Assembly (NCBI RefSeq): GCF_026684035.1
Contig: NZ_CP113361.1
Location: 1,302,001-1,366,000 of the forward strand
Reading direction: 5' to 3'
Origin: Methanogenium organophilum
GTDB taxonomy: Archaea; Halobacteriota; Methanomicrobia; Methanomicrobiales; Methanomicrobiaceae
Length of the DNA stretch: 64,000 nt
Below the pieces are notes generated by a model that saw nothing but the letters and a program-made list of their open reading frames with translations, searched no databases and was not told where the DNA came from. The number at the start of each line of letters is the position of its first letter. The stretch's first letter is position 1. This document shows positions 1-64,000 of this stretch, in pieces. The position numbers and the translations under genes are program-made.

Positions 1-114
1 TGCCAGTGCAATCGCGATGTACGGCCCGCCAAGCACGGTATATATGAGCGGGTAGCCCAGAATTGCCAGTACCGGCGAGTATATTGTCAGGGTGGTATGC
101 AGGTTGCCGGTCAT
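1..114 (-). CDS. N-terminal fragment of a membrane protein (cut by window edge)
   Basis: The first 38 codons of a minus-strand gene that runs off the left edge. The translation from the ATG at 112-114 begins MTGNLHTTLTIYSPVL and is strongly hydrophobic from about residue 12, with a Gly/Pro/Tyr-rich stretch (GYPLIYTVLGG) typical of a transmembrane region. An AGGGAAC sequence lies about 10 bases upstream of this ATG and may serve as ribosome binding site. The frame stays open further upstream without another ATG, so the start is uncertain. It is divergent from thiM. I do not recognise the family. Confidence 0.4.
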   Translation of the reverse strand, partial: MTGNLHTTLTIYSPVLAILGYPLIYTVLGGPYIAIALA

Positions 115-270
115 CAGAACATGTTCCCTGTCGATCCATATCGCGGGAAGGGCAATAAGGATTCTGTCGGCCGCCGGATACTGACATCGATCTGTTCCCG
201 GATTGCCCCGGTGAAAACCCTTCTTACCTTGGGAGACGAATAGATACTAACATACAACCGGTGACAACAA

Positions 271-1080
271 ATGGACCCGAAATCAATCGCAGATGCACTC
301 ACGGCTGTCCGACACTCCCGGCCGCTGGTGCACCATATCACGAATACCGTGACGACAAACGACTGTGCGAATATCACGCTCTGTACCGGGGCTGCACCGG
401 TGATGGCGGCGGCACCGGAGGAAGCCGGAGAGATGGCGGCACTCGCAGGGGCGGTCGTACTCAATATCGGGACGCTCTCGGCAGCACAGGTGGAGTCGAT
501 GCTTATTGCCGGGCGTGCGGCAAACGAGCGGGGCATCCCGGTCATCCTCGACCCGGTGGGGGCCGGGGCGACTGCGATGCGGACCGAAGCGTGCGAACGA
601 CTCCTCGCAGAGCTCGATATCGCGGTTCTGAAGGGCAATGCAGGTGAGATTGGCGTTCTCGCCGGTGCCGGTGGAGAGGTCCGGGGAGTGGACTCGGCGG
701 GTCTTGCCGGCGACCCTGCGGCGGTTGCGGCCTCCTGTGCCCGGACGTACGGGACGGTTGTCGTGATGACCGGCCCGGAGGACTATATATCAGACGGGGA
801 ACGGACGCTTGTCGTCGGAAACGGCAATCCCCTGATGGGCTGTCTCTCGGGGACGGGGTGCATGACGGCCTCGGTCGTTGGGGCGTTTGTTGCGGCAGGA
901 GACGATGCGGTGGTCGCGGCTGCTGCGGCCTGTGCGTCTTTCAGCCGGGCCGGGGAACGGGCGGCTGAGCTGGCACGGGGACCGTATTCCTTCCGCACAG
1001 CGCTTTTTGACGAGATGGCGAACCTCACAGAGGACGACCTCGCGGCCCACGCCGACGTGCGGGATGCAGGTGCGGCCTGA
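271..1080 (+). CDS. thiM: Hydroxyethylthiazole kinase ThiM
   Basis: Phosphorylates 4-methyl-5-(2-hydroxyethyl)thiazole with ATP, the thiazole salvage step of thiamine synthesis, in the cytoplasm. The 269-aa length is normal for the family. Visible family motifs are VHHITN near residue 20, the LDPVGAGAT motif near residue 92, LKGNAGEI near residue 120 and the ribokinase-like anion hole GTGCMTAS near residue 195. A GGTGA ribosome binding site at 260-264 fixes the ATG. It is followed 28 bases later by thiE, so the two form an operon joining the thiazole and pyrimidine branches. No TPP riboswitch is recognisable upstream. Confidence 0.95.
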   Translation: MDPKSIADALTAVRHSRPLVHHITNTVTTNDCANITLCTGAAPVMAAAPEEAGEMAALAGAVVLNIGTLSAAQVESMLIAGRAANERGIPVILDPVGAGATAMRTEACERLLAELDIAVLKGNAGEIGVLAGAGGEVRGVDSAGLAGDPAAVAASCARTYGTVVVMTGPEDYISDGERTLVVGNGNPLMGCLSGTGCMTASVVGAFVAAGDDAVVAAAAACASFSRAGERAAELARGPYSFRTALFDEMANLTEDDLAAHADVRDAGAA

Positions 1081-1108
1081 AACAGCCTCCTGCAAAAAAC
1101 CACGGATA

Positions 1109-1816
1109 ATGAAACCCATGAATGCATACTTTACGGAAGACCGGCTCTCCGGCCTTCCACCGCTCTATGTCGTGACTGATACCGGTATCGGCCGGGGCAG
1201 GTCCCACGCGGCTCTTGCGGCCCTTTCTGCAGCAGGCGGGGCCGGCGTCATCCAGCTCCGCGACAAGGAGCTTTCGGGGAGTGATCTTTTGAAAGAGGCC
1301 ATCGCGGTCCGGGAGGCGCTTGCCGGACAGAATGCCATCTTTATCGTGAACGACTCGCTTGCGGTGGCCCTTGCCTCCGGGGCGGACGGAGTGCACCTCG
1401 GCCAGGGTGACGGCTCGGTTCAGGAGGCACGGACTGAAGCAGACCGGGTGGTCGCCGTGAGAAACAAGAGCAGGGACGGCCCGGACCGCCGGTTTATCAT
1501 CGGTGTCTCGGTGGGTTCCGTTGCAGAGGCCCGCCGGGCGATCCACGAGGGGGCGGACTATGTGGCCTTAGGCCCGGTCTATGCGACGACATCGAAGGCG
1601 GATGCGGGTGCAGTCTGCGGCCTCGGCCTCCTGCAGGAGATCCGCGAGGCGGTCTCCGTGCCGGTCGTAGGCATCGGCGGCATCGGCATGCACAACGTGC
1701 AGGACGTCTTTCGTGCCGGGGCGGACTCGGCCGCCGTGATCTCGGCGGTTGTCGCAGAAGAGGATGTCACGGCTGCCGCACGGGCGATGTGCGGGATGAT
1801 TGACGGGGTGCGGTGA
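1109..1816 (+). CDS. thiE: Thiamine-phosphate synthase ThiE
   Basis: Couples hydroxymethylpyrimidine diphosphate to thiazole phosphate to give thiamine phosphate. The 235-aa protein shows the TIM-barrel signatures IQLRDKEL, VNDSLAVALASGADGVHLGQ, ADYVALGPVYATTSK and VVGIGGIG. The frame is open far upstream, but the region before 1109 overlaps thiM and is not ThiE-like; ATG at 1109 or 1118 are both possible starts, each with weak ribosome binding sites. It is cotranscribed with thiM. ThiC, which makes the pyrimidine precursor, is encoded about 28 kb away in this window. Confidence 0.94.
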   Translation: MKPMNAYFTEDRLSGLPPLYVVTDTGIGRGRSHAALAALSAAGGAGVIQLRDKELSGSDLLKEAIAVREALAGQNAIFIVNDSLAVALASGADGVHLGQGDGSVQEARTEADRVVAVRNKSRDGPDRRFIIGVSVGSVAEARRAIHEGADYVALGPVYATTSKADAGAVCGLGLLQEIREAVSVPVVGIGGIGMHNVQDVFRAGADSAAVISAVVAEEDVTAAARAMCGMIDGVR

Positions 1817-1856
1817 ACCCGTCAGTACATCTCTTTCCTATCCGAATGGGATTTTT

Positions 1857-1883
1857 ATTCATCTGAATCATTCTCAGATGAAT
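1857..1883. terminator. 10-bp perfect inverted repeat after thiE
   Basis: ATTCATCTGA (1857-1866) and TCAGATGAAT (1874-1883) form a perfect 10-bp stem around a 7-base loop, 40 bases after the thiE stop. Short T-runs flank it on both sides. A transcription terminator or mRNA 3' end stabiliser is the likely role; a protein-binding palindrome is the alternative. Confidence 0.5.
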
Positions 1884-1993
1884 GAAATATTTTGCCCCGG
1901 TGGCGTTCTCCTCTTTTCCTCAGGCGACGGGTTCGTCCCGCGTTTCATACATCATGGTTAATTTCCGTGGGATGGTTATCCTCAGGGTCGAAA

Positions 1994-2074
1994 TGGCAAT
2001 TATGGACATATTGCCAATTGTTCACAATGTGGCATTTAGGCACATTATTTGTTGAATGTCTCTCCATTGGCAAT
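1994..2074. promoter_or_regulatory. Three TGGCAAT boxes before the antitoxin gene
   Basis: TGGCAAT at 1994-2000 and its exact inverse ATTGCCA at 2010-2016 form an inverted repeat with a 9-base spacer. A third copy, TGGCAAT at 2068-2074, lies directly before the start codon of the antitoxin at 2076. Type II antitoxins usually bind such repeats to repress their own promoter; that role is inferred here. Confidence 0.45.
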
Positions 2075-2075
2075 T

Positions 2076-2309
2076 ATGTCTACCAGCACGGGCGAATCCG
2101 GGGGGAGCACCATAAAGCGTAATCCGGTGAAGGAATCCACTTGGCGTGATCTCCATGATCTGAAAGGTGCGGGGCAAAGTTTTGATGACCTGCTTTCTGC
2201 GATGATTCGCCGTGAACGGGATTACCGCGACTGGAAGATGGTGGCAGAAATTGAGAAGTCCGGTGAATATGTCGCGTTTGACCCGGATGAGATCGTGAAG
2301 TGCGAGTGA
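2076..2309 (+). CDS. VapB/RelB-like antitoxin (DUF7557-like)
   Basis: A 77-aa protein with an N-terminal short strand segment (STIKRNPVKESTWRDLHDLK) followed by GQSFDDLLSAMI and a charged C-terminal helix ending ...FDPDEIVK. This pattern, strand then helix with a (S/T)(F/Y)DD(L/V)(L/I) motif, is that of small archaeal antitoxins that neutralise RelE- or PIN-type toxins. The ATG at 2076 is preferred to an in-frame TTG at 2049. Operator-like boxes precede it. The gene downstream looks like a toxin remnant, so it may be an orphan. Family assignment is by motif impression only. Confidence 0.6.
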   Translation: MSTSTGESGGSTIKRNPVKESTWRDLHDLKGAGQSFDDLLSAMIRRERDYRDWKMVAEIEKSGEYVAFDPDEIVKCE

Positions 2310-2329
2310 TGGGTGGAGTGTGAAAGGGC

Positions 2330-2554
2330 ATGTTAACCCTTGTTATTGAGAAGAATGCTGAGAAATTTATGAAATGTTTTCCTCAAAAACTCTCATACAT
2401 AAGAAATATTCCCGCAGGTAGACTCTCAAATGATTGTGGCGGACTGCACACAAGGTGCCCTTCATTCCAATCAAATCAGACACCTGCGCATCACACCGGT
2501 TTGGTATGCGGTCGGAACGGTGAATACCTAAAGGAGTGGCAGCAGGATGGTTAG
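2330..2554 (+). pseudogene. Short ORF, possible remnant of a RelE/ParE-type toxin
   Basis: Lies 20 bases after the antitoxin, where a cognate toxin is expected. Its first 20 residues (MLTLVIEKNAEKFMKCFPQK) resemble the beginning of RelE/ParE toxins (a strand, then xAEKFL-like helix). The rest, rich in Cys, His and Asn, does not resemble the family, and the ORF ends after 74 codons overlapping the start of the DUF1848 gene. I read it as a truncated toxin; it could equally be a chance ORF. Confidence 0.3.
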
Positions 2555-3524
2555 ATGGGAACCGGTTACCCTGGAAACCGACGACGGAGCAACGGTGGAG
2601 GCCCGTGCTCCGGTGATCATATCGGCAAGCCGGTCCACTGACATCCCCGCGTGCTATGCGGACTGGTTTGCAGAGCGGCTGAAGAGAGGATATCTGGTAT
2701 GGATGAACCCGTTCAACCGCCGCCCCTCATATATTTCGTTTGATAAATGCAGGGCAATCGTCTTCTGGACGAAGAATGCGGAGCCGATGATGGGATATCT
2801 GGATGATATCGATGCGAGGGGCATTCACTACTATTTTCAGTACACCGTCAACGATTATGAAGCGGAAGGGCTGGAACCGAATATCCCTCCGCTGGATGCA
2901 CGAATCGAAAATTTTGTGAATATATCCGAAAAAATCGGCAAAGAGCGGGTGATCTGGCGGTTTGACCCCATCATTCTCTCGGATGAGGTCACCATGGATG
3001 ATATCCTCTCGCGGATTGAGGCCATCGGCAGTCGGCTGCATTCGCATACCACGAAACTGGTCTTTAGTTTCATCGATATTGCAGCCTACCGGAAGGTGCA
3101 GACAAACCTGGAATTCACGGGGTGCCGGGAACTGACGGTTGCTGAAATGAAAGAGTTCGGCGAAAAAATCTCCCGCATGAACAAAAAATGGGGGCTTGAC
3201 CTCGCCACCTGTGGTGAACCAATCGACCTCGATGCCTATGGCATCCGTCGTAACAGCTGTATCGACGGCGATCTGCTGGGAAGACTCTTCCCCGATGACA
3301 TCCCCCTTACTGAATTCCTGCAAAATAACAATAAAAAGGACAAGGGACAGCGCAAGGTATGCAACTGCATAGGGAGCAAGGACATCGGCCAGTATAATAC
3401 CTGCATGAACCTGTGCCGCTACTGTTATGCAAACCGGTCCGCAGGAGACGTCCGCAGTAATTACGAACGGCACCTCAGGAACCCGTGGTCCGAAACGATT
3501 ACGGGGGATGTGTTGAAGGAGTGA
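2547..3524 (+). CDS. DUF1848 family protein with C-terminal Fe-S motif
   Basis: A 325-aa member of the DUF1848 family, proteins of unknown function with a radical-SAM-like C-terminal cysteine cluster. Visible hallmarks are IISASRSTDIPACYADWF near residue 25, WMNPFNR, IVFWTKN, YFQYTVNDY and RFDPI, and the cysteines C272, C274, C286, C290 and C293, which can hold a [4Fe-4S] cluster. AAGGAG at 2531-2536 supports the ATG. It stands alone between the antitoxin region and a convergent pseudogene. The biochemical activity is unknown. Confidence 0.88.
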   Translation: MVRWEPVTLETDDGATVEARAPVIISASRSTDIPACYADWFAERLKRGYLVWMNPFNRRPSYISFDKCRAIVFWTKNAEPMMGYLDDIDARGIHYYFQYTVNDYEAEGLEPNIPPLDARIENFVNISEKIGKERVIWRFDPIILSDEVTMDDILSRIEAIGSRLHSHTTKLVFSFIDIAAYRKVQTNLEFTGCRELTVAEMKEFGEKISRMNKKWGLDLATCGEPIDLDAYGIRRNSCIDGDLLGRLFPDDIPLTEFLQNNNKKDKGQRKVCNCIGSKDIGQYNTCMNLCRYCYANRSAGDVRSNYERHLRNPWSETITGDVLKE

Positions 3525-3596
3525 TGGTCCGGTGCCGGAAATTTTGAAATTATGGAAGTCTGCTATCTGGAGAATATTCCTCAGATTCCTGTAGAT

Positions 3597-4720
3597 TCAA
3601 TTAATTTGTTCCTTGTACACCTCTATTGCCCATGTTATGATATCGATGAAGGTATCCAGATCTTCTTTATTCCTGAGGGTGCTCAGAGGGAAGGATGGGC
3701 GGCTTCCAACGGCGTTTTCGGGGATATGAATCCCTTCGATTGCCGTCAATTTTCTGAGGAATGCAAGGCGCATTTCCGGATCTTTGAATTGTGAACAGGA
3801 TTTTATTCTCTGGAACTGAAGCTCAATCTTTCTGTTTGTCCAAACACCAAATGTCCAATAACTGCCGTTATCCAGATCTAACATAGGAATAAATGATCCT
3901 TGGTGGTTTCCTTTTCCGCATCAAATTCTCATCCCATTGTCTTTCGTCCACTGAAGGAGTTCTTTGGCGATATGTACATCATCGGGATAATTTCGTTTCA
4001 ACTCCGCCATGAAATTATCTTCATTTCAGTTCTGATTTACCTTCAGCCCCTTCCGCTGTTCTGCCTTTGCACTCTGCCCAAGAATACGGGGAGAGATCAT
4101 GCGGATACCATTGTCACTGACAAACTGGCCGATTTCAACGGCAATTACTTCGGCAGGGTCCATCTGCTCGTTCAAAAACTCTACGATGCGGCGCAGTCGG
4201 TTAGGGACGGTGTCAGCGGCAAAGATCATGCGTATCTTTCCTGCCTGAAGATTTGTCTTTACGGTCCCCCAGAATGAATCCGGGTCTTCTTCCTCCCTGA
4301 TAAATTCCTCGAGAACAACGTCAAGTTCCTTTTCTTCCTGCTCCCAGGTTGCGTAAAACATCCCCCTGATCCGGTCGATGATCAGTAGGCGACGGTATTC
4401 GCTGCATAATCGAGCATCTGCGCCACCACTTCACGGCGTATACGGGTATCTGTGCTGCGCTTGACTTCGACAAGCGTCGGGATGCCGTCGTGGTCGAGAA
4501 ACAGATGGTCAAGAGAGAAACTGTCACCTTCGTCTTCATCACCGGGAATTCCTGCTTCACGCTGGACCAGCAGAAGCGGAACCGGGTCGTCATTGCCCGG
4601 GAAGAGGAGTTTCGGGTATTTGGCGAGGATGTGTTGGAGATCATTCTCGGTTTTGTACAGTGTTTCGTTCATCTGAACGAGCGTGTCATCTTTGTTGAAG
4701 AGGAATACCGGGTCGGCCAT
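3597..4720 (-). pseudogene. Decayed PD-(D/E)XK nuclease-like gene (one frameshift, two in-frame TGA)
   Basis: Read as a whole, the region encodes about 374 residues of a protein family I know from bacteria and archaea as an unnamed NucS/PD-(D/E)XK-like protein: MADPVFLF..., a nuclease-like core (SLDHLFLDHDGIPTLVEVKRS, with D...E-x-K), NLQAGKIRMIFAAD, RRIVEFLNEQMDPAEVIAVEI, and a C-terminal GKGNHQGSF...FGVW...IELQF domain. The frame is broken three times. After ...NTVAY near 4382 one base is missing from what should be a Trp codon. In-frame TGA codons then occur at 4026-4028 and 3921-3923, both at places where the family, as I recall it, carries Trp. The gene is convergent with DUF1848 and is probably inactive. 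Confidence 0.8.
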
Positions 4721-5571
4721 AGGGGTTGCTCCCGGTGAGATGTAGCTCATGAGAGGGGATAAATGGGGTGGATAGACTAAATTGGGAAGAATTGTTGAAT
4801 GATTTGGTTTTGAGAGAGCATTTGAAAATTAATTTGAGCAATTTGTTCTATCGTATGTTCATGAGCACTATGGGTTGGCAGGACAATCGAATGTGCTACA
4901 ACTTATTAGATGGTGGGCATCCGGTACAGTGCCGGCAATCATTCCCATGCCTTCATGCCCTCCCTTCCTCCAACTCTCAAACAGGACTGACACTCATGCA
5001 CACCTCCTCCCTGCGCACGATAAATACGATTCTCAAACGGGATGCAAAGGACGCGACATACAAATTTGCCCTGCTCCGGGCCACGGACGACGCCTGCTGA
5101 GACTGTATCACCAAAGAACTATCCTCGTGTATCCTGCGGACGCGGCGGCAGGAGTATTTCGCCCGTGAATCAATCCGCGCCGGAACCACCGGAACCGCCA
5201 CAAACGGTGCGATCGTGCGTCGGTTCTCTGCAACAACCGCTCCGGCGTTCTCTTCCTGTTCTCGGGGTGGGTTCCTGTGAGCAGCTGATCACGGGGGTTC
5301 GGGGCGGGGGGATAGTATGCCCCGGAAAGAGACAAACCTGGCCGTTTGGTATGGTGAACAATGTCCATTTCTGGCGTATTAGCGATTTTCGGGTGCGTTC
5401 GTGCTGTTGCGCGGTTTATCGCCCCGGATCTTCCCGGTGTACTGGTGGGACAATTCTGAGCGATTTGCAGCGTTTTTTCCTGGGGTTTTGCCGGTCTGTG
5501 CCGGTTGGGCGGTGCCGCAGTGGTCCTGAGAGGCGGGTTTTGTGAATGACTGGAAGCATCAATTCCAAGGG
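4721..5571. other. 850-bp region without a convincing intact gene
   Basis: Between the pseudogene and the rRNA promoter. The only coding-like stretch is 4996-5100 on the plus strand (34 residues, containing TILKRDAKDATYKFALLRA), which recalls the beginning of HNH-endonuclease-type proteins (xxYKFALLRA). It ends at a TGA and has no recognisable continuation, so I take it as a possible gene fragment. From about 5170 to 5560 only overlapping, non-protein-like ORFs occur. The region before the rRNA promoter may carry activator sites; none can be named. Confidence 0.4.
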
Positions 5572-5579
5572 TTTATATC
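5572..5579 (+). promoter_or_regulatory. TATA box of the rRNA operon
   Basis: TTTATATC preceded by purine-rich CCAAGGG, a good match to the archaeal box A plus BRE. Transcription would begin near 5600, leaving a leader of about 350 bases before mature 16S. No protein-coding gene lies between. A second TATA-like element (GGTTTATCACC near 5750) is weaker. Confidence 0.6.
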
Positions 5580-5797
5580 CCTGTGGTTCCCATGTTGTTA
5601 GGTCGAATGACTGTGACAATCGGGGGCTATACTGCCTTTGTTTGCTCTGCAGGCATACAGATACCATAGAAATATGATCTTTGTACATGCCCGAACCGTT
5701 TCGGGTCGGTGCAGAGGTCTGTCTTCGGGACTTCGGAGGGAAATGCGAGGGTTTATCACCTCTTGTCGCTAATACTGAAGTCCAAGATTTTGATGGG

Positions 5798-5830
5798 GAA
5801 CCGAAACCACTCGGATGGGAGTGTCGGTTC
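5798..5830 (+). ncRNA. Structured element in the rRNA leader
   Basis: GAACCGA (5798-5804) pairs perfectly with TCGGTTC (5824-5830), and inside it ACTC (5809-5812) pairs with GAGT (5819-5822). The stem is flanked by TGATG (5791-5795) and CTGA (5830-5833), the cores of box C and box D, with CCAA/TTGG outside. It may be a K-turn-like processing element or C/D-type motif in the pre-rRNA leader; this is inference from short motifs. Confidence 0.3.
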
Positions 5831-5857
5831 TGACGTTGGCACTGGCAATGCGGAAAT

Positions 5858-5872
5858 CTATTTAGTAACCGC
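5858..5872 (+). other. 5' strand of the pre-16S processing stem
   Basis: CTATTTAGTAACCGC pairs along 15 positions (one G-U) with GCGGTTATTAAATAG at 7439-7453, enclosing the 16S gene. Beyond the stem, TATCC (5876-5880) can pair with GGGTA (7433-7437) next to short unpaired bases, a bulge-helix-bulge-like junction expected for cutting by the archaeal tRNA splicing endonuclease. The exact bulges are less clear than for 23S. Confidence 0.7.
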
Positions 5873-5956
5873 TAATATCCTTTAAAAAATAAGTCGAACA
5901 TAAGTGTGCTTTGAAAAGCAAAACTGAGGTATCAGTTTGCCTACTTCAAGAAATTA

Positions 5957-7424
<1,468 letters not shown>

Positions 7425-7483
7425 AAAGAACTGGGTATGCGGTTATTAAATAGAACGTAAAATTGCTGGTGTCAACAGGATAT

Positions 7484-7556
7484 GGGCTTATAGCTCAGCT
7501 GGAAGAGCGCGGCGTTTGCAACGCCGAGGCCAGGGGTTCAAATCCCCTTAAGTCCA
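7484..7556 (+). tRNA. tRNA-Ala (anticodon TGC)
   Basis: A 73-base cloverleaf: acceptor GGGCTTA/TAAGTCC with discriminator A, D arm with AGCTCAGCTGGAAGAGC, anticodon stem CGGCG/CGCCG with loop TTTGCAA (anticodon TGC), and T arm GGGGTTCAAATCCCC. No intron. CCA is not encoded. It lies in the 16S-23S spacer, the usual place for tRNA-Ala in euryarchaeal rRNA operons. Confidence 0.97.
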
Positions 7557-7682
7557 TTGCCTGGTAATCAGATGTGTCCTTCGTGACATCTATTGTCTGA
7601 GAACCAGGCTACCAATGCACCCGGAGACGTGAGTTTCCGGGGAAGGGCCGAGAGTCCACAAGACTCTTAGAGGCTGTGTAAA

Positions 7683-7719
7683 GGTGTGCACATTGGACGT
7701 TAAATGAGTTTTAACGGAC
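7683..7719 (+). other. 5' strand of the pre-23S stem with bulge-helix-bulge motif
   Basis: Bases 7683-7697 pair with 10689-10703 (GGTGTGCACATTG with CAATGTGCACACC plus two pairs) and 7705-7719 with 10667-10681 (GAGTTTTAACGGAC with GTCCGTTAAAACTC plus one pair). Between them CGTT (7698-7701) pairs with GACG (10682-10685), flanked by a 3-base bulge on each strand, AAA (7702-7704) and AAT (10686-10688). This is the canonical geometry cut by the archaeal splicing endonuclease, so pre-23S release through BHB cleavage is expected. Confidence 0.85.
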
Positions 7720-7729
7720 ACAATCAAAA

Positions 7730-10650
<2,921 letters not shown>

Positions 10651-10666
10651 CTAACACTGATTAATC

Positions 10667-10703
10667 GTCCGTTAAAACTCAGACGAATTTCAATGTGCAC
10701 ACC
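10667..10703 (+). other. 3' strand of the pre-23S stem with bulge-helix-bulge motif
   Basis: Partner of 7683-7719: GTCCGTTAAAACTC (10667-10680), central helix GACG (10682-10685), bulge AAT (10686-10688) and CAATGTGCACACC (10691-10703). Its 3' end lies 18 bases before the 5S gene. Confidence 0.85.
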
Positions 10704-10721
10704 ACACTATACAACCTCTGT

Positions 10722-10842
10722 ATTTGCGGCCATAGCAGCGGGGCAACACCCGGACCCATACCGAACCCGGAAGTTAAGCCCGTTCACGTAGTGTGTGGTA
10801 CTGAGTTGCGAGAGCGCTCGGGAAGCACACCACGCTGCAAAT
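10722..10842 (+). rRNA. 5S ribosomal RNA
   Basis: About 121 bases. The terminal stem is ATTTGCGGC (10722-10730) with GCTGCAAAT (10834-10842). Conserved internal sequences are CCATAGCAGC, ACCCGGACCCATACCGAACCC and GAAGTTAAGCCC. It closes the rRNA operon. Confidence 0.93.
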
Positions 10843-10862
10843 GCTCATACTAAATGAGGAAA

Positions 10863-10984
10863 TCTGTTCTGTATCTGTTATGCAAAGGAGCGTGAGCGCT
10901 TCGAAACGATTCTTTATGTGGTACATCTCTGCACTGTTCTGTGACATTCTGTTCTGTATACATCTGATGCAAAAGAGCGTGAGT
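10863..10984 (+). repeat. Imperfect direct repeat after 5S
   Basis: TCTGTTCTGTAT followed by TGCAAAGGAGCGTGAGCG (10863-10898) recurs as TCTGTTCTGTAT followed by TGCAAAAGAGCGTGAGTG (10949-10985), a period of about 86 bases; a shorter third copy (GAGCAAGAGCGTTCG) lies near 11055. The whole 10843-11353 interval (511 bases) has no gene I can support, although a 134-codon ORF spans the repeats and encodes the repeated peptides VMQRSVSASK and LMQKSVSVW. Possibly operon 3' trailer or decayed coding DNA. Confidence 0.45.
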
Positions 10985-11353
10985 GTATGGAATATTTATT
11001 TGCTGCAGGTGTTTTGTAAAAAAGGAGGTATAATAGGTAAGTACTATACTGATGAGCAAGAGCGTTCGTTGAAATGTTTTATCTGGCATATCTGCAGAGG
11101 CCTGGTGATATTTTCAATTCTATCTATATGCTCTTTAGTAATCTCTGAGATTCTGGCCTGCCCCGGTATTCAATATCGGTGGATGTTCTTGCAAGATATG
11201 CATAAATCCATGCCATTCACCTACTGCCGGGACGAACATAGATAATGTTTGTGAACCAGAAGAGAGATGCCGGGACTGGTCACGGTGCTCTCACCTGAGG
11301 GGGAATAAACCTGCATCACCGGTAGTCCCATTCGTCACTGGCAGGTGTTATCA

Positions 11354-12586
11354 ATGAAACTAATCTCATTTCTGGGCGAACAGGGGGAAGGGGCCGGGTT
11401 GTATACCTGCGGTGTATCATCTTGCGAGACACGGTTTGTGCAGGAGGCGATCTGCCGCCTGCTTGGGACAGTGGACAGTGCCGTCCTCTTTGCGACAGAA
11501 GGTGCCCGAAAGGCTACATGGGAGCCGGTTTCGCTGTCACTCACCCGCTGTGGTGTCACATCTGAAATGGTTGTCATCCCAAACGGGGAAACTGAAGACG
11601 AACTCTGGGAGATCTTCCGGGCAATTGAGACCAGTATTGATGACGGTGAGGATATCGTTTTTGATATCACCCACGGGTACCGCTCTCTCCTTCTGGTCGG
11701 TTTTCTATCGGCGGCATTTCTGCAGACAACGGGTAAGGCAGACATCTCACGTCTCTTCTATGGGCAGTACCGGGATGACGGCGAAGCGTCTCCGGTCCTG
11801 GACATGACACCCTTTCTCTCAATTCTTGATTGGACCACTAGTGTCCATGCCTTTCTGAGGTCGATGGATGCGTCCGGTATTAACCGGCTTGCAAACCGGA
11901 CAGCAAAGAAAGCCTATCTCTCCGGTCGGCCGGATGCACCGGAGAAACTCTCGCGATTCGCCGAGGCCCTGGACGGCTTTGCGGTGGCGACCCGGATGGC
12001 GCGCCCGGTCGAGGCCCTGAACCTTGCAGCAGGCATTGCCCGGGATATCGACGATGTGACAGGCGAAGTGGAGGTATTCACCCCGCCTCTTGTGGAGGTG
12101 CTTGATCATATCCATCAGGTAGGCGATCTCGGCATCCGAAAGCCGGAGAAGAGCGAAGGGCTGACTTGGGCCCATGTGGAGAAAGAACTTGCCCTCATCG
12201 GGTTTATGGTCGAACGGGGTCTCCTGCTTCAGGGGGTAACCTTCTCGCGTGAGTGGCTGGTGAACGTTATGCTCCTTGCCCGCTTTGGGGACGGTTATCC
12301 CGGCTGGCTGGACCCGGATACCCGATATGAAATGTCGCAGACTTTTGGGGCTGCCATCCTTAAACTGAAAGGTTCGACGTATCTTCCGACGTATTTTATT
12401 GACTGGTACATGGCACTTCCCTATGAAGATGAGGCGACCCGTCTTTGGGGGGAACTCTCCAGTCTCAGGAATGACTTCGCCCACTGTGGTATGCGGGAGT
12501 ATCCTCCGCGGACAATACGGATGAGTGAAAAAGCGGGGCAACTCTATAGGCACCTATGTGTTTTTTTTGGGATTGTGATGATGTGA
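11354..12586 (+). CDS. CARF-HEPN protein (Csx1/Csm6-like, DxTHG motif)
   Basis: A 410-aa protein of the Csx1-type CRISPR ancillary ribonucleases. The N-terminal CARF domain opens with KLISFLGEQG, and carries the diagnostic DxTHG motif as FDITHGYRS (D104, T106, H107, G108), where cyclic oligoadenylate would bind. The C-terminal helical HEPN domain carries the R-x4-H ribonuclease motif RNDFAH (R372, H377). In type III CRISPR immunity such proteins are activated by cyclic oligoadenylate and cut RNA nonspecifically. AGGTG at 11343-11347 supports the ATG at 11354 over an upstream in-frame GTG. There is no Cas10, Cas5/7-like gene, ring nuclease or CRISPR array in this window, so it stands alone downstream of the rRNA operon. 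Confidence 0.85.
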   Translation: MKLISFLGEQGEGAGLYTCGVSSCETRFVQEAICRLLGTVDSAVLFATEGARKATWEPVSLSLTRCGVTSEMVVIPNGETEDELWEIFRAIETSIDDGEDIVFDITHGYRSLLLVGFLSAAFLQTTGKADISRLFYGQYRDDGEASPVLDMTPFLSILDWTTSVHAFLRSMDASGINRLANRTAKKAYLSGRPDAPEKLSRFAEALDGFAVATRMARPVEALNLAAGIARDIDDVTGEVEVFTPPLVEVLDHIHQVGDLGIRKPEKSEGLTWAHVEKELALIGFMVERGLLLQGVTFSREWLVNVMLLARFGDGYPGWLDPDTRYEMSQTFGAAILKLKGSTYLPTYFIDWYMALPYEDEATRLWGELSSLRNDFAHCGMREYPPRTIRMSEKAGQLYRHLCVFFGIVMM

Positions 12587-12888
12587 GGGCATTTTTATGA
12601 ATTGCAAATTCTTTAGTTATTGTGATTTGTTACTATCCAGGGGGATGAATCTGAATAAATACTGTTTTCCTGCAAAAATCTGATAATTCCGATTATAATA
12701 CAGAAAAGCCTCATATTTCCTAATGAACCTGCAATTCTGAACGTAAGGCATTCCTCCAGAACTTATCATGGGATTTTGGGTGAACTATGCTTGATTTTGG
12801 TCTAAATTAAGAATATCTGGATTTTGGCATTCCCAAACTACATATAAAATGAACTTGCAGGAGGGGTGGATACGGAGGTGCAAAGAGA
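12587..12888. other. AT-rich intergenic region
   Basis: About 300 bases with no gene. It holds T-rich sequence after the CARF-HEPN stop, probably its transcription end, and at its right end a CATATAAAA TATA-like box at 12841-12849 that likely drives the 50-aa gene at 12889. Confidence 0.5.
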
Positions 12889-13041
12889 ATGGATTCCAGA
12901 GAGAGTATTCGACATGAGCTTTTATTCAGGAGAGACGAGATGGATTTCCCACTACGGGAAATTATTATGGACATTACCCAACACCTGACAGATAAGGAGT
13001 GGGAGAACATTGAGTTGCAACTCCGCCGGGCCATCCGGTGA
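12889..13041 (+). CDS. Small protein of 50 aa, unknown function
   Basis: ATG at 12889 preceded by ACGGAGGTG (12872-12880), a strong Shine-Dalgarno with 8-base spacing, and by a TATA-like box near 12841. The 50-aa product is acidic-basic amphipathic (HELLFRRDEMDFPLREIIMD, then LTDKEWENIELQLRRAIR) and predicted helical with no Cys or membrane segment. A C-terminal helix ending in RRAIR is reminiscent of small regulatory or antitoxin-like proteins but the family is not recognised. Confidence 0.6.
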   Translation: MDSRESIRHELLFRRDEMDFPLREIIMDITQHLTDKEWENIELQLRRAIR

Positions 13042-13130
13042 GGTTGATATGCCGGAAATATATCTTATGTCTTATTAGCATGAGCCTTTCATAGGCTTGG
13101 TGCAGACTAGTTTTCATTCCTGACATTAAA

Positions 13131-13192
13131 TCCCAAATTGTGGGTTGTTTTTTGAATGCATCGATGCAATTGGGCTGTATTTGAAATTTGGG
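13131..13192. promoter_or_regulatory. Cluster of overlapping inverted repeats before the REC-GAF-PocR gene
   Basis: TCCCAAATT (13131-13139) is exactly inverted as AATTTGGGA (13184-13192); CCCA-AATTG-TGGG (13132-13144) forms a small hairpin followed by TTGTTTTTT; and TGCATCGATGCA (13157-13168) is a perfect 12-bp palindrome. The first hairpin could end the upstream small gene; the long repeat could be an operator or leader structure. The promoter of the downstream gene probably includes the TTTATATTTTTAG sequence just after. Confidence 0.4.
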
Positions 13193-13308
13193 AGTATATT
13201 TATATTTTTAGCTTCTCTATGACCAATAACAGGCAGATTCTAAATAATACAAATATTATTTAAATAATTAATGGAAATTATCAGTTACTGCTCTTAGGAA
13301 ATATCATA

Positions 13309-14940
13309 ATGAATTCAATTCTGTATGTTGATGACGAAGAGGCGTTGCTGGATATCGCAAAAATCTTTCTGGAACGCACTGGCACATTCTCTGTGGATAC
13401 TGCCGGTTCTGCCTCTGAGGGGCTTGAGCTGATTCAGACTCAGGCTTACAGTGCAGTCGTTTCGGATTATGAGATGCCGGGGATGAACGGGATTGAATTT
13501 CTTCAGGAGGTACGCAATCACTTCCCTGACCTTCCCTTTATTATCTTTACCGGAAGGGGGCGCGAAGATGTAGTGATTGAGGCATTAAACAGCGGGGCCA
13601 GTTATTATATTCAGAAAGGCGGAGATCCTGTATCCCAGTTTGCCGAACTCACACACAAAATAAATCTCGCCGTTGATAAGCGAAAAACGGAGGGGCAGCT
13701 TTGGCTTGACGAACGACGTCTGGAGGCGCTTGTGGATTTTTACGAGAAGTCCGCCATGCCAGTTCATGATTTTATGGATTATGCAATTGAGGAGATTACC
13801 CGGATCACCGCGAGCCAGTATGGCTACATTGCCTTTGTGAAAGAGGAAGAAGATTTGCTTTCTATGTACAGCTGGTCACAACAGGCGATGAAGGAATGTC
13901 GTATAGCGGAGCATCAGAAAGATTATTCCGTGGCTGGGGCCGGAATCTGGGGCGATGCCGTTCGCAACCGGCAGGTAAGCATCATCAATGATTTTGAAAG
14001 CACAGTCCGCGGCCGGAATAAGCTTCCCGAAGGTCATGTACATTTGTCCCGCTATCTGGGCGTCCCCGTATTCGATAAGGAAAAGATCGTCCTCCTTGCA
14101 GGGGTTGCCAACAAAAAAACACCCTATGATGAGGCTGATGTCCGGCAGATCACTTTGCTCATGAATGGCCTGTGGGAGATTGTTACACGGAAAAAAACGG
14201 AAGATGAATTGAAGAGCGCCTATGCAGAGATGGAGGCCGCATATGAGGAACTGGTGGCAAGTCAGGACGAGCTCGTTAGTATGCATGAGGAATTGCAGTC
14301 GAGCCGGGATCGACTGGAGGTGCAGGTGAATTATCTCCTCAGTCCCTGTTCAGATATTCCGGAACCGGAACTGATTGATTTGATATCATCTGATGACCTT
14401 CAGCGTATTCAGGATGCCTTTGCAGAGGCCTGCAATGTTGCATCTATGATTACCGATACTGGGGGCAAGCCCATCACCCGACTGAGCAATGGGTGTGAGG
14501 TCTGCACCATCATCCGTAGTACAGAGAAGGGTGCAGGAAACTGTATGATTTCAGATCGGACATTGGGAAAAGAGGCGCATGAACTGATGAAACCAACCTA
14601 TGCAGCGTGTCGGGGTATTGGCTTCATTGATGCCAGTGCACCGATCTGTGTCGGTGGGAGGCATATCGCGAACTGGCTTATCGGCCAGAGCAATCCAATG
14701 GGGGTTACAAAAGAGCAGGTGATCCGGTATGCCCGGGAAATAGATGCAGATGAGAATGCTCTTGTTACTGCATTCGAACGTATGGAGACAATGTCTCTCG
14801 ACACATTCGAAAAGATCCTTCATCTGCTCTGGATTGTGGCAGGGCAGTTATCCACCCTTGCCTATACCAATGTGCGGCTTGCTAAGGATGCCCGGGAGGC
14901 ACATTTGGGTGAAGGGGAAAGCAAAAACGGTAAAGAATAA
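13309..14940 (+). CDS. Response regulator with REC, GAF and PocR domains
   Basis: 543 aa. REC domain at 1-120 with acidic pair D8-D9, phosphoacceptor D53 (VVSDYEMPG), T81 and K103. A GAF domain follows (about 135-295: ASQYGYIAFV..., DYSVAGAGIWGDAV, YLGVPVFD), then a coiled coil (about 295-335, repeated ELxxSxDEL), then a PocR sensory domain (about 350-520) with NGCEVCTIIRSTEKGAGNC and PTYAACRGIGFIDASAPICVGG cysteines. PocR domains sense small hydrocarbon-like ligands in other regulators. There is no DNA-binding or kinase domain, so it likely passes signals by protein contact. It stands alone in its transcription unit. Confidence 0.88.
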   Translation: MNSILYVDDEEALLDIAKIFLERTGTFSVDTAGSASEGLELIQTQAYSAVVSDYEMPGMNGIEFLQEVRNHFPDLPFIIFTGRGREDVVIEALNSGASYYIQKGGDPVSQFAELTHKINLAVDKRKTEGQLWLDERRLEALVDFYEKSAMPVHDFMDYAIEEITRITASQYGYIAFVKEEEDLLSMYSWSQQAMKECRIAEHQKDYSVAGAGIWGDAVRNRQVSIINDFESTVRGRNKLPEGHVHLSRYLGVPVFDKEKIVLLAGVANKKTPYDEADVRQITLLMNGLWEIVTRKKTEDELKSAYAEMEAAYEELVASQDELVSMHEELQSSRDRLEVQVNYLLSPCSDIPEPELIDLISSDDLQRIQDAFAEACNVASMITDTGGKPITRLSNGCEVCTIIRSTEKGAGNCMISDRTLGKEAHELMKPTYAACRGIGFIDASAPICVGGRHIANWLIGQSNPMGVTKEQVIRYAREIDADENALVTAFERMETMSLDTFEKILHLLWIVAGQLSTLAYTNVRLAKDAREAHLGEGESKNGKE

Positions 14941-15010
14941 TTTCCGGCGGTCTGCCTCTGAATCATTTCTTCGAAGAATATCAGGCTGTCCTGCCGGAAA
15001 ATACCTTTTT
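14941..15010. terminator. 60-bp nested inverted repeat between convergent genes
   Basis: TTTCCGGC (14941-14948) pairs with GCCGGAAA (14993-15000); inside, GCCTCTGA (14954-14961) pairs with TCAGGC (14981-14986) with a small bulge, and TTCTTCGAAGAA (14967-14978) is a perfect palindrome at the centre. TTTTT follows at 15006-15010. It begins directly after the stop codon at 14940 and separates two convergent genes, so a bidirectional terminator or 3' end structure is likely. Confidence 0.6.
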
Positions 15011-15075
15011 GTCTCTAATGGCGACAGAATTTATTCGTATCTTCTCGTATTATCTCGTCTCTTTAATTCTTTGTC

Positions 15076-15381
15076 CTATCCCAGCAGTGCAAGTGCTTCT
15101 TCGCCGGTCATTCCAACCCGGACGCCCTTTTCTTCTGCGATGGGATTTGCCTCTTTTATGATTCCCCGCATCAGGTCATCAGCGGTCGCAACCGATGTAT
15201 GGCCATCCGGAGGTCGGATGCGGGCTGCTGCGTAGCCAAAACCGGCAAGCGCCGTGACGTCAATTGCACCACAACCTACGAGACCGCTATCGTTTGCAGC
15301 AAAGACAATATTGACTGGTCCTGCAGGGATGATGGAACAGACAAATTCCTCTCCTCCGATGGTTATCTTCTCATCTGTCAT
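15076..15381 (-). CDS. DUF1805 (YunC-like) protein
   Basis: 101 aa from the ATG at 15381. The sequence VNIVFAANDSGLVGCGAID followed by FGYAAARIRP is typical of DUF1805 (YunC family), small proteins of unknown function common in methanogens and firmicutes. An in-frame GTG at 15399 is an alternative start; GGAGAGGTG lies near that GTG. It is the last gene of the minus-strand run after recQ and the 43-aa gene, and is convergent to the PocR regulator. Confidence 0.85.
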   Translation of the reverse strand: MTDEKITIGGEEFVCSIIPAGPVNIVFAANDSGLVGCGAIDVTALAGFGYAAARIRPPDGHTSVATADDLMRGIIKEANPIAEEKGVRVGMTGEEALALLG

Positions 15382-15443
15382 AGGCGTGAGTATATGCACC
15401 TCTCCGGTAAAAATGTGGTGTCCGGATGGGTGTTGTTTTTTCT

Positions 15444-15575
15444 TTATGGGTATGCCTTATCAATGAGATCAATGTGAATATCTCTCAGGATAACTGTGTG
15501 GTATGGGGGGTCTGACAGGATCCGGAATTTTGTTTTATGGTGACGCTCAGAGTCAGGGAGGAGTTCGTCTCCCAT
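15444..15575 (-). CDS. Small protein of 43 aa coupled to recQ
   Basis: An ATG overlaps the recQ stop (TGATG, sharing base 15575), the arrangement of translationally coupled genes. The product starts MGDELLPDSERHHK and ends IHIDLIDKAYP; it has normal amino-acid composition, with a short hydrophobic strand (YHTVILRDIHI). No family is recognised. It could be a chance ORF, but the overlap, codon use and position before DUF1805 favour a gene. Confidence 0.45.
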   Translation of the reverse strand: MGDELLPDSERHHKTKFRILSDPPYHTVILRDIHIDLIDKAYP

Positions 15576-17665
15576 CACTTCCCGTCTCTCTGCCGGTCCG
15601 CGGCACAGGTGAGGCGGATGTCAGTGTAGGAGAACCGATCACCGAGGACAGCCTTGAGCCGCCGGATGTCCCGTGTCCCCTCCCGTGCCGCAGCCTCCCG
15701 TATGGATGCCTGACGGTGCGGTGGCACAAGATCGTCAATCTCCACCTGCTCTCCGCCCTCAATTGCCTCCGTGAGATGGGCAGCGCAGATATCCGGGGTG
15801 AGGGAACGCTCCCGGGCAATCTCTGTTATCGTACACCCGGAACAGTAGAGGCGCAGAGTCTCTCGTGCTGAGTTGTCTGCTTTGCTATCTTCGTGCCGCA
15901 ATGTCGCCATAAAGGCCGGGCCGAACCGCTCGAGTTTGGCGGCACCGACCCCCTTGATGGAAAGAAATTCTGCATCCGTTGTTGGCCGTCTGGCAACCAT
16001 CTCCCGGATAGCCGCATCCGAGAAGATCATATATGGAGCAATCCCTTCGCGGTCTGCGATCTCCCGTCGGAGTGCTTTCAGCCGGAGGAACCCGGGATCT
16101 GCAGGCTCTTCCCGATGGTCGTCTTTTACCGCTTTCGTGCGGGTTAAATAGACCTCTTCGGTATCTGCTCCGGCGGCAAGGAGTTCCTCTCCTGCCTCTC
16201 CTACGGTGAGCACGGGATACGCGCCACTTTCCCGCCCGAGATATCCCATCCGTATGAGTTCCCGTATGAACGAACGCCATTCGTCCTTTGAGTATGCCTT
16301 CCCTACACCGTATCCGGGGGTATTCTTTTGTCCCAGTTCACGGATCTTTTTGGTATTTGCACCGCGAAGCAGGTCGATGAGATGATTTGAACCGCAGGGT
16401 ACCTCGAGGGCCTGCACACAGGTGACTGCCATGCGGGTCACATCCGTGCCGTCGAACCGCTCCCGCGGTGAACAACATATGTCACAGGAGCCGCATCCGC
16501 CGGCAGGGGGCTCTTCTCCGAAGTACTGTAGGATCATCGCCTGCCGACAGCGCTGCTCCTCACAGTAGGCAGCCATCTCCTCGAGTTTTGCATACGCTGA
16601 ACGCTGCCGGGCGGCAGATGATTCCTGCCGGATAAAAAATGCCTGCCGGTGGAGGTCACCTGCAGAATAGAAGAGAATGCAGTCTGCCGGGTCGCCGTCC
16701 CGTCCCGCCCTTCCCGTCTCCTGGTAGTAATGCTCAGGGGAACGGGGCAGGTCGTGATGAATCACAAACCGGACGTCCGGTTTATCAATCCCCATTCCGA
16801 AGGCGACGGTGGCAATGATCACCTGCACACGGTCACGGACAAATGCCTCCTGTGCCGCCTCCCGTTCCTGCCGGGTGAGTCCGGCGTGGTAGGGCAGAGC
16901 CCGGATGCCGGAGCGGCGGAGGGTGGCGGTGAGATCTTCGACCCCTTTGCGACTGAGGCAGTAGATAATCCCAGCCTGTCCCTGGTGTGCCCGGAGATAG
17001 GACAGAATTGCTCCTTTGGTATCCTTCTTTGATCTGACCTCATACCGGAGGTTTTTCCGGTAGAAACTCCCGGTCACCCGGCGCGGGCGGCGGAGATGGA
17101 GTTGTGCGATGATATCTTTTTGCACGGCAGGAGTCGCCGTCGCCGTCAGCGCCACTACCGGTGCGTGGGAAAACTCGCGAATGAGACGAGAGAGTTCGCG
17201 GTATTCCGGCCGGAATTCGTGTCCCCACTGTGAGATGCAGTGTGCCTCATCGACAGCGATGAGGGTGATGTGTGCCTTCTTCAAAAGAGAGAAGAATTCC
17301 TTCTTTACCGCCCGTTCGGGAGATACATAGAGCACCCGCACCTCCCCGTGGACAATGGCCGCTTCCGTCTCCCGTCTTTCGCGGTAGTCCTGTAATGATG
17401 TGATACATGCGGCAGACACACCGCATTCCCGGAGGGTGTCTACCTGATCCTTCATAAGGGCGATAAGGGGAGAGATGACGATTGCTGTCCCTTCCGAGAG
17501 TAATGCCGGTATCTGGTAACAAAGAGATTTTCCGCCCCCGGTTGCGATCACCCCGATGACATCCTCACCCTCTGCCAAGGCACGGATGATCTCCTCCTGG
17601 TATGGGTACAGGGAGTCATATCCGAAGTATTGCCTCAGAACCCGGGTGGCATTAGAGAATGGCAT
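15575..17665 (-). CDS. recQ: RecQ family ATP-dependent DNA helicase
   Basis: 696 aa. A 3'-5' DNA helicase for repair and recombination. Walker A is ATGGGKS near residue 42, motif II is DEAH, motif III ALTATAT, and motif VI QETGRAGRDG. After the helicase core come the zinc-binding cysteines (CRQ..., CGSCDICC), the RQC winged helix, an HRDC domain (about 540-605, FLSIKGVGAAKLERFG) and a C-terminal helix-turn-helix extension (CSGCTITEIARERSLTPDIC) as in YpbB/HTH_40. This bacterial-type domain set is unusual in archaea, which more often use Hel308-type enzymes, so transfer from bacteria is likely. It lies 4 kb from the addBA pair. Confidence 0.95.
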   Translation of the reverse strand: MPFSNATRVLRQYFGYDSLYPYQEEIIRALAEGEDVIGVIATGGGKSLCYQIPALLSEGTAIVISPLIALMKDQVDTLRECGVSAACITSLQDYRERRETEAAIVHGEVRVLYVSPERAVKKEFFSLLKKAHITLIAVDEAHCISQWGHEFRPEYRELSRLIREFSHAPVVALTATATPAVQKDIIAQLHLRRPRRVTGSFYRKNLRYEVRSKKDTKGAILSYLRAHQGQAGIIYCLSRKGVEDLTATLRRSGIRALPYHAGLTRQEREAAQEAFVRDRVQVIIATVAFGMGIDKPDVRFVIHHDLPRSPEHYYQETGRAGRDGDPADCILFYSAGDLHRQAFFIRQESSAARQRSAYAKLEEMAAYCEEQRCRQAMILQYFGEEPPAGGCGSCDICCSPRERFDGTDVTRMAVTCVQALEVPCGSNHLIDLLRGANTKKIRELGQKNTPGYGVGKAYSKDEWRSFIRELIRMGYLGRESGAYPVLTVGEAGEELLAAGADTEEVYLTRTKAVKDDHREEPADPGFLRLKALRREIADREGIAPYMIFSDAAIREMVARRPTTDAEFLSIKGVGAAKLERFGPAFMATLRHEDSKADNSARETLRLYCSGCTITEIARERSLTPDICAAHLTEAIEGGEQVEIDDLVPPHRQASIREAAAREGTRDIRRLKAVLGDRFSYTDIRLTCAADRQRDGK

Positions 17666-17810
17666 GGAATATATTCAGCAATGGGTTTGTCAGAAGAGCA
17701 GGTTATGGGTTGTGATACGGATCTTGTGCACACAGAAACAGGATGGAAAGTTTCCCATCCTGATAAAGGGATGTGCAGTTTATGCGTGTTCGGAAATCCG
17801 GATGTGTTCC

Positions 17811-18191
17811 TTAGCAACAGCCGCCGTTGTCGTGACTGTGCCCGGCGCATGCACCTGAAGGATCCATCTCTCCGAGGGTTCCGTCGTTCAGTGCTTTGAC
17901 ATTTTCTCCAACGGTTCCGGGGATGGCACAGAATACTTTTATTCCTGCACCATTGAGGCTCATGATGGCCCCCCTGCCTATTCCACCGACAAGAACTGCA
18001 TCTACAGAATGTTCTGCAAGTTCCTCTGCCGGTGCACAACCCCCACTGCCATGGGTTGAGTCTGTGGGCGGTATCTGCGAGCATACGCCGGTCTCGGTTT
18101 CGACCAGAAGGAATGCCGGTGCGGATCCAAAGTGCCCATAGGGGATGCTCTCAAGTCCTTTATCCTCGCTGATTGGTATGCAGAGTTTCAT
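17811..18191 (-). CDS. NifX/NifB-type cluster-binding protein (MTH1175-like)
   Basis: 126 aa from the ATG at 18191. The sequence MKLCIPISED, YGHFGSAPAFLLVET, and AVLVGGIGRGAIMSLNGAGI is that of the dinitrogenase iron-molybdenum cofactor family, small proteins that bind iron-sulfur or molybdenum-containing clusters in the cytoplasm. The C-terminus carries a Cys/His-rich tail (GACAGHSHDNGGCC) that could bind metal. A further upstream in-frame start at 18239 exists but lacks family similarity. Its partner cofactor here is unknown; no nif genes are in the window. Confidence 0.88.
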   Translation of the reverse strand: MKLCIPISEDKGLESIPYGHFGSAPAFLLVETETGVCSQIPPTDSTHGSGGCAPAEELAEHSVDAVLVGGIGRGAIMSLNGAGIKVFCAIPGTVGENVKALNDGTLGEMDPSGACAGHSHDNGGCC

Positions 18192-18259
18192 AACTGTTAC
18201 ACTGTCTCCTGTGAATGCAATATGCACTATTTTACTCAAGTGTGCATAATTGTAGCGGT

Positions 18260-18913
18260 TCAGGCAGGGTCTGTTTCACTGCCGGACTGACGGCGGCTGC
18301 GACTCCGGTACATCGCGTATCTTGCAATGAATGCCATGAGTCCTACGGCAATGAGTATGGATGCTGTCCATGCCAAAACGCTCCCGATACCCGAAGATAT
18401 GAGGATGAGGGCTGCTATTGTTCCCACGGGGATATTCAGGGCAAGGCTTACTGCAAGGCCGGGATTATACTGGTGATCCGGTATCCATGCGGCGGCATGG
18501 GACAGCCCGTTTAGTACTGTAAAACACGGTACCCAGAGTCCCCATGCCGGATCGATAACCATTGCAAAGACTGCTGAGACCGTGAAGAGTACCCAGATAA
18601 TCCCTACATTAATCCAGTACGCCTCTCGATCGGTGAGGAGCGGGACGTTTGGATCAGTCCCGTGCTGTGTGGAGAACCTCTGCGTAAGCATTGCCATAAA
18701 TCCTCCCGGCCAGAGATACTCCTCAAACTGGTGCGTAAAATACACCGGCAGGCAGATCCAGATCCAGAATGCCGGAGTTCCCTGTGGCCACACAAAGATC
18801 AGCAGGAAAATGGTGGTATATATGGCAAGGAATGGTGTCCCGTCCTGCCAGTGGGTATGCAGCCAGGACGCCGCAGCAGAGAATCTGCTGCTGCGGTGGT
18901 CTCTCTCGTCCAT
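18260..18913 (-). CDS. HXXEE domain membrane protein
   Basis: 217 aa with about five or six hydrophobic segments starting at residue 25. The family hallmark His-x-x-Glu-Glu is seen as HQFEE (about residue 61), and NGLSHAAAW and PDHQYNPGL are further conserved-looking motifs. HXXEE proteins are integral membrane proteins of unknown function. It lies between the NifX-like gene and a thioredoxin on the same strand with short gaps. Function unassigned. Confidence 0.75.
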   Translation of the reverse strand: MDERDHRSSRFSAAASWLHTHWQDGTPFLAIYTTIFLLIFVWPQGTPAFWIWICLPVYFTHQFEEYLWPGGFMAMLTQRFSTQHGTDPNVPLLTDREAYWINVGIIWVLFTVSAVFAMVIDPAWGLWVPCFTVLNGLSHAAAWIPDHQYNPGLAVSLALNIPVGTIAALILISSGIGSVLAWTASILIAVGLMAFIARYAMYRSRSRRQSGSETDPA

Positions 18914-18976
18914 ATACTCCGTTGTTCTTCCGGCACAAATGAATTCCTGTTTTTTACACTTCCGTCAGAATACGGG

Positions 18977-19369
18977 TTATGCATATCCGCTGATCTCATA
19001 GTCTACTGCAGACGACATCTCGGCACATTCATCGCCATGCAGCAATACTTCCTCAACACGCTGTTTTAGGATGGTTGGATATACGGCGCCGGAAAAACTC
19101 TGCACTGGTTTTCCCGCACAAAAGAATCCAAAGGTTGGTGTCGCCATCACCCCGTAGCGTTCACCCAGCCAGGGATTCTCTGCCAGGTTCAGCCGGATAA
19201 AAATCATTTTTCCTGCATATTCACGCCCATAATCCTGGAAATACGGCTCCATTGTTCTGCAGTGTGGACAAGTCGGGGTGTAAAACATCACCACCACCGG
19301 CAAGGTGCTCTTTTCAACGGTTGTTTCCCATTCTTTGCCGGTTATTTCACGGACAGTTGTTTCAGGCAT
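18977..19369 (-). CDS. Thioredoxin-fold protein with CPHC active site
   Basis: 130 aa from the ATG at 19369, which has AGGTGA five bases upstream. The active site is TPTCPHC (C34, C37), with cis-proline region MATPTFGFF. CPHC is the DsbA-like spacing, more oxidising than the CGPC of classical thioredoxin. There is no signal peptide, so it acts in the cytoplasm. A C-terminal extension carries another cysteine (GDECAEM). It lies in a minus-strand series with an EFR1 flavodoxin-ferredoxin upstream. Confidence 0.9.
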   Translation of the reverse strand: MPETTVREITGKEWETTVEKSTLPVVVMFYTPTCPHCRTMEPYFQDYGREYAGKMIFIRLNLAENPWLGERYGVMATPTFGFFCAGKPVQSFSGAVYPTILKQRVEEVLLHGDECAEMSSAVDYEISGYA

Positions 19370-19442
19370 GCTCTTCACCTCTCACACTTCCGGTATTGGG
19401 AGCAGACGTAAAAAAAGATTGCCGGGGGGGATGTCCTGGGGG

Positions 19443-20240
19443 TTATTCCCGGCCGTTTTGTACCATCAGGTCCCTGATACTCACATCGGGGTGATGGTAT
19501 CTACCCCGTGCAACGGTCTTTTTTCCAGACTGAATGGCGTTTCGCGGGCAGTAATTGATACAGGCGAAGCAGGATTCGCAGGCATTTCCCCATTTTGGTG
19601 GTTCCATGCCGCTCACGGTGATATTGTACGCCGGACAGACCAGTTCACAGGTGCCGCATCCATTGCACTTCTCATCTGCCCGGAAACGGCTTCCCTGCGA
19701 GCGCAGCTGTCCTTTCAGGGGTTGATACATGGCACTGTTAAAGAGATTCGTAAGGAATGGTCCTTTCTCAAATCCCAGATCTCCTGCGTTGATTTGTTCT
19801 GCAATCCGTTTGATCTCAGTGCGTGCCTCTGTGATAACTTCAATCTCCTGGTCTTCCGGAAGCACATCTCCAAGCAGCATATAATTGGTGGGCATCTTCA
19901 GGGAATATGCTCCGCCCATCTGGTAAGAACGCTTTTTAAGGATAGTTTTTATCCGTTTCCATGCCCCGTCCCCGGCACCGGCCATCGTCACAAGGGCAAA
20001 GATCCCATCTGCAGAATCAAGGTTGATTTTGCGGGCAAATTCTGAGACCATGAGTGGTGGGCCCCCAATATATACCGGAAACACAAACCCAATCCTCCCT
20101 TCCTGTACGGTGATTTCTCCCCCGCTATGTATCACTTTTGCCATGGGGATCAGCTCAGTATCTGGTATGTGGCAGGCCAGTTCCCGTGCTGCCCACAGGG
20201 AATTGCCAGTGCCGGTGAAGTAATATAGTATAGTCTTCAT
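19443..20240 (-). CDS. EFR1 family flavodoxin-ferredoxin
   Basis: 265 aa. An N-terminal flavodoxin fold (YYFTGTGNS FMN-binding loop, FPVYIGGPP) is followed by a two-cluster ferredoxin domain with CNGCGTCELVCP and CESCFACINYCP, so it should hold FMN and two [4Fe-4S] clusters. EFR1 proteins are electron carriers of unknown specific partners, frequent in anaerobes. Neighbouring CPHC thioredoxin on the same strand suggests a small redox group. Confidence 0.92.
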   Translation of the reverse strand: MKTILYYFTGTGNSLWAARELACHIPDTELIPMAKVIHSGGEITVQEGRIGFVFPVYIGGPPLMVSEFARKINLDSADGIFALVTMAGAGDGAWKRIKTILKKRSYQMGGAYSLKMPTNYMLLGDVLPEDQEIEVITEARTEIKRIAEQINAGDLGFEKGPFLTNLFNSAMYQPLKGQLRSQGSRFRADEKCNGCGTCELVCPAYNITVSGMEPPKWGNACESCFACINYCPRNAIQSGKKTVARGRYHHPDVSIRDLMVQNGRE

Positions 20241-20329
20241 GCCCTGATCTCTGGAAGAGTAGTACTCCTTCTTTAGTGATAATTATGTTGAAAATAACTG
20301 AATTGTGTTTCATAATTAATGATTGGAGA

Positions 20330-21055
20330 TTAATCTTGGGAGACGGTAATGACACAGACGGTGATATTGTCCTCTGAAACGGTAATCGCTGCAGAGAGCA
20401 GTGCAGCGGCAGCGATTCTGGCGGATTTTCCCCGTACTTCTTGGACTATTGTGTCCGGGGTCAGGTAATCGTGCATGCCGTCTGTAGAGAGAATGAGCGT
20501 ATCTCCTGGAATGATTTGGGTTTCGGTCACATCTGCTGCAAAGAGTGCACCAATGGACCGGGTGATGATATGTTTCTGCGGGTGACTGAATACCTCTTCC
20601 GGACGTATAGTGCCTGCATCTATCTGTTCCTGCACGAGTGAGTGGTCCCGTGTCACCTGGATGAGGCGGCCGTCCCGCACCAGTGAACAGCGTGAGTCTC
20701 CGGTATTGCAGGTAGTGAGATTCCCATCACAGAAGAGTGCGGTTGTGAGGGTGGTACCCATGCCACGTAGCGGACCGGTGGCTTCTTGTTTTACCGCCGC
20801 ATCTGCAGAGATGTGTGCCTGCCGAAGGAGGGCTGAGGAATCGGGCATGGCGCCCGCGCCAAAGGCCCGGCTGACGACGTCCTCTGCTGTTCGGATGGCA
20901 CAGGATGAGGCCACATCACCTGCCGGACGGCCGCCGATGCCGTCCGCGACCCCACAAAAGAGCGTCTCGCCATACCAGCGTGCTCCCCAGGCATCCTCAT
21001 TATTTGGCCGTCTTCCTGCCACTGATATCGCATGGTATGCAAACCGGGTATGCAT
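20330..21055 (-). CDS. PP2C-type serine/threonine phosphatase
   Basis: 241 aa from the ATG at 21055, preceded by AGGAGAAG; an in-frame ATG at 21076 has no ribosome binding site. PP2C motifs: RPNNEDAWG, GVADGIGG, MGTTLTTAL, NTGDSRCSLVRDG, TRDHSLVQEQ, ITRSIGA, and STDGMHDYL. It removes phosphate from Ser/Thr of target proteins with two metal ions bound by the aspartates. No Ser/Thr kinase is in the window. Confidence 0.93.
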   Translation of the reverse strand: MHTRFAYHAISVAGRRPNNEDAWGARWYGETLFCGVADGIGGRPAGDVASSCAIRTAEDVVSRAFGAGAMPDSSALLRQAHISADAAVKQEATGPLRGMGTTLTTALFCDGNLTTCNTGDSRCSLVRDGRLIQVTRDHSLVQEQIDAGTIRPEEVFSHPQKHIITRSIGALFAADVTETQIIPGDTLILSTDGMHDYLTPDTIVQEVRGKSARIAAAALLSAAITVSEDNITVCVITVSQD

Positions 21056-21214
21056 TATTCTCTTCTCCTGCTGCATCGCAGTCGTAATGATACCGTTCGC
21101 ACAGATAAGAGATAAGGGCGGCGCTTTTGGAGATTGCGGGTAGGATGGTTAAAAAAGGAAGCCTGGCCTATGTAAATACTCTGGAAAATGGGGGATGTCC
21201 CTGTTTCAGTGGAC

Positions 21215-21379
21215 TTATTCAGGAAACACTGCGTTGAGTTTCTGCATGAATTCCCGGTCTGAGAATACTTCGTCACATTCCTTTGAGAATCTGCAACGAA
21301 GTATGTCATATTCGTCCTCAGTGTACTGGCTTACAGATCCTCGTATCCGCTCTGTGAATATATCCGGGTCCGTTGGCAT
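21215..21379 (-). CDS. Small acidic protein of 54 aa, unknown function
   Basis: ATG at 21379; the product begins MPTDPDIFTERIRGSVSQY and continues DEYDILRCRFSKECDEVFSD, with two cysteines and a predicted helical C-terminus. On the minus strand, GGTATATATC (about 21413-21422) is a TATA box placed about 35 bases before the ATG, so the mRNA would have a very short leader and no Shine-Dalgarno is needed. It lies between the PP2C gene and addA. No family recognised. Confidence 0.55.
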   Translation of the reverse strand: MPTDPDIFTERIRGSVSQYTEDEYDILRCRFSKECDEVFSDREFMQKLNAVFPE

Positions 21380-21676
21380 AAATTCTCTGGGCTACTGTGA
21401 GTGTGGAAATGATATATACCTTTTGTGCGGATTGCATATATTTAAATACTGTTTTATTTTTGATATATATATTGTGGCAAAATTGGCCGAATGATATATA
21501 TTGTCTCTTGTGGGCCCGTTTGAATACGAATTAGGTTTTTTGAATTGAAATACATGACTCTGAAATAATATTTCTCCATTTTGTCGGTTAAATTTTAAAA
21601 AGATAAAGTATTGGTGTTTTCTGGGGGATGGGTTCGGTGCCGCATCCTTGACCAGAAGTAGCCAGCTGTTCTGTTG
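21380..21676. other. AT-rich spacer between addA and the 54-aa gene
   Basis: About 297 bases, markedly AT-rich. It contains the TATA box for the 54-aa gene, several TATATA stretches near 21410-21500, and T/A-rich sequence after the addA stop that probably ends the addBA transcript. No gene was found. Confidence 0.5.
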
Positions 21677-24600
21677 TCAGTAACATTCTCTTCTGCGGTG
21701 CCGGTCAGCCTTTGCCGCTGCTTTCTGTGCGGCAGGAATGTCCGGGAGAACTTTGGCCATTCTGCCGGTCCGGGTATAGTAAAGGTACGTCTCAGGCACT
21801 CTCCCGGTCAGGGCCCGGACGGCATCCGCGTAGACGGCGAGCTGGACGCGGTACTCCTCCCGGCATACACCCTCTCCCGGGTCAGGGCCGGTTTTGTAGT
21901 CAATCACCGCATACCGTCCGTCTGCCGTATTGATGATCCGGTCTACGACACCCCGCACCATCACCTCCCCAAAGCGGTGGACAAACGGGACTTCACACTG
22001 GTGTCGGGTGCTCTCCCGGATGAGCGGGTGGGAGCAGAACTGGTCGTATGCTGACGCAAGGGCGGCCACGCGGTCTGCACCCGCCGGGAAACCGTAGCGC
22101 ACGCAGGCGCGGGCGGGGGCCATCCCGGCAAAGACGGCGTGCACAAGGTCTCCGTTCCGTATCGCAGTATTTTCTGCTCCGCCGGACTGCAGGAGACTTC
22201 TGGGGTCCGGCCCCCCATCTATTGTCTCTGAAGCATATGCATGGATGGCCGTTGCCGGCAGAGGGGGGAGGGACGGTGGTGCAGAGCGGGAGAGCGGCGG
22301 GGTCATCCATGCGGCGTCTGCTCTCTTTGCGGGCAGAGGGGCGGTGATCATTACCGGCACCTGTGGCGGGGTGGCCGGCCCTGTCAGCGCACTCTTCTCT
22401 GCGGTAATGATTGGTATCCGCCATTTCCGGCCGTCCGGGGTTGTGCAGGCTTTTTCTCCTGCCGTCACATCTCCGGGAGTGATGCAGAGTGCCGCAAATG
22501 TCCGGTGCATCCGGGTCTTGCCGGTCTCCTGCCCGAGGGCGACCATCTCCATATCCGGCAGGGTTCCGGAGAGGAGAATGTGGTCACGGGCTCGGGTGAC
22601 CGCCACATAGAAGAGGCGACGTGCCTCTGCCGCTTCTTTCTCCTTGCGCCGGTGCTGTATCAAGAGGGAGATGGGTGCATCCACCGGTCCGTCCGGGCCG
22701 GGAATCTTTGTGGCAAGGCCCAGTCCCTCCTCAAAGACCACTCCGTTTCTCCGGCCGGTGGTGTCAGCGTTTGTGAAGGGCAGCACAACGACCGGAAATT
22801 CCAGCCCTTTAGAGGCATGGACGGTCATCACTGTAACAGCGTCTTCCTCCGCAACGAATAGGGGTGCATCCTCCTCTTTCGGTGCGTCCCGCACCGCACG
22901 CCTGAGGTCTGCGGCGAACTCATCAAATCCATAGCATCCTCCGGATTCCCGGGACCGGGCGATCCCGATGATCTTGCGGAGGTTTGCTGTCTGCTGATCA
23001 CCATTCTTTCGCCCGCCGCAGACTACATACATACCTGACTCCCGGAGGATGCGGGTCACAAACGCCGACGGGGGTTCCCGCCGTGCATACGCCTGCCAGC
23101 GCTCCAGCATCCGGCAGGCTGTGGCAGCCGGGCCGGTGGCATGCTCTTTAAGCCGGGAAAAGAGACGCCTGCCGCGACCATCTGCAGCACGGAATATTTC
23201 TGCATCAGAGAGTCCGAAGAAGGGAGAACGGAGGGCACCATACAGGGCGATGTCATCGGTATTATCTGCAAGGAAAGCGATCACCGCTGCACAGTCTCGC
23301 ACTTCCTGCCGGTCATAGTAGGCGGTCCCGCCATGGATCTGGTAGGGCACACCGGCCCGCCGGAAGGCATCTTCGATGAGGTGCAGGCGGCCCCGTGTCT
23401 CGATGAGGACCGCACAGTCCCCGAATGCGGCAGGCCGGCTGTTCCACTTTCCGTCCTCCCGTTTTTCATAGATTGTCTTTTTCTCTCCGCAGACTATATC
23501 GCGGAGCCACGCAGCGACTGCTTCTGCTTCTTTGAGGTCCCGCTCTGCGGCCTTTTTCTCGGTTGGGGTGATGAGGATCTCCGCTGTTCCACGGTGTGTT
23601 CCCCTCTTTTCGGTGACCGCAAGCAGGTCATAGCCAAATTCCCATGGCTGCCGGTCGGCGCCGAGTATCGTTTTGAAGAGGGTGTTTACGAAACCGATTA
23701 TTTCCGGTGCGCTGCGGAAACTGGTGTCAAGTGCCACCTCCTGTCCCCCCCGCTCGACCGTGATGTGTTCGCGGGTTGCCTTAAACTGTGTCACGTCGGC
23801 GTTCCGGAAGAGGTAGATGGACTGTTTCGGGTCTCCGACCACAAAGAGGGATCGTTCCTTCCCTGCGGCTGTGAGGATGTCGGAGATGATGGCCGCCTGC
23901 AGGGGGTCGGTGTCCTGAAACTCGTCAACCATGATAGCCCGGTACTTTGCGGCAATCCCGTTGCGTGCCGTCGGGTTTTCTGCAAGCAGGGCCTGGGTGA
24001 GGATGAGCATGTCCCCAAAGTCGATGCCCCCACGCTGCGCCTTCTGCCGCCCGATGGCACCTGCAAACCAGAAGAAGGCCGTGCCAAGCGCCTGCAGGAC
24101 GTGGATGGTCTCCTGAGTCTTCGGGTCATCCGGAGAGACGGTGAGCGTCAGCAGACCGCGGGGATTGTCGTCTCCCCACTCTTTCAGGGCACTGTATGCC
24201 GTGTTCAGGTGTTTCTTTACATCCGCCCCGAGAACCTTTGCAGACCCCATCCCGCGTCTCCCTTTACAGGAGAGCAGGGCGGCAAGGGCCTTGCAGGTTG
24301 TGTCCGGGCGTGCAGGATCAAGGGCCTCCAGGCAGGGGGCGGCTTCTGCAAGATAGTGGGCTGCCGGGTCGCTCTCGCCAGCATACACCAGGGCCAGATC
24401 CCGGAGCACGGCTGCCGCTTCCCCTGCAGGGGATGCAAAGAATTGCGTACATATATCATCTTTTTCTGCATCTACCGCAGCCGACCATGCAGCGATGACG
24501 TCTTCGGGGTTCTCCCGAACCTGACGGAAGAACCTCTCTGCATTCCATCGGTCGTTATAGAGGCTGGTCAGGACCTGTTGTATCTGCCAGACGCCAAAGG

Positions 24601-25069
24601 TTCGCAGGCAGACGAGGGTCGCTTCCCGGACGGGTTCCGGCAGGGTAGTATACAGGAGACGGTAGAGGGCCTCTTCTGTCATCTGCGTGAGGTCGTGGTC
24701 ATCGATAACGGCAAACCCGGGTTCCAGGCCGGCTTCGAGTGCATATTCCCTCAGTATTCGTGTACAGAAAGAATGGATCGTGGAGATGCCGGCCCACATC
24801 AGGTCGTCACGGAACCGGGCGGCATCCTCCCCCTCTGCTGACGCAAGGGCCTGACGGACACGGTCCTTCATCTCTGCTGCTGCCTTCTCGGTGAAGGTAA
24901 GAGCAAGGATCTCCTGCACGCCTGCCTGTTCGTCACCTTCCCGTTCGAGGAGGTCGAGGTAACGGCTGACAAGTACATAGGTCTTCCCCGTCCCGGCACC
25001 AGCCGTCACACAGAGGCTGCCCGGCGAGGTGATGGCAATCTCCTGAACCGGTGTTCGCTGTGGTGGCAT
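21677..25069 (-). CDS. addA: UvrD/RecB-type helicase-nuclease, AddA-like
   Basis: 1130 aa. Superfamily 1 helicase with Walker A TAGAGTGKTYVLVSRY near residue 22, motif Ia LTFTEKAAAEM, Walker B with VDEFQDTDPLQ, motif III VGDPKQSIYLFRNAD, and motifs V/VI (VMTVHASKGLEFPVV, FYVAVTRARD). The C-terminal part has a RecB-type PD-(D/E)XK nuclease (YAVIDYKTG followed by QLAVYADAV). In bacteria AddA and AddB form a complex that unwinds and trims DNA double-strand breaks. The start follows the addB stop directly (TAG ATG) with GGAGGGGG before it, so the two are coupled. Archaea usually use HerA-NurA with Mre11-Rad50 for this task. Confidence 0.92.
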   Translation of the reverse strand: MPPQRTPVQEIAITSPGSLCVTAGAGTGKTYVLVSRYLDLLEREGDEQAGVQEILALTFTEKAAAEMKDRVRQALASAEGEDAARFRDDLMWAGISTIHSFCTRILREYALEAGLEPGFAVIDDHDLTQMTEEALYRLLYTTLPEPVREATLVCLRTFGVWQIQQVLTSLYNDRWNAERFFRQVRENPEDVIAAWSAAVDAEKDDICTQFFASPAGEAAAVLRDLALVYAGESDPAAHYLAEAAPCLEALDPARPDTTCKALAALLSCKGRRGMGSAKVLGADVKKHLNTAYSALKEWGDDNPRGLLTLTVSPDDPKTQETIHVLQALGTAFFWFAGAIGRQKAQRGGIDFGDMLILTQALLAENPTARNGIAAKYRAIMVDEFQDTDPLQAAIISDILTAAGKERSLFVVGDPKQSIYLFRNADVTQFKATREHITVERGGQEVALDTSFRSAPEIIGFVNTLFKTILGADRQPWEFGYDLLAVTEKRGTHRGTAEILITPTEKKAAERDLKEAEAVAAWLRDIVCGEKKTIYEKREDGKWNSRPAAFGDCAVLIETRGRLHLIEDAFRRAGVPYQIHGGTAYYDRQEVRDCAAVIAFLADNTDDIALYGALRSPFFGLSDAEIFRAADGRGRRLFSRLKEHATGPAATACRMLERWQAYARREPPSAFVTRILRESGMYVVCGGRKNGDQQTANLRKIIGIARSRESGGCYGFDEFAADLRRAVRDAPKEEDAPLFVAEEDAVTVMTVHASKGLEFPVVVLPFTNADTTGRRNGVVFEEGLGLATKIPGPDGPVDAPISLLIQHRRKEKEAAEARRLFYVAVTRARDHILLSGTLPDMEMVALGQETGKTRMHRTFAALCITPGDVTAGEKACTTPDGRKWRIPIITAEKSALTGPATPPQVPVMITAPLPAKRADAAWMTPPLSRSAPPSLPPLPATAIHAYASETIDGGPDPRSLLQSGGAENTAIRNGDLVHAVFAGMAPARACVRYGFPAGADRVAALASAYDQFCSHPLIRESTRHQCEVPFVHRFGEVMVRGVVDRIINTADGRYAVIDYKTGPDPGEGVCREEYRVQLAVYADAVRALTGRVPETYLYYTRTGRMAKVLPDIPAAQKAAAKADRHRRRECY

Positions 25070-28000
25070 CTATGCCCCCTCCTCTGTGCGGTGTGTCGCA
25101 AGTGTCCGGAGGATACTGTTCCGGCATATGTGGGAATATTCACAGTATCCGGGACAATTGCCTGCATCTGCTGCCAGTGGGAAGCGGCCTGCCCGGATGC
25201 CTGCTGCAGCACGGGCGGCGGCCAAAACAGCCGTGTCGATGATCTCCCGGAAGGGTGGTGCGTCTTTTTTCATTTTCTTCACCGGGTAGGGGGCAAGGAC
25301 GTCTGCATAGCGGGTATCATGCACCACCACACTGTTCACCACACCCCGGCGTTTCATCTCATAGTATGATGCACCCGCACCGGCAGCGCCGCTCGCCACC
25401 TCAAGGGCCCGGACATAGAGGGCCAGCTGGAGGGCCTCCCCTGCGATGATCGCCGATTGGTTCGGGTGGGAACCGGTCTTGTAGTCTGTCACCAGAAACG
25501 CTCCGTCTGCCATCCGGTCCACCCGGTCGATAACGCCCCGCAGAAGGAGGGTTCGCTCCTCTCCCGGCACAGGCAGGGCGACCGGTGCATCATGAATGCT
25601 GCCGGGGCGGTCCGGAGTGCCGAAATCCACCTCAAAGAGGGACGGCACAAACTGAGCAGCCCGTGTCCCGGTCTCCTGCAGAATAAACTCCTCAAAAAGC
25701 CCAGGACCCGCCCCGTCTGTCCCGAGAAAGGCCTCCATGCCTGCTTCCCATGCAGCGCCGGAACGGGTATGTCGGGCAAGCACGGTCTCTGCCTGTGCAA
25801 GGATACGTGCGGTTGCCTCCTCTTTTTCACCCGGTCCCGGCCCGGTGTCATGGCTGGCCATCCAGCCCGTGTAGAAGATCTGGCAGACCTCATGGACGAT
25901 GGTCCCGTGTGCGGTGGCGGAGAGGTCACGGTCCTCTTCGGGCAGGGGTTCGGCGCCCAGAACATGCCGCAGGTAAAACCGGAAGGGGCAGGTGACATAG
26001 TCCTCCAGCGTGGTTGCCGACCAGACGGTGTCCTCCGGGTAGCGTGCGGCAAGCATCGGGGGGATCTCCGGGTCGGTGTCAAGCATGCCGTCAAAAGGTG
26101 AGTCACACGCCCCCTCGCGGTGATACTCCTCTGCGGTGATGCGGGCGGCCACCGATTCGGCGGAGCAGCCTTCCGGCAGCCAGAGTGCCGGTGGCAGAAA
26201 TCCGTCCCTGATGGCATGGCCGGCCTGTTCCATCCGGCTCTCTTTCGAGGCGGGCATGACCCTACACTGCCATTCGTCGTGTGGGAAGGCATCCTCTGCG
26301 GCGGCATAGAAGGGGGAGGGGATGAGCACCCCGCCGTCACTTTCCGCGTGGCTGAGATACAGTTTATTCCCGGCAGAGAGGAGGGCTGCGAGGAAGTAGT
26401 AGCGTTCTTCCCTGAGCTTCTCACGCCTTCGCATCGTGCCCATCGCCCGTTCCTCCTGTTCGGTGGTATAGGGGAGGAGGGGCGGAATGTCCGGGAACCG
26501 TCCGTCGGTCAGGTCCGCGATGAAGACCACCGGCAGGTGCAGCCCCTGAAGTTCACGGATACCGCAGATCTGGACGGCCTCTGTATCTGGTTCATGCTCG
26601 GGTCGTGCCTCTGCCGCTGCGGCTGTGAGGACCGCCGCCGCCTCGCGTACGCTCACTACCGGCCCTTCTTCTCCCGGGGTACCAGCCATCCTGTCCAGCA
26701 GTTGATGGAACTCACGCAGGGCGGTCTTTTCACGTTCTTCGACCATTGCATCCGGTGCCGGCGGGATGTGGGGTGCATCCCACCGGGTATAGAGGTCCCG
26801 GAGTGATTGGATATGGGCTCCCATTGGTTTTGGTGTCGTAAGCGGCTGCAGGTCCCGGATAAGTTGAGCAACCACCCTTTCGACCCGTTCGGTCGCAGCA
26901 AAGTCGCGTGCGGCGCCTTCCTGTCGGTAGGGCGGTTCTGCGGAATTTTCTGCGGTCTCTTTCAGGCGCCCTTTCAGACGGGCAAATCCGTCTTCCCATG
27001 CTGCTATGCCTCCCCGGATGCCAGCCTCACAGGCCCGATGGTTCACCTCACTCCCGGAGACCGGCCGTCCGTCAGCGTCACTGAACCGGAAGAACGGCTG
27101 GGAGAAGAGCTGCACCACCGTCTGTCGTTCATATCCGTCTGCCACCACCCGGAGCGGCAGAAGAAGCGCCTGAACCAGCGGTTCTTGTGCTAAGGGCAGG
27201 GTGGTGGATGAGGCGGCGGGGATACTGAAGTCTTCAAATATGGCTGTAAGCCGTCTCTCTTCTGCGCGGAGGTCCGGCAGGGCGACTGCGATCGCTTCCG
27301 GCGGAGTGCCGGTATGGATGAGGTCAGAGATCTGCTGCGCGACGGCCCGGAACTCTGTCCTGCGGTCCGGAAACGTGCCGCAGGAAAGTGATGCCGGCGG
27401 GGTGAGCCGGCCGGTATCCGAGAAGAGCCATTCCGGGCCGTTGCCGGTCTCCGGGGACGGGAGCGCCTCCGGCCCGAAGATTGCCGGGTTTGCCCCGGCT
27501 GGCCGGCAGACCATCCAGCGTCCGCCGCTCCCACTGAGCGCTGACAGGAACCGTTTTGCCTCAGGCAGGGGTGCATGGATGCCGTAGATACAGCCGGAGT
27601 ACGTGATCGGTGAGCGGGCAAGCGCATCTGCAGCGACGCTGCAAATCGATGGGCTGTCCACTGCCCCCTCTGCTGCCATACGTGCCCGGTAGTCTGCAAA
27701 GATCTCCCCTATGACCCGGCTCTTCTCTCCTCCGGCAGCACCGAGGCAGGAGGGGTAGTCGATGCCCCGTTCGGCGATCACGCGGAAGAGGCGGGAGAGG
27801 TCCTGTACGAGGCGCTGCCCCCCCTCCTTCCCGCCGGGGGTGAGGATGCCCCGCCCCGGGTGGGCCCGGATGGCCTGGTGCATCAGAACTCTGGCCTCTT
27901 CGGCAGGGATGATACGCAGGTCCGGTGCCATCCGGACGAGGATCTCTTTTGCGAGGTCTGCCGCTGTCCCCACAAGGGTTTGGGTATGGGGTATCTCCTC

Positions 28001-28162
28001 CCGGATCATCCGTGTGCGCAGGGTGGATGCAAGGCGTATGGTCGGCAGGCAGAAGGCGGCGGTAAATGGGTCTTCTGCTGCACATGTTGCAAAGAACCGG
28101 AGGCATTCTTCCTGCAGGTCACCCGGCAGAATCGGGATGTCGTTCTCTCTTTCAGCGGTCAT
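25070..28162 (-). CDS. addB: AddB-like PD-(D/E)XK nuclease with Fe-S cysteines
   Basis: 1030 aa. The C-terminal nuclease domain has FLVTDYKTGSHP and QLALYVRAL, and the cysteines of the AddB-type [4Fe-4S] staple: one in VTCPFRFYLRHVLG and three near the C-terminus in NCPGYCEYSHIC. The central region has the inactivated-helicase look of AddB (ELQGLHLPVVFIADLTDGRFP). I see no Walker A motif at the N-terminus, which AddB of Bacillus keeps; an AdnA-like or archaeal subtype is possible. It is the first gene of the addBA operon. Confidence 0.85.
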   Translation of the reverse strand: MTAERENDIPILPGDLQEECLRFFATCAAEDPFTAAFCLPTIRLASTLRTRMIREEIPHTQTLVGTAADLAKEILVRMAPDLRIIPAEEARVLMHQAIRAHPGRGILTPGGKEGGQRLVQDLSRLFRVIAERGIDYPSCLGAAGGEKSRVIGEIFADYRARMAAEGAVDSPSICSVAADALARSPITYSGCIYGIHAPLPEAKRFLSALSGSGGRWMVCRPAGANPAIFGPEALPSPETGNGPEWLFSDTGRLTPPASLSCGTFPDRRTEFRAVAQQISDLIHTGTPPEAIAVALPDLRAEERRLTAIFEDFSIPAASSTTLPLAQEPLVQALLLPLRVVADGYERQTVVQLFSQPFFRFSDADGRPVSGSEVNHRACEAGIRGGIAAWEDGFARLKGRLKETAENSAEPPYRQEGAARDFAATERVERVVAQLIRDLQPLTTPKPMGAHIQSLRDLYTRWDAPHIPPAPDAMVEEREKTALREFHQLLDRMAGTPGEEGPVVSVREAAAVLTAAAAEARPEHEPDTEAVQICGIRELQGLHLPVVFIADLTDGRFPDIPPLLPYTTEQEERAMGTMRRREKLREERYYFLAALLSAGNKLYLSHAESDGGVLIPSPFYAAAEDAFPHDEWQCRVMPASKESRMEQAGHAIRDGFLPPALWLPEGCSAESVAARITAEEYHREGACDSPFDGMLDTDPEIPPMLAARYPEDTVWSATTLEDYVTCPFRFYLRHVLGAEPLPEEDRDLSATAHGTIVHEVCQIFYTGWMASHDTGPGPGEKEEATARILAQAETVLARHTRSGAAWEAGMEAFLGTDGAGPGLFEEFILQETGTRAAQFVPSLFEVDFGTPDRPGSIHDAPVALPVPGEERTLLLRGVIDRVDRMADGAFLVTDYKTGSHPNQSAIIAGEALQLALYVRALEVASGAAGAGASYYEMKRRGVVNSVVVHDTRYADVLAPYPVKKMKKDAPPFREIIDTAVLAAARAAAGIRAGRFPLAADAGNCPGYCEYSHICRNSILRTLATHRTEEGA

Positions 28163-28269
28163 GTTGGGAGACCCCCCGGTAGTACATGGCTAATATATTG
28201 TGTTCCGTTGCCTTACCTCTCGCGATATGCGCTGCCGAAAAAAGAAGGGGAAGAGGCTGCCTGCAGCTG

Positions 28270-28815
28270 TCACCCGAGGTTTGCGATCTTCTTTCCGATA
28301 GCGGCTGCATCCTCAAGCGCTGCTGCATCGTCTTTGATCTCGCCCGGCAGGAATGCCTTTCCGGTCACTGAACCTGCATAAATAAACTCGTGGGCATTGG
28401 CAAACCCTTCGAGTGTCTCAAGGGCACGGTCTGCACCGCAGTCCCCGTTCACCGCGACGGTGACTACATATTTGCCGGAGAGTTTCCGGTCGTGCCAGAG
28501 TGAGTAGGTCCGGTCGATGAAGTTCTTAATCTGTCCGCAAACGTCATAGTAATAGACAGGTGTTCCGATAACAAGGACGTCACATTCCTGCATCTTTGCG
28601 GCAATCTGTCCCCAGTCGTCGTTGGTGATCGTACATTCCTTCTTCTCCCGGCACTGGAGACACCCGGTGCACGGATAGATGTGGTGGCCTCCAAGTGAGA
28701 CAAACTCGCAGGTTGCCTCTGCGTTCGCTTCTGTTACTGCTTCAAGGATCATCTTAATGAGATAGGCGGTATTTCCGTTCGCCTGCATGCTCCCTGAGAT
28801 TCCCAGGACATTCAT
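28270..28815 (-). CDS. Iron-sulfur flavoprotein (Isf-like), NADPH-dependent FMN reductase fold
   Basis: 181 aa. The flavodoxin-like fold begins VLGISGSMQANGNT (FMN phosphate loop) and the compact cluster motif CTGCLQCREKKEC (C-x2-C-x2-C-x5-C) matches the unusual [4Fe-4S] site of Methanosarcina Isf, which passes electrons from ferredoxin to acceptors such as oxygen or peroxide. TPVYYYDVCGQIKNFIDR is the conserved FMN-side segment. It is transcribed alone after addB on the same strand. Confidence 0.9.
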   Translation of the reverse strand: MNVLGISGSMQANGNTAYLIKMILEAVTEANAEATCEFVSLGGHHIYPCTGCLQCREKKECTITNDDWGQIAAKMQECDVLVIGTPVYYYDVCGQIKNFIDRTYSLWHDRKLSGKYVVTVAVNGDCGADRALETLEGFANAHEFIYAGSVTGKAFLPGEIKDDAAALEDAAAIGKKIANLG

Positions 28816-28857
28816 AGTGGAAAGTCGAATGCAACCTATTTGAGCGTTATGGCTGTA

Positions 28858-29313
28858 CTAAACTCCTGTCCGTCCGTGGGGGACATGAATTTCCACCGGA
28901 ATGCACCCGCAGTCCGTGAGAGCACGGCGGCACTCACCCTGCGGATTCTCTTTGCGGTACAGGAGATGAGTGGTGCACCGGCAGTCACTGCACCCGAACC
29001 CTTTTACACCGTCATATCCGAGACGCTGGGCGAGGGTGCATTCCAGCCGCTCTGTCGTCTCTGCAGAGATCACACGTTCAAGCACGAATTGGTTGTCCGT
29101 GAGGAGATAGTCAATATGCCACCGTGGTGGGGAAGTGCTATCTCCGTGAAAGAGACGGATGTGGCGGGCAACCCGTGCGAGTCCCCCCGGGCCGAGGGCC
29201 GAACCGACATAGATGTACCATCCGGCGGGAAACACCACTTCACCCAGTGCACCCACCGAAGCGATCGCCCCTTCTGTGTACAGGATGAGGCAGTAGATGC
29301 CTTTCTCTACCAT
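28858..29313 (-). CDS. GIY-YIG nuclease-like protein (DUF123)
   Basis: 151 aa. KGIYCLILY and GWYIYVGSALG are the GIY and YIG elements; RHIRLFHGDSTSPPRWHIDYLL contains the conserved Arg/His helix and HIDYLL of the archaeal DUF123 type. The C-terminal part has cysteines (GCSDCRC). Archaeal members are stand-alone proteins thought to act on DNA, with no proven role. It lies between the Isf-like gene and an MBL-fold gene on the same strand. Confidence 0.85.
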   Translation of the reverse strand: MVEKGIYCLILYTEGAIASVGALGEVVFPAGWYIYVGSALGPGGLARVARHIRLFHGDSTSPPRWHIDYLLTDNQFVLERVISAETTERLECTLAQRLGYDGVKGFGCSDCRCTTHLLYRKENPQGECRRALTDCGCIPVEIHVPHGRTGV

Positions 29314-29356
29314 ATGAGTCTCCCCATTTCCACTCCTTAGTACTGTTCAGTCCTTC

Positions 29357-29959
29357 TCAGTAATATCCGATCATCCGGCGTGCAGCCTCGATATGCCGGA
29401 ATCCTTTCTCGGTGACTGGCATTCCGTGACCTGGCCAGAGTTTCTGCACATCATACCCTGCCAGCCGCTCAAGCGACTGCACCAACGCCTCCTGGGATCC
29501 GCCGGGAAAGTCGGTGCGGCCCGCCCCGCCGTCTGCAAAGACGGTGTCACCGGATATGAGGTTCTCATCTTCTGAATCCCAGAGACATATTGACCCCGGT
29601 GTATGTCCGGGTGTGTGTATCACCTTCAGACCGCCGATGGTGTCTCCGTCCTCCAGTGTTCCGGTAAGGGGCACGGCGGGTGTGCGTTCCCCAAAGAGTG
29701 CTGAGAGGGTTACCTCTGTTCGCCCCTGTGATAGTGCCGGTTCGTCCGCCTCGTGTATGAATACCTCTGCTTCGCACATATACGCAATGTGATGGGCATG
29801 GGCGATATGGTCATAATGGCAATGAGTCAGTACAATCGTTGTTATCTGCGAGGCAAAAGCCTCCACCTGCATCGGGGTAACACCCGCGTCTACCAGCACG
29901 TCTCCGCAGAGATAGGAGTTTGCCCAGTATCCTTCTCCCGGAATCCATCTCACCTGCAT
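29357..29959 (-). CDS. MBL-fold metallohydrolase, glyoxalase II-like
   Basis: 200 aa. Zinc-binding motif LTHCHYDHIAH, then IHTPGHTPGSICLW and SGDTVFADGGAGRTDFPGG, ending in LWPGHGMPVTE. These are the metal-binding and substrate loops of glyoxalase II-like hydrolases, which cleave thioesters; the substrate here is unknown. Divergent from thiC with about 30 bases between the start codons, so the promoters must overlap. Confidence 0.92.
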   Translation of the reverse strand: MQVRWIPGEGYWANSYLCGDVLVDAGVTPMQVEAFASQITTIVLTHCHYDHIAHAHHIAYMCEAEVFIHEADEPALSQGRTEVTLSALFGERTPAVPLTGTLEDGDTIGGLKVIHTPGHTPGSICLWDSEDENLISGDTVFADGGAGRTDFPGGSQEALVQSLERLAGYDVQKLWPGHGMPVTEKGFRHIEAARRMIGYY

Positions 29960-29994
29960 GCATGATAATAAGGTTTTACCACCAAATGTCTGTT

Positions 29995-31278
29995 ATGCAG
30001 ACCCTTATCAGGGAGTGCCTCTCCGGTGTGCCGGATGAGATCGAGGCACTGGCCCGTAGAGAAGGGCTTGATGGGCGAAAGATGGCACGTGATGTCGTGC
30101 GGGGACGTATCGTCGTTCCGGCAAACCCACGACGTGAACACCGTCTCTGTGCCATCGGGTCCGGATGCCGGGTGAAAGTAAATGTGAACATCGGGACCTC
30201 GGGTGCCCGGTGCGACCCGGATCTTGAACTGAAAAAGGGAGAGGCAGCGCTTGCAAACGGCGCAGATGCCCTTATGGACCTCTCCACCGGCGGAGATCTC
30301 GCCGCAATACGAAAGAGTATTCTGGCGCTGGATACAACAGTCGGCACTGTACCCATCTACGATGCAGTCCGTCGTGCGGGCAGCGCCCCCGATATCACCG
30401 CAGACATACTCTTCAATACCATCCGTGACCACTGCCGTGACGGGGTTGACTTTCTCACTTTGCACTGTGGGGTCAACCGTGAGGCGCTCGCCTCCCTGCG
30501 GCGCGACCCACGGGTAATGGGTGTAGTCTCCCGGGGAGGTGCATTCCATGTGACAATGATGGATGCCACCGGTGAGGAGAACCCCCTGTATGCGGAGTAT
30601 GACTATCTGATGGAGATTCTCAAAGAAGAAGACGTTTGTATCTCGCTTGGGGACGGCATGCGCCCTGGGGCTGTCGTTGATGCAGGACGGCAGGCAAAGA
30701 GCGTTGAGTATCTCACCCTTGGTACCCTTGCCGCACGGGCGCAGGAATTGGGTGTCCAGCGGATGATTGAGGGGCCGGGACATATGCCGATAGATCAGAT
30801 CACGTACAATGTGAAGATGATCAAGGAACTCACCGATCAGGCTCCGCTCTACCTATTAGGGCCGCTAGTGACAGACATTGTTCCCGGATATGACCATGTC
30901 TCTGCTGCTGTTGGCGGTTCAATTGCGGCGATGGCCGGTGCGGACTTCCTCTGCATGGTTTCTCCGGCAGAACATCTTGCCCTGCCGGATCTGGCAGACA
31001 TCGAGGAGGGTACACGGGTGGCAAAAGTTGCCGCACACATTGGCGATACCACACGGAGGCCCGATAAATGGTACACGGAAGGGGAGCGGCAGATGGCCGA
31101 TGCCCGTCATGCCCTCGACTGGGACCGGCAGTTCTCTCTTGCAATGTTCCCTGAGCATGCGAAACGGATTCATGAACGGGACGGGGAGATTGATACCTGC
31201 TCCATGTGCGGGGATCTCTGCGCGGTAAAACTGGTCCGTGATATCCTGAACGAGAAGAAAGACGAACCTTCAATCTGA
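29995..31278 (+). CDS. thiC: Phosphomethylpyrimidine synthase ThiC
   Basis: Radical-SAM enzyme converting aminoimidazole ribotide to hydroxymethylpyrimidine phosphate for thiamine. 427 aa from the ATG at 29995; ATG at 29986 is an alternative. Signatures: VNVNIGTSGA, ALMDLSTGGDL, TLHCGVN, SLGDGMRPGA, MIEGPGHMPIDQI, GPLVTDIVPGYDHVSAA and the cluster motif CSMCGDLC (C402, C405, C409). The space to the divergent MBL gene is too small for a TPP riboswitch, and a short leader or leaderless mRNA is likely. Works with ThiE and ThiM encoded at the left of the window. Confidence 0.97.
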   Translation: MQTLIRECLSGVPDEIEALARREGLDGRKMARDVVRGRIVVPANPRREHRLCAIGSGCRVKVNVNIGTSGARCDPDLELKKGEAALANGADALMDLSTGGDLAAIRKSILALDTTVGTVPIYDAVRRAGSAPDITADILFNTIRDHCRDGVDFLTLHCGVNREALASLRRDPRVMGVVSRGGAFHVTMMDATGEENPLYAEYDYLMEILKEEDVCISLGDGMRPGAVVDAGRQAKSVEYLTLGTLAARAQELGVQRMIEGPGHMPIDQITYNVKMIKELTDQAPLYLLGPLVTDIVPGYDHVSAAVGGSIAAMAGADFLCMVSPAEHLALPDLADIEEGTRVAKVAAHIGDTTRRPDKWYTEGERQMADARHALDWDRQFSLAMFPEHAKRIHERDGEIDTCSMCGDLCAVKLVRDILNEKKDEPSI

Positions 31279-31506
31279 ATATATTCAGGTTCTCTGTTTT
31301 TTGCGCGTTCGTCCTCTTGTTTCGGGTGATATTTTGTTCTCTTTCTCTTCCACCTCTGTCACGTTGTCGTATGTGATGGTACGGTATTTTGTCCTCTGCC
31401 GGAGGCCGCCGGGGCGGTGTTCCGGGACCCACCCGTGATAGGCGCAAGGCTAATATGGCAAAACGCAGATGATCCAAAACCCGCGGTGCGGCAGAGGAGA
31501 GAGGAT

Positions 31507-32934
31507 ATGTCGTGGTATATGTGTGATGTCTGTCATTCGTTTTCGTATGATGATGAAGTTGGATCAGCTGAGGGGGGCATTCCTGCTGGTATGACTCCTG
31601 ACGATCTGCCGGATGAGTGGGCATGTCCTGTCTGCATGTCTGACAGGACGCACCTGAAAAAGAAACCCGGTGCTGCAACAAGGGAGGAACGGACACCGCC
31701 TGTGGAGGTGGACCCGGCGGCTCATATCTGCCGGTCACCGGACTATATCGAACCGCACTTTGTCCAGATCAAGACCTCGGCTCTGACCGGAGAATCGGTC
31801 ATCGAACCGATGCGGACATCCCGGCTGATGGTCTCATGGGATGAGGTCCTCATCATCGCAGCAGCACTGCGCCGAATGGCCCTCAATCAGGAGGAACCGG
31901 TTAATATGGAGACTGTTATAGGTCCTGATGCGAAGCAGCCGATGTTCCTCTCGGTTCCCTTTTATGTGACTCATATGTCATTCGGGGCCCTATCGCGGGA
32001 AATAAAAATTGCTCTTGCAAAGGGAAGTGCCCGTGTGGGGACGGCATGCGGTTCCGGTGAGGGGGGTATTCTTCCCGCCGAGTTTGAGCATGCCCACCGC
32101 TATATCTATGAGTATGTGCCGAACCGCTACAGCGCTACTCCGGACTACATGCAGACATCAGATGCCATAGAGATCAAGATTAGCCAGTCAGCAAAACCGG
32201 GAATGGGGGGTTTTCTCCCCGGTGCAAAGGTAACAGAAGAGATTGCAACCATCCGTGGTTTTCCGCAGGGGCATGACATCCTGAGTCCGGCCCGGTTTGA
32301 TGACATTCGCTCTCCGGAAGATCTGAAGGTCAAGGTGGATTATCTGAGGGATGTCTCCGGCGGTAGACCTATCGGTATCAAGTTTGCAGCAGGTGATGTT
32401 GAAGGAGACCTTGAAGTTGCCATTGCTGCAGAGCCGGATTTCATCACGATTGACGGGAGGCCCGGTGGGACAGCGGCCGCACCGAAGGCAATTAAGGACG
32501 CCACTTCAGTCCCGACAATCTATGCCCTTGACCGTGCCCGGCGGTATCTGGATGAACATGGAGTGGAAGGTATCTCTCTTGTGATGACCGGAGGATTCCG
32601 TATTTCTGCAGATATTGCAAAGGGCCTTGCGCTCGGTGCTGATGCCGTAGCGCTGGGTACGGCCTCGATGATCGCTGCCGGGTGTGACCAGTATCGCATC
32701 TGCCACACCGGGGACTGTCCCACCGGGGTGACAACGCAGGATCCCGACCTGCGTGCAAGGGTGGATGTCGAGCGTGCTGCAGACGGTGTTGCCCGGTTCT
32801 TTTCTGTCACCCGCACAGAACTGGAGGACTTTGCCCGTCTCTGTGGCTATCACGATGTGCATGATCTGTCGGTAAGTGACCTCTGTACCACCAATACGGA
32901 GATCTCGGATTATACCCGTATTCGGCATGTGTAG
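31507..32934 (+). CDS. Rubredoxin-glutamate synthase (GltB-type) fusion protein
   Basis: 475 aa. The N-terminus is a rubredoxin-like domain with C6-x2-C9 and C40-x2-C43 (MCDVC, WACPVC). The rest is the FMN-binding, glutamate-forming domain of glutamate synthase: MSFGALSREIKIALA, GTACGSGEGG, IKISQSAKPGMGGFLPGAKV, TIDGRPGGTAAAPK, and the [3Fe-4S] motif CDQYRICHTGDC followed by PTGVTTQDP. The glutaminase domain is absent, as in archaeal versions. The fused rubredoxin may be the electron donor. GGAGAGAGGAT precedes the ATG. The 228 bases upstream hold no gene. Confidence 0.9.
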   Translation: MSWYMCDVCHSFSYDDEVGSAEGGIPAGMTPDDLPDEWACPVCMSDRTHLKKKPGAATREERTPPVEVDPAAHICRSPDYIEPHFVQIKTSALTGESVIEPMRTSRLMVSWDEVLIIAAALRRMALNQEEPVNMETVIGPDAKQPMFLSVPFYVTHMSFGALSREIKIALAKGSARVGTACGSGEGGILPAEFEHAHRYIYEYVPNRYSATPDYMQTSDAIEIKISQSAKPGMGGFLPGAKVTEEIATIRGFPQGHDILSPARFDDIRSPEDLKVKVDYLRDVSGGRPIGIKFAAGDVEGDLEVAIAAEPDFITIDGRPGGTAAAPKAIKDATSVPTIYALDRARRYLDEHGVEGISLVMTGGFRISADIAKGLALGADAVALGTASMIAAGCDQYRICHTGDCPTGVTTQDPDLRARVDVERAADGVARFFSVTRTELEDFARLCGYHDVHDLSVSDLCTTNTEISDYTRIRHV

Positions 32935-33048
32935 CAGTGAAATAATTCATTCATTTATTCATTCAAATCCATTTTCTGCTTTTACCGTGATAATACGATA
33001 TAAATGAGATTGATATCTATATAACTGAACATAACGAGTGAATTCTCT

Positions 33049-34869
33049 ATGATACCTGAAGATCATTCTCCCCCGGTCACCATAGCCGCACAGGTGCTAA
33101 TCACAACGGTCATGACGAAAGATCTGGTATTTGTCTCACCAGATGTATCCATATCCGTGGCGGCGGCCCGCATGGCAGAAGAGGGAACCGGGAGTTGTCT
33201 GGTCATGGATGAGGGAATGCTTCGGGGAATCATTACTGAACAGGATCTGGCCCGGAAGGTTGTGGCAGGTATGCTCAGTGCCGGGGAAACGCCGGTCTCC
33301 CGTATCATGTCATCGCCGGTTATTACCATTGGAGCAGAGAATACTGTCGGGGATGCTGCCGACCTGATGGTCACCCACCAGATACGACGCACTGTGGTTG
33401 AAGATGATGGCCTCCCGATAGGTATTGTGACCGCACGTGATGTGCTTGGCTTTGCAAGCAGGATGAACACCATTTTGCAGGAAATCTCAGGGATGTACGG
33501 GACCCTGATGTTTCTGGACCATGATATGGAGGTTTTGTGGGTGAACAAACAGCATGAAGGAGGTGGTACCGACGGTGAGGGAGCGGTGCACTGCTATGAA
33601 CTCCTGCATGGCAGCCTCCGGCCCTGCCCTGGGTGTCCTCTGTTTCTCTCCTGCGATACTTCCGGTGAGAAGGTACGGACATCTGAGATAATCGACCGTG
33701 ACCACCGTATCTGGCAGGTGCAGTGCCACCCGGTCAGCTGGAGGGGCGGGGCGGTTATCGGGGTAATTGAGTCCGCAATTGAGGTCACCAATGAACGGGA
33801 ACTGGAACAGACCCTTCGCGATCACCAAAATCAGCTTCATATCGCAGCTGAAAGTGCGGATGTCGAGACCTGGTACTGCCGTGCTGACGGGAAAGGAATG
33901 GTGTTCGGATCCGAAGGAGGGGTGGTATTTGCACCGGAGTGTCGGTTTTCCGGCATCGGAGAACTGTATGGGTATCTGCAGCCCCGGCTGCACCCGGATG
34001 ATATGCGGCTCCTGCGTGCGATGGTGGATGGTTTCATTAAAGGGAGGAAGCATTCAGCTGAAGTCAGGTTGCGTATGCTTGTTCCGGGGGGGGGATGGCG
34101 ATGGATACGGACGGTTGGACGGGTCATTGAGACAGCACAGGATGGAACGGCGGTTACCATTGCCGGTGCCAATATTGATATCACTGATCTTACCAACTAC
34201 CGTGCGGCCATTCAACGGGTAAATAAAAAGCTCAATCTCCTCGCGTCAGTCACCCGCCATGATGTCCTCAACCAGGTGAGTGCCATCATGCTTGCCGGTG
34301 AACTGCTGGAAATGGATGGCTATCTGGATGGGGGCAGTGAGCTGGCAGAGAATATCGGGCGAATTCTCTCTTCCGCGGGTACCATCGAACGCCAGATCCT
34401 CTTTACCAAAGAGTACCGGGGACTCGGGGAGGCCGATCCTGAGTGGCAGAATGTATGTCTTCTTGTAGAGAAAGCAGCAGATGAATTTGGACCGAATCTC
34501 CTCTCTGTGACTATGTCGTGTGCATGTGAGGGGCTGGAGATATATGCAGATCCAATGTTTGGGCATGTTCTCTTCAATCTCATTGACAATGCGATTCGCC
34601 ACGGAGTTGACACATCCCATATTACCATCGGGTTTTCAGATACAAGAGACGGAGGGAGACTTATCATTGAAGATGATGGCAGGGGAGTTCGGGACGATAT
34701 CAAGGAACAGATATTTGCCCGAGGGTATGGACATAACACCGGACTGGGTCTGTTCCTTTCCCGGGAGATCCTGGATATCACAGGCATTTCAATCCGTGAA
34801 TGTGGAGAATTTGGCAGGGGTGCCCGTTTTGAGATGTTTATTCCCCACTGCGGGTACCGCTTCGTCTGA
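33049..34869 (+). CDS. CBS-PAS histidine kinase
   Basis: 606 aa, no membrane segment. Two CBS motifs (about 20-140, VMTKDLVFVSPDVSISVAA and IMSSPVITIGAENTVGDAA), a first PAS with a cysteine-rich insert (HCYELLHGSLRPCPGCPLF, about residue 190), a second PAS/PAC (about 270-385), then the kinase: dimerisation helix with phosphoacceptor in RHDVLNQV (H404), N box FNLIDNAIRHG, G1 EDDGRGV and G2 GLGLFLS. CBS domains usually sense adenine nucleotides, so it may respond to energy state. No adjacent response regulator. GATATAAATG near 32994 is a likely TATA box. Confidence 0.92.
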   Translation: MIPEDHSPPVTIAAQVLITTVMTKDLVFVSPDVSISVAAARMAEEGTGSCLVMDEGMLRGIITEQDLARKVVAGMLSAGETPVSRIMSSPVITIGAENTVGDAADLMVTHQIRRTVVEDDGLPIGIVTARDVLGFASRMNTILQEISGMYGTLMFLDHDMEVLWVNKQHEGGGTDGEGAVHCYELLHGSLRPCPGCPLFLSCDTSGEKVRTSEIIDRDHRIWQVQCHPVSWRGGAVIGVIESAIEVTNERELEQTLRDHQNQLHIAAESADVETWYCRADGKGMVFGSEGGVVFAPECRFSGIGELYGYLQPRLHPDDMRLLRAMVDGFIKGRKHSAEVRLRMLVPGGGWRWIRTVGRVIETAQDGTAVTIAGANIDITDLTNYRAAIQRVNKKLNLLASVTRHDVLNQVSAIMLAGELLEMDGYLDGGSELAENIGRILSSAGTIERQILFTKEYRGLGEADPEWQNVCLLVEKAADEFGPNLLSVTMSCACEGLEIYADPMFGHVLFNLIDNAIRHGVDTSHITIGFSDTRDGGRLIIEDDGRGVRDDIKEQIFARGYGHNTGLGLFLSREILDITGISIRECGEFGRGARFEMFIPHCGYRFV

Positions 34870-34946
34870 ATGCAGGGAATGTGATGTGAGAAAGATATAC
34901 CTTTTGTGAGGATCATATGGGGGTATCAGACGGAGGAGAGAGAACA

Positions 34947-35369
34947 ATGTCAGAGAAGGGGCCAATATGCCCGGAATGTGGAAATCCGCTTCCCGAAGGG
35001 ATGACCGGGCTTTGTCCTGCCTGCAGTACCTGGAAAGAGTCGGCCCTTCCCCCCCCTCAGAAGAATGTGCATGCGGCGGTGGTGCTGTCCTTCTTCTTCC
35101 CCGGTTTTGGGCAGGTCTATAACGGGCAGTATAAAAAAGGCATCCTTGTGCTGGTGGCAACAATATTCGGGCTCTATTTCTTTCTGGTTCCGGGGATTGT
35201 CATTCTTGTCGCAGGGGTGTATGATGCCTACCGGACAGCTCAGCGGCAGAACGCCGGTATTCTTCCGTATTGTGATATGCACGTATACCATGTTGTGTTA
35301 TATGCGGCGTTATTCATCATCGTCTGGTTTGCAGCGATGTCTGTCTCGTCTGTTTTTATGATGCCGTGA
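34947..35369 (+). CDS. Zinc-ribbon membrane protein
   Basis: 140 aa from the ATG at 34947. A zinc ribbon at the N-terminus (C8, C11, C23, C26) is followed by VLSFFFPGFGQVYNGQYKKG, a TM2-type signature, and three hydrophobic segments. Proteins of this design are common in methanogens and have no known function. A frame extension upstream to 34917 is possible but GGAG before 34947 favours the later start. Confidence 0.8.
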   Translation: MSEKGPICPECGNPLPEGMTGLCPACSTWKESALPPPQKNVHAAVVLSFFFPGFGQVYNGQYKKGILVLVATIFGLYFFLVPGIVILVAGVYDAYRTAQRQNAGILPYCDMHVYHVVLYAALFIIVWFAAMSVSSVFMMP

Positions 35370-35673
35370 CAGTGAGCGGCTCATGACTGCTGCTTCCGGA
35401 GAGGGGTTCTGATATACTCCCCCATATTTCAGTCCCAACAGTGAGGGGGATTTCATCTCCCAGGGGAATGCATCCTGTACAGGTACATGAGGGTAATTTT
35501 GGTGAAAGATATCACATAACCTGCTCCTTACAGACCGTCCATCTTCCCGATTCCCTCTTCTTCGCAATCTCAAATGAGGGACCGGTACGAAGTCCACAAA
35601 ACCGGTATCCGACACCTGTTTGAAACAAACCTTCCTTTTATGGTTGCAGACGGCAAATCTCACGGCAATGGCG
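35370..35673. other. Intergenic region of about 300 bases
   Basis: No gene seen. The right end contains CCTTTTATGG (about 35633-35642), a possible TATA box about 30 bases before the downstream start, which suggests a leaderless transcript for the MBL gene. Confidence 0.4.
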
Positions 35674-36513
35674 ATGGAATGCACAATACTGGCTGACAAT
35701 ACCGCTCTTACCGATCGGTACCTTCTATCGGAATCCGGATTTTCCGCATATATCCGGGACGGGGATGTGCGGGTGCTCTTTGATACCGGATTTTCCGGTG
35801 TGTTTATGGACAATGCACGGCGGATGGGCATTGAACCGGCGGATACCACCCATGTTGTCTTCTCACATGGGCACCTTGACCATACCTGGGGGCTGCAGTC
35901 ACTGCTGCCGGAACTGGGGAATGAAACAACCGAGGACGAGGGCCACGGCCGTCCGGTTTTCCTTTCCCATCCGGATGTTTACCTCCCCCGCAGACGGCCA
36001 GGTAATTCAGAGATCGGTACGCTCTACTCAGCAGAGATTCTGGCCCGTTTCGGTACGGTGCAGCTCTCGAAGGAGCCGGTATGGATCACCGACAGGCTGG
36101 TCTTCCTTGGTGAAGTCCCCAGAGTGCATGACTGGGAGGCATTCGCACCGAATGCAGATGTGACGCTCCCGGACGGCACCACCGCACCTGACCATCTCAC
36201 CGATGACACTGCGCTTGCCTACAACAGTGACGAAGGACTGGTGATCATCAGCGGTTGTTCGCACTCCGGCATTGTTAATATCATAGATCATGCCCGGACA
36301 GTCTGTGGCGAGGCCCGCATCCGGTCAGTCATCGGCGGCCTGCACCTAATGTACGCTGATCAGGAGCGAATAGACAAAACGGCCCGTGCACTGGAGGCAA
36401 TGAACCTCACCTCCCTGCATGCCTGCCACTGCACCGGGTTTACGGCCCTGCATACCTTCTCCCGTACACTGCCCCTCAAAGAGACTGGCACCGGGCTAAA
36501 GACGGTGTGGTAA
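35674..36513 (+). CDS. MBL-fold protein, COG1237 type
   Basis: 279 aa from ATG 35674 (ATG 35668 also possible). Begins CTILADNTALTDRYLLSESG, then VLFDTGFSG, the zinc motif FSHGHLDHTWG, VISGCSHSG and VIGGLHLM, all typical of the COG1237 group, often annotated as dihydropterin ribofuranosyl-aminobenzene phosphate synthase-like and possibly linked to methanopterin chemistry; that activity is not shown by the sequence. Monocistronic. Confidence 0.88.
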   Translation: MECTILADNTALTDRYLLSESGFSAYIRDGDVRVLFDTGFSGVFMDNARRMGIEPADTTHVVFSHGHLDHTWGLQSLLPELGNETTEDEGHGRPVFLSHPDVYLPRRRPGNSEIGTLYSAEILARFGTVQLSKEPVWITDRLVFLGEVPRVHDWEAFAPNADVTLPDGTTAPDHLTDDTALAYNSDEGLVIISGCSHSGIVNIIDHARTVCGEARIRSVIGGLHLMYADQERIDKTARALEAMNLTSLHACHCTGFTALHTFSRTLPLKETGTGLKTVW

Positions 36514-36728
36514 TTCCCCCTCATTTTCGCCGTGGCATGGGGTGTATATCATGTTCATACTGTCTCCCGAATCGTTGTGTCTTTGGGATTGGGCACGGTC
36601 TGCCTGTTTTGTCCGGGTATATCGGAATGCAGCATTAACCGGATGTTGCAACTGCCCCGGTGACGTTCTCATTTCTGTTTGCTCCCCCGACAGTAACGGT
36701 CATAATCCGGAAAGTCAAATCACATTGC

Positions 36729-36911
36729 ATGAAAAATGTTGAAATGACGCTTGAAGGCACGATTCTTACGATGAAAATTGATATCTCCAAAGATTTTGGC
36801 CCCTCTAAATCAGGAAAGTCCATCACGATTGCATCAACCGAGGGAAACATTTCTCTCCCTGAGGCAGAAGATGTCAGGATTGGCCTGAATGTTTATAAAA
36901 GCAATAAATAG
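36729..36911 (+). CDS. Conserved small protein of 60 aa
   Basis: Starts MKNVEMTLEGTILTMKIDIS and continues DFGPSKSGKSITIASTEGN, ending in IGLNVYKSNK. It is a beta-rich small protein of a kind I recognise as conserved in methanogens and some bacteria (pattern KDFGPSxSGKxIxIASTxG) but without known function. It is followed by a hairpin-plus-T terminator, which supports it as a separate transcript. Confidence 0.75.
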   Translation: MKNVEMTLEGTILTMKIDISKDFGPSKSGKSITIASTEGNISLPEAEDVRIGLNVYKSNK

Positions 36912-36954
36912 GAGTTTTTGTTCTTTGTCCCGAAAGGCACGAACGATTAATGTC

Positions 36955-36987
36955 TCCCTGTCTGACAGGGACTCTGGATCCTTTTTT
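36955..36987 (+). terminator. Hairpin and T-run after the 60-aa gene
   Basis: TCCCTGTC (36955-36962) and GACAGGGA (36964-36971) form a perfect 8-bp stem, followed after about ten bases by TTTTTT. Resembles an intrinsic terminator. Confidence 0.55.
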
Positions 36988-37169
36988 AGAAAATCATCTG
37001 TTTCCCTTTTCCTGTTCCCGTACATCCGGTAACGTACCGGTCATACAAGCGGGAGGGTGACGGTGTGCGATGACATTACCATCGGGAGAATGTTTGTGGC
37101 CATATCCAGCCATTGACTGCATGCACGTGCTGTGTTGTAAAAAAAATATTGCAGGAGTATTTTGCCGGT

Positions 37170-37547
37170 TTACCCGGTAATACCGCTTGTAATGGTGGAG
37201 AGAAGAAGTTGTTTGTTGATTGGTTTCGGGAGGAATGCATATGGTTTTACCCCCTCTGCACGACCCTTTGTCTGAGTATCAGTGTACGCAGAGAGGAAGA
37301 TGATAGGGATGTTGGAGAATTCCCTTATCTGGTTTGCTGCCTCAATACCGTCTATGTCGCCTTTGAGGTTGATGTCCATCAGCATGACCTCTGGTGTATT
37401 CTCGCGGACGCAGTCCACTGCCTCTTTACCGGTTTTTACCGTGCAGACCACGTCAAATCCCTCGCGTGTCAGCAGTTCCCGCAGAAGCATCGCTATCATT
37501 CCTTCATCTTCAACAATTCCGACGGAGCGTTTTTCTTTCTTTTCCAT
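37170..37547 (-). CDS. Stand-alone response regulator (REC)
   Basis: 125 aa, a single receiver domain: VGIVEDEGMIAM with acidic pair, phosphoacceptor in LMDINLKGDIDG, LSAYTD and LPKPI (Lys). No output domain. It lies 30 bases after the histidine kinase on the same strand and is almost certainly its partner. Confidence 0.93.
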   Translation of the reverse strand: MEKKEKRSVGIVEDEGMIAMLLRELLTREGFDVVCTVKTGKEAVDCVRENTPEVMLMDINLKGDIDGIEAANQIREFSNIPIIFLSAYTDTQTKGRAEGVKPYAFLPKPINKQLLLSTITSGITG

Positions 37548-37577
37548 GCTGTATTTGTTCTCTCCTCATTTTTGCAA

Positions 37578-39743
37578 TTAGTTGATATCATCATAGGGGA
37601 ATTGTATTATCCATGTGGTTCCGCCGGAACCTGTTGAAATACGGTAACAACCGTCCAGTTGGTAATTCACAAAAGTTTTTACCATCCGCATCCCCAAGGA
37701 TGTCGCCTTTTCCGGTTCAAATCCATCCGGAAAGCCGACTCCGGAATCACTGAAGGTAAGAACAACTCCTGCCTTGCTACATTTCATCCGTATGGTGATT
37801 ATACCTTCTGTTGATGCTATGAAGGCATACTTCATCGCGTTCGTGAGGAGTTCATTGATGATGAGACTTACGGGAATCGCTTTTTCGAGAGTAAGGGTAC
37901 ATCCCTTTGCATCTACCACGGTACTGACTGCTGCTGCATTGGGGAAGGAGCTGATGATCTCATATGTCAGACGTTCAAAGTGGGGCTGGACGGTAATTGA
38001 TCCAAATGATTCTGACCGGTAGAGTTCTTCGTGGACTGTAGCCATTGAGGATATGCGTCTTTCTGCCTCCCGGATCTGGGTTGCCACATCGGGGTTGGCC
38101 TCTTCCTCTTTCACCGCCTGCATCTCCAGCATGGAGGAGATTATTGCGAGATTGTTTTTTACCCGGTGGTGCACCTCCTGCAGGAGGACCGTCTTCTCCT
38201 GCAGTGAATCCCGAATTTTTTGTTCGGCCTCTTTTTGTTCGGTGATATCCATACCCACCGACTGATACTCGACAGCCCTGCCGTCCTCATCAAAGATCAT
38301 GTGGTCATCCCAGCGGTGCCAGCGGATACTGCCGTCATCCAGTATGACCCGTTGTTCGATCATCTGGTTGGTAGTGCCAGCATGAAGGGCGGCAAAATGG
38401 GCGGCAACCCGGGCCCGGTCATCATCGTGGACATTGGCACGAAATTTTGTTCCCGTGGCATTCTCCGGGTTGATTTTAAAGTACCTGGCATAGGCGGAGT
38501 TGATGAAGATGATGGTGCCGTCGGCCCGGAACCGGGTGATCATCTCCGTCTGGCCGTCTACCACTGAGCGATAGAGGTGCTCGCTTTTTGTCAGGAGTGC
38601 CCGTGTGTTTGTGAGTGCTATATTCTGAAAGATAAGAATCACAACAAGGATTGCAAGGATGAATGCAACAGCTGCGACACCTATTGCGACTTCCCGGCCA
38701 ACGGTAATAAAATCAGGCGGTTGGTTGATGATGTTTGTCCCCTCTGGCAGGGCTGATTGTGCGATGCCAAAGCGCTGCATCTCGTCATAATCGAAGATGG
38801 GTGTGGTTTCCGGTGTATAGGTCACAGGGTCGGTGCCCTGGGGCGGATTTTCTTCCAACACCCACAGGGCATGGTTAGCTGCATTGTATCCCAAGTCATA
38901 AGGGGAGATCTGCACGCCTCCGACGATTCCTTTGTTGTTGTAAATACTTGCGACAGAATAGAGGGGAACGGGGCTTACAGCAGAGATTTCAGTAGAGATT
39001 TCATCAATATGATAGGGGGTGATATCCTGATCGGCCAGATAGTACGTGATGATCAGAACGGCTGCGGTCTCTGGCAGTTCTGCCAGGTCTGCTTTGATTT
39101 CACTGATGCCATCACCGGGTTTGGGGTAGAGGAAGGAGATGGTGTCAGTGTAGGCTGTGGTCTGCTCTTCTACCTGTGTGCGGATGGAACGGCCGGTGTA
39201 GGTATTGTCCAGAATGACATAGATGGTGTCTGTATCCGGGTTGATCGCCCGGATCACGTCCACTGTATCCCGTATCGGCATGATTTCAACGGTGCCAATA
39301 TACAATGCGGTTTTCTCTCCTGCCTGTACAAGGTTCGATGCATTATTCACCCCGGTGAAGACGACCGGAACACCGGGGAAGAGCCGGTTGCCGTATGTGT
39401 CCATGAAAAAGAGGGCGGGGTCGTCAGAGATGATGATAGCGTCGGGATTTGTACTTTCATATTTATGAGCAAAAGTCTGGTACAGGTTTTCAAAATGCTC
39501 TGTGTCGCTGATGACTTTTGCATCAAGATATTCGATGGATAACTGGACGTGCGTGTGTTCTGAATCCGCGATTGCCGCCACTATTCCTGCTTCAATCTCC
39601 TGATTCCATATGTATCCCGGCCCGTAGGAACTGATGTAGATGATCTGGTCATGCCCACCGGTATCCACTGCGGTGACAGGCAGTATCAGGAAGAGAATAA
39701 GGAGGATTCCCACCAGTGTAGGGATCCATGGTTCTGTTCGCAT
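37578..39743 (-). CDS. Membrane sensor histidine kinase with ABC-substrate-like sensor
   Basis: 721 aa. Signal/TM segment at about 8-25 (LVGILLILFLILPVTAV), then a periplasmic ABC-substrate-binding-type domain (about 30-340: IYISSYGPGYIWNQEIEAGI, DAIIISDDPALFF, VVFTGVNNA), a second TM near 355-380, a PAS domain (VVDGQTEMITRFRADGTI), and a HisKA_2/HWE-like kinase with HHRVKNNLAIISSMLEMQ (H525/H526), INELLTNAMKYAF and DSGVGFP. It binds an unknown extracellular ligand and signals to the adjacent REC protein. Confidence 0.93.
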   Translation of the reverse strand: MRTEPWIPTLVGILLILFLILPVTAVDTGGHDQIIYISSYGPGYIWNQEIEAGIVAAIADSEHTHVQLSIEYLDAKVISDTEHFENLYQTFAHKYESTNPDAIIISDDPALFFMDTYGNRLFPGVPVVFTGVNNASNLVQAGEKTALYIGTVEIMPIRDTVDVIRAINPDTDTIYVILDNTYTGRSIRTQVEEQTTAYTDTISFLYPKPGDGISEIKADLAELPETAAVLIITYYLADQDITPYHIDEISTEISAVSPVPLYSVASIYNNKGIVGGVQISPYDLGYNAANHALWVLEENPPQGTDPVTYTPETTPIFDYDEMQRFGIAQSALPEGTNIINQPPDFITVGREVAIGVAAVAFILAILVVILIFQNIALTNTRALLTKSEHLYRSVVDGQTEMITRFRADGTIIFINSAYARYFKINPENATGTKFRANVHDDDRARVAAHFAALHAGTTNQMIEQRVILDDGSIRWHRWDDHMIFDEDGRAVEYQSVGMDITEQKEAEQKIRDSLQEKTVLLQEVHHRVKNNLAIISSMLEMQAVKEEEANPDVATQIREAERRISSMATVHEELYRSESFGSITVQPHFERLTYEIISSFPNAAAVSTVVDAKGCTLTLEKAIPVSLIINELLTNAMKYAFIASTEGIITIRMKCSKAGVVLTFSDSGVGFPDGFEPEKATSLGMRMVKTFVNYQLDGCYRISTGSGGTTWIIQFPYDDIN

Positions 39744-39831
39744 CTACAGATGCATAAGATATTTAACACGGATAAAGGAATGTTATGTTCCATTTATGCA
39801 GGGGCATTGTCCGGACAGGGAACTCAGGTGA

Positions 39832-40218
39832 TTACATCTTTAGAATGCGCACCGCAAGGTGGGCGGCGTTGGCACCGTTCCCAATGCCGACACAGGCCAC
39901 CGGAACACCTCGGGGCATCTGGGCGATTGCGAGGAGTGCGTCCAAGCCGCCGAGGGTGCCTGCTGCAACGGGAACGCCTATGACCGGTTTTTCCGTCAGG
40001 GATGCAACGACCCCCGGAAGTGCCGCGGAGAGTCCTGCAATGGTAATAAACACCTTTGCCTCAGAATTCTTTACATATGTAGCCAGTTCCTCCGGGTCCC
40101 GGTGGGCTGAGAGAACCTGAAAGTCATAGGTGATACTCTCTTCATCAAGTACAATTGTTGCTTTGCTTACAATTTCTCCATCTGATGCCGAACCGGCGAT
40201 CACTGCCACGTCTACCAT
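39832..40218 (-). CDS. purE: PurE, N5-carboxyaminoimidazole ribonucleotide mutase
   Basis: 128 aa. [47 protein letters not shown] and [26 protein letters not shown] are the PurE signatures (SAHR and the MP-G-PV loop). Catalyses carboxylation of AIR in purine synthesis. Transcribed alone; the small ORF at 40344 lies upstream on the same strand. Confidence 0.95.
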
Positions 40219-40293
40219 TGCAGGGAATGTATCGAAGTATCTCCATAAAGAGGTTGACCCTCAGCATGTCGGGAGCGGGTGAGGGTAAATTTC

Positions 40294-40328
40294 TGAGATA
40301 TTTCAATAGTACTTAAAAAAATATCTCA
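40294..40328 (-). terminator. 10-bp inverted repeat after the 29-aa ORF
   Basis: TGAGATATTT (40294-40303) and AAATATCTCA (40319-40328) are exact inverted copies with a 15-base AT-rich loop. On the minus strand the stem runs into a T7 tract, so it could end the transcript of the small ORF before purE, or act as an attenuator-like element for purE. Confidence 0.4.
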
Positions 40329-40343
40329 CCATTCATGGGGTTT

Positions 40344-40433
40344 TTATCCCCCGATAGCTCCCTCCATGGGGTGCGCCCTGTTATTGGTGAGTGAGGTAAA
40401 TTTCCGTTTCAGGTATTCCCTTGCTACCTTCAT
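40344..40433 (-). CDS. 29-aa ORF with strong Shine-Dalgarno
   Basis: ATG at 40433 preceded by GGTGAGGAGGAGAAT, among the strongest ribosome binding sites in the window. The peptide begins MKVAREYLKRKFTSL, basic, and ends MEGAIGG. It lies upstream of purE on the same strand, with an inverted repeat between. It may be a leader peptide or small protein; no family known. The rest of the 40219-40531 interval holds a direct repeat of GGTAAATTTC (40284 and 40395) but no other gene. Confidence 0.45.
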   Translation of the reverse strand: MKVAREYLKRKFTSLTNNRAHPMEGAIGG

Positions 40434-40531
40434 ATTCTCCTCCTCACCTGGACTACTTACCCATCTTCTCAGCAGTTATTTTGCATAACTTCCATATGGC
40501 ATTACCGCTAAGATTTATCGCACTGATCAAT

Positions 40532-42117
<1,586 letters not shown>

Positions 42118-42328
42118 TATTTTTCACGGAATGTTCGTTTTTCTCAGGTTTCTCTTGTTTTCAGTCTCCCCGTGGCAGCACCACGCGCCTTTTGGATATG
42201 GTGTTTATCGGGGATTCGTTTCGGTTCCCGTTTTCCCATTGTCGCGCCCACTTTCGGGAAGCATCACTTTTATGGGATGAGTGCCAATCTGTAATTATCT
42301 GAAACGTACGATAGGAGCTGAAGAGAAT

Positions 42329-42736
42329 ATGGCTGTTAAACTCGGATTTGTTGTCGCAGAATTCAACCGTGACCTGACCTATATGATGGAAATTGAAGGC
42401 GAAGAACATGCAAAGTTCCTCGGTGCCGAAGTCACCGAGAAGTTCTATGTCCCCGGTGCCTATGATATGCCGCTTGCCATCAAGAAGATGCTCGAAGACG
42501 GCGATGTCGATGCGGTTGTAACCATTGGTTGTGTTATTGAGGGTGCCACCCAGCACGATGAGATCGTCGTCCAGCATGCAGCCCGGAAAATAATCGATCT
42601 CTCTCTGGAGTACAACAAACCGGTCACGCTTGGCATCTCCGGCCCCGGCATGACCCGGCTTGAGGCACACCAGAGAATTGATTACGCCCGTCGTGCTGTT
42701 GAGTCGGCAATCAAGCTCGTCCAGCGGTTAGCATGA
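42329..42736 (+). CDS. ribH: 6,7-dimethyl-8-ribityllumazine synthase RibH
   Basis: 135 aa from ATG 42329, with AGGAG at 42313-42317. [48 protein letters not shown] and [11 protein letters not shown] are archaeal RibH motifs, with the catalytic His in QHDE. Condenses the pyrimidinedione and dihydroxybutanone phosphate. Its end overlaps the next aminotransferase (ATGA). Together with RibC it supplies riboflavin for FMN, FAD and F420. Confidence 0.94.
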
Positions 42737-43872
42737 AAGCACTCTCCCGGAAAGTGGCAGACATCGCACCGTCTGCAACGATAGAGATATCTGACCGGGC
42801 AGCACAGATGCGGGCGGCAGGCATCGATGTCATCGGGCTCTCCATCGGGGAGCCGGACTTCCCGACCCCCGCTCACATCACCCGGGCATGCATCAATGCC
42901 TTGGAACGTGGAGAGACTCACTATGCCCCTTCCCCCGGTATTCCGGCACTCCGTGAGGCGATTTCCCAGAAGCTGGAGACGGAGAATGATATTCCCTGTA
43001 CACCGGGGCAGGTCATCGTTGCCTGCGGCGCAAAAGACTCTATCTATGAAGCCATGGAGGCAACCCTCAACCCCGGTGACGAGGTCATAATCATCGACCC
43101 CTCGTGGGTCAGTTACGAACCCTGCGTGCAGCTGTCGGGCGGGGTGCCGGTCCATTGCGGGGTCCGTGAGAGCGATTTTCAGGTGGACGACTCCCTCCTT
43201 GAGGCAATCACCCCGAATACGAAGATGATCATCTGTAACAGTCCGTCCAACCCGTCGGGTGCCGTAATGAACGATGCCTCCCTCCGGCTGATTGCCGATG
43301 CGGCAACCGACAATGACTGCTATGTACTCTCGGATGAAATATACGAGAAGCTCATCTACGGAAAAGACCATGTCTCCATCGGTTCGTTTGACGGCATGGC
43401 CGACCGTACCATTACGGTAAATGGGTTTTCCAAGGCATATGCAATGACCGGCTGGCGTATCGGGTATGCAGCGGCCCCTGATCCGGTGGCAAAACAGATG
43501 ATCAAGGTCCAGCAGCACACGATTAGCCACCCGGCCACCTTTGCGATGCATGGCGCAGTGGCGGCTCTGACCGGTGATCAGCAGTGTGTCGAAGAGATGC
43601 GATGTGAGTTTGACGTCCGCCGTCAGTATCTTACCGGTGCCCTGCATGAGATGGGCTATGAGACGGCGCCTGCAGAGGGTGCCTTCTACGCCTACGTAAA
43701 GACTGGCGGAGATGATATGGCAGTGTCTGCACGATGGCTCGCGGACGCCCATGTGGCAGTCACCCCGGGAACGGCCTTCGGCACCCCCGGATGGGTTCGC
43801 CTCTCCTACGCAGCATCTCTGGACCGCCTGAAAGAGGCGATGCACCGCATCGCTGTTCTTCCGGAAAAATAA
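42733..43872 (+). CDS. Class I/II PLP aminotransferase (AspC-like)
   Basis: 379 aa. [57 protein letters not shown] and the PLP lysine in [17 protein letters not shown] mark a fold-type I aspartate-type aminotransferase. Substrate may be aspartate, alanine or an aromatic amino acid. Translationally coupled to ribH. Confidence 0.92.
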
Positions 43873-43890
43873 CCTTTTTTAGTATCTGCA

Positions 43891-44316
43891 ATGACTCCTG
43901 ACCCGCACCGCGTCCTTTTTGTCTGCACGTATAATTCAGTCCGTTCACCGATGGCTGCGGCAATCCTGAATGCAGTGGCATCGGAAAGATATGTGGCAGA
44001 GAGTGCCGGTCTCTTCCCGTCCCCGGTGGATCCCGGGGTGGTGTCTGTGATGCGCGAGAGGGGAATTGACCTGTCGTCCCATTGCCCGCGTTCTCTCGGT
44101 GACTGTTCATCATCTGCCTATGGCACCATCATTGTTCTTTCACCAGCGGTGCGGGAGTATGCGTATTCCCTCCCTCCTGCGGGCAGGCTCATCTCCCTGG
44201 ATATTCCGGTCCCCGGTGCAAAAGGGGCGGACGGGCTGGACGGACTCCGTCAGCTCTGCCGGGTGCTCGCGGATGCTATTGGGGATTGCTTCCCGGATGC
44301 AGGCGTTGTTTTCTGA
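43891..44316 (+). CDS. Low-molecular-weight phosphatase / arsenate reductase-like
   Basis: 141 aa. The P-loop VCTYNSVRS gives C12-x5-R18-S19, the signature of LMW protein tyrosine phosphatases and related arsenate reductases. It lacks the second ArsC Cys pair at the expected place, so phosphatase function is as likely. It lies 18 bases after the aminotransferase and before the CDF gene. Confidence 0.85.
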   Translation: MTPDPHRVLFVCTYNSVRSPMAAAILNAVASERYVAESAGLFPSPVDPGVVSVMRERGIDLSSHCPRSLGDCSSSAYGTIIVLSPAVREYAYSLPPAGRLISLDIPVPGAKGADGLDGLRQLCRVLADAIGDCFPDAGVVF

Positions 44317-44390
44317 TCATGCGTCTGGGTGGTGATTTATCTGAATCTGAGGTGATCAGGATTACTGAGAAAGCCTTATTGGATACTGGT

Positions 44391-44405
44391 TCAGAATCAT
44401 TCTGA
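44391..44405. promoter_or_regulatory. Palindrome just before the CDF efflux gene
   Basis: TCAGAATCATTCTGA is a perfect 7-1-7 palindrome ending 6 bases before the GTG start at 44412. A half-like TGAATCTGA lies 50 bases upstream (about 44342-44350). Its position over the promoter/start region suits an operator for a metal-responsive repressor; inferred. Confidence 0.4.
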
Positions 44406-44411
44406 TTATCT

Positions 44412-45329
44412 GTGAATTACCGGCGTGTACGTAATACTCTCATACTGACCTTTTTCATGAACCTCTTTGTATCCCTTGCAAAGGGGATTGTCGGAGCCCT
44501 TGCCGGCTCCGTGAGTATGGTTGCCGATGCATTTCACTCCCTCTTTGATTCGGTATCAAACATTGTGGGACTCATCAGTATTCAGATCGCCGATACTCCC
44601 CCGGATCTCCGGCACCAGTATGGGCACGGGAAGTTTGAGACCATCGGTACGATGGTGGTCGGCTCCCTGCTTCTGATCACCGGGTTTGTTGTTGGATACG
44701 AGGGTTTTGGACGGTTCTTTTCCGGAACTGTTCCTGAAATAACTCCGGTCACCGTTGCAGTGATGCTCGTAACCATCTGTGTGAATATCACTATTTCCCT
44801 CTATGAGCGCCGAATCGGTAAAGAAGAGAACAGTTCTTTTCTTCTGGCCGATTCGCAGCATACGGCAAGTGATATCTTTGTATCGCTCTCTGTACTCGGC
44901 GGTTTTGTCTTCATCTGGCTGGGGTATCCGGTGGCAGATGCCATCATCGCACTCGGGATTGCCGTTCTTATCATAAAGATGGGGGCTGAGATCCTCTATA
45001 ATGCGGTGCAGGTGCTCACAGATGCATCAGCCCCGGTTGATTATGACATGATTACGAGGATCATTGAGACAACGGAAGGTGTCCGCAGCTACCATGATTT
45101 CCGCTGCCGGGGAAAACCCGGTGAGATTTTCTGCGATCTGCATGTGGTGGTCGATCCGGATATTACCGTCCGTGAGGGCCATCTCATCGGCAACCGGGTA
45201 CGTGACCGTCTCAAAGGGGAAGTGGGGGGTGTGGTGGATGTAATTGTACATATCGACCCGTACTATGGCGGTGCAATATCGCTGGCTGCAGAGAAGGATA
45301 CTGATAAGGATACCGTATATGCAAAATAA
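44412..45329 (+). CDS. CDF family cation efflux protein
   Basis: 305 aa with GTG start. Six TM segments; SMVADAFHSLFDSVSN in TM2 and LLADSQHTASDIFVSL in TM5 carry the paired Asp/His metal sites; a C-terminal cytoplasmic domain (YHDFRCRGKPGEIFCDLHVVVDP) follows. Exports Zn2+, Fe2+, Mn2+ or similar. A palindrome precedes the start, and the ArsC-like fusion follows after 14 bases, suggesting a metal/metalloid response operon. Confidence 0.92.
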   Translation: MNYRRVRNTLILTFFMNLFVSLAKGIVGALAGSVSMVADAFHSLFDSVSNIVGLISIQIADTPPDLRHQYGHGKFETIGTMVVGSLLLITGFVVGYEGFGRFFSGTVPEITPVTVAVMLVTICVNITISLYERRIGKEENSSFLLADSQHTASDIFVSLSVLGGFVFIWLGYPVADAIIALGIAVLIIKMGAEILYNAVQVLTDASAPVDYDMITRIIETTEGVRSYHDFRCRGKPGEIFCDLHVVVDPDITVREGHLIGNRVRDRLKGEVGGVVDVIVHIDPYYGGAISLAAEKDTDKDTVYAK

Positions 45330-45343
45330 TGTGAGACACAGCC

Positions 45344-46096
45344 ATGAAACAGGACATTCTTTTCGTCTGTAATCATAATGCAGGCAGGTCACAGATGGCG
45401 GAGGCATATATGAATACCCGCTACGGGGAGCGGTATGCTGCATTTTCGGCAGGCAACTATCCCTCTGCATCAATGAGTGAATACACCATCCGGGTGATGG
45501 AGGAGGCAGGTATTGTGATGACGGGGCATTCACCAAAACCACTTACATCGTTTATGGGCCGGCAGTTCGACACGATTGCCCGTCTCTGTGACTGCTCGGG
45601 CACCTGCCCGGTTCTGCCACCTGCCCGCCGGGTGATTGACCACCCCTTCCCCGATCCGTCAGAGTTCGTTGGAAGTGATGGTGATATCATGGCGGGATTT
45701 CGACATGTCCGTGACCTTGTCTTTGCCTGGGTTGACGAAATCTTTGGTGTAGCAGCAGGTGTCAGGATTACCTGGCAGCGCCCGGAAGGGCCCATGCCGC
45801 CTGCGATTCTCTGTTCCGATACCGGACGACAGCTGCAGGATGTTATCCATGACATCTGTCTACAGCTCACAAATAGGGGTATTCCCTGCACCATTGCAGA
45901 AGAGGATGGCCCCCTGCAGTTGTCCTTTAACGGTGTCCCCTTTGAGGAGATCGTCCCCATATATATACCGAAGTCCTGCTCGATGTGCGGGTCCTGTGAT
46001 GGCTCCGAGGGGGAATGCGCCGGCGGGAGGCGGTATGAGGGTATCCCGGAGTCTGTGGTGCGGCTTGCTGGCATGCGTGCGGCGGGCCTGAAATAA
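45344..46096 (+). CDS. ArsC-type arsenate reductase fused to DUF2703-like domain
   Basis: 250 aa. N-terminal LMW-phosphatase/arsenate reductase domain with P-loop VCNHNAGRS (C9-x5-R15) and the DCSGTCPVLP cysteines expected of ArsC. From about residue 140 a second domain follows: VRITWQRPEG, CSDTGRQLQDVIHDI, LSFNGVPFEEIV, resembling DUF2703 (thioredoxin-like), then a cysteine group CSMCGSC...C (C212, C215, C218, C225). The fused domain may act as an internal thiol donor. Cotranscribed with the CDF transporter. Confidence 0.85.
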   Translation: MKQDILFVCNHNAGRSQMAEAYMNTRYGERYAAFSAGNYPSASMSEYTIRVMEEAGIVMTGHSPKPLTSFMGRQFDTIARLCDCSGTCPVLPPARRVIDHPFPDPSEFVGSDGDIMAGFRHVRDLVFAWVDEIFGVAAGVRITWQRPEGPMPPAILCSDTGRQLQDVIHDICLQLTNRGIPCTIAEEDGPLQLSFNGVPFEEIVPIYIPKSCSMCGSCDGSEGECAGGRRYEGIPESVVRLAGMRAAGLK

Positions 46097-46253
46097 CCTT
46101 TCTTCAAATTATTTATATCCCTGTTTTTCTGTAATCTATGCCCTTATTGCGATGATTTTCCGCTTCTCCCGGTAGGATATCGTCAGTATCTGTTCCTTAT
46201 CCAAATGCCCGCGACAGCGAAATGCAGGAAATAGATATATGTGAGAAATAACA

Positions 46254-46285
46254 CACACTGTGTTAGAATAATGTAACATTGTGTG
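46254..46285. promoter_or_regulatory. Inverted repeat, likely XRE-regulator operator
   Basis: CACACTGTGTTA (46254-46265) and TAACATTGTGTG (46274-46285) are inverted copies differing at two central positions, 8 bases apart. A TATA-like AGATATATG lies just upstream (about 46232-46241), so the repeat covers the expected transcription start of the DUF2178-XRE operon, fitting autorepression. Confidence 0.5.
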
Positions 46286-46298
46286 GGGTATATCTCAT

Positions 46299-46862
46299 AT
46301 GCTGGAAAAGAAATCAATGAAACAGATGTGGTGGGGCATTATATTTGGCCTCCTGTTTATTGTGGCTGCCGTTGCAGCCTGGCTAATCTCCGGAGGTACG
46401 GCAGACACGATGGGCCTTACTGTTCTGGTGGTCCTCGGAATACTGATGATTATTCTGACAGTGGTGAAAATAAAAGCAGACCGCCGGTATTTCCTCGTCA
46501 TGGCAGTGATCGGCGTTGTGATGGTTGTGACAGGTACGCTTGGTATGCTCACCGGCGCCATCCCTGCTGAAGGGGGATCTCTCATATCCGGGGGGCTTGT
46601 CATGATACTCTGCGGCGGCCTCTGGCTTGCACGCCATAAAGAAGAAAAGATTGTTGACGAACGCTCACAGAAGATCGGTACCTATGGGACCGCTTTATCA
46701 TGGTATATCATCTTTATGGCCGTGGTGATCCTGTACTGGCTTGATATGCTTGGCGTTCTTGAAGTACAGGCATCCACCATCCTTGGTGGTCTGATGTTTC
46801 TGATGATAGGCTCCGCCCTCTTCTTCCAGTGGTATTTCAACCGGCAGGGGGACGTCTACTGA
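46299..46862 (+). CDS. DUF2178-like membrane protein
   Basis: 187 aa from the ATG at 46299 (46317 also possible). Five hydrophobic segments, with a soluble loop ARHKEEKIVDERSQKIG containing the ERSQKI motif common to DUF2178-type proteins. Such proteins are typically encoded next to a small XRE regulator, as here. Role unknown. Confidence 0.8.
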   Translation: MLEKKSMKQMWWGIIFGLLFIVAAVAAWLISGGTADTMGLTVLVVLGILMIILTVVKIKADRRYFLVMAVIGVVMVVTGTLGMLTGAIPAEGGSLISGGLVMILCGGLWLARHKEEKIVDERSQKIGTYGTALSWYIIFMAVVILYWLDMLGVLEVQASTILGGLMFLMIGSALFFQWYFNRQGDVY

Positions 46863-46897
46863 CGGACACTCAGAGGGTGGTATAAATTCAGACACGC

Positions 46898-47089
46898 ATG
46901 AAGGAGTTTCGGGCGCGTATGGGCATGACACAGGCAGCTCTCGCAGAAGCGGTCGGTGTCCGGCGTGAGACGATTGTCTTTCTCGAGAAGGGGAAATACA
47001 ATCCATCACTCAGGCTTGCCTGGCAGGTGGCCTCTGCCCTTGAGACATCCATTGATGAACTGTTCCTGTTCGGAGATGAAGACAAATGA
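46898..47089 (+). CDS. Small XRE-family transcriptional regulator
   Basis: 63 aa helix-turn-helix protein: [35 protein letters not shown] is the full HTH_3 fold, ending [11 protein letters not shown]. This short type commonly represses its own operon with the adjacent DUF2178 gene. The stop codon lies in a 16-bp tandem duplication (47079-47110). Confidence 0.92.
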
Positions 47090-47346
47090 TATGCAAGACA
47101 AATGATATGCGCTGCGTGCATGTCGGACGTCATCGTACACAAAGAGGATCTCGTCCTCAGTGTTCTCCTGCTCCTGGTCATCGTATGAGGCGGGTGCTGC
47201 CTGCAACGCAGCGTACACGAGAAAATCCCAATGAAGCAGCCTGCGATGATGGCCATGACAACCGGTGCAAAAATGATGAGAAGAATGAATATGCAGATTC
47301 CGATGCACGTGAGCACTGCCACCTGTGTTCGGTTTATAGGGGTCAT
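47006..47346 (-). pseudogene. Probable frameshifted small membrane protein gene
   Basis: The minus strand starts MTPINRTQVAVLTCIGIC with a long hydrophobic segment to GCFIGIF near 47230. There the frame appears to shift by one base in a TTTT run; in the other frame the protein continues LVYAALQAAPASYDDQEQE and ENTEDEILFVYDDVRHARSA, a plausible charged tail. A 16-bp tandem duplication near its 3' end shifts the frame again. AGGTTGA precedes the start. Reading is tentative; the tail overlaps the XRE gene on the other strand. Confidence 0.35.
47079..47110. repeat. 16-bp tandem duplication
   Basis: AAGACAAATGATATGC occurs twice back to back. It spans the stop codon of the XRE gene and lies in the tail of the opposing small gene. 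The unit length is not a multiple of three. Confidence 0.9.
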
Positions 47347-47384
47347 TTTCAACCTGTGAATATATTAGTATGTGAGGATTATCA

Positions 47385-48032
47385 ATGAATATAATGATGA
47401 ATATTACTGATCTTCTGCTCCGGCCTGCGGCCTTCTTTCCCGGCCGCATAGAGGGGGATAAACCGGACCTGAAGATGCCTCTTGTAATTGTACTGCTCTA
47501 TGGCATTGTGAGCGCACTCTCTGCTGCGAATGTCTCATCGGTGACGATGGCAATGATGCCTGCAGAGATTGCAGGGATGGGAACCATGATAATTGGCATC
47601 GGTGTTGTTTCGGCATTTATCGGTGCTTTAATTTACTGGGTGATCATTGCTGCCGTCTTTCATGGCATATCTGCCCTGCGGGGTGGGAAAGGGGATTTCC
47701 AGCGCACCCTTGCGGTGGCCGGATATGGTGCCCTGCCTATGATATTCGGGAGCATCCTCTCCGGGATTATCATCTACTTCACGCTCTCGGATGTGACCAT
47801 ACGCCCGATATCCGATCCGATGCAGGTCAGCGCTGCCGTAACTGAACTCATGTCCACTCCCTCTATGCAGATAGCAGGAGTCGTATCGCTCCTTTTCGTC
47901 CTCTGGAGTGCAAATATCTGGGTATTCGGGATGCAGGAGGCACGAAACCTCTCCGGAAAAGATGCCCTGATAACAGTTGGTATTCCGGTTCTGATTTACT
48001 GTCTGATGACCATCCTTCCGCTTATTTGGTGA
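47385..48032 (+). CDS. Yip1 domain membrane protein
   Basis: 215 aa. About five TM segments with LLLRPAAFFPG at the N-terminus, IYWVIIAAVFHGISALRGGKGDF, and GYGALPMIFGSIL, the typical Yip1-like pattern in archaea. ATG 47385 or 47394 could start it. Five bases before the COG1361 gene, so first of a four-gene operon with an ABC exporter. Confidence 0.85.
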   Translation: MNIMMNITDLLLRPAAFFPGRIEGDKPDLKMPLVIVLLYGIVSALSAANVSSVTMAMMPAEIAGMGTMIIGIGVVSAFIGALIYWVIIAAVFHGISALRGGKGDFQRTLAVAGYGALPMIFGSILSGIIIYFTLSDVTIRPISDPMQVSAAVTELMSTPSMQIAGVVSLLFVLWSANIWVFGMQEARNLSGKDALITVGIPVLIYCLMTILPLIW

Positions 48033-48037
48033 TATAA

Positions 48038-49198
48038 ATGACATATAATAATCTGATCGCTGCTCTTGTAATTATGCTGGCTCTCTGTGCTGTTCCGTCA
48101 ATGGCAGCGGATCCCTCAACAACAGTTGAAGGCCAGCTTGGTGTCACCGATGTGGCCATAGACCCCGGCGTGTTCATGTACGGTGACAGCGGGACGGTCA
48201 AGGTCACCGTGACAAATACCGGCACAACATCGGTGGCAATAGCACGCGCAAAACTCTATTCCAATGAATTGGATGTCATGGGGGACGAGAATTATGGCTC
48301 CGTCGGTTCCATCGGGCCGGGCAACAGCCTGCAGTTCACTTTTACGGTAACCGCAGATGCAGCAGATGGCATCTACTATCCGCTTTTCTACCTTGATCTG
48401 CGGGATGCATCCAGTCTGCGCTACCGTGTGCCGGTTAAAGTGGAGAACACCGGGCTCTCGGTTTCGGTGACAGACCGTCCGGACGCCTTCACATCCGGCA
48501 AAAAGGAAGACATCACCATCATGGTCGGGAACCCACGGGAAAACACCGTCAACGGTGTTGTTATCACTCCGGCGATGAACGGTTATGAGACGACGGAGAC
48601 GTCGCATTTCATCGGCACGCTTGAGGCAGATCAGGCGGCTGAGGCAACCTTTGCCGTCACGCCCTATGTAGAGACTCCGATGGAATTCACCGTGCACTAT
48701 CGCAACGGAATGAATGACCACGAGGTTACCATAGCCGTGCCGGTCATCTTTGGCACCGACCGGAAACAGGCCGAGACCGTACTCAATAATATTGCGGTTA
48801 CCCCGGAGGGAGACCACTATATTGTGACAGGCGATGTCACCAATGCGGGTCTTGAGGATGCGAAGTCTGTGGTGGTCACCACCGGTGCACCTGCTGTTCC
48901 GGTGGACCCCTATCGTTCATATGTGGTCGGTGCCTTGGAACCGGACGACTTTGCAAGCTTTGAGGTGACCTTCTACGCAGAACCGGAGACCGAGGATATC
49001 CAGCTGGTCACGAACTACAAAGACAAGGACGGTAACCTCTATTCATCACAGCTCACTCTCCCTCTGGAGTCTGCTGCAGTTTCTGACAAAAAAAGTCCTG
49101 TAGCGGGGGATGACCTGCCCATCGTCTGGATTGTGGTTGTTCTGATCTGTGCGGCGGTTGTTGCCGGCGTTATCTACTACTCATGGAAGAAGAAGTGA
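48038..49198 (+). CDS. COG1361-type surface protein with C-terminal anchor
   Basis: 386 aa. Signal peptide (LIAALVIMLALCAVPSMAA), repeated Ig-like/CARDB-like domains (GDSGTVKVTVTNTGTTSVA, NIAVTPEGDHYIVTGDVTN, DVTNAGLEDAKSVVV), and a C-terminal TM helix ending YYSWKKK. Such proteins pair with MacB-type ABC exporters in methanogens. Overlaps the ATPase gene by 16 bases. Confidence 0.9.
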   Translation: MTYNNLIAALVIMLALCAVPSMAADPSTTVEGQLGVTDVAIDPGVFMYGDSGTVKVTVTNTGTTSVAIARAKLYSNELDVMGDENYGSVGSIGPGNSLQFTFTVTADAADGIYYPLFYLDLRDASSLRYRVPVKVENTGLSVSVTDRPDAFTSGKKEDITIMVGNPRENTVNGVVITPAMNGYETTETSHFIGTLEADQAAEATFAVTPYVETPMEFTVHYRNGMNDHEVTIAVPVIFGTDRKQAETVLNNIAVTPEGDHYIVTGDVTNAGLEDAKSVVVTTGAPAVPVDPYRSYVVGALEPDDFASFEVTFYAEPETEDIQLVTNYKDKDGNLYSSQLTLPLESAAVSDKKSPVAGDDLPIVWIVVVLICAAVVAGVIYYSWKKK

Positions 49199-49908
49199 TC
49201 AAACCGAACAGTGCTGCGGTCTGCACCGATATTCCAAAAGATGCGGTAATCCGGCTGGAGGATGCTACGAAGGTCTACTCCCTGCCCTTTGGCGACGTAG
49301 TGGCACTGGATAAGGTCTGCATCTCGGTGATACCGGGTGAGTTTATCGCCATCATGGGCCCTTCCGGTTCCGGGAAGTCCACCCTCCTCAATCTCATCGG
49401 TAGCCTGGATGTCCCGACCTCGGGTGATATTTATATTGACGGCCGCAACACCCGGACGCTCTCGGATGATGAGCTCACCGAGTTACGACGGGACCGTATC
49501 GGCTTCATCTTCCAGCAGTTCAACCTGATCCCGCTTTTAACGGTCCTTGAAAACGTGGAGTATCCCATGATTCTCAAGAGCCGGCAGGCGGTGAAGGGCA
49601 GTTCGCGTGCCCATGACCTCCTGATGCGGATCGGACTCACCGAGCAGATGCTTGCGCACAAGCCAAAGGAGCTCTCTGGCGGGCAGCAGCAACGTGTTGC
49701 CATCGCCCGGGCGCTTATCAATGACCCGGCAATTCTGCTCTGCGATGAACCGACGGGGAATCTGGATCAGGCGACCGGGCGGATCATCATGGACTTGCTT
49801 TTAGAGGTGAACCGCCGGGGGAAGACGATCATCATGGTTACGCATGACGCTGATATTGCCGCGTATGCGAGTCGGACGATTACCATTGTGGACGGGAAGG
49901 TTGCATGA
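49183..49908 (+). CDS. MacB/LolD-type ABC transporter ATPase
   Basis: 241 aa. Walker A MGPSGSGKST, Q loop FQQFNLIPLLTVLENVEYP, signature ELSGGQQQRVAIARAL, Walker B ILLCDEPTGNLD and H loop VTHD. Belongs to the MacB/LolD/FtsE branch that moves proteins or peptides rather than small solutes. Coupled to genes on both sides. Confidence 0.95.
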   Translation: MEEEVIKPNSAAVCTDIPKDAVIRLEDATKVYSLPFGDVVALDKVCISVIPGEFIAIMGPSGSGKSTLLNLIGSLDVPTSGDIYIDGRNTRTLSDDELTELRRDRIGFIFQQFNLIPLLTVLENVEYPMILKSRQAVKGSSRAHDLLMRIGLTEQMLAHKPKELSGGQQQRVAIARALINDPAILLCDEPTGNLDQATGRIIMDLLLEVNRRGKTIIMVTHDADIAAYASRTITIVDGKVA

Positions 49909-51059
49909 TATTTTTTGAAATCTCTAAACGTAACATACGCCTCAACTGGCTGCGCTCGTTTCTCGCGGCAGCAGGCATCGTGATCGGTGTGGTTGCGATC
50001 TCCTCTATGGGCATGCTTGGCAGTTCCCTTACGCTTTCGGTCACTGATTCCCTCTCGACAGTGGGTGACTCGGTCATTATTATTCCTGTAGTGGGGCAGC
50101 CTGGTCAGAATATGGTGACAACTGAGTCACTCATCACGGACCGGCAGCTCCAGCAAATAGTCAGGGTCGTTGCCCCCAATGAGGCGGTGCCCATTTACGC
50201 CGGAGCAGACCGAATTGAGATTGGGCCCGATAAGGCGGTGGCGTCTCTATACGGCATCAGGCCGGACCAGATTCCCTTAATGGTTGATATCGCCGACGGC
50301 ATTGTTCCCCGCAGTACCAGTGGTGCCCTTGCCGGTGCCACACTGGCAGACGAGTACGACCTGAAGACTGGCAGCCGGGTTAAAGTCGGCAATGAGACCG
50401 TGCGGATCACGGGCATTCTGGAGGAACAGGGTATGGGCTTTGACATCAACCCGGACAATGCACTCATAGTATCTGACCGGTGGTATTCCACTACTTACGA
50501 TCAGGACGACTATGATCAGGTGATCGTCAAGGTACGTGACATTAATGACATCGATGCGGTCAAACTTGCAATAGAACGGACACTCAACCGCCGTGATGAT
50601 GAAGTAACCGTCTACGACACCCGGATGATCCTTGAGATGATTGTTGAGACCTTCAATCAGATATCGGTCTTTACGACGGCAATTGGTGGTATATCTCTTG
50701 TCGTCGCCGGTGTCTCGATCTTCAATGTCCAGATGATGTCGGTGACCGAGCGCATCAAGGAGATAGGCATCATCCGGAGTATTGGGACGAAGCGTTCAGA
50801 GGTGATGAAGATGTTTCTCTATGAGGCGTTCATCCTGGGACTGGTTGGGTCGGGTATTGGCGGGCTACTCTCTTTTGCAGGTGGCTTCATCGCGGTATCT
50901 GTCATGCTGCAGGACACATCCTATCTCTTCAATCCTCAGACACTCTTCTATATCCCTTACGGGATGGGTATCGGGCTTATTGTCACACTCGCATCCGGTC
51001 TCTATCCGGCATGGAAGGCGGCCCACCTCAACCCGATTGAAGCACTCCGGTTTGAGTGA
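49905..51059 (+). CDS. MacB/FtsX-type ABC permease
   Basis: 384 aa. One TM near the N-terminus (WLRSFLAAAGIVIGVVAISS), a large extracellular MacB-PCD domain (about 45-255), and three C-terminal TM helices with SVTERIKEIGIIRSIGTKRSEV and GLYPAWKAAHLNPIEALRFE, the FtsX signatures. With the ATPase and the COG1361 protein forms a MacB-like exporter. Confidence 0.94.
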   Translation: MIFFEISKRNIRLNWLRSFLAAAGIVIGVVAISSMGMLGSSLTLSVTDSLSTVGDSVIIIPVVGQPGQNMVTTESLITDRQLQQIVRVVAPNEAVPIYAGADRIEIGPDKAVASLYGIRPDQIPLMVDIADGIVPRSTSGALAGATLADEYDLKTGSRVKVGNETVRITGILEEQGMGFDINPDNALIVSDRWYSTTYDQDDYDQVIVKVRDINDIDAVKLAIERTLNRRDDEVTVYDTRMILEMIVETFNQISVFTTAIGGISLVVAGVSIFNVQMMSVTERIKEIGIIRSIGTKRSEVMKMFLYEAFILGLVGSGIGGLLSFAGGFIAVSVMLQDTSYLFNPQTLFYIPYGMGIGLIVTLASGLYPAWKAAHLNPIEALRFE

Positions 51060-51074
51060 AAATAAAATCGTATC

Positions 51075-51344
51075 TTATTTTTTTTGTGTTTGAGGCGCTT
51101 GTTCCTGAAAGACGGCTTGCAGGGTCTGCAATTCAGGATATGCATCAATGAGTTCATTCCACCATGCATATGACCCGGTAAACGAGACGATGCGGAGAGT
51201 GGTGCCAGCGTGTATCAGCAGACCGAGCGGTTCTTTCTCTCCCATTCCCCCTCCGGGATATGCAGTAGTGCGGCATTGGAATATGGGGGTAATGGTCACA
51301 TCGCTTAGTACGTATGGACCCTCCGCCCCAATTCTCTCTTTCAT
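51075..51344 (-). CDS. Small GerW-like protein
   Basis: 89 aa from ATG 51344, overlapping the DUF2953 stop by four bases (ATGA). The middle PGGGMGEKEPLGLLIHAGTTL and IVSFTG resembles the second half of GerW proteins (glycine-rich turn, then PxxLLxxxxxxLxxVSF), so it may be a shortened GerW paralogue. Last gene of the GerW-DUF2953 operon; convergent with the permease after 15 bases. Confidence 0.7.
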   Translation of the reverse strand: MKERIGAEGPYVLSDVTITPIFQCRTTAYPGGGMGEKEPLGLLIHAGTTLRIVSFTGSYAWWNELIDAYPELQTLQAVFQEQAPQTQKK

Positions 51345-52003
51345 CTGTTTCTCACCATTTTCCATACCGCCGGATGGCGGATGATTCTGATCACCGGCGG
51401 GACGAGAGAGAGGGGGTGGGCAATCCGTATGGCCCCCTCTGCCTCACCTTCTATCACCGGTTCGTCGAATACTGCAACCGCTGCAAGGGAGGCCTTTCCA
51501 CCGGTTGCCATGAGCATGCCACGCAGGGCCATCAAACAGCCAAATACCTCTCCTGTCATGGCTGCATCACCCAGCCCGAACCTGAGGGAGGCACGAAGAT
51601 GGTCAATGGAGATCTGGCGGAGAAGGGCACCGGTATATGTCAGTACAGCATCGACAATACCAAGGATGTCAGGTGACGATGTTCTTTTTCCGGAGTCTGT
51701 CTCCAGTTCTTTTTCTTCCCCACGGCCCCCTGTTTCAGGCTGTTTCGGAGTGGCTGTCTCCAGTGCTATCCGGCGGACTGTCCGCCCGAACAGAATGATA
51801 TCGATCTTCTCCTCATCTGGTATCTGCGTCTGAAGAGAGAGCGCTCCCCAATGCACACAGAATGCAAAAATGAGCGTCGGTGCTTCATGGCGGAGTTCGC
51901 CCCGTCCGGTGAACGTCACAGGTACTGCCCAGAGAATAATGAGCAGTGCTGCAATGACCATGATAAGCAGTACAGCTATGGTGAGAAGTATCCCGGAGAT
52001 CAT
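51341..52003 (-). CDS. DUF2953 protein (YtfI-like)
   Basis: 220 aa. N-terminal TM helix, then an amphipathic domain with HWGALSLQTQIPDEEKIDIILFGRTV and DHLRASLRFGLGDAAMTGEVFGCLMAL, the DUF2953 core. In Firmicutes DUF2953 (YtfI) is encoded beside GerW (YtfJ), and the same pair is seen here. No biochemical function known. Confidence 0.85.
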   Translation of the reverse strand: MISGILLTIAVLLIMVIAALLIILWAVPVTFTGRGELRHEAPTLIFAFCVHWGALSLQTQIPDEEKIDIILFGRTVRRIALETATPKQPETGGRGEEKELETDSGKRTSSPDILGIVDAVLTYTGALLRQISIDHLRASLRFGLGDAAMTGEVFGCLMALRGMLMATGGKASLAAVAVFDEPVIEGEAEGAIRIAHPLSLVPPVIRIIRHPAVWKMVRNR

Positions 52004-52029
52004 AAAAAGAGAGGTGGGGGCCTGCCCGG

Positions 52030-52485
52030 TTATGCAGTGCCTGACTCTTCCGGAACTTCGGTCGGTGCTTCAGATTCGGCGGTTTTTTCCGGTTCGCTCT
52101 TTTTTGTCATCGTCTTCAGGGTTTCCGTCACCTGCGGAAGGACATTCTCCCCGATGGTGGCGATGGCTTCAGAAAGTGCAGTGTGTTTCTTGAGCGAAAT
52201 TACCTGAACACTCTCAATGCCGGTCAGGTTTTTGTGAAGAATGATAAGTGCAACAGGGGAGACACCACCACCGGCTCCGGCTCCGGCGCCTTCGCCATTT
52301 CCTTCACCCTTTCCTTCGCCTTTGCCTGATCCCTGTGCCATTCCGCCGCCAAATCCGAATCCGAAGGATGCGATTGGTATGATGACCTTGTCTCCGGCAT
52401 CAATTGCATCGCCCATTATGGTATTGGCATTGATGAGGCTGTCAAGTTCATCAGTTGCCAGTTTAAAGAAGTCTTCTCCTGACAT
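52030..52485 (-). CDS. GerW family (YtfJ-like) protein
   Basis: 151 aa from ATG 52485, with GGTGA five bases before. NANTIMGDAIDAGDKVIIPIASFGFGFGGG, a long Gly/Lys/Glu-rich stretch (about 58-80) and SPVALIILHKNL are the GerW/YtfJ signature; the name comes from spore germination in Bacillus, but methanogens do not make spores, so the role here must differ. Leads the GerW-DUF2953-mini-GerW operon. Confidence 0.9.
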   Translation of the reverse strand: MSGEDFFKLATDELDSLINANTIMGDAIDAGDKVIIPIASFGFGFGGGMAQGSGKGEGKGEGNGEGAGAGAGGGVSPVALIILHKNLTGIESVQVISLKKHTALSEAIATIGENVLPQVTETLKTMTKKSEPEKTAESEAPTEVPEESGTA

Positions 52486-52753
52486 GTGTTTCACCAGCCT
52501 TAGATATATTCCTATACTGTTTAAAATTACCGTATTCCGGTTCGGAGATTATTCTCCCGGTTCATTCTGTAGATATTCTCCATCTCCATTCGCGCCTTCC
52601 AGTTTTCTGGTACTTGTAATCATTGTCTACGGTCTGAGTATGATGCTGGGGAAGACGGCCATCCCTGACGCGGATGATGGAGGCGGTGGGGGTTCATTGT
52701 ATGATCTCGATGGCACCGCCCCTCCTCCGTCTGTGCGGTACCTGTGCTCCCGT

Positions 52754-53356
52754 TCAGATATTCTCAGGGTCCTGCAGGGCCGGGCAGTAATTGCAGATGG
52801 AGTGCCAGATCTCCTCTTCCTTGTCGCGGATTGCGCAGTAATATTTTCCCTTTTTCCGATGGACAAAAAACCCGCCGGGAAACGGTGTCCCTTCCGGATG
52901 GCCGGGTTCGTCACGGACATACATCGCAAAGGCAGAGAGCAGGTAGTAAAAAAGCAGGTAGAACGGGACCATTGTCTCATTTTCGCCGGGGTATGGTGCG
53001 TCCGGATTATCCCGGAGGCAGGCGTCGGGGATCATGCGGCAGAATTTATCAAACGTTTGCCGGTCGGTGATGGGGTCCAGCATCTGTTGCCACGTGCCTT
53101 CCCGGTCGCACTTCAGGAGTTCATGGTAGCGGCCAAAAAACCACTTCTCCGCATAGGGACGAAATTTTTCTCGATAGGGCTTTGGCAGGAGTTCCACCTC
53201 CTGCCGGACCCGTGCGCTGATCACGGTGAGGTCATACCGGCTGAACCGTTTCACCTCGCGGGCCAGAATCTCTCCCAGCTCCCCTTTTGTCTTTGCCGCC
53301 TGCATCACCGCTGCAATCCGGCGGATTTCCGTATCCGGGTCGGTGACCGTACGCAT
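52754..53356 (-). CDS. UPF0305 / DUF2115 protein
   Basis: 200 aa. ELLPKPYREKFRPYAEKWFFGRYHELL, PEGTPFPGGFFVHRKKGKYYC and the final CNYCPALQ are UPF0305 signatures; the cysteines (YCAIRDK..., CNYC) may bind metal. The family is restricted to methanogens and close relatives, function unknown. Its ATG overlaps the stop of the ACT-MBL gene (TGATG). Confidence 0.88.
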   Translation of the reverse strand: MRTVTDPDTEIRRIAAVMQAAKTKGELGEILAREVKRFSRYDLTVISARVRQEVELLPKPYREKFRPYAEKWFFGRYHELLKCDREGTWQQMLDPITDRQTFDKFCRMIPDACLRDNPDAPYPGENETMVPFYLLFYYLLSAFAMYVRDEPGHPEGTPFPGGFFVHRKKGKYYCAIRDKEEEIWHSICNYCPALQDPENI

Positions 53357-54888
53357 CAGGTATTCTTCTCCGGGAGTTCCCTGCCGCCGGCATGGGTGTA
53401 ATGCTCGACTGCACCAACGATTGTGAGAGCCCCGTCACGGTACTCCGAGACCGCTCCATGGCCCCCGAAGACCGTGCATGGGCGCCCGGTCTCTTCGGTA
53501 AACTCCTGTGCAAGCCCTATGAGGGCACGCCGTTCGGCCCGTGCAAGATCTGAGTCCACGTTCACCGATGTGACGAGATAGTCTGCATAGGAGTTGTAGC
53601 GCCGCCGTTCTTCCGTGAGGCTGGCAAAGTTCATGAGACTGTCCGCGGTGAAGAGGTATCCCTTCTCCGGACAGTAGAGGACGAGTTCACCCACCTGGTG
53701 GCCGCCGGGTGTTTCCAGCACCTCAAAGCCAAGGTCGCCAATCGTGAGGCGGCATACAACCGGGAAGATGGAGCGCTTTTCATCGGTTTCCGGACATATG
53801 AGGCGGATGTTGTCCTCAGCCGGGGGGTTCCACCGGGAGTAGAGGGCAATCATTGTGGTATAAATCTCTTCGAGCACCAGTCCCTCGTTCCGGGACCCCC
53901 ATGCACGGTTGCCGGTACGGATGATCTCCCGTGTTGCCGGATGCATGATTGCGGGCACGTCAAAGAATCCGCCCGCTCCGCAATGGTCTGCATCTCCATG
54001 GGATGTGATGATGCGGGTGAGCTGTTCAGCAACCGGCAGGGCATATGCGGCAAAGAGCTGCATCACGTCCTGATGGTAGACTGCATACCCGGTATCGAGC
54101 ATTTCAAAGCCATCCAGGGTCCGGAACAGGTAAATATTGCCGCCTCCGGGCAGCTGGATGGCGTAGAGCGTCACCTCTTCGGAAAGGTGCACAATCTGCA
54201 CATCTGCATAAAATCCATCTCCACAGGTGGTAGCGATATATTCACCGGCTTCAAGCACATTACGAAACACTGTTTTCGGGTCTTCCCCACGTGCGGTGAG
54301 GTCCTGAGCGGTGTGATTGATGTCGCCAAGGAACCGCAGCAGAAAGTCATCGTCATCTGATTCGATGAGAGTGCGCATCTTCTGGGCGAATCGCAGGTAG
54401 AATACGGTGTCGTCGAGTGTCTCACCGGTGTTGTCAAACTCCAGCACCTCAATCGGGTAGCGTGATTTGAGTGCATCAAGGAGCTGTTCAGCAGGGCCAA
54501 TCTCGCGGACGCTCATTGCTATTGTCACCCGGTCGGGATGGATGCCTGCGTCATCAAAGGTGATGGAGGTGACCTGAGCTCCCGCACCGGTAGTCATGAT
54601 TAAAAATTCATTGAGTGCACCGGATTCATGCGGGAGATGAATATGAATTTTTAGGGAAGCGAAGGTTTCAAGAGATGTCTGCAGATAGCCGATATCTGTA
54701 AGTTCCTGACGTATCTGTTCATACTCTTCGGGTTTCGCGGTCACTTCAAAAAAGACCGTATGGGGGTCGATGCTGCGATCGAAGTGAACCCGGTTGATAT
54801 TGCCGTTGTGCCTGGTGATAATGGCGACACCGCGCTGCAGAGCCCCGGTACGGATGGGGATGGTGGTGACAAATGCGTATCGTTTCAT
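53356..54888 (-). CDS. ACT-ACT-metallo-beta-lactamase fold protein
   Basis: 510 aa. Residues about 1-75 (YAFVTTIPIRTGALQRGVAI, IITRHNGNINRVHFD) and 78-150 (IHIHLPHESGALNEFLIMTT) are two ACT-like domains, which in other enzymes bind amino acids. A linker (about 155-225) leads to an MBL-fold hydrolase with zinc motif SHGDADHCGAGGF, PGGHQVGELVLYCP, LFTADSLMNFA and VFGGHGAVSEY. The arrangement suggests an amino-acid-regulated hydrolase. Upstream is a methyltransferase, downstream and coupled UPF0305. Confidence 0.88.
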   Translation of the reverse strand: MKRYAFVTTIPIRTGALQRGVAIITRHNGNINRVHFDRSIDPHTVFFEVTAKPEEYEQIRQELTDIGYLQTSLETFASLKIHIHLPHESGALNEFLIMTTGAGAQVTSITFDDAGIHPDRVTIAMSVREIGPAEQLLDALKSRYPIEVLEFDNTGETLDDTVFYLRFAQKMRTLIESDDDDFLLRFLGDINHTAQDLTARGEDPKTVFRNVLEAGEYIATTCGDGFYADVQIVHLSEEVTLYAIQLPGGGNIYLFRTLDGFEMLDTGYAVYHQDVMQLFAAYALPVAEQLTRIITSHGDADHCGAGGFFDVPAIMHPATREIIRTGNRAWGSRNEGLVLEEIYTTMIALYSRWNPPAEDNIRLICPETDEKRSIFPVVCRLTIGDLGFEVLETPGGHQVGELVLYCPEKGYLFTADSLMNFASLTEERRRYNSYADYLVTSVNVDSDLARAERRALIGLAQEFTEETGRPCTVFGGHGAVSEYRDGALTIVGAVEHYTHAGGRELPEKNT

Positions 54889-54931
54889 GGTTTCATTCCA
54901 ATGGTGTTGTCTGGTTACTGTCAGAATATTA

Positions 54932-55663
54932 TCAGGCCGGGCAAAAGAGGATCATTGTCCAGCCGACCGCTTCGCGTCCGAAGAGGATGTATTCGTCCTG
55001 GATAGCTTCGAGGTAGGCGGCGAGTTCTGCTGCTTCCGGTGCGTCGGGATGATCCCGCAGCCAAGTGGCTGTGTGTGTCCAGATGCCGGATTCGTACCTG
55101 TCCCAGTCTTCAGGTGTTGCGTGCCATAGCCATACCGGTACATACCCTGCCTCCCGCCCGGCGGAGACCAGTTCGTAGAGGGTCCGCACCTCGGGCCATT
55201 CGCGGGCGAACTCCGGGGGTGTGCGTGCACCCTCCCATACCCGGTCTCCGAAGAGGATAGATCCGTTCTCCCCGGCGAGAACTGCACAGGCACGGATAGC
55301 CTCGTCAGGGCCGCCCCAGCAGTCGGCAGAGCCAAGGGAGATCACAAGGTTTGCCCCGTCCGGGAATGCAGATTTTGTTGCATCGCCGCAGGTAAACTCC
55401 AGACGGTCGGAAAGTCCGGCATCTGCTGCTGCAATATCTGCGGTTCTGCAGGCGTCCTCGCGGATGTCAATGCCATATCCGCGGCACCCGTAGTGTTCGG
55501 CCAGCAGGATAAGTGCGGTGCCGTTGCCGGAGCCTGCATCAAGGATAAAACTCTCCTCTCCGATACCCGCGGCCCGTCCTGCTTCGAGAACCGCCATATC
55601 GGTCATGGGGTTCATGTGCCGCAGACTGCCCTGGGTGATGTGAATGAGTGTATGTTCGTTCAT
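54932..55663 (-). CDS. Class I SAM-dependent methyltransferase
   Basis: 243 aa from ATG 55663. Motif I ILDAGSGNGTALILLAEHYG, GIDIREDAC (motif II region), CGDATKSAFPDGANLVISLGSADCWGG. A Rossmann-fold methyltransferase of unknown substrate, 43 bases upstream of the ACT-ACT-MBL gene on the same strand. An in-frame start at 55693 is also open. Confidence 0.9.
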   Translation of the reverse strand: MNEHTLIHITQGSLRHMNPMTDMAVLEAGRAAGIGEESFILDAGSGNGTALILLAEHYGCRGYGIDIREDACRTADIAAADAGLSDRLEFTCGDATKSAFPDGANLVISLGSADCWGGPDEAIRACAVLAGENGSILFGDRVWEGARTPPEFAREWPEVRTLYELVSAGREAGYVPVWLWHATPEDWDRYESGIWTHTATWLRDHPDAPEAAELAAYLEAIQDEYILFGREAVGWTMILFCPA

Positions 55664-55740
55664 ATGTATCGGTGACCGGTTTTGGCCCGTCATGAAAGAT
55701 ATGTATGGTATCCAAAAAAAAAGGTTGGCAGGGTACCCGG

Positions 55741-56328
55741 CTATCTCGAGAGGAAATCACGGTATACATCCGGGATCTCGTTTGCATCCGAGAGAATCTC
55801 GTGGTTCAGTTCCCGGATTGTTCCGGATGCCCGTGCAGCATGTGCAGCCTGCACCAGAATCTGTGCATGTATCTCCTCATCCGTCACCTCTCCTGCGATA
55901 TCTTCCAGATTTTTGCTGATATCATTCAGGGGTTCTTTCAGCCGCAGCGCTGTTTCTGTGATATATCCTACAAGTGCGAAATGTTCTTTCTCGGCCATTC
56001 CGGAGATGATCCAGACGATGACTGCCACAACAAAGTACATCACACCCTGTAGAATAACCGCCGGCTCAAAGATGCCCGTCTGCAGATATAACACATATTC
56101 GTCAATGATATGCAGAAATCCGAGGGCGGCACCCATATATACGACTCCTTTCCTGTACCAGAGGCCCCCGATTGCAATCACAAGGTAGGAGAATGAAGTG
56201 TATATGGTGGAGATACCCATGACCAGATGACAGTAGAATTCCATGAGTACTGCAATAACAACGAGAGCAACCCAGATGGCGGGTTTTGTTACTTCAGATC
56301 CTTTCCCTTCCGGTGTGAATGCCATCAT
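55741..56328 (-). CDS. Four-TM membrane protein with cytoplasmic helix
   Basis: 195 aa from ATG 56328, preceded by AGGAAGTGAT. Four hydrophobic segments (about 16-115: VALVVIAVLMEFYCHLVMG, YLVIAIGG, FVVAVIVWIISG) and a C-terminal helical part (LRLKEPLNDISKNLEDIAGE, LNHEILSDANE) resembling the coil of histidine kinases without kinase domain. Similar 4TM sensors occur in Methanomicrobiales. First gene of the minus-strand run ending in UPF0305. Confidence 0.7.
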   Translation of the reverse strand: MMAFTPEGKGSEVTKPAIWVALVVIAVLMEFYCHLVMGISTIYTSFSYLVIAIGGLWYRKGVVYMGAALGFLHIIDEYVLYLQTGIFEPAVILQGVMYFVVAVIVWIISGMAEKEHFALVGYITETALRLKEPLNDISKNLEDIAGEVTDEEIHAQILVQAAHAARASGTIRELNHEILSDANEIPDVYRDFLSR

Positions 56329-56602
56329 ATCACTTCCTGACTGAGGGTATGTCCGCGCGAAGAAAAAGGCCTTTGGTTTGATGGTCTTCATGGCCGGAGA
56401 TTCTGTTCACGGTACCATTCATCATAATATGTGTTTTTTTCTAAAATTCTGGCGATTTAGCGGGTATTGGGAAATTTAATCGACGGAATGTCGTTATTTA
56501 TTTGAATTGCAATAATTATCCTTTATTTTAAAAAATGGGCCGTATTTGTGCGTTTTTTAAAAAGATATGTAATTTATATCATACGAACTCACGTATTCAT
56601 GT

Positions 56603-58123
56603 ATGAAGAAGACAATCGGAAAAATCGTCGGGGTGCTGGTATTCTTTATCCTCCTCTTATGGCCCATGGACCCCGCCTTTTTCCCGGTGCAGGCGACCGC
56701 AGCGGCTACTGCCCTTATGGTGATATGGTGGATCACCGAGGCAATTCCCATTCAGGCGACTGCTCTCCTGCCGATAGTGCTCTTTCCCACCCTTGGTGTT
56801 TTGACCGCTAGTGAGGCAACTGCCCCCTATGCTGATAAGGTCATCTTCCTGTTTATGGGGGGTTTTATCATTGCAATGTCCATGCAGCGTTGGGGTCTGC
56901 ATGAACGGATCGCGCTTGCGATTCTCAATAAAGCGGGTTCGAGTTCACGCATGCTGATATTCGGGTTTATGGTCGCAACGGCATTTCTCTCGATGTGGAT
57001 ATCCAATACCGCAACGGCGATGATGATGGTTCCTATTGCGATAGCGATCATCGCCACCATCTTGCCGAGAAATGATCTGAAACTTGAGGAAATGGACAAG
57101 ACACAGCGTGACTTTGCAGAATGTATTGTCATCTCCATTGCCTATGCAGCGAGTATCGGAGGTCTTGCAACGATCATTGGTACACCGCCAAACGGCATAT
57201 TCCTCGCGCAAATGGAAACAATATTCCCCACTGCTCCAACGATAGATTTCTTTACCTGGATGAAGTTCGGGCTGCCGCTTGTGATCATTTTCCTTCCGAT
57301 TTCGTGGTTATGGCTCACCTATGGGCCGTATCGGCATATGCCGAAGAAGATCTCCCATGGGCATAATATTATCCAGCAGCGAATTTCAGAACTGGGCCCG
57401 ATGAGCCGGGGTGAGCGCTGGACACTGCTTGTCTTTGTGCTGACGGCGGTAGCCTGGATTATGCGTTCTGAAAAGGACATTGGCGGGCTCATCATCCCTG
57501 GCATCAATACCTATCTGCCATGGGTGCATGACTCAACCATTGCCATTGCAGGTGCTATTCTGCTCTTCCTGTTGCCGGTTGACCGGAAACAGGGCATATA
57601 TACGATGAACTGGGAATGGGCCAAGAAGATTCCGTGGGGGATTCTCATCCTCTTTGGCGGCGGAATTGCCCTCTCAAAGGCGTTCATCGCATCCGGCCTT
57701 GCGCAGGTAATTATTGAAACGTTTACAGTATTCCATGGCCTCCCTATCGTGGTGGCAGTCGTTGCTGTGGCAATCATTGTCTCTTTCCTGACCGAAGTGA
57801 CGTCCAATACGGCGATGGCATCGGTAATGATTCCGATCATGGCGGTCACCTCTGTGTCTATGGGCATTCACCCGTGGATCCTGATGCTCACCGCAACCTT
57901 TGCGGCATCGATGGCGTTCATGCTGCCGGTAGCAACGCCACCGAATGCGGTTGCCTACGGTTCCGGATACATTACCATGCATGATATGATGCGTTCCGGA
58001 TGGGTGCTCAACTTCATTGGTATTGGTATTCTGACGGCAATGATGTTCACGATCATCACCTGGGCCCTTGGTATCGGCCCGGAGATGCCGCTCTGGGCAT
58101 TAGAGCCCGTGCTTGGTCCCTGA
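56603..58123 (+). CDS. SLC13/DASS family anion transporter
   Basis: 506 aa. Eleven or twelve TM segments; WWITEAIPIQATALLPIVLFP, SMWISNTATAMMMVPIAIAI, and SFLTEVTSNTAMASVMIPIM are the SLC13 signature (SNTATA and SNTAMA repeats). Transports sodium with dicarboxylate, sulfate or similar anions. TAATTTATATCATAC at about 56570-56584 is a TATA box, implying a very short leader. Confidence 0.95.
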   Translation: MKKTIGKIVGVLVFFILLLWPMDPAFFPVQATAAATALMVIWWITEAIPIQATALLPIVLFPTLGVLTASEATAPYADKVIFLFMGGFIIAMSMQRWGLHERIALAILNKAGSSSRMLIFGFMVATAFLSMWISNTATAMMMVPIAIAIIATILPRNDLKLEEMDKTQRDFAECIVISIAYAASIGGLATIIGTPPNGIFLAQMETIFPTAPTIDFFTWMKFGLPLVIIFLPISWLWLTYGPYRHMPKKISHGHNIIQQRISELGPMSRGERWTLLVFVLTAVAWIMRSEKDIGGLIIPGINTYLPWVHDSTIAIAGAILLFLLPVDRKQGIYTMNWEWAKKIPWGILILFGGGIALSKAFIASGLAQVIIETFTVFHGLPIVVAVVAVAIIVSFLTEVTSNTAMASVMIPIMAVTSVSMGIHPWILMLTATFAASMAFMLPVATPPNAVAYGSGYITMHDMMRSGWVLNFIGIGILTAMMFTIITWALGIGPEMPLWALEPVLGP

Positions 58124-58226
58124 ACCGGGCACGTTTTCTTTTATTGGACGGGAATTTTCTGTCCTGATTCCACCCTGAATGAGTTCTTTTCAATTATATC
58201 GGTCTGCCGAAGGTAGTAACATTATT

Positions 58227-58478
58227 ATGTCGCGGGTCGACGTGTTCAGTATGGCACGGGAACGGTTCTTAAAATCTGATCTTGATGCAGGGCTGGGCGT
58301 TGAGGGGAAACGCCCCCGCGATGCAAAGGCCAGTGTTGATGAAGAGGCAGACCGCCCTCTCGCACAGGAGGGGCGGCCGAGTCCTGAAAAGCAGGGTCAG
58401 CAGGAAAAAGGAAAGAAAAAAAAGTCGTTTGATCGCCTTTCAATTAACGAAAAGGATGATTCTGATATCTTCCGGTAG
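58227..58478 (+). CDS. Small highly charged protein, unknown
   Basis: 83 aa from ATG 58227 (an upstream in-frame ATG at 58179 is possible). SRVDVFSMARERFLKSDLD followed by a Lys/Glu/Gln-rich low-complexity tract (EKQGQQEKGKKKK) and FDRLSINEKDDSDIFR. Probably disordered. CAATTATATCGG about 30 bases before the start is a TATA box, suggesting a leaderless mRNA. No family recognised. Confidence 0.55.
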   Translation: MSRVDVFSMARERFLKSDLDAGLGVEGKRPRDAKASVDEEADRPLAQEGRPSPEKQGQQEKGKKKKSFDRLSINEKDDSDIFR

Positions 58479-58489
58479 GATGCAGAGAC

Positions 58490-58885
58490 TCACTGCATCC
58501 GGATGGCAATGTCATTTGGAGATGCAACGACAATCTCTTTTTTTCCACGGTATGTCTGAACCGTACCGATAACACTGACTGTCTCTCCGATTGCCTTCTC
58601 TGGTTCGTCCAGTGCGCCATCCGGGATGAAGACGGAGGTGTTGTTTACGGTGAGCATCAGGTGGCCGCCTGTTTTGGTATTGGCTGCTGCAGTTACGGAA
58701 CCGGTCAGAACCGAAAGGGTGCCATCCTCCAGTGTATCAGAGAACGGGGCCGCAAATGTCTCTTTTCCTGTTGAATCGATCAGATATGAGCACACGGCAA
58801 GCAGAATAAGGACACTGATGATGAGGAAGATGGCGGTCCGTTCCTGCAGATGTTGCATAATATCAGAAGGGTTGGCCTCAATCAT
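58490..58885 (-). CDS. Membrane-anchored OB-fold protein
   Basis: 131 aa. TM helix near 17-37 (TAIFLIISVLILLAVCSYLI), then an extracellular OB-fold: SVLTGSVTAAANTKTGGHLMLTVNNTSVFIP and VSVIGTVQTYRGKKEIVVASPNDIAI, the classic nucleic-acid-binding OB layout. Convergent with the small gene at 58227. ATG 58858 is an alternative start. Confidence 0.8.
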   Translation of the reverse strand: MIEANPSDIMQHLQERTAIFLIISVLILLAVCSYLIDSTGKETFAAPFSDTLEDGTLSVLTGSVTAAANTKTGGHLMLTVNNTSVFIPDGALDEPEKAIGETVSVIGTVQTYRGKKEIVVASPNDIAIRMQ

Positions 58886-59017
58886 CGTAAATGTGGCGGC
58901 AGCGGGATTGGCGGGAGGAATTCTTGCCGGTTGTAAACTTTGTTTAATTAATCTGTGGTAAAATAAACATAACTAATATGAGCTGAAGCTACAAACGGTT
59001 TAAAAATCAGGTGGGTA

Positions 59018-62000
59018 ATGATTTTCCGTAGCTTCTGTTCAGGTTTGTTGTGTATTTTCCTTCTTGGCTGTATTGTCATGCCTGTCATAGCTACCGATAC
59101 GCTCACGGTGGCACGGTATGCCTCCGTGGAGAGTGAACCGGAATTTGAGGAGACTTACACCATTGCGTGGATGGAAGAGAATCTGCCGGTTATGGGGGAT
59201 GGGACTACTCATTACTACCTGCAGGGCCCGGTCTTTGATGAGTCTGAGGACTCGTGGAATCCGGACGAGGACATCAACTGTTATCCGAATAAGGACATGG
59301 GTGCGGTCAGGGGGACCGATGTGGCGGACCTCTGTGAAATGGCAGGGGGTGCACACCAGGGTGATGTGATCCTTATCCGTGCCGACGATGGGTTCCGGAA
59401 GTCGTTCCCCTATGAGAATATCTATACTCCGCCAGCCCGGCAGGGCAGAATGGTGATTGCATGGGAAAAAGACGGACAGAAGGCGGGTGCCGGGTATTAT
59501 GATGGGATGCGGCTTCAGTTCTTTGCGGACACCTCAGTGAACCCATGGGGCGAGCACATCTTTGGCAACAGTGATATGCGTTTTGCCCTTCCTGAGGAAT
59601 ACTGGCACTTCTTCCAGCCGGGGCTGCCTTCGAGTACCGGGCTCTCTGTGCAGTCTGTCTCCCGCATAGAAATATATGAATCAACCGGCGGTCAACCCCC
59701 GGTGGTTCCCTCTGGCGATAATGACGGGGGTGCCGATCTCTGGACACCCGCAACCGGGACGCTGACGGTTCTCTCCGTTCCTGCGGATGCCGCAGTGGTT
59801 ATCGACGGTGCGACAAGTGATTATCTGACCAATGTATCCATTCCGGATATGCCTGAGGGTTCCTACGGTGTCACCGTGGAGCGTGAGGGGTATGAAACAC
59901 CTGATGAGGAATGGCTGATGGTCTCAGACGGTTCCAATGCCACGGTCTCCTTTTCCCTGACGGGTATCACCGCACCCTGCACGATAGTATCACATCCTGC
60001 GAATGCCCGCATCGCTGTGGATGGGGTGGATACCGGCACCACAGCGGATACAGATTCCCTTTCCCTGATTGTCGGGAATCATACCATCACCCTTACGATG
60101 GACGGGTATGTACCGCTTGAGATTCCGGTCCGGATCACGGACGGGGGAACGAACCGTGTGGAGGGTGTGCTTGTTCCCGTTTGTGGTGAAGATGACATTC
60201 CCCTGCTCTCCACAGGGCCGCACGGCAGCCTGAAGGGGTCTCTCTCAGTGAAGACAACAGGTGGATACCCGGGCTTTATTGCGGGCGGAGAATCGGTTCC
60301 TATGCATATGCCTGAAGGAGAAGGAAATGAGATCACGTCTTACCTGCTCTTTTCTCATGGATATGACACGGCATCGGGTCTTCCGGCTGAACCACAGCCG
60401 TCTCTCTCATCCGGCGGTGAACGCCTGATCCCCCGGCTTCTTGCAAACACCATCACCCCTGCGGGTACTGTAGACCAGACCTGTGCCCTCTTCCCGTTCC
60501 CGTCTCCTAATTTCACGATCAGCAGTTCGGGAGGGGACGAGGATGTCTTCAGTCTTTCTGCTGCGATCTCCCTTCTTGCACGTGATGGGCCGGACACATT
60601 CGCATATGCGGTGTATGAGGGATGTGTCCCTGCGACAGGAGAGATCTGCACGATCCCAGCGGATGCCCTGCCAAATGGAGGCACCCGTACACTTACTGTT
60701 CTTTGTACAGAGGCAGGGGTGGGGACAGATGCACCGGGAATCTCGGTGAACGGGATGACACTTGATGCGGTTTATGCAACACTGGAGCAGGGTCTGGTGC
60801 AGATCACCGCACCCCTCCCCCCCGGCGGTGGAGCATATACTGTCATGGTAGAGAATGCATCTTCCGGATGGATAGTGCGGGTTGTGATTTTAACCGCAGC
60901 AGAACCGTCCTCCGTTCCGGATGTGGCGGATCCGGAAAAGAAGTCTGATATTTCCAGTGATACGGATGACGGAATTATGTCAGGTATCTATCGTTTTTTT
61001 GCTTCTCTTTTCTCTCTGAACGCAGTAAATCCCGCCGCAGCATCTGACACACCATCCCCCGCCGGGGCTGGCAGTCAGCAAAATGTGACACCTGTTTCCC
61101 CCGTATCTGTCCCGGAGACGACTCTGGATTCTGTGCCGCCTTCACTGGTGTTTGCACCGGCAGAGGGGGTTCGTTCTCCTGCCCTGACCGGTGGCCTGCT
61201 GGTGGATTCCGTGCCCTCGGGAGCATGGATCAGTCTCGACGGAAAATCGACCGGAAAAAAGACTCCTGCCCTCTTTGCCGGCCTCAAGGAGGGCACACAT
61301 CGCATCGGGGTCTCATCAGCACTCACGGGCGATACACGCTCAGAGAAGGCCTGGGTCTATCCGGGTGCCCTTATCCCCGTCTTCTTTGATTTTTCCTCCG
61401 TGCTCCCGGAAGCGACCGTACAGGTTGAAAGTGGAACTGGCGAACCGGTGGTCTTTACGGTGAACGGAATACTACCGGAACAGACGACACCTGCTCAGGT
61501 GACCATCACGGATACGGAATCATTCGTTGCGGTCACTTCAGACGAGGGCTGGCAGACATATCCTGTCACCTACCAGCGTGTTGACGGGACGCTAACTCTG
61601 GTGCCGCCGGTCTGCGGGACATGCACGGTCGCTGTCGCATCCAGCCCGGCAGATGCCGAGATTATTATTGACGGCAAACGTACCGGAGACAGAACTCCTG
61701 CTGAAATCTCCTGTCTCTCCCCTGGTCCTCATCGTATTGTATGTTCCCTGCCGGGATATTATCCGGATGCACAGGTTATTTCAGTGAGTGATAGCTCTGG
61801 AAAACCGGATGCAGAGGTATCGTTCACGCTTACACCGTATTCTAATGGTGCCCTCTCGGTAACCTCGGTGCCTGCCGGTGCACAGATCTATCTCCATGAT
61901 CGCTACACCGGTTTGGTTACTCCTGCAACGATCTCCGGCCTTCCGATCGGTACCTATGAGATTGGGCTTTCCACTGACGATGAGACCGTTATCCGGGAGA

Positions 62001-62056
62001 TGACGGTCCTGCCGGACACGGTGGTAGCGTATGAGTTTCGATTTGGAGAAGAATAG
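59018..62056 (+). CDS. Large secreted protein: molybdopterin-oxidoreductase-like domain, PEGA repeats, DUF3344-like region
   Basis: 1012 aa. Signal peptide (CIFLLGCIVMPVIA). Residues about 28-225 form a domain with WMEENLPVMGDGTTHYYLQG, GTDVADLCEMAGGAHQGDV, and SFPYENIYTPPARQG, paralogous to the next gene and to the oxidoreductase-molybdopterin-type fold without a catalytic Cys. Then PEGA domains at about 245-320 and 322-390, a DUF3344-like region (about 395-640), a Ser/Pro-rich linker, and three or four more PEGA-like repeats to the end (VPSGAWISLDGKSTGKKTP, SSPADAEIIIDGKRTGDRTP, VPAGAQIYLHDRYTG). AGGTGG precedes the start. First of the surface cluster that ends in a WtpA-like gene. Confidence 0.85.
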   Translation: MIFRSFCSGLLCIFLLGCIVMPVIATDTLTVARYASVESEPEFEETYTIAWMEENLPVMGDGTTHYYLQGPVFDESEDSWNPDEDINCYPNKDMGAVRGTDVADLCEMAGGAHQGDVILIRADDGFRKSFPYENIYTPPARQGRMVIAWEKDGQKAGAGYYDGMRLQFFADTSVNPWGEHIFGNSDMRFALPEEYWHFFQPGLPSSTGLSVQSVSRIEIYESTGGQPPVVPSGDNDGGADLWTPATGTLTVLSVPADAAVVIDGATSDYLTNVSIPDMPEGSYGVTVEREGYETPDEEWLMVSDGSNATVSFSLTGITAPCTIVSHPANARIAVDGVDTGTTADTDSLSLIVGNHTITLTMDGYVPLEIPVRITDGGTNRVEGVLVPVCGEDDIPLLSTGPHGSLKGSLSVKTTGGYPGFIAGGESVPMHMPEGEGNEITSYLLFSHGYDTASGLPAEPQPSLSSGGERLIPRLLANTITPAGTVDQTCALFPFPSPNFTISSSGGDEDVFSLSAAISLLARDGPDTFAYAVYEGCVPATGEICTIPADALPNGGTRTLTVLCTEAGVGTDAPGISVNGMTLDAVYATLEQGLVQITAPLPPGGGAYTVMVENASSGWIVRVVILTAAEPSSVPDVADPEKKSDISSDTDDGIMSGIYRFFASLFSLNAVNPAAASDTPSPAGAGSQQNVTPVSPVSVPETTLDSVPPSLVFAPAEGVRSPALTGGLLVDSVPSGAWISLDGKSTGKKTPALFAGLKEGTHRIGVSSALTGDTRSEKAWVYPGALIPVFFDFSSVLPEATVQVESGTGEPVVFTVNGILPEQTTPAQVTITDTESFVAVTSDEGWQTYPVTYQRVDGTLTLVPPVCGTCTVAVASSPADAEIIIDGKRTGDRTPAEISCLSPGPHRIVCSLPGYYPDAQVISVSDSSGKPDAEVSFTLTPYSNGALSVTSVPAGAQIYLHDRYTGLVTPATISGLPIGTYEIGLSTDDETVIREMTVLPDTVVAYEFRFGEE

Positions 62057-62075
62057 CTAAAGGATAAAATTGAGC

Positions 62076-62969
62076 ATGAACCTGATTTCAATGACTACGG
62101 AAATAAAGAGCCTTTACGGGCGTAACAACCTCTGCCGCATTGGTGTGGCAGTGCTGATAGCAGCACTTCTTCTCTGTGCAGGGGCAGCCGCAGGACCGAC
62201 GACAAATATCACGGTAACAAAGATCTCTGCTACCGGCGACATCATCGCAGAAAAGACGGTGGATTATCTCTGGATGCAGGACAACCTGCCGGTACAGGGA
62301 GATGGTGTGACGCATTACTACCATCAGGGCCCGGTCTTCTCTGATGATAAGGACGTGGCCTGGGATCGCAATGAGACAGCAAACTACAAAGATCATGGCG
62401 CAGTGATGGGGACTGATATCGCTGATCTCTGTGGCCTTGTGGGCGGCGCCGCACCGGGAGATGAAATCATGGTGAGGTCTTCAGATGGCTACCACGTTGA
62501 GTTCCCGTATGAGAACGTCTTCACGCCTGACCCGCGCCAGGGACCGATGGTTGTCACCTGGTACAACGGTGAGGACGCGGTGTCTGGAGAACGGAGCGGA
62601 GTCGGGTACACGCCGGATGACTACTACAGCGGAATGCGCCTTATCTTTTTTGCGGACAACTCCACCAATGCAGACGGGAACCATATCTATGGTAACTGGG
62701 ACATGCACGAGACGATGCCCGGTAGCGCCCAGCACTTCTTTGACCTGATGCCATCAACCAATGGTTTCACGGCGAAGTGGGTGGATGAGGTCCGCATCTA
62801 TGAAGGCGGTTTTTCAGGGGATACCTCGGCACCGGTTAAATCCCTGCAGTCTGATGATGCAGAAAGCACAACCGGTGCCGTGCCGGACACCACCCCCGCT
62901 CCCGCTCCGGTTGCACTCATCGCTGCAGGTCTCGCCCTCGCCCTCGTGCCGCTGCGCCGGAGGCTCTGA
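62076..62969 (+). CDS. Secreted protein with molybdopterin-oxidoreductase-like domain and C-terminal sorting signal
   Basis: 297 aa from ATG 62076 (TTG 62070 is open). Signal peptide (IGVAVLIAALLLCAGAAAG), then the same domain as in the preceding gene: WMQDNLPVQGDGVTHYYHQG, GTDIADLCGLVGGAAPGDE, EFPYENVFTPDPRQGP, GMRLIFFADNSTN. The C-terminus TTPAPAPVALIAAGLALAL with final RRRL looks like an archaeosortase-type signal. Overlaps the next gene by one base (TGATG). Confidence 0.85.
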   Translation: MNLISMTTEIKSLYGRNNLCRIGVAVLIAALLLCAGAAAGPTTNITVTKISATGDIIAEKTVDYLWMQDNLPVQGDGVTHYYHQGPVFSDDKDVAWDRNETANYKDHGAVMGTDIADLCGLVGGAAPGDEIMVRSSDGYHVEFPYENVFTPDPRQGPMVVTWYNGEDAVSGERSGVGYTPDDYYSGMRLIFFADNSTNADGNHIYGNWDMHETMPGSAQHFFDLMPSTNGFTAKWVDEVRIYEGGFSGDTSAPVKSLQSDDAESTTGAVPDTTPAPAPVALIAAGLALALVPLRRRL

Positions 62970-63547
62970 TGAAGCGGCTGATTCCCATTTTATGTCTCTG
63001 TCTCTGCATTCTGACGGGGGCCTGTGTCTGCGGCTGCACCGGGAACGCTGACCCGGCACCGACCACGCCGGTCATCCCGGAGCCCCTGCCGGGCAATCTT
63101 ACCATAATAAACGGGGACACTGAGGTTGTCCTGGACTGGGATGCCATAACCGCAATGCCTGCATTTGTCGGGTACGGGTATGCGGTCTCTACCGTGGGAA
63201 TCAAATACGGCCCCTATGACGTGAAAGGTGTGCGCCTCACCGACCTGATCGCGCTCGCCGGAGATTTTGGAGAGGAAAATCAGACCTGGGTCTCCGCACC
63301 GGACGGTTATCTCTGGGTCTTTGACTATGATCAGGTGCAGGGAGAGGGGTTCATCACCTTCGATGCTGACCTCAAAGAAGTGCCCGCCCCATCTCTCACT
63401 GTTATCATCATGTATGAGCAGGATGGCATGCCACTCACCTCCGGGGAAGGCGGTCCCTTCCGGATGGTGGTGGCAACCGACACTCCTGATGTGATCACCG
63501 AAGGCAGTTCCTGGGTGAAGTGGGTTGATACCATTGAAGTCAGGTAG
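62969..63547 (+). CDS. Lipoprotein with molybdopterin-oxidoreductase-like domain
   Basis: 192 aa. Lipoprotein-type signal (LCLCILTGACVCGC). The domain VVLDWDAITAMPAFVGYG, YDVKGVRLTDLIALAG, TWVSAPDGYLWVFDYDQV, EGGPFRMVVATD is the beta-rich fold of molybdopterin-binding oxidoreductases (sulfite-oxidase type) lacking a cofactor Cys. It follows two secreted proteins with related domains and is overlapped by a WtpA-like gene, so a role in handling molybdate or tungstate is inferred. Confidence 0.85.
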   Translation: MKRLIPILCLCLCILTGACVCGCTGNADPAPTTPVIPEPLPGNLTIINGDTEVVLDWDAITAMPAFVGYGYAVSTVGIKYGPYDVKGVRLTDLIALAGDFGEENQTWVSAPDGYLWVFDYDQVQGEGFITFDADLKEVPAPSLTVIIMYEQDGMPLTSGEGGPFRMVVATDTPDVITEGSSWVKWVDTIEVR

Positions 63548-64000
63548 CTCAAAAATATCTCCCCTCCCTTTTTTGCTTCTTGGTATTGGAATGGTTACCC
63601 TGGTCCTCGCTGCCGGGTGCAGTGACACCGGGGAGAAGACTGTTGTCAATGTGCTCCCGGCAGGTAGTCTCCTGGGGCCAATGGAGACGATGGAAGCCGA
63701 ATATGAAGCACTGCACCCGGATATCGACATCCGGAGCGAAGGGCACGGCAGTATCCAGTGCATCCGGCAGGTAACTGACCTCCATCGGGACTTTGATGTC
63801 ATTATCGTTGCCGATGAATCCCTCATCCCGGATATGATGTATATTCCCCGTGAGGACGGAAACGGCACCTATGCCACGTCATACATTCCTGTGGCCCGCA
63901 ATGAGATGGTCATCGCCTATACCAGCCAGAGCCGGTACGCAGATGAGTGTACAGAGGAGAACTGGGTGGAGATTCTCCGCCGTCCGGACGTCAGGACTGG
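63534..64000 (+). CDS. WtpA-like tungstate/molybdate-binding lipoprotein (cut by window edge)
   Basis: The frame from TTG 63534 gives a complete lipoprotein signal (KISPLPFLLLGIGMVTLVLAAGCS) and then VVNVLPAGSLLGPMETMEAEYEALHPDIDI, RSEGHGSIQCIRQVTDL, FDVIIVADESLIPDMM, and ARNEMVIAYTSQSRY, the substrate-binding core of WtpA-type periplasmic proteins that feed ABC uptake of tungstate or molybdate. An internal ATG at 63591 would destroy the signal peptide. It overlaps the preceding lipoprotein gene by 14 bases. Confidence 0.8.
   Translation, partial: MKSGSSKISPLPFLLLGIGMVTLVLAAGCSDTGEKTVVNVLPAGSLLGPMETMEAEYEALHPDIDIRSEGHGSIQCIRQVTDLHRDFDVIIVADESLIPDMMYIPREDGNGTYATSYIPVARNEMVIAYTSQSRYADECTEENWVEILRRPDVRT

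Follow-up and report, generated by a model that had tools for sequence, protein, structure and literature searches.

An orphan Csx1-type CARF-HEPN gene under purifying selection at a conserved site in Methanogenium

Methanogenium organophilum carries a solitary gene for a protein of the Csx1 family, in which an N-terminal CARF domain is followed by a C-terminal HEPN part, in a genome where the usual maker of the CARF ligand is absent. The gene is under purifying selection, and the residues of its ligand pocket and active site are intact. The reading that we consider most probable is that it encodes a latent, cA4-gated RNase, a former type III CRISPR-Cas effector retained alone without a resident synthase. 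The gene lies within the window, i.e., the whole stretch of 64,000 nucleotides that was analyzed, which corresponds to positions 1302001-1366000 of a genome assembled as one contig of 2,648,164 bases (99.88% complete). In the comparisons below, each species is represented by one genome (G numbers), and g1 is the genus Methanogenium.

Results

Protein family and predicted fold

The open reading frame begins with an ATG at 11354 and ends with the stop codon at 12584-12586; a GTG at 11345, located in the same open frame, is also a possible start. Both motifs on which an earlier sequence-only reading of this DNA had based its assignment, DITHG of the CARF domain and RNDFAH of the HEPN domain, were confirmed (Table 1). 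The protein scores above the cut-offs of the NCBIfam family TIGR02221 (83.1 bits, cut-off 76.25) and of the CRISPR_DxTHG model (29.1 bits, cut-off 21), and the PADLOC profile CARF2--CARF_HEPN matches its residues 1-403 with an E value of 6e-81. The CARF-HEPN assignment is far above chance; Pfam returned no family at E ≤ 1.

Table 1 Features of the CARF-HEPN gene and its conserved surroundings (window coordinates)
Feature	Coordinates	Strand	Basis or remark
CDS, orphan CARF-HEPN protein (Csx1 type, TIGR02221), 410 aa	11354..12586	+	ORF and family profile matches
CARF domain, about aa 1-155	11354..11818	+	Boundary from predicted model and structural alignments
CARF ligand motif D-I-T-H-G-Y-R, aa 104-110	11663..11683	+	H107 and R110 align with SyCsx1 H117 and R120
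C-terminal HEPN part, about aa 291-410	12224..12583	+	Boundary chosen by us from model helices
HEPN R-X4-H active-site motif R-N-D-F-A-H-C-G-M, aa 372-380	12467..12493	+	R372, H377
5S rRNA, upstream end of the conserved address	10722..10843	+	Same order in L034 and L036; context only
Response regulator-GAF-PocR protein, between the CARF-HEPN gene and recQ	13309..14940	+	Context
DUF1805 protein, conserved downstream neighbour	15076..15399	-	Context
RecQ-like helicase, downstream end of the address, dN/dS yardstick	15575..17665	-	Name is our reading

An AlphaFold2 model of the monomer, built from a six-row alignment, had a pLDDT of 83.5 and a pTM of 0.69. The top Foldseek matches of the model were Marinitoga Csx1-Crn2 (E = 6e-14) and Sulfolobus islandicus Csx1 (E = 1.6e-9), and no viral fold matched it at E ≤ 0.001. 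VIA-align paired 382 residues of the model with the cA4-bound Marinitoga Csx1-Crn2 (Z = 20.2, rmsd 6.7). Single-domain CARF chains align with residues 1 to about 154, and the matches restricted to CARF have an rmsd of 2.4-3.1 over about 120-150 residues; the large deviation over the whole chain is as may be expected with two domains. Judging from this model, the window protein appears to share the CARF-HEPN fold of the solved Csx1 structures.

Absence of a resident type III system

The sequence-only reading had described the gene as a CARF-HEPN ribonuclease without CRISPR partners in the window and had suggested that a distant type III system might recruit it, a complete type III locus elsewhere in the genome being what would turn it into an ordinary ancillary nuclease. 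The description turned out to hold beyond the window, for the entire genome, and the suggested recruitment is contradicted for this genome, where profile and repeat searches uncovered no such locus. There was no match to the RAMP family (PF03787) at E ≤ 1, with the same profile exceeding its cut-off in 4 of 14 control genomes, none to the Cas10 palm (PF22335) at E ≤ 0.001, none to Cas2 at E ≤ 0.01 and none to CARF5-HTH (Cas_NE0113) at E ≤ 0.1. Cas10 and RAMP, the genes by which an ancillary nuclease would be assigned to a resident type III system, are both missing. Similarly, the repeat of the type III systems of related genomes does not occur in this genome, and close direct repeats in the 64-kb window are limited to two pairs of two copies each, with no CRISPR array. 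A single match to TIGR02578 (Csm1) at contig position 787463 (22.9 bits, cut-off 170) was rejected as Cas10, since what matched is a common HD domain (PF01966, 31.7 bits) of a 345-aa protein.

Two further loci of the same genome contain cas1 sequences. The only whole cas1 gene (contig 1826765-1827697; L043:10765-11697, minus strand) stands alone, with HEAT-repeat, thymidylate-synthase-like and DUF308 genes among its neighbours, no direct repeats within 20 kb around it and no Cas2 genome-wide. The second match, at contig position 2429813, is a fragment containing a stop; a few kb from it, a 748-aa protein (L044:12671-14917, minus strand) has no Pfam match at E ≤ 0.001 and, by our reading, a nuclease-like C-terminal stretch.

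Descent and distribution

Relatives of the window protein were matched at 39 places in the order. Of these, 35 were included in the tree together with SyCsx1 of Synechocystis, a Thermus protein and four bacterial relatives (41 rows in total), whereas two pieces from G104, G205:C145 (which has the canonical residues) and a fragment from G216 were omitted. The four g1 proteins in the tree group with the type III-linked protein of G121 with support of 100/100, and this group joins the proteins of G115 and G118 with support of 100/99. The nearest relative, that of G121 (60% identity), is encoded beside Cas10, at a locus that also contains CARF5-HTH, cas1, cas2, RAMPs and two arrays. In G121, G118, G056 and G154, Cas10 and RAMP matches are found no more than about 10 kb from the gene, and in the first three genomes the gene is immediately preceded, in the same direction, by a gene of one family, which is CARF5-HTH by the G121 copy. 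The type III relatives also have one repeat family in common. By sequence comparison, the Methanogenium gene is placed as a descendant of a type III-linked Csx1, and its nesting among such proteins therefore argues that this Csx1 persisted after its type III system had been lost. Because the site of the gene is common to members of the genus, the loss of the type III system most simply predates the genus, several later losses being possible.

The gene is present in five of the seven Methanogenium genomes; Cas10 and RAMP were found in none of the seven, the completeness of which ranges from 59 to 99.9%, some being incomplete. Two of them, G000 (the M. organophilum genome) and G108, are single contigs with zero matches to Cas2, RAMP and Cas10. 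Cas2 is present in three others (G104, G106 and G109), and some Methanogenium species may accordingly hold another type of CRISPR-Cas. The repeat pattern of the type III relatives, allowing up to two mismatches, was encountered 37 times in G121, 119 times in G118, 47 times in G056, 36 times in G154 and 10 times in G115, but has no match in any of the seven genus genomes. The two genomes without the gene are G109, where the site was read directly, and G107, which is just 82% complete. The nearest named relatives are those from Methanogenium sp. MK-MG (81%) and Methanogenium cariaci JCM 10550 (76%, best segment).

Among 232 genomes of the order, relatives of the window protein were detected in 30, RAMP in 23 and the Cas10 palm in 21. 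Cas10 accompanies the relative in 10 of the 30 carriers, the other 20, incomplete genomes included, having no Cas10 match. When only carriers at least 90% complete are considered, 6 of 19 have Cas10 and 13 do not, with G115 being doubtful among the 13: its CARF gene lies beside cas1-like, cas2 and CARF5-HTH genes at the end of a contig, so that Cas10 may be cut off, and we did not accept it as a clear orphan.

Such patchiness of type III systems in the order makes it possible, though we hold this only tentatively, that the protein serves as a normal ancillary effector for a type III system that varies between strains and resides in some strains, plasmids or viruses, the nuclease being kept as the systems come and go. 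Consistently, Cas10 is enriched in near-complete carriers of the gene (6 of 19, against 8 of 116 near-complete non-carriers, by our subtraction). Nevertheless, neither Cas10 or RAMP nor the relatives' repeat is found in any genus genome, although with five carriers this absence is weak evidence, a true frequency of up to about 45% giving zero in 1 of 20 cases. The potential vehicles do not provide the missing link either: no relative was confirmed in viral contigs, in one single-protein scan for close relatives, which also led us to reject a phage origin of the gene, and every one of the 20 matching plasmid records is from another organism and below 60% identity.

Ligand pocket and active site

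The consequences of changes in the pocket of this family are known from cA4-dependent RNase assays of SyCsx1, in which D114A and G118A were weaker, H117D and R120A barely active and H388A inactive (PMC9676260). These five residues, D114, H117, G118, R120 and H388, align with D104, H107, G108, R110 and H377 of the window protein, and all are retained in the five genus carriers. This includes M. cariaci, in which the D, T, H, G and R of CARF and the R and H of HEPN are recovered when the two frames of its gene are read separately. The CARF H and R are both present in 14 of 14 type III-linked rows (among them two from G202, assigned by orthology on a 3.2 kb contig, one from G115, assigned by its cas neighbours, and the bacterial SyCsx1 and Thermus proteins) and in each of the four g1 rows; R and H of HEPN are present in 36 of the 36 rows tallied. 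Furthermore, S5, F6, G8, Y17, T26, Q30, D104, H107 and R110, which are invariant in 13 linked rows, are identical in the four g1 rows.

Some conserved positions have changed. P113, found in 13 of 13 linked rows three residues past the CARF motif, is replaced by L in all four g1 rows, which also have Q278E and E328S at positions invariant or nearly so among the linked rows; further changes at such positions are L151M in G000 and T48P, A51D, G137S and G312R in G108. As an alternative to recruitment by a type III system, the sequence-only reading had considered that the protein might answer a different cyclic nucleotide signal. With the CARF positions that were probed for cA4 in SyCsx1 all conserved, there is, at the level of sequence, little sign of a new ligand for the window protein, P113L being the exception. 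A separate case is G129, a carrier without Cas10 that falls outside both the orphan and the linked groups and has Q at the position of H107, with R110 and the HEPN residues kept.

A second orphan clade in the sister family

What a change of ligand could look like is suggested by a second clade of orphans, comprising 18 rows from genera g35, g36 and g38 of the sister family (L017-L019, L021, L023-L033, L084, L086 and L087; support 81/85, with long branches and odd composition flagged for part of the clade). Neither RAMP nor Cas10 was found on the contigs of these rows, except in G197, where the matches are over 550 kb away. All 18 proteins have the HEPN R and H, and none has the CARF H and R pair: R is changed to G in 7 of 7 g38 proteins; H to A or S, along with R to H, in 6 of 6 proteins of one g36 form; H to D, the change that nearly abolished the activity of SyCsx1, in 4 of 4 proteins of the other g36 form; and H to N in G196. 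The window gene, as far as its sequence indicates, has undergone no such change. Removal of the pairs with saturated dS left 7 of 15 whole-gene pairs for one g36 form, 5 of 6 for the other and 21 of 21 for g38. For the two g36 forms, the median dN/dS values are 0.077 and 0.092, each from few unsaturated pairs; for g38 the median is 0.30, so the gene may be less constrained there. In the compared g35, g36 and g38 loci (L045-L052), a CofC-like gene, assigned to its family by the G213 copy, is located within about 6.5 kb of the CARF gene, which suggests one inherited locus. Five of the genomes with members of this clade (G197, G199, G204, G205 and G208) also have Cas10, and there an inability to respond to cA4 would prevent crosstalk between two pathways.

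Besides the members of this clade, three g36 loci (L020, L022 and L016) contain two CARF-HEPN genes positioned back to back on opposite strands; in G197 and G199 these are near RAMP matches, and one of the proteins has HAYR in place of HGFR.

The sister-family orphans, which swapped the cA4 residues yet kept HEPN, lend some appeal to the thought that the window protein, too, now answers a ligand that does not come from Cas10, for example, RNA ends. By analogy, RtcR would set a precedent, as its CARF domain binds tRNA 5′ halves with a 2′,3′-cyclic phosphate (PMC7790460), and long-term selection without a resident Cas10 as well as P113L in all four g1 rows would fit. We nonetheless regard this explanation as doubtful, given that a mark of the switch would be expected at the residues tested in SyCsx1, as in the sister-family clade, and these are unchanged.

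Genomic site and selection

As the sequence-only reading had noted, the gene follows an rRNA operon: the SSU-tRNA-LSU-5S array is directly upstream, with a gap of 0.5 kb. In G105 and G108, the CARF gene is likewise flanked by this rRNA operon on one side and by the DUF1805-recQ pair on the other, and the contig of G104 begins just past the 5S gene and spans the CARF gene through recQ; that of G106 ends too early to show recQ. In G109, which has no CARF gene, ruvCAB-like, ABC-transporter and transposase genes, by our reading of the ORFs, precede the block of response regulator, DUF1805 and recQ genes. The response regulator-GAF-PocR gene is also found in G108 (two copies) and G109 and is absent from the corresponding interval of G105. 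Apart from this gene and DUF1805, we saw no conserved partner in the 5S-recQ interval across the genus.

At the DNA level, the gene aligns near full length at 75-80%, and the DNA immediately upstream is unalignable. A gene on the opposite strand, with a sensor domain named from the G105 copy, separates 5S from the CARF gene in G105 and G108, and another upstream opposite-strand gene is common to G104 and G106. Co-transcription with rRNA is unlikely because opposite-strand genes intervene in G105 and G108, and the rRNA operon marks a stable location of the gene, not a functional connection. A scan for sigma-70 promoters and terminators, which does not cover archaeal promoters, yielded fewer sites than in shuffled sequences. 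Just after the 5S gene are two copies of a 26-nt direct repeat (window 10880-10905 and 10967-10992), 87 bases apart, the 17-base core of which occurs once more at L034:1387, after another rRNA operon.

We estimated dN/dS by the Nei-Gojobori method with the Jukes-Cantor correction, using our own script. The ratio is 0.108-0.143 for the window gene (six pairs, four species), 0.108-0.134 for recQ (three pairs), 0.118-0.230 for DUF1805 (three pairs) and 0.122 for the response regulator gene (one pair), values that are rough given dS of 0.74-1.35 among the genus pairs. The medians for the parts of the window gene are 0.125 for CARF, 0.087 for the middle and 0.151 for HEPN. Purifying selection on the gene is as strict as that on the neighbouring recQ, and there is no sign of decay. 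In the M. cariaci draft (G104), the gene is split between two frames (L055:2540-3720, contig stretch of L037); since recQ on the same contig likewise contains stops, the break probably reflects poor draft sequence.

It is thus very improbable that the gene is a dead relic of a lost type III locus drifting to loss, as the orphan VC1899 was read by its authors: the orphan position, the lack of a conserved partner and the two genus genomes without the gene would agree with such a fate, but dN/dS is as low as that of recQ across species with dS near 1, the catalytic and tested ligand residues are kept, and the M. cariaci frame break looks like a sequence fault.

Candidate signal makers

Profile searches for mCpol and CD-NTase revealed no synthase common to the genus. 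No mCpol was found over the cut-off in 32 genomes, nor in the 14 controls, which thus provided no positive control; weaker matches were present in 5 of the 32 genomes, none of them in g1. CD-NTase exceeded the cut-off in 2 of the 32 genomes, G000 and G203. That of G000 (SMODS 29.1 bits, cut-off 26.5) is overlapped upstream by the gene for a SLATT_4 membrane protein, the two forming a small CBASS-like pair (contig 2251968-2253481; L081:6968-8481), and no SMODS match in the other six genus genomes exceeds the cut-off. Weak SMODS matches occur in most genomes, the majority in frames of about 460 aa; to us they resemble CCA-adding enzymes. Even with this pair in the genome, it is hardly credible that the CARF-HEPN protein is an effector borrowed by the CD-NTase, whose cyclic oligonucleotide it would read: the only SMODS match over the cut-off is about 0.94 Mb away from the window gene and comes with its own SLATT effector, and the nuclease is present in five of seven genus genomes, whereas SMODS is below the cut-off in all but one.

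Discussion

Proposed function

Taken together, the data are best explained by a Csx1-type CARF-HEPN ribonuclease whose ancestor was an ancillary nuclease at a type III CRISPR-Cas locus. The type III genes and the array would have disappeared from the Methanogenium lineage, with the nuclease kept alone at the fixed site behind the rRNA operon. The protein is predicted to form a homodimer, the CARF pocket of which would bind a cA4-like cyclic oligoadenylate; binding would switch on the putative RNase activity of the HEPN R-X4-H site, and the resulting RNA cleavage would presumably stop growth once the signal appears. The ligand could be supplied by type III systems arriving with plasmids, viruses or other strains, or by an unrecognised synthase. 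Several observations sit uneasily with a latent cA4-gated RNase: no source of the ligand is visible; the cA4 pocket has, puzzlingly, stayed intact with no cA4 maker present; two of the seven genus genomes have no copy; and P113L and other changes affect conserved positions.

Along the same lines, but unlikely in our estimation, the genus might possess a cyclic-oligoadenylate alarm independent of Cas10, with the cA4-like signal of an unrecognised synthase being read by Csx1 and the sister-family orphans being rewired to another ligand. If so, CARF-HEPN proteins would be stand-alone sensors in stress or defence, and not just CRISPR accessories. In any event, an intact cA4-type RNase across most of a genus without a recognised cA4 maker raises the question of what else triggers CARF effectors. 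The two orphan clades offer a test pair in this respect, one being predicted to respond to cA4 and the other to be blind to it, with the RNase motif intact in both.

Comparison with known systems

Orphan CARF genes are not new. Unlinked genes are known in each CARF family, and a 2014 survey counted 9 of 145 CARF genomes with neither cas1 nor cas10 (PMC4012209), a figure not comparable with our 20 of 30, which disregards cas1 (an isolated cas1 is present in the M. organophilum genome itself) and also counts incomplete genomes. PfCsx15 is another studied orphan (PMC13148439). Among the effectors of archaeal type III loci, Csx1 predominates, and cA4 is assumed to be its activator (PMC11229360). 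We found no prior report on the Methanogenium orphan in a search of titles and abstract openings within one literature collection.

One of the closest known counterparts is SyCsx1, the ancillary nuclease of a type III-D system of Synechocystis PCC 6803, which belongs to the same family (annotated as csx2, TIGR02221), is 28% identical to the window protein over 98% of the query and has in common with it the D-x-T-H-G-x-R and R-N-x-x-A-H-C-G-M motifs. We infer that the Synechocystis gene matched here is slr7061 from its place beside the III-D genes (PMC9676260). SyCsx1 is encoded next to type III genes and was shown to be a cA4-activated RNase (PMC9676260), whereas no type III locus accompanies the window protein, a predicted RNase. 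The same difference in setting separates it from the Csx1 of G121, a genome of another genus in the same taxonomic family: the tested pocket and HEPN residues of the two are alike, but the G121 gene is linked to Cas10, RAMPs, cas1, cas2, CARF5-HTH and arrays, and the Methanogenium copies are alone. In terms of fold, the solved structure closest to the model is Marinitoga Csx1-Crn2, one entry of which has cA4 bound; its identity to the window protein is 17-18%, and it carries an extra ring-nuclease domain past the aligned part.

A parallel in genomic setting is VC1899, an orphan CARF nuclease without a type III system that has been described as "cast adrift" (PMC7969007), as the window protein appears to be. 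However, VC1899 is a member of the DUF1887/Can2 family with a site described as unfit for cA4 (PMC7969007). The loss of cA4-binding residues that marks degeneration of the VC1899 type is not seen in the window protein, which has a HEPN effector and intact tested residues. The Methanogenium gene is a new orphan of a known protein family.

Follow-up and report, generated by a model that had tools for sequence, protein, structure and literature searches.

A gene set kept in methane-producing archaea, and again in a distantly related archaeal class, points to an undescribed cell-surface step in the acquisition of molybdenum and tungsten. In the window (the whole 64,000-nucleotide stretch of Methanogenium organophilum DNA analysed here), genes for three secreted proteins, P1, P2 and P3, run into a gene for a diverged WtpA, here called WtpAx (Table 1). 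We read P1-P2-P3-WtpAx as a cell-surface acquisition module for these two metals, with a probability of roughly 0.55. That a surface stage is tied to the Wtp uptake system is well supported, because the models have a sulfite oxidase (SUOX)/PruR fold and the linkage to WtpA and WtpB-WtpC is conserved. Hydrogenotrophic methanogens need tungsten or molybdenum for their formylmethanofuran and formate dehydrogenases. As far as we know, their collection of trace amounts outside the membrane is undescribed, and a conserved module at the cell surface, linked to a WtpA clade of its own, would offer a directly testable answer. We found no papers on the arrangement in the openly available literature.

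Table 1. Features of the P1-P2-P3-WtpAx locus (positions in the window).
Feature	Position	Strand	Evidence
P1, secreted 1012-aa protein	59018..62056	+	ORF; PEGA; N-domain homology to P2
P1 N-terminal SUOX-like domain, aa 25-225	59090..59692	+	Homology to P2 domain; profile match to P3
P2, 297-aa secreted protein	62076..62969	+	ORF; sequence; orthologs
P2 modelled domain, SUOX/PruR-like fold	62196..62819	+	AlphaFold2; Foldseek
P3, 192-aa lipoprotein, PF00174-like domain	62969..63547	+	PF00174; linkage to WtpA
P3 modelled domain, 153 aa	63086..63544	+	AlphaFold2; Foldseek
WtpAx, diverged WtpA lipoprotein	63534..64000 in window, on to 64574	+	TIGR03730; signature; own clade

Exported proteins with a SUOX-like fold

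The first-pass annotation described three consecutive secreted proteins, the last overlapping a WtpA-like gene by 14 bases. The open reading frames were confirmed, and signal peptides were recognized by eye on P1, P2, P3 and WtpAx, as were lipobox-like motifs on P3 and WtpAx; P2 also has a C-terminal hydrophobic anchor. P2 starts at an ATG (alternatively at TTG 62070) and WtpAx, whose gene ends outside the window, at TTG 63534 or TTG 63525, the former giving the 14-base overlap.

P1 consists of an N-terminal, cysteine-less SUOX/PruR-like domain, 50% identical to the P2 domain, and five PEGA domains (Pfam, 3.6e-48), in agreement with the domain similarity and PEGA repeats first reported. A DUF3344-like core had also been proposed, which we dropped for the window's own P1 (nothing detectable in Pfam at E<=10), while P1-like proteins of related genera do carry it (4e-26, 6e-9). 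P1-type proteins, with PEGA and DUF3344 repeats, reach lengths of more than 2000 aa, and both repeats are shared with known archaeal surface proteins, from which P1 differs in the fusion of its repeats to a SUOX-like domain and in its link with a transporter gene. Such repeats are typical of surface proteins and, with the great length, would suit structural or adhesive proteins, their genes simply inherited together with those of an oxyanion transporter. We consider this unlikely, given that the tight P2-P3-WtpAx order in two classes, the strict co-occurrence and the strong conservation of P2 (44 invariant of about 209 columns in 31 orthologs) are more than mere neighbourhood should produce.

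No Pfam match was found for the SUOX-like domain of P1 and P2, and its profile matches that of P3 (hhalign, probability 96.6, E 5.5e-10). P3 itself matches PF00174, the sulfite oxidase/SoxCD/YedY family, above the cut-off (Pfam, 7.3e-8), sharing its fold and the C-terminal motif YE.DG.PL..dGGP.R ... VKWV..IEV; the A4 profile also hits 1ogp, a plant sulfite oxidase (3e-7). The AlphaFold2 models of both single domains (pLDDT 96.3 for P2, 94.1 for P3) have a sulfite-oxidase/PruR fold, as first proposed, and not unrelated folds. Their best Foldseek matches are structures of PruR, a proteobacterial protein with a SUOX-type fold: 7rkb for P2 (E 2.8e-4, probability 1.00), followed by sulfite oxidases, and 7kom for P3 (E 6.4e-7, TM 0.64/0.72), with SoxCD 2xts and the sulfite oxidase C185S variant 3hbg as further matches.

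The cofactor cysteine is missing from these domains, as the first reading had it: mature P3 has no cysteine at all, and P2 has none that is invariant and none conserved at the Mo-ligand position. In contrast to the sulfite oxidase/SoxCD/YedY proteins, P1, P2 and P3 lack the cysteine ligand, the second (dimerisation) domain and a Tat signal. Their signal peptides look Sec-type, a Tat-like motif occurring in eight of 272 P1/P2-type and none of 77 P3 open reading frames. Cofactor-loaded enzymes are normally exported folded, via Tat. Thus we give very little credence to the idea that these are extracellular molybdopterin or tungstopterin enzymes needing the transporter for their metal supply, even though the SUOX fold, and the conserved cysteine in a third SUOX-like domain of some giant proteins of these loci, would speak for it.

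Like PruR, P2 and P3 each have one exported domain of SUOX fold that lacks the cysteine ligand to Mo; their identity to PruR is 15–19% (P3) and 8–10% (P2). They differ from it in being archaeal and lipoprotein or anchored, in the partner of P3, which is WtpA (an ABC-transporter binding protein) and not a DcpA/DTB-regulator operon, and perhaps, to judge by sequence, in the absence of Trp at the cysteine position (Ser-Thr in P3). PruR, a signalling protein, binds pterins without the cysteine, in a pocket reportedly too small for Moco (PMC13259868). While its pocket size thus counts against a molybdenum/tungsten module, its signalling role raises the alternative that P2 and P3 detect pterins or oxyanions outside the cell and gate either the transporter or a signalling partner. 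This seems highly unlikely, as in the gene tables examined neither a GGDEF protein nor a histidine kinase, nor any other partner for signalling across the membrane, turned up next to P3.

The linked WtpA and its distribution

The gene following P3 had been called WtpA-like, and its product indeed passes TIGR03730 (322 bits; cut-off 242.75) and aligns over its full length with 3k6u and 2onk (E 7e-69 and 2e-62). WtpAx thus belongs to the same family as the WtpA proteins of Pyrococcus furiosus and of the Archaeoglobus fulgidus, M. acetivorans and M. jannaschii structures, but in those Wtp systems no SUOX-fold surface proteins are known to precede it. On its residues, the linked WtpA is not an ordinary one: the cluster WtpAs form one separate clade (support 100), and the putative binding pocket is altered. 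The signature EGHGSIQ / NPMLDAAGYR / RDGSVYL is present in all 44 cluster WtpAs and in none of 38 others. The Asp of NPMLDAAGYR, Asp160 in the numbering of 3cg1 used throughout, is retained in 44 of 44; its carboxylate underlies selectivity for tungstate in WtpA (PMC10221389). The cluster-specific changes are an invariant HGSIQ, a new motif, and replacement of the His of HAGSL, of the acidic residue 220 and mostly of the Y of ADY. In WtpA, octahedral coordination involves the carboxylate of Glu218. This position is Ser in every cluster WtpA; since most non-cluster WtpAs of the order also have Ser, we rejected its loss as a cluster-specific trait, the specific changes lying elsewhere. As Glu218, the HAGSL His and carboxylate 220 are all missing, WtpAx may bind something other than tungstate, or tungstate in another manner, and these pocket changes weigh against a molybdenum/tungsten module.

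The same changes, together with the pterin-binding PruR as closest structural match, might suggest pterin uptake: a reduced pterin, of the methanopterin type or another, would be bound by the PruR-like proteins and imported by WtpAx-BC in place of a metal oxyanion. We regard this as rather unlikely, because WtpAx passes TIGR03730 and keeps Asp160, WtpBC belongs to the canonical family, a WtpA cleft is shaped to take a small oxyanion, and in five genomes (G004, G010, G022, G100 and G144) no WtpA other than that of the cluster was found; there, wtpBC lies away from the cluster and adjoins a gene for a MOT1-type molybdate transporter. This transporter was identified in G004 (MFS_MOT1, 4.8e-53, Pfam) and assigned in the other four by similarity to the G004 protein. 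MOT1 or TupA-like genes also occur near some clusters; like the arrangement in the five genomes, this speaks for a molybdenum/tungsten module.

Across genomes, the linkage to Wtp genes is conserved. A WtpA gene immediately follows P3 in 54 of 55 genomes of the order, and a second class of the phylum has the P2-P3-WtpAx set too, often with WtpB-WtpC. P2-type domains occur in 48 of 393 genomes of the phylum and P3 in 43, all within the 48; the remaining 345 have neither. WtpB-WtpC stands directly downstream of WtpAx in 15 of 56 named loci, and WtpB follows WtpAx in five of nine loci of the other class. The wtpB and wtpC genes sought to the right of the window, after its WtpAx, are absent there, and a second, complete wtpABC lies 54 kb further on in the same genome; both observations count against the proposed module, as does the occurrence of WtpA without P3 in 31 of 150 genomes.

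A possible route for molybdenum and tungsten

In the acquisition module that we favour, P1, anchored P2 and lipoprotein P3 would bind, on the outer side of the membrane, a ligand bearing molybdenum or tungsten; most likely this is a pterin-bound form (molybdopterin, tungstopterin or a breakdown product), but it may be the free oxyanion. Either this ligand or its metal oxyanion would then be handed to the dedicated WtpAx, which would load WtpBC. Some genomes encode WtpBC adjacently, others at another place; for the WtpAx of the window, the partner WtpBC would presumably come from the second wtpABC operon. A surface stage of oxyanion uptake had been suggested in the first-pass annotation; its fold and Wtp linkage stand, while the capture and relay of a ligand we infer, as we do the ligand's identity and the part of the phosphoesterase described next.

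At 28 of 45 loci the cluster encodes a secreted metallophosphoesterase with conserved metal-site motifs, which could remove a phosphate or nucleotide from the cofactor. Its presence at these loci speaks for the module, its absence from the window's cluster against it. A scavenging variant, possible but on the doubtful side, would have this enzyme trim molybdopterin or tungstopterin (nucleotides) from other cells, SUOX-fold proteins, including the cysteine-bearing giant partners, hold the pterin-bound metal, and WtpAx take the freed oxyanion to WtpBC.

If the acquisition module is real, a domain family for which we found no Pfam model would gain a function, and cysteine-less SUOX folds, known to date, as far as we are aware, from pterin sensors of bacteria, would also have a part in acquiring metals or cofactors.

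Three further leads were set aside. A P3 relative in a ‘Clostridiaceae’ metagenome-assembled genome lies on a contig (L119) with the Methanomicrobiales arrangement and is probably mis-binned, and the DASS symporter gene upstream of P1 adjoins it in Methanogenium only. The motif GTTTAATTAAY (58942, before P1) occurs three times genome-wide, against three for the reversed pattern, and its count in the window is that of chance; it also precedes a canonical wtpA in a sister genus.

Organization and linkage of the cluster

The first-pass annotation placed three consecutive genes for exported proteins (P1, P2 and P3; 1012, 297 and 192 aa) ahead of a WtpA gene, and all four proved to be real; the last, a diverged WtpA, is called WtpAx here. 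The genome is one contig (C1) of 2.65 Mb, with the window at C1:1302001-1366000, and P3 has its close relatives in Methanogenium, order Methanomicrobiales. The annotation had advised a search to the right for wtpB and wtpC; neither was found there, and a second, full wtpABC lies 54 kb from the cluster, so that WtpAx is without adjoining permease genes in this genome. Upstream of P1, a DASS-type symporter gene adjoins it only in Methanogenium. The secreted protein encoded divergently from P1 has a weak, sub-threshold match to the OB-fold.

Among 150 genomes of the order, 55 contained P3, each in one copy. WtpA follows directly on the same strand in 54 of them, and in the sole exception (G099) the cluster-type WtpA sits on a different contig. 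WtpB-WtpC lie directly downstream in 15 of 56 named loci and nearby or divergent in others, although such neighbour counts depend on locus length and MAG-derived loci can be incomplete. The order P2-P3-WtpAx(-WtpB-WtpC) recurs in two families whose label goes no further than the same phylum, which places them in another class; the linkage to WtpA, for which the annotation had proposed a genome survey, is conserved. The peptide patterns with which we scanned the collection for P3 were strict and missed this other class, and the range given here thus covers this phylum. Of 393 genomes surveyed in the phylum, 48 had P2-type domains; P3 was present in 43 of these 48 and in no others (lists compared by eye). 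As presence is also patchy inside several genera, the parts seem to be acquired or lost as a set. One locus carries a tandem duplication of P2 and P3 ahead of WtpAx-WtpB-WtpC, and in one family (f5) WtpA-like domains lie within open frames of ~640-660 aa, apparently fused to a further domain.

Features of the cluster and of related loci
Feature	Position	Size or strand
DASS-type sodium/anion symporter	window 56603-58123	
Secreted protein	window 58490-58885	131 aa (-)
P1	window 59018-62056	
P2	window 62076-62969	
P3	window 62969-63547	
WtpAx	after P3, end at 64574	
Metallophosphoesterase (examples within cluster)	L096:6096-7292, L140:6939-8162, L095:6912-8165	
P2 + P3 tandem duplication	L108:9112-11904	
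Small regulator-like family	L217:8011-8364, L169:10765-11127, L095:13650-14000	
Giant surface protein	C1:1579919-1586938 (L016 5919-12938)	2339 aa

WtpAx and its probable permease

The cluster WtpAs form one clade (support 100). Numbered after P. furiosus 3cg1 (chain D132 = Asp160, E190 = Glu218), the 44 cluster WtpAs, drawn from both classes, share HGSIQ (found in 0 of 38 non-cluster WtpAs), an NPxxD(A/S)xGYR stretch, Ser at 218 and a non-acidic residue two further on; Asp160 is kept. The loss of Glu218 is not cluster-specific, as most non-cluster WtpAs of the order also have Ser there. Losses specific to the cluster affect the HAGSL His, acidic residue 220 and, in most cases, the ADY Tyr.

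In 14 of the 55 genomes, no WtpA other than WtpAx was found. Five of these (G004, G010, G022, G100 and G144), all from one genus, g12, and thus few independent cases, have wtpBC at another site, where the gene table shows no accompanying WtpA. These wtpBC belong to the canonical family (58-63% identity to WtpB of the window's genome), and a MOT1-type gene lies close by in all five: the G004 protein matches Pfam MFS_MOT1 (4.8e-53), and the other four share 86-94% identity with the N-terminal portion of that protein across 53-97 residues. The position of wtpBC near MOT1-type genes, without its own WtpA, speaks for WtpAx as the partner of WtpBC, carrying molybdenum or tungsten as cargo, but does not prove it. 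Further substrate-binding proteins near wtpBC in G022 (one TupA-like, PBP_like_2), and in G144 and G100, where they were judged from reading frames, may serve their own transporters.

Predicted folds and a proposed surface stage

P3 matches PF00174 (7e-8). The P1/P2 domain matched none of the Pfam and NCBIfam models, but a profile-profile comparison matched it to P3 (E 5.5e-10). Structure prediction, as the annotation had proposed, gave confident AlphaFold2 models (pLDDT 96.3 for P2, 94.1 for P3) that point to a PruR/sulfite-oxidase-type (SUOX) fold for both. PDB searches with P2 returned PruR structures first (E 3e-4, probability 1.00), then nitrate reductase and sulfite dehydrogenase fragments; with P3, PruR 7kom (E 6e-7), then SoxCD and sulfite oxidases, the C185S mutant among them. 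PruR, an exported protein, has this fold without the metal-binding cysteine, and its ligands are pterins (PMC13259868). P3 resembles it in being exported and in having no cysteine in its mature domain, the expected place being Ser-Thr invariantly within the order and Ser/Thr-Thr in the other class.

We favour slightly, at about 0.55, a surface stage of molybdenum or tungsten uptake in general. The SUOX-fold proteins would bind a metal-bearing ligand and hand it on. The PruR-like predicted fold favours a pterin or pterin-metal ligand, and the company of WtpA and MOT1 favours the oxyanion. Both would fit a combined reading in which pterin-bound metal is captured outside the cell, the oxyanion is released, perhaps with help from the phosphoesterase, and the freed oxyanion enters through WtpAx-WtpBC; cofactor scavenging in particular seems doubtful. 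Loading of an enzyme in the cytosol is unlikely, since the export signals are Sec-type (gene calls in the loci are longest ORFs, making signal-peptide counts approximate). The components (WtpABC, PruR/SUOX fold, PEGA proteins) are of known kinds; within open-access papers, we found no description of their combination, the WtpA clade or the P2 domain family.

Other partners

In 28 of 45 loci, spread over both classes, the cluster includes a secreted purple-acid-phosphatase-like metallophosphoesterase (PF00149 + PF16656) with conserved metal-site motifs; it is absent in Methanogenium. The same 45 loci include TupA-like genes in five, MOT1 in three and, in six, a small regulator-like protein that matches no Pfam family. 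Members of this protein family are found close to MOT1/wtpBC in one genome and, in others, close to the P3-WtpAx cluster. In giant surface proteins of these loci, P2-type domains occur together with DUF4430 and with a third SUOX-like domain, in which a cysteine (75%) and a histidine (83%) are mostly conserved. The example in the window's genome has a pair of P2-type domains, repeats of DUF4430, and SUOX-like PF00174 domains in which a cysteine lies close to where the ligand is expected; 131 such domains were found in 54 ORFs of related loci.
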